A stretch of DNA of 11,350 nucleotides from Candidatus Cloacimonadota bacterium. GTDB lineage: Bacteria > Cloacimonadota > Cloacimonadia > JGIOTU-2 > B8-G9. Each line of letters begins with the position of its first letter. Position 1 is the first letter of the stretch. The stretch lies in the NCBI GenBank assembly GCA_003647765.1, contig QMNM01000019.1, forward strand, positions 1 through 11,350, read 5' to 3'. The notes beneath the pieces are model-generated. The model was not told the DNA's origin. It made no database searches and worked only from the letters and a program-made list of their open reading frames with translations. Shown piece after piece: positions 1-11,350 of this stretch. The position numbers were made by a program, and so were the translations under genes.

Positions 1-200
1 TATTTTGTTAAAAATTTCTTCGTGTTTCTTCGTGTTCTTCGTGGCTAACAAGAAAACAAGAAGAGAACGCTGATGCTATCAAATAGGAATATTTTGTTAA
101 AAATTTATTCGTGTTTCTTCGTGTTCTTCGTGGCTAAAGAAATCCAATGGCTAATATCTTTTTGTGTTTTTTCGTGTAATTTTGTGGCTAACAAGAAAAC
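1..200. repeat. Cluster of three dispersed-repeat copies (TTCGTGGCTAA family)
   Basis: Positions 1-48 and 90-137 are the same 48-bp sequence with one substitution (C at 18, A at 107). Each ends in the core TTCGTGGCTAA. A third, more diverged copy lies at about 155-200. Its 31-nt stretch 159-189 recurs identically at 3263-3293, and its tail CTAACAAGAAAAC matches the end of the first copy. The segment looks non-coding, and the reading frame crossing it (73-267) is made of repeat. The rest of the 310 bases before the first gene shows only that gene's ribosome binding site. The repeat's function is unknown. Confidence 0.85.
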
Positions 201-310
201 AAATGATAAAATAAATTTGACCCATAAATATAGTAAAAGATTGTTGGTTGTTTGGACCACTGATTGACAGGCGAGTGAAATAATTTAATAAAAAAGAAAG
301 AGGTGTAATT

Positions 311-1153
311 ATGAAAAGAGTAAGGACTTACCTATTATTAACAATTATAATGGGAGTGGCTATGTTCTGCACAAAGCTTGATATTGATAAAAGATACGAT
401 GCTAAAGAATTATCTTGCTGGAAAGATGGATATTTTGTTCAGCAGAATATTGATATATCAAGATTAGATGAAGGCATTATCCGAGCAGAGGTTGATAATG
501 TATGGCAGGAATATAAAATTTCTAATCTTCCTGAAAAATTTATAAAGTGGAATATTGCAAAACGATTAGAAACTATGACAAGATTTCGTAATCATCAAGC
601 ACCTGAATTATCAGGACCTCATAGTGGTATGGTCGCTACTTATGGAGCAAAGAGAAAGGATTCACAGTTCAAACTTAACAATGCTGTCAAAGGAATTGGG
701 TTCATACCGAAAAAAGAGAAGATTAAACAAATTATACAGATGTTAGAAGCAACTAAAAATAATCCTTTTCCAGCCAAATTAGATACTTTAACATATTTGT
801 ATAATAATGCTGAAAATATCTTTGATATGAGTAAACAACTATCTTTGGAATTATATACAACCCATGAATTTGTTACTCAAACATTCCTTAATCAAATTTT
901 GAATCCTGTATCAGTAATCGTTTTTTTAGATATTCCAAGTTATAAACTAAAAACAATTGTGCAACTGATTCATCCTGATAATCCGAATTTGACTGATTAT
1001 GAGAAAGATATAGTCAAATATGCGAATTTAATTCATAGTTATTTTCACGGTGAGTTCTCCACGGACTTCATTGCTGTAGTGTATAATGTTGTAGAAGTGT
1101 ATGATAACTCACCTGGTAAAAAGGATGCAATGGGAACTCGTATTGTACCTTAA
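311..1153 (+). CDS. Predicted exported protein of unknown function
   Basis: This 280-residue protein belongs to no family I recognise. The ATG is supported by a purine-rich AAAGAGGTG at 297-304, six bases upstream. The N-terminus has basic residues (K2, R3, R5), a hydrophobic run of about 14 residues (7-19) and Cys20, like a signal peptide. The residues before Cys20 (A-M-F) do not fit a standard lipobox, so a lipoprotein is possible but unproven; a signal anchor or ordinary signal peptide is equally likely. The remainder is soluble, mixed alpha/beta by eye, with no further clear membrane segment. Visible patches are a His/Pro/Gly segment near residues 97-106 and a C-terminal stretch with HSYFHGEF. 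It stands alone between the repeat cluster and the fumarase genes, with 243 bases before the next start. Coding is likely given length, ribosome binding site and composition. Confidence 0.75.
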   Translation: MKRVRTYLLLTIIMGVAMFCTKLDIDKRYDAKELSCWKDGYFVQQNIDISRLDEGIIRAEVDNVWQEYKISNLPEKFIKWNIAKRLETMTRFRNHQAPELSGPHSGMVATYGAKRKDSQFKLNNAVKGIGFIPKKEKIKQIIQMLEATKNNPFPAKLDTLTYLYNNAENIFDMSKQLSLELYTTHEFVTQTFLNQILNPVSVIVFLDIPSYKLKTIVQLIHPDNPNLTDYEKDIVKYANLIHSYFHGEFSTDFIAVVYNVVEVYDNSPGKKDAMGTRIVP

Positions 1154-1396
1154 ATGTTCTTTCTGAAATATTGTTGACTCAATTCTATTGGTAATATTCT
1201 TGTAAAAAAGATGTGCCTGATAAAGTGAGGAATTAAACACGAACTCATCGCAAAAATTCAATTTATATAAAAAAGTTCGCATAGTTCGTATAGGTTCGCG
1301 TCTGCAAGTTCGCGTCTAAATATCTTCTTTATCAATTTTTGTCTTTTAACAGGAAATTTGGGTTCTGTGACCCTATACATACGAAAGGAGTATATT
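1154..1396. other. Intergenic region before fumarase alpha
   Basis: No coding frame of note is present. The region holds a cluster of GTTCG-containing units at 1273-1317, described separately, and a small GGGT/ACCC stem at 1360-1373. The fumarase alpha ribosome binding site AAAGGAG is at 1384-1390. I could not identify a convincing promoter; TTGACT at 1174-1179 lacks a properly spaced -10 element. Confidence 0.5.
1273..1317. repeat. Cluster of degenerate GTTCG direct repeats
   Basis: Four units starting AGTTCGCAT, AGTTCGTAT, GGTTCGCGTCT and AGTTCGCGTCT follow each other. The 10-mer GTTCGCGTCT occurs exactly at 1294-1303 and 1308-1317. The GC-richer composition stands out from the surroundings. 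Its role is unknown: it could be a decayed dispersed repeat or a protein-binding array. Confidence 0.6.
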
Positions 1397-2242
1397 ATGA
1401 GAGAAATTAGTGTATCAGAGGTAATCCCAGTTGTAAAAAAACTCTGTATGGATGCTAATTATTACATTGGTGAAGATGTAATTGAGAAAATCAAGGAGTT
1501 TAGAGAAAAGGAGAAATCGCCTACTGGAAGAGAAATTTTGGATATAATATTAAAAAATGATGAGTTAGCCGCAAAGGAACAGATGCCAATGTGTCAAGAT
1601 ACAGGTGTTGCTGTTATATTTGTTGAATTGGGACAAGATGTTCACATAGTTGGTGGTGACTTTTACGAGGCAATAAATGAAGGAGTAAGACAGGGTTATA
1701 AAGATGGTTATCTCAGAAAATCAATGGTTGATGGGCCTGTAATTAAGAGAAAAAATACTGGCGATAATACACCAGCAGTTATTCATACAAAGATTGTTCC
1801 TGGCGATAATATTAAAATTATAGTAGCACCAAAAGGTGGTGGTTCAGAAAATATGAGCGAAGTTAAAATGATGAAAGCTGCTGACGGAATTGAAGGTGTG
1901 AAGGACTTTGTTGTTGATAGAGTAAGACGCTCTGGTGGAAATCCTTGCCCTCCAATGATTGTTGGCGTTGGTATGGGTGGCAATTTTGAAAAAAGTGCAT
2001 TATTAGCAAAAGAATCTCTATTACGACCTCTTAATGAGAAGAATCCAGACCCAGAATTAGCAGAAATAGAACAAGAACTATTGGCAAGGATTAATAAATT
2101 AGGCATAGGTCCGCAAGGATTAGGTGGCACTACCACAGCTCTTGCTGTATTTATCAAAAGATTCCCCTGCCATATTGCATCTATGCCTGTTGCTGTTAAT
2201 ATACAATGTCATGCAGCAAGACATAAACAAGCAATAATATAA
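1397..2242 (+). CDS. Fumarate hydratase (class I, Fe-S) alpha subunit
   Basis: This is the N-terminal-type subunit of the two-chain, oxygen-sensitive [4Fe-4S] fumarase, catalysing reversible hydration of fumarate to malate. The 281 residues match the usual length of about 280 for the FumA/TtdA alpha family. Three conserved Cys contexts for cluster binding are visible: Cys66 in MPMCQDTG, Cys184 in GGNPCPPM and Cys271 in NIQCHAARH. The family stretch VAPKGGGSENMSE is also present. The ATG at 1397 is chosen because AAAGGAG (1384-1390) lies six bases upstream; an in-frame TTG at 1358 would add 13 non-family residues. The beta subunit follows after a 246-base gap, longer than usual for this pair and filled by a repeat-like element. 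L-tartrate dehydratase is a related alternative; fumarase is favoured by the Kor and epimerase context. Confidence 0.93.
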   Translation: MREISVSEVIPVVKKLCMDANYYIGEDVIEKIKEFREKEKSPTGREILDIILKNDELAAKEQMPMCQDTGVAVIFVELGQDVHIVGGDFYEAINEGVRQGYKDGYLRKSMVDGPVIKRKNTGDNTPAVIHTKIVPGDNIKIIVAPKGGGSENMSEVKMMKAADGIEGVKDFVVDRVRRSGGNPCPPMIVGVGMGGNFEKSALLAKESLLRPLNEKNPDPELAEIEQELLARINKLGIGPQGLGGTTTALAVFIKRFPCHIASMPVAVNIQCHAARHKQAII

Positions 2243-2266
2243 ACATAATTTTTGAAAGAATAGCAC

Positions 2267-2429
2267 ACTGAAAAACACTAATAAAAAGTTAGAAATAACT
2301 AATTATTCACCCCATTGGATAGAAAAACTTATCCAACTGGGCAAGAATATCTAATAAAATATCAAAATCCAAATTTCTAATGATAAATGACATAAGACAA
2401 ATAATAAAAATTTGTCAGTGTTTTTCAGT
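2267..2429. repeat. Inverted-repeat-bounded element between fumarase subunit genes
   Basis: The 13-mer ACTGAAAAACACT at 2267-2279 is present as its perfect reverse complement at 2417-2429, bounding 163 bp of non-coding DNA. Inside it, 2311-2321 and 2330-2341 pair as CCCATTGGATA with TATCCAACTGGG (one bulged base), giving a hairpin. The outer arms resemble the CACAGAG repeat family elsewhere in the window. It could be two oppositely oriented repeat copies or a small non-autonomous element. No U-rich tail follows the inner hairpin, so it is not a standard terminator. Confidence 0.55.
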
Positions 2430-2488
2430 AAAATCTGTGTTTTTCTGCGCCGAGTAAGCAAGATCCATTGTAAAATATAGGAGGAGAG

Positions 2489-3043
2489 ATGAATGAAATA
2501 CATTTGCGAACACCATTAAAAAATGAAGATTTAGAGAATTTAAAGATTGGGGATAAGGTCTTAATCAGCGGAATTATTTATACTGGACGAGATGCGGCAC
2601 ATAAGAGATTAGTTGACTTGATAGAACAGGGAAAAGAATTACCAATTGACATTAAAGGTCAGGTTATCTATTTTGTTGGACCTGCTCCGGCAAAACCTGG
2701 ACAAGCTATTGGCTCAGCAGGACCTACTACAAGTTATCGGATGGATCCGTATTCACCCATATTACTTGATAGAGGATTAAAAGGAATGATTGGAAAAGGT
2801 CCACGAAATCAAGAAGTCATTGATGCAATGGTGAGAAATAAAGCTGTTTATTTTGCTGCAATTGGTGGAGCAGCAGCACTTATTGCAAAATCTGTTACTT
2901 CTGCAAAAGTAGTTGCTTACGAGGATTTAGGCACAGAAGCGATTCGGGAACTGAAAGTGGAAAATTTTCCTTGTATTGTTGCTAATGATATTTACGGAAA
3001 TGACCTTTATAAAAAGGGCGTACAAGATTATCGCGAAGAATAA
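2489..3043 (+). CDS. Fumarate hydratase (class I, Fe-S) beta subunit
   Basis: The 184-residue C-terminal-type subunit partners the alpha subunit to complete the class I fumarase active site in the cytoplasm. Family motifs are clear: TGRDAAHKR at 32-40, GPTTSYRMD at 78-86, a GKG near residue 109, GGAAALIA, and EDLGTEAIREL at 145-155. Length is normal for the separate beta chain. AGGAGG at 2479-2484 lies four bases before the ATG, a strong ribosome binding site. The gene is probably co-transcribed with the alpha gene despite the repeat-filled gap. Tartrate dehydratase beta is the related alternative. Confidence 0.93.
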   Translation: MNEIHLRTPLKNEDLENLKIGDKVLISGIIYTGRDAAHKRLVDLIEQGKELPIDIKGQVIYFVGPAPAKPGQAIGSAGPTTSYRMDPYSPILLDRGLKGMIGKGPRNQEVIDAMVRNKAVYFAAIGGAAALIAKSVTSAKVVAYEDLGTEAIRELKVENFPCIVANDIYGNDLYKKGVQDYREE

Positions 3044-3165
3044 TTGCTTCTTAATATATCAGTTAAGTACTTATCACCCATTCTATTCTCATCGGAGTGG
3101 GAAATATGCCTGAGTGATTACTTTTTAATATTATTTCACATAGCATTTCACACAATATTTTTCAT

Positions 3166-3293
3166 TGCCACAGAGCCATAGAGGGCATAGAGAGGAATTT
3201 ATGGACACAAAGAGATAATCTTGGTGTCTTCCTGGTGGCTAAAAAAATTCAATTCTGATGCGTTTTTGTGTTTTTTCGTGTAATTTTGTGGCT
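3166..3293. repeat. Dispersed CACAGAG / TTTGTGGCT repeat copies upstream of dapB
   Basis: Positions 3166-3196 carry a GCCACAGAGCCATAGAGG-type unit, and 3204-3240 an ACACAAAGAG...GGTGGCTAAA unit. The 31-nt sequence at 3263-3293 is identical to 159-189. Together they fill nearly all the gap between fumarase beta and the dapB ribosome binding site. A weak 7-bp stem (CCCATTC with GAGTGGG, including a G-U pair) at about 3077-3101 lies just upstream, without a T-tract. No gene is seen in the gap. Confidence 0.75.
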
Positions 3294-3327
3294 TACTATA
3301 TATCCGAGCATAAATTGGAGGTAAATT

Positions 3328-4086
3328 ATGTTGAAAGTCGCTGTTGTAGGATTTGGCAAGATGGGGAAATTGATAAATGAGCTTTCTGTTGAACAAAATA
3401 TAGAAGTTGTATCAATCATTGATCCAAATAAAAAAATCGCATATTGTGAAATTACTGAAGAAAGTGTGCGTAATGCTGATGTTTGTATAGATTTTACACA
3501 ACCAGATGCAGTTTTGGATAATATTAAAAAGTATTGTCAGCTGAAAAAAAATGCTGTTATCGGCACTACTGGATGGTTTGATAATATCAATAAAGCAGAG
3601 AAATTGGTTCAGGAATCAGGTACTGGTTTAATCTATTCGGCTAACTTTTCTATAGGCGTTAATGCGTTTCTTTCTATTGTTGAGAATGCAACTAAAATAT
3701 TTAATAAGCTTCAAGAATATGATATTTACGGATTAGAGTTACATCATAGACATAAGAAAGATAGCCCTTCTGGAACAGCAAAAATTTTAGCACAGATTAT
3801 TAAAGACAATATCACTATAAAAGATAGAATAAATTACGAGCGTGTATCAGGACAGATTGAGAGCAATGTATTACATTTTGCAAGTGTGAGAAGTGGCGAA
3901 ATACCTGGCACTCATCAAATAGGATTTGATTCTATGGCTGATACAATAGAATTAACTCACAGAGCAAGAAATAGAATTGGATTTGCTTTAGGTGCAATCA
4001 AATCTGCTAAATGGATAAAAGATAAAAAGGGACTCTACAATTTTAGAGAAGTCTTTTTTAATATTATTTTGCCACAGAGACACTGA
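3328..4086 (+). CDS. dapB: 4-hydroxy-tetrahydrodipicolinate reductase DapB
   Basis: DapB reduces 4-hydroxy-tetrahydrodipicolinate with NAD(P)H in diaminopimelate/lysine synthesis. The N-terminus has the dinucleotide-binding pattern VAVVGFGKMGK (4-14), followed by a GTTGW loop and SANFSIGVN. The catalytic signature is H139-H140-R141-H142-K143 followed by DSPSGTA (145-151). By family knowledge H139 and K143 correspond to the proton donor and acid/base pair. At 252 residues it is near the normal range for the family. GGAGG at 3317-3321 is six bases from the ATG. The last eight or so residues (NIILPQRH) and the stop lie in an intergenic repeat; the family usually ends near the preceding GLYNFREVF. 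asd follows on the same strand. Confidence 0.95.
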   Translation: MLKVAVVGFGKMGKLINELSVEQNIEVVSIIDPNKKIAYCEITEESVRNADVCIDFTQPDAVLDNIKKYCQLKKNAVIGTTGWFDNINKAEKLVQESGTGLIYSANFSIGVNAFLSIVENATKIFNKLQEYDIYGLELHHRHKKDSPSGTAKILAQIIKDNITIKDRINYERVSGQIESNVLHFASVRSGEIPGTHQIGFDSMADTIELTHRARNRIGFALGAIKSAKWIKDKKGLYNFREVFFNIILPQRH

Positions 4087-4121
4087 GGGCACAGAAAGAA
4101 AAATGTGTCTTTGTGGCAAAA
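4067..4121 (+). repeat. Hairpin-forming repeat across the dapB stop codon
   Basis: The arm TTTTGCCACAGAGACAC (4067-4083) pairs with GTGTCTTTGTGGCAAAA (4105-4121) over 17 positions, with one G-U wobble. The loop is 21 bases and begins at the dapB stop. An exact second copy of the right arm lies at 4185-4201, so two mutually exclusive stems can be drawn. The arms belong to the dispersed CACAGAG repeat family. A regulatory role is possible but not shown; the right arms are not followed by a T-run. Confidence 0.65.
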
Positions 4122-4138
4122 GAAATCTAATGTTTGAT

Positions 4139-4201
4139 ATTTTTTTGTGTATTTTTCGTGTAATTTTGTGGCTAAAAATTTTTTGTGTCTTTGTGGCAAA
4201 A
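4139..4201 (+). repeat. Dispersed repeat copies immediately upstream of asd
   Basis: Positions 4142-4173 match the copies at 159-189 and 3263-3293 with one small difference, and 4185-4201 repeats 4105-4121 exactly. The 129-base dapB-asd gap is therefore almost entirely repeat. The frame of asd runs back through this sequence to a GTG at 4147, but those codons are repeat-derived. Confidence 0.75.
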
Positions 4202-4215
4202 TTTTAGGTAAAATT

Positions 4216-5259
4216 GTGGAAAAAATAAAGGTCGGCATTTTAGGTGCTACTGGTATGGTGGGACAATATTTGGTCTCATTATTAGCAAAACATCAATGGT
4301 TTGAATTAACTGATTTGGTCGCTTCATCTAAAAATGTTGGGAAGAAGTATTGCGATGTAATTCAGCATAAATGGATATTGTCAGATGGATTACCGGATAT
4401 TGTTAAAAATATTAGAATAAAATCTACTACTGACAGGTTAACATCAAAGTTGCTATTTTCATCTTTGGATTCATCTATTGCAGGAGATGTTGAAGAGCAT
4501 TATGCTGAGCAAGGACATCTGATTTGTAGTAATGCAAAAAACCATCGTCTTAGAAATGATGTGCCATTGATTATTCCAGAAATCAATCCAGAACATCTAT
4601 CTTTAATAAAAAAACAACATTATAAAGGTGCAATAATTACAAATCCAAATTGCTCTACTATTGGTTTAGCATTGGCTCTGGCTCCTATACATTTCAAATT
4701 TGAAATTAGAAAAGTGATTGTTATGACAATGCAGGCAATTTCAGGAGCAGGAATAGATGGAGTGTCAGCAATGCAAATCATAGATAACATCATCCCTTAC
4801 ATTTCAGGAGAAGAGGAAAAAATAGAAGCAGAAACAGTGAAAGTTTTAGCAAAGATGACCAATTCTGGATTAGAATACCCTAATATGAAGATTTCTGCTC
4901 AATGTAATCGCGTGCCAGTACGAAATGGACATCTGGAATCTGTATATATTGAGTTGGCAAAAAAACCAAATTTAGATGAAATAATAAAGTGTTGGAAAGA
5001 ATTTAATCCATTAAAAGATTATCAATTACTATCTGCGCCTAATCCTCCAATAAAGTATTTTTATAATAATTATAGGCCCCAACCAAATCGTGATAGAAAT
5101 TTAGGAAAAGGAATGACTGTATCAATAGGGCATTTGAAAAAAAGTAATGTTTTGGATTACAGCTTTATAGTATTGAGTCATAATGTAATTCGTGGTGCAG
5201 CCGGTGCAGCAGTATTAAATGGTGAATTATTAGTTAAAAAAGCTATTATTGAAAATTAA
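4216..5259 (+). CDS. asd: Aspartate-semialdehyde dehydrogenase, archaeal/fungal-type
   Basis: This enzyme reduces aspartyl phosphate to aspartate semialdehyde, feeding lysine/diaminopimelate, threonine and methionine synthesis. VGILGATGMVGQ near residue 6 is the NADP-binding loop. Cys146 in NPNCST is the catalytic nucleophile, and His239 in CNRVPVRNGH is the active-site His. Other signatures are MQAISGAG, RPQPNRDRN and HNVIRGAAGAAVLN. The motif set and length match the roughly 350-residue archaeal/fungal branch rather than the common bacterial one. I chose the GTG at 4216 (347 residues) because the protein then begins MEKIKVGILGATG like relatives. A weak AGGT at 4206-4209 precedes it. The upstream GTG at 4147 would add 23 residues encoded by repeat. 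With dapB it supplies two steps of the diaminopimelate route. Confidence 0.93.
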   Translation: MEKIKVGILGATGMVGQYLVSLLAKHQWFELTDLVASSKNVGKKYCDVIQHKWILSDGLPDIVKNIRIKSTTDRLTSKLLFSSLDSSIAGDVEEHYAEQGHLICSNAKNHRLRNDVPLIIPEINPEHLSLIKKQHYKGAIITNPNCSTIGLALALAPIHFKFEIRKVIVMTMQAISGAGIDGVSAMQIIDNIIPYISGEEEKIEAETVKVLAKMTNSGLEYPNMKISAQCNRVPVRNGHLESVYIELAKKPNLDEIIKCWKEFNPLKDYQLLSAPNPPIKYFYNNYRPQPNRDRNLGKGMTVSIGHLKKSNVLDYSFIVLSHNVIRGAAGAAVLNGELLVKKAIIEN

Positions 5260-5261
5260 GA

Positions 5262-5396
5262 ATGTACTCTTATTCTGACTTTTGTAAATTTAATCCAGAT
5301 AAAAAACTTGATAAAAATATGAGTGGATTTCCTGTTTGTCATTCTAAAAAAATATGTATTGAGAATAATGTAAGTTCTAAATTTGATATTAAATGA
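5262..5396 (+). CDS. Possible 44-residue Cys-containing small protein
   Basis: An ATG three bases after the asd stop opens a 44-codon frame. It ends in TGA at 5394-5396, adjoining the korD ribosome binding site GAGGAAGAAG. It thus fills the asd-korD gap almost exactly. The peptide has three Cys (DFCKF, PVCHS, KICIE) and is Lys/Asn-rich. No good ribosome binding site precedes it (only GAAAATTAAGA), so expression would depend on coupling to asd. I recognise no family. The fit to the gap and absence of repeats argue for a gene; the short length and AT richness mean chance is possible. Confidence 0.4.
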   Translation: MYSYSDFCKFNPDKKLDKNMSGFPVCHSKKICIENNVSSKFDIK

Positions 5397-5405
5397 GGAA
5401 GAAGT

Positions 5406-5720
5406 ATGCAAAAAAAACCGCAAGGAAAAATATTAGAAAATATTCGCGCGAGTAAAAAAGAGGAACGGGAAATATTAAAGATTACTCCAGGAGAAGTTGA
5501 ATATGGAGTTGATTATCAGAAGGGACCAGTTTACATATATTATGATTGGTGTAAAAAATGTGGTATTTGTGTAGCATTTTGTCCGACAAAGTGTCTTGCA
5601 AGTAAAAAAGATGGAACACCTTATGTAAAATATCCAGAGAAATGTACTCATTGTGAAAAATGTGATATGCTTTGCCCTGACTATGCTATTACTGGAGCGA
5701 TTAACCATAATTCTGATTAA
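5406..5720 (+). CDS. korD: 2-oxoacid:ferredoxin oxidoreductase delta (2x[4Fe-4S] ferredoxin) subunit
   Basis: This 104-residue subunit carries two [4Fe-4S] clusters that pass electrons between the TPP-containing core and external ferredoxin. The first cluster motif is C49-x2-C52-x2-C55-x3-C59-P and the second C80-x2-C83-x2-C86-x3-C90-P. They are preceded by an extension of about 40 charged residues. GAGGAAGAAG (5395-5404) sits just upstream of the ATG. The order korD-korA-korB-korC is the classic arrangement for 2-oxoglutarate (and related 2-oxoacid) ferredoxin oxidoreductases. It is probably co-transcribed with korA, 51 bases downstream. Confidence 0.92.
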   Translation: MQKKPQGKILENIRASKKEEREILKITPGEVEYGVDYQKGPVYIYYDWCKKCGICVAFCPTKCLASKKDGTPYVKYPEKCTHCEKCDMLCPDYAITGAINHNSD

Positions 5721-5771
5721 ACTAATCCGCAAGGAATTTGATAATATCAGCATTATTTTTGGAGGTAATAA

Positions 5772-6926
5772 GTGAAAAAGAATGATGACAAAAAAGCTCC
5801 GCAATTATTGCAAGGGAATGAAGCGATTGCATTAGCTGCAATAGAGGCTAAAATTCGCTTTTTTGCGGGTTATCCTATTACACCTTCATCCGAAATAGCT
5901 GAGTTAATGTCTCGTGAATTGCCTAAATATGAAGGGAAATTTATTCAGATGGAAGATGAACTTTCCAGTATGGGTGCGATCATTGGAGCATCTATTGCTG
6001 GATTGAAATCAATGACTGCTACAAGCGGTCCTGGGTTCTCTTTAATGCAAGAAAATATTGGATTTGCTTGCATTGCCGAAGTACCCTGTTTAATTGTTAA
6101 TGTAATGCGTGGAGGCCCAAGTACAGGATTGCCAACCAGTCCTTCACAAGGGGATATAATGCAAGCCAGATGGGGAACTCATGGGGATCATTCTATAATA
6201 GCTCTCTATCCTGATTCTGTATTGGAAAGTTATGAACTTACTATTAGAGCAGTTAATCTATCGGAAAAATATCGCACACCTGTAATTCTATTATTAGACG
6301 AAGTTATTGCTCATATGAGAGAATCTGTTATTTTGCCACAAAAAGAAGAATTGAATATTATAGAAAGAGTAAAACCTGATATTCCTCCTGAATGGTATGT
6401 ACATTATAAAGATAGCCCTGACTACATAACACCTGTGGCTAATTTTGGTGAGGGCTATAGATTTCATATTACAAGTTTGGCTCATGATAAATATGGATTT
6501 CCTACACGAAAGATTGATGAAGTAAAAACAATGATGGACAGATTAAGAAATAAGATTTATGATAATTTATATGATATTATTCAAATTGAATCGTACAAAA
6601 TGCAGGATGCTGAAATTGCTATTTTTGCAGCTGGGGTTGTAGCAAGATCAGCTAAAGAAGCAGTCAGAATTGCGAGAAAACAAGGCATTAAAGTTGGACT
6701 TATAAGACCCTTAACTATCTGGCCATTTCCAGATTATGATGTACAAAGAATGCTAGAAAAATGTAAGGATATTATTATCGCAGAATTAAATCAGGGACAA
6801 TTATATCATGAAATTGAAAGAGTTTGGAGTGAACGAACCAAATCACGACTACATAAGCTACAACGATATGATGGACTTATTTTAAGTTCAGAGCAGATAT
6901 TATCTAAAATTGCGGAGGTAAAATAA
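5772..6926 (+). CDS. korA: 2-oxoglutarate:ferredoxin oxidoreductase alpha subunit
   Basis: The 384-residue alpha subunit forms the pyrimidine side of the TPP site and binds the 2-oxoacid. The pyrimidine-binding domain shows LQGNEAIALAAIEA, AGYPITPSSEIAE (32-44), QMEDELSSMGAIIGAS and TATSGPGFSLMQE. GGPSTGLPTSPSQGD and ARWGTHGDH follow, and then the C-terminal domain with VGLIRPLTIWPFP. The start is the GTG at 5772, with GGAGG (5761-5765) six bases upstream; the nearby ATGs at 5782 and 5785 are out of frame. The gene abuts korB with no spacer, and the korB ribosome binding site lies inside its 3' end. The substrate is taken as 2-oxoglutarate from gene order and the attached methylmalonyl-CoA epimerase. 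Branched-chain 2-oxoacid (Vor) or 2-oxobutyrate activity cannot be excluded from sequence alone. Confidence 0.92.
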   Translation: MKKNDDKKAPQLLQGNEAIALAAIEAKIRFFAGYPITPSSEIAELMSRELPKYEGKFIQMEDELSSMGAIIGASIAGLKSMTATSGPGFSLMQENIGFACIAEVPCLIVNVMRGGPSTGLPTSPSQGDIMQARWGTHGDHSIIALYPDSVLESYELTIRAVNLSEKYRTPVILLLDEVIAHMRESVILPQKEELNIIERVKPDIPPEWYVHYKDSPDYITPVANFGEGYRFHITSLAHDKYGFPTRKIDEVKTMMDRLRNKIYDNLYDIIQIESYKMQDAEIAIFAAGVVARSAKEAVRIARKQGIKVGLIRPLTIWPFPDYDVQRMLEKCKDIIIAELNQGQLYHEIERVWSERTKSRLHKLQRYDGLILSSEQILSKIAEVK

Positions 6927-7790
6927 ATGAGAGAACAGATACCTCAAAAGATAATCCATAAATATTTAAGACAAAAAAAACATTTTCCTCATGTCTGGTG
7001 TTCTGGCTGTGGAATTGGAATAGTGCTTGGTGATATTATTAGAGCGATTAATCTATTAGACATAAAGAAGGATGATATTGCAATGGTCTCTGGTATTGGA
7101 TGTTCAAGTAGAATGCCTGTTTATATAGATGTTAATACATTGCATACAACTCATGGTAGAGCAATTACATTTGCTACTGGAATAAAATTAGCGAAACCCA
7201 ATATGAAAGTAATTGTTATTACTGGTGATGGTGATGGTACTGCTATTGGTGGTAATCATTTTATTCATGCAGCTAGACGAAATATAGACCTCACTGTAAT
7301 CTTGATAAATAACAATATTTATGGAATGACAGGTGGACAGGCATCACCAACTACTCCTGTCGGTGATATTGCAACAACTGCCCCTTATGGAGTAATTGAA
7401 AGAAATTTTGATATTTGTGAACTTGCAATTGCAGCTGGTGCTAGCTTTGTAGCAAGAACCACTGCTTTTCATACTATAGAAGCCAAGAAAATTATTGCAA
7501 AAGCTATTAGTAAACAAGGACTTGCATTAGTAGAAATAATCACACAATGTCCTGTGATTTATGGACGATTCAACAAAAAAGGTTCTGCTGTTGATATGTT
7601 GAAATGGCAAAGAGATAATACTATCCCAGTTGAAAGTATTTCCAAAATGCCAGAAGAAAAGAAAAAAGGTAAAATTGTTCGTGGAATTCTAGTAAATAAA
7701 GACATTCCAGAATATACAAAAGAATATGAAAAACTTATTGAAAATGTAAGTAAGCCACAAAATTATACAAAAACACACAAAAAGATATAA
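6927..7790 (+). CDS. korB: 2-oxoglutarate:ferredoxin oxidoreductase beta (TPP-binding) subunit
   Basis: The 287-residue beta subunit binds the diphosphate of TPP and the cluster next to it. The TPP motif begins at G100-D-G-D-G and closes with the N128-N-N run in LINNNIYGMTGGQASPTTP. Likely [4Fe-4S] ligands by family are C25 and C28 (WCSGCG), C59 (GIGCSS) and C208 (TQCPV). The ATG at 6927 directly follows the korA stop, with GGAGG at 6914-6918, so translation is likely coupled. Residues 276-287 (KPQNYTKTHKKI) and the stop are encoded by an inverted copy of the dispersed TTTGTGGCT repeat, so the native C-terminus has been replaced or extended. A repeat-filled 149-base gap separates it from korC. 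Confidence 0.93.
   Translation: MREQIPQKIIHKYLRQKKHFPHVWCSGCGIGIVLGDIIRAINLLDIKKDDIAMVSGIGCSSRMPVYIDVNTLHTTHGRAITFATGIKLAKPNMKVIVITGDGDGTAIGGNHFIHAARRNIDLTVILINNNIYGMTGGQASPTTPVGDIATTAPYGVIERNFDICELAIAAGASFVARTTAFHTIEAKKIIAKAISKQGLALVEIITQCPVIYGRFNKKGSAVDMLKWQRDNTIPVESISKMPEEKKKGKIVRGILVNKDIPEYTKEYEKLIENVSKPQNYTKTHKKI
7752..7790 (-). repeat. Inverted copy of the TTTGTGGCT repeat forming the korB 3' end
   Basis: The reverse complement of this stretch reads as the same unit seen at 159-189, 3263-3293 and 4142-4173, with small differences. It is in frame with korB and provides the last 12 codons and the TAA. Confidence 0.75.
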
Positions 7791-7810
7791 CAATTATAAA
7801 GAAATTACAT

Positions 7811-7918
7811 TTAACCACAGAGTTCACAGAGAATAAAAATATATTCCAAGAAAGAATTTCCATTGTTAATAATTTGAGGAATTATATTTAGAAATTTCTC
7901 TGTGTTTTCTGTGGTTAA
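7811..7918. repeat. Inverted CACAGAG repeat pair between korB and korC
   Basis: The left arm 7811-7833 and right arm 7896-7918 are 23-nt inverted copies matching at 20 of 23 positions. They begin and end with TTAACCACAG / CTGTGGTTAA. The right arm ends two bases before the korC AGGAGG. The 62 bases between arms show nothing recognisable. The arrangement could form a long stem upstream of korC or be two independent repeat insertions. No T-tract is present. Confidence 0.75.
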
Positions 7919-7939
7919 AAAGGAGGTAGAAAAATAAAA

Positions 7940-8956
7940 ATGGATGAACATATTCAAGTAAGAATTAGTGGTACTGGTGGGCAGGGCATTATTTTAGCAG
8001 GTATAATTCTATCAGAATCAGCAATGTATGATGGTAAAGAAGTAGTTCAATCGCAAAGTTATGGACCAGAATCAAGAGGTGGATATAGCAGAACAGATAT
8101 AATTATCAGTAAAGAAACAATTTATAATCCACGAGCAGAAGTGCTTGATATTTTCCTTGCTCTTTCTCAGGAAGCTTATGATAAATATTGGAAAAATGTT
8201 AATGAAAATGGTATTATTATTTTTGATAGTAATAAAGTAATACAAAATAAGCCAATTCCAATTCAAAACTATGGACTGCCATTTACTGAAACAGCAATGG
8301 AAAATTTTGATACAGAATTAGTAGCTAATATTATTGCACTTGCAGCTTTATGCTATCTAACAAATACTGTAAAAATATCCTCTCTAAAAAAGGCAATTAC
8401 TGCAAAAGTGAAGCCACAATTCAATGAAATAAATTTAAAAGCATTAAATATTGGTATTAACATGGCAAAGGAATTAGAATTGCAAGAAGGCGGAACCAGT
8501 AAAGATAAAATTTGGCATAAATTGTCTGATAAAAAAGTTCCTACTGACAAATCAGGATTGAAATTTCAAAAAATTAGTCATATTGGTATTGCTGTTGAAA
8601 ATATTCAGGAAGCTATTGGATTGTATTCATTATTAGGATTTGAAATCTCAAATATTGAAGAGTTAAAAGAGTGGAAAATCAAAACTGCTTTTGTACATAT
8701 TGGTGAAAGCAGTTTAGAATTAATTCAACCAACACATAAAGATAGTACTATTCAGAAATTTCTTGATAAAAGAGGTCCTGGCATTCATCATATTGCTTTT
8801 GAAGTAGGTGATATAGAAGCAAAAATAAAGGATTTACAAGCAAAAGACATTATACTAATTGATAAAAAGCCAAGGATAGGTGCAGGTGGAACAAAGGTTG
8901 CATTTCTCCATCCAAAATCAACAGAAGGTGTTCTAATAGAAATTTGTCAGCATTAA
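7940..8956 (+). CDS. korC-mce: KorC gamma subunit fused to methylmalonyl-CoA epimerase
   Basis: Two complete domains share one 338-residue frame. Residues 1-178 are the gamma subunit of 2-oxoacid:ferredoxin oxidoreductase: RISGTGGQGIILAG at the N-terminus, QSQSYGPESRGGYSRTDI, then LVANIIALAAL. A polar linker of about 30 residues follows (179-208). Residues 209-338 are a glyoxalase/VOC-fold methylmalonyl-CoA epimerase: SHIGIAVENI, FLDKRGPGIHHIAFEV, RIGAGGTKVAFLHPKSTEGVLIEIC. Predicted metal ligands, by family alignment from memory, are H214, E260, H284 and E334, all present. Stand-alone relatives are about 180 and 135 residues, so neither part is truncated. No internal ribosome binding site or ATG marks a lost start at the junction. 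AGGAGG at 7921-7926 is 13 bases from the ATG, unusually far. The fusion links succinyl-CoA formation or use to methylmalonyl-CoA interconversion. Confidence 0.9.
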   Translation: MDEHIQVRISGTGGQGIILAGIILSESAMYDGKEVVQSQSYGPESRGGYSRTDIIISKETIYNPRAEVLDIFLALSQEAYDKYWKNVNENGIIIFDSNKVIQNKPIPIQNYGLPFTETAMENFDTELVANIIALAALCYLTNTVKISSLKKAITAKVKPQFNEINLKALNIGINMAKELELQEGGTSKDKIWHKLSDKKVPTDKSGLKFQKISHIGIAVENIQEAIGLYSLLGFEISNIEELKEWKIKTAFVHIGESSLELIQPTHKDSTIQKFLDKRGPGIHHIAFEVGDIEAKIKDLQAKDIILIDKKPRIGAGGTKVAFLHPKSTEGVLIEICQH

Positions 8957-9020
8957 GTATATTATTTTTACTACATTACATCTTGCTGTAAGCATTAGCT
9001 AATTTGGAATGTTTCACCAG

Positions 9021-9061
9021 TAAAACCAGACGCGGGTTCTTTGAACTCGAGTCTGGTTTCA
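9021..9061. repeat. Long palindrome between convergent korC-mce and DUF4097 genes
   Basis: AAACCAGAC (9023-9031) pairs perfectly with GTCTGGTTT (9051-9059). After one mismatch, CGGGTTC pairs with GAACTCG (one G-U) around a TTT loop. The result is an almost uninterrupted stem of about 17 bp. It begins 13 bases past the stop of the minus-strand DUF4097 gene and about 65 bases past korC-mce. It may end transcription from both sides, but no T-tract follows on either strand. It is related in sequence to the palindrome at 10259-10297. Confidence 0.75.
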
Positions 9062-9072
9062 CAGGTGGATTA

Positions 9073-10200
9073 TTATATACTTCTCAATAATCTTTCTGCT
9101 TCTTCTGCTGTAATCTTTCCATTTTCCAGCATATCTAATACTTTCTTTTTCAACTCAATATTTTCTTGCTTTTTGCTTTTGTCTCCCATATATTGAAACA
9201 TATCTCCGAATTTATCAAATACTTTATCTAATTTAAGATTAACCTTTCCTTTTGAAGAATGAACAAAATTTACAATATTTTCCTTCATATCTTTTATCTG
9301 CTCTTTAATCTGATTCCATTCTTCATCTTTAAATCTTTCACTCATATTCTTTATATCTTCTTCTAATCTAAGCATACTTTCTTTGATTGTTTCTCCAATC
9401 TTTTCTGTCTTATCCCAATATGCAGAAATTACTTTTACATCAATCCCTTCTGGTTTGTCAGTAGAAAACAGCTTAATGCCTCCAATATTATTGTCTATTC
9501 TAATTTTGACTTTACCATCTTTATTATGAATATAGATTTTCCCATCTTCCTTCTTGTATTCTTGGTCCAGGTTGATATGATAACTTCCAATTCTTGTTTG
9601 TCCACTAATATCATAAGGAAGCGAAGGTGGAATATAAAGAGTGATACTACCATTCTTATTCGTAAATTCAAAACTGCCTTGTTCCACATCCTTATTAAAA
9701 TGATACACAATACTTCCATTTCTATCGCCAATTATGCATTTGTTCAATAGAGAATTTTCAACTTTTATACTGCCATTTTTGTTGCTTACTATTGCTTCTC
9801 CACTTATATCTATCAGTTTTATACTGCCATTTTTATTAGCAAGTTCCATGTGCAAGTCCAAAGAATCAACTCTTATTCTACCATTTTTGTTATTTACTTT
9901 TAATCTTGAATGTGTTGGAATCTGACAATTAAGTTTGAGAGAATAGGAATGTAAAAAGAACTCATTTTTTAATTTGAATGGAAGTATCTCTACTTTCAGA
10001 TAATTGTTCTCTTCATCGTATTCTTTAATGATATACTCGGACAACTTGAACTCTTGTAGGTCTGTATTAGATTCTAATACAATATCAAAAGCAGTTTTTA
10101 ACCCATCTGATTTGGTAATATTAACAGAATTGTTTATGGATATAATCTCTATTTGTGGATTCTCTCTGACAACCTGTTCATATCTCATTTGTTGTTTCAT
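9073..10200 (-). CDS. DUF4097-type beta-repeat protein with C-terminal coiled coil and SHOCT-like helix pair
   Basis: The 375-residue protein has no signal peptide or membrane segment, so it is predicted cytoplasmic. Residues from about 15 to 240 resemble the DUF4097 (putative adhesin / DUF4098-like) beta-repeat family. The motif N-K/R-N-G-x-I recurs with Gly at 107, 125, 143, 162 and 184, spaced 18-22 residues, and a related NKDG lies at 226-229. Residues 265-325 are highly charged and helical, probably coiled coil. Residues 347-375 (LKKKVLDMLENGKITAEEAERLL) match the short helix pair seen in SHOCT-like and YvlB/LiaX N-terminal domains, here at the C-terminus. AGGAGA (plus-strand 10206-10211) precedes the ATG by five bases. 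Relatives are often tied to envelope stress modules; a function here is not established. The gene stands alone between two related palindromes. Confidence 0.8.
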   Translation of the reverse strand: MKQQMRYEQVVRENPQIEIISINNSVNITKSDGLKTAFDIVLESNTDLQEFKLSEYIIKEYDEENNYLKVEILPFKLKNEFFLHSYSLKLNCQIPTHSRLKVNNKNGRIRVDSLDLHMELANKNGSIKLIDISGEAIVSNKNGSIKVENSLLNKCIIGDRNGSIVYHFNKDVEQGSFEFTNKNGSITLYIPPSLPYDISGQTRIGSYHINLDQEYKKEDGKIYIHNKDGKVKIRIDNNIGGIKLFSTDKPEGIDVKVISAYWDKTEKIGETIKESMLRLEEDIKNMSERFKDEEWNQIKEQIKDMKENIVNFVHSSKGKVNLKLDKVFDKFGDMFQYMGDKSKKQENIELKKKVLDMLENGKITAEEAERLLRSI

Positions 10201-10213
10201 ACTTGTCTCCTAA

Positions 10214-10241
10214 AATTGATAGAATTGATAAATTTGATCAA
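10214..10241. repeat. Three 9-bp direct repeats upstream of the DUF4097 gene
   Basis: AATTGATAG, AATTGATAA and ATTTGATCA lie head to tail at 10214-10240, and the last merges with the palindrome TTGATCAA at 10234-10241. They sit just upstream of the ribosome binding site of the minus-strand gene. They could be an operator or promoter-proximal element; in such AT-rich DNA chance is also possible. Confidence 0.35.
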
Positions 10242-10258
10242 TGAATCTCAATGTGCTT

Positions 10259-10297
10259 CCAACCCGACTCAAGTTCTCCGAACCCGAGTCGGATTGG
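10259..10297. repeat. Long palindrome downstream of the secreted-protein gene
   Basis: CCAACCCGACTC (10259-10270) pairs with GAGTCGGATTGG (10286-10297) with one wobble. An inner GTTC/GAAC pairing lies around TCC. The reverse complement aligns closely with the palindrome at 9021-9061: both share a GACnCGGGTTC...GAACnnGAGTC core. It lies 26 bases past the stop of the minus-strand gene at 10324, so it may act in 3'-end formation, but no T-tract is visible. Confidence 0.75.
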
Positions 10298-10323
10298 AAA
10301 TGTCCTGCATTGGTCTTATGATA

Positions 10324-11350
10324 CTATTTTAATATAACACACTTTTTAGTGGCAGTAAAATCACCAGCAATAATACGATAGAAATAGATGCCTGAACCTT
10401 TGTCCTTTGCATCCCAGACAACAGAATGATAACCAGATTGCTGAACTTCATCAACAAGTGTTTGCACCAATTGACCTTTGATATTGTAAATGCTAAGTGA
10501 GACCTTACTGGATTTTGGAATAGTATATGAAATTGTCGTTTGTGGATTGAATGGATTAGGATGATTCTGATAAAGAGTGAGATTAGCAGGTTCCGGCTTT
10601 GGTATTATATGCTCATCAATATCAGTAATAATATGTGTACAGGTGAATACAACTTCTCTTGTTTCGCCTTGTGCTAATGGTGGTTGTCCCTGATACCAGA
10701 TATACATCAAAGCAAAATTATCTTTAACTACAGCTGCCATTGCATTTGTATAGATAATTTCAATATCCTCGGCTCTAAATGGTAGAATTATTGCAGGATG
10801 ACGCTCTCCCCATTTGCTTGTAAATCCAGGATTACCTTCTCTATTCATTGTTATCTTATATGTAACTGTATCCTTTTCAATTCCTTCATTTATCGTAAGT
10901 TCATTTGTGAATAATGGTTGCTGAAATACACCTTCATTAGACATTTTCACTTGCATTCCAGGGTCCCCATATAAAGCAGAACCATTCAAATCAGGTGGAT
11001 TCGCTCCGGGAGTTCCATTTATCATATCAAATTTAAGAGAATTATTAGCAAGGAAGAATGCTTCTGCCCAAGTGTAATTTCTTGCCACTCTATAGAAATA
11101 TGCCTTTGTTCCACCATGTTGATGAGAATGAGTTCCTTCTGTAATCACATAGCCAGTATATTGATATGCAGAACCAGTATGAATCCACGATGGTGCCATA
11201 CTACCACCACCCAGAATTTGACCAATGTTGCAGTTGCCAAGTCCAAAATATATCTTTGGATTATCAGAATCTATATTGATATCAGGTCCACTATACGGAT
11301 CTCCATATACCTGTCCATTACTGGAACGGAAATATCCTTCTGAACCAGAA
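10324..11350 (-). CDS. Secreted protein with C25/caspase-like tail and type IX sorting domain (5' end outside window)
   Basis: The frame is open to the window edge, so about 341 C-terminal residues are seen and the true start lies beyond 11350; the Met at 11199 is internal. The last 86 residues (10327-10584) are a classic FlgD-like type IX secretion sorting domain: YQNHPNPFNPQTTISY, SLSIYNIKGQLV, GYHSVVWDAKDKGSGIYFYRI. This implies export across the outer membrane. Upstream, LGNCNIGQ (Cys codon at 11230-11232), SMAPSWIHTGSAYQYTGY, WAEAFFLANN and YGDPGMQVKM resemble the C-terminal half of clan CD / gingipain-like C25 peptidases. In those, a Cys nucleophile is followed by a helix and a GDP motif. 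The catalytic His, if any, would be outside the window. A beta-sandwich-like segment links the two parts. The sorting domain is secure; the peptidase assignment is tentative. Confidence 0.85.
   Translation of the reverse strand, partial: SGSEGYFRSSNGQVYGDPYSGPDINIDSDNPKIYFGLGNCNIGQILGGGSMAPSWIHTGSAYQYTGYVITEGTHSHQHGGTKAYFYRVARNYTWAEAFFLANNSLKFDMINGTPGANPPDLNGSALYGDPGMQVKMSNEGVFQQPLFTNELTINEGIEKDTVTYKITMNREGNPGFTSKWGERHPAIILPFRAEDIEIIYTNAMAAVVKDNFALMYIWYQGQPPLAQGETREVVFTCTHIITDIDEHIIPKPEPANLTLYQNHPNPFNPQTTISYTIPKSSKVSLSIYNIKGQLVQTLVDEVQQSGYHSVVWDAKDKGSGIYFYRIIAGDFTATKKCVILK

Follow-up and report, generated by a model that had tools for sequence, protein, structure and literature searches.

In a MAG of Candidatus Cloacimonadota, we have identified one open reading frame of 338 codons (positions 7940-8956, plus strand, in the ORF listing) that encodes two complete proteins, the gamma subunit of 2-oxoacid:ferredoxin oxidoreductase (KorC) and methylmalonyl-CoA epimerase (MCE), joined by a linker of about 30 residues. 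Positions refer to the window, i.e. the whole stretch of 11,350 nucleotides that was analysed. Our joint reading, which we consider probable, is that this gene is a genuine, lineage-specific korC-mce fusion, and that its product would be a bifunctional gamma subunit serving a 2-oxoglutarate/propionyl-CoA route.

Two complete domains in one open reading frame

The N-terminal half (residues 1-178; 7940-8473, plus strand) corresponds to domain III of 2-oxoacid:ferredoxin oxidoreductases (OFORs). It matches the Pfam family POR (PF01558) over residues 13-173 (E 2e-34; 119.5 bits versus 27.4), covering positions 1-172 of the 173 in the profile, and scores 172 bits with the gamma subunit model PRK08537, under that model's cut-off of 235. 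A PDB sequence match was obtained with the OFOR gamma subunit 3on3 (E 4e-40), and Foldseek retrieved the same structure from the predicted model (TM(target) 0.92), together with OorC 3g2e and 8ys5_B. The KorC proteins of relatives end near residue 182 (median length 182). A polar linker (residues 179-207; 8474-8560, plus strand) follows the KorC half. It is for the most part without counterpart in 93 aligned relatives: almost every position of residues 189-210 is a gap in at least 91 of their 93 KorC proteins.

The C-terminal half (residues 208-338 plus stop; 8561-8956, plus strand) has the VOC fold of methylmalonyl-CoA epimerases. It matches Pfam Glyoxalase_4 over residues 214-322 (E 2e-23) and NCBIfam TIGR03081 over residues 211-337, where its 157 bits lie above the curated cut-off of 115. 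The PDB sequence matches include 3oa4 (E 2e-29) and human MCEE (E 3e-23), and the Foldseek search of the model gave the MCE-like 3oa4 as top match (E 2e-18), with the S. coelicolor MCE 6wfh also found (E 6.5e-16). Four residues, H214, E260, H284 and E334, are the predicted metal ligands; 93/93 relatives share the first three, and E334 is present in all 90 relatives that reach that position. At residue 245 (8672-8674), a tryptophan stands in place of the glutamine found in the MCEs of 93/93 relatives, a position occupied by histidine in human MCE.

The AlphaFold2 model of the full-length protein (mean pLDDT 90.9) consists of two confident domains separated by a stretch of the linker, residues 185-199, with pLDDT below 50. 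The pTM of 0.60 means that the mutual orientation of the halves is not fixed by the model. In the alignment behind it, the KorC C-termini of relatives were wrongly placed in the MCE half, and the model was still confident. The initial annotation, which described a full KorC and a full VOC-fold epimerase with four metal ligands sharing one frame across a linker of about 30 residues, is borne out by the agreement of profiles, model and ligands.

The genes directly upstream on the same strand complete a D-A-B-C set in the OorDABC order. The delta subunit gene korD (5406-5720, plus strand) encodes two [4Fe-4S] ferredoxin motifs (two PF00037 stretches, with CxxCxxCxxxC at residues 49 and 80), and its best match is the OorD model, below the cut-off. 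The alpha subunit gene korA (5772-6926, plus strand) gives 553 bits with PRK08659 (cut-off 411), carries YPITP at residue 34 and matches the structures 1yd7 (E 2e-111) and H. pylori OorA 8ys5_A (E 2e-84). The TPP-binding beta subunit gene korB (6927-7790, plus strand) has WCSGCG at residue 24, GDGDG at residue 100 and Cys residues like those of other OFOR beta subunits, and the closest solved structure is H. pylori OorB (8ys5_C, E 9e-78). Between korB and the fused gene lies a dispersed CACAGAG-type inverted repeat (7810-7919) with 24-nt arms that are 88% complementary; a search of the own genome with the arm motif gave 46 matches, and with the reversed control 0. Only one relative has a longer korB-korC distance than the 153 nt measured here between matches. 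Upstream of the kor genes are two fumarase genes, dapB and the gene for aspartate-semialdehyde dehydrogenase. On the minus strand downstream, 9073-10200 encodes a 375-residue protein in which 'NKNGSI'-like stretches recur and which has a SHOCT-like domain at its C-terminus. The gene at 10324-11349, cut by the contig end, encodes a protein of secreted type whose C-terminal domain is a Por secretion-system sorting domain.

Gene order among relatives and the probable origin of the fusion

A total of 124 genomes of the phylum were searched, and korC and mce were found together on one fetched stretch in 95 of them, the window genome included. Only the window genome has the fusion (1/95); in the other 94, korC and mce are separate genes on the same strand. 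The two are neighbours in nearly all of the 95 genomes; the gap between them, measurable in 93 relatives, has a median of 9 nt (within 50 nt in 78, overlapping in 20). Upstream, korA and korB accompany korC on the same strand at 80/80 testable loci, and a few relatives (L057, L082 and L085) have a long contig that carries korC but no mce close to it. In one inspected relative of the same order, the operon runs on into mmdA, the OAD gamma subunit gene oadG, a biotin carrier gene and oadB, and other relatives have ORFs of matching sizes and order downstream of mce; no mmd genes follow the fused gene within the window. Adjacent unfused korC-mce pairs of the kind envisaged in the initial annotation thus do exist within the phylum, and no second fusion turned up among the genomes searched. 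That annotation had rightly hesitated to call the fusion a standard architecture; the separate genes of the relatives lend no support to a conserved requirement for joining the two physically.

Several candidates for wider occurrence were rejected. A family-wide architecture was ruled out by the count of one in 95 comparable genomes. Full-length matches to the fusion came from 12 other genomes and were each interrupted by stop codons, and where the korC and mce matches of relatives appeared to share one open frame, a stop codon lies between each pair. No plasmid record covered 80% of the query, and a scan of genome contigs returned distant stand-alone gamma subunits only (33-37% identity). Phylogenetically, KorC groups with relatives of the same order (support 99/98); the branches of both domains are very long (1.57 and 1.48 changes per column), and the tree gives MCE no firm position.

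In 19 relatives, korC and mce share a reading frame that a single stop codon divides. Fusion is thus one substitution away, and loss of a stop codon is its likely origin. The ancestral state would have been a pair of neighbouring, probably co-translated korC and mce genes in the phylum's korDABC-mce operon; the korC stop codon would have been lost, and extra DNA would have become the flexible linker. The initial annotation had named close relatives with always separate genes as evidence against it, and this is the pattern observed; the ORF itself is not refuted by it, but the fusion becomes the event of one lineage.

The same comparison would also suit a sequence artefact, in which two adjacent genes arranged as in the relatives were joined because the MAG consensus contains a small erroneous indel. 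We regard this as unlikely, although it is the likeliest of the alternatives considered. All 94 comparable relatives are split, and the fusion is seen in one MAG (1.97 Mb, 88.8% complete, 360 contigs) with no genome of the same family in the comparison set. Additionally, a frame +2 stop at codon 187 would, given a hidden indel, end KorC at about its usual length, and TTG207 would start an MCE-like N-terminus, 'MKFQKISHIGIAV'. However, the only possible starts for a separate mce are ATG175, which lies inside the last helix of KorC, and TTG181, TTG195 and TTG207, none of these TTG codons having a well-spaced ribosome-binding site, whereas the relatives start with ATG or GTG. The linker has a coding-like codon-position GC (42/32/23%) and no stop over 31 codons, a run with a chance of about 0.13 in the local non-coding composition, and codons 178-187, where any frame-changing error would need to be located, contain no long homopolymers. 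A genuine fusion, which would be expressed as one chain, remains the preferred reading.

The probable oxidoreductase substrate and the proposed propionyl-CoA route

All four subunits fall below the cut-offs of the Oor equivalog models (bits/cut-off: A 419/579, B 316/364, C 96/216, D 42/93), KorA passing only the generic PRK08659 model without reaching the OorA equivalog cut-off. When aligned to the Sulfolobus enzyme StOFOR, KorA has Leu in place of D468a, as in the 2-oxoglutarate-specific KorAB of Hydrogenobacter, and KorB has Met in place of L123b and Arg in place of K49b. The arginine is common to OorB and the Magnetococcus enzyme (MmOGOR); in StOFOR, K49R favours pyruvate. Judged from sequence, 2-oxoglutarate is the likely substrate of KorDABC, and its assignment in the initial annotation fits both the match of KorB to OorB and the leucine in KorA. 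With KorA, KorB and KorD, the KorC half would then form a 2-oxoglutarate:ferredoxin oxidoreductase interconverting 2-oxoglutarate and succinyl-CoA, and the tethered MCE half would interconvert (S)- and (R)-methylmalonyl-CoA. The common route, in either direction, would connect 2-oxoglutarate, succinyl-CoA, methylmalonyl-CoA and propionyl-CoA, and its mutase and Na+-pumping decarboxylase would be proteins of their own.

The partner genes for this route are present in the own genome. One methylmalonyl-CoA mutase was found (G000:C2:24799-26334; 790 bits, and 848 bits with TIGR00641), its gene unlinked to the fused gene, as well as mmdA, oadB, which encodes the beta subunit of the Na+-pumping decarboxylase, and glutamate dehydrogenase. 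No second MCE above the cut-off was found in this genome; a weak VOC protein on contig C101 was rejected as a second stand-alone MCE at 22 bits. This gene content, with the fused MCE as the only one above the cut-off, supports the pathway inference. The initial annotation had tied the oxidoreductase to the methylmalonyl-CoA route and looked to mutase and decarboxylase genes as its partners; the genes found here and the conserved korDABC-mce order both agree with this.

Some features of these partner proteins were unusual in themselves. The mutases of the same order (12776-14437 of L159, G000:C2, in the own genome; also in G111 and G123) have about 555 residues versus 715-770 in other families of the phylum, and the missing C-terminal length is probably the B12 domain. 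Several relatives of the class have a second mutase match, which these three genomes lacked in the search. The oadB homologue of the own genome (OAD_beta; L168 2-1465, G000:C264) is extended at its N-terminus by about 130 residues, which include a hydrophobic leader and match CarboxypepD_reg weakly. The OAD_beta of an inspected relative (L131:2884-3996) is not extended in this way; the extension is possibly another unusual fusion. The own genome also has a succinate-CoA ligase beta subunit (L170 697-1875, G000:C312), a step reported missing in digester Cloacimonadota (PMC13082233).

Flux along the route may run from 2-oxoglutarate to propionyl-CoA, as in amino-acid fermentation, or in reverse, as in syntrophic propionate oxidation. 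The decarboxylating direction is the one favoured by what is established about the biochemistry of OFORs that reduce ferredoxin and of Na+-pumping decarboxylases. The reverse, syntrophic propionate oxidation, has been proposed for Cloacimonadota (PMC13082233).

Probable role of the fusion and relation to known systems

As the step of the mutase separates the two activities, one half cannot hand its product directly to the other, and a direct coupling of successive steps is doubtful. The fusion most likely serves to fix the stoichiometry of the two activities and to co-localise them. In Sulfolobus OFOR structures, domain III, the equivalent of KorC, is exposed as wings at the dimer ends (PMC5020499), and an added C-terminal domain should therefore be tolerated. 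The same exposure would leave room for a more elaborate arrangement, in which the KorC-MCE chain also scaffolds the mutase and CoA thioesters are channelled from the oxidoreductase through the mutase to MCE on one complex. A single step separates the two activities within one route, and korC-mce is the conserved neighbour pair; if such channelling did occur, the alternative propionate-oxidation route proposed for the phylum would be physically organised on one complex. However, neither half's product is the other half's substrate, the own genome encodes its mutase at an unlinked locus and no relative has the fusion, so we give this arrangement a low probability, slightly below that of the artefact. 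Finally, Trp245 in place of an otherwise invariant Gln and the long MCE branch might suggest a VOC domain that is degenerating or re-purposed and no longer epimerises methylmalonyl-CoA efficiently, but with all four metal ligands kept, a TIGR03081 score well above the cut-off, a histidine at the aligned position in human MCE and this being the sole MCE found in a genome with mutase, we consider that very improbable.

Returning to the preferred reading of a bifunctional gamma subunit, a gene fusion counts as evidence of the classical 'Rosetta stone' kind for two proteins acting together. The fusion backs a proposal previously based on gene order, namely that a 2-oxoglutarate:ferredoxin oxidoreductase takes part in methylmalonyl-CoA/propionate metabolism in this uncultured phylum, which is important in anaerobic digesters. 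It also provides a single expressible and assayable polypeptide for testing the link between oxidoreductase and propionate.

The closest described system is that of Cloacimonadota themselves, in which kor genes stand beside an mmc epimerase gene and KOR has been proposed to act in the propionate route (PMC13082233, 2026). Our literature search found no paper mentioning a KorC-MCE fusion, and the main text of PMC13082233 does not contain 'fusion' or 'fused'. The pathway idea has thus been published before, and within the reach of our search the fused architecture is new; it is a one-off variant of a described gene partnership and no new kind of system. Both arrangements place the kor genes directly beside mce and share the proposed succinyl-CoA/propionate route. 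However, korC and mce are there neighbours in one operon and here one gene, and here a repeat element separates the fused gene from korDAB. The OorDABC enzymes of Helicobacter and Campylobacter (8ys5, 3g2e) have the same D-A-B-C order and four-subunit make-up, whereas OorC is a stand-alone gamma subunit and the present one carries a C-terminal MCE and does not reach the Oor equivalog cut-offs. With the MCEs of TIGR03081 (3oa4-like, S. coelicolor 6wfh, human MCEE) the epimerase half shares fold, metal ligands and a score above the cut-off, and it differs from them in being the C-terminal domain of a KorC protein and in having Trp245 for the conserved Gln. In Sulfolobus StOFOR and Magnetococcus OGOR, domain III is fused to the alpha subunit, so the gamma domain is known to join gene fusions; those enzymes, however, fuse OFOR domains together, whereas here the gamma domain is fused to the enzyme of another step.
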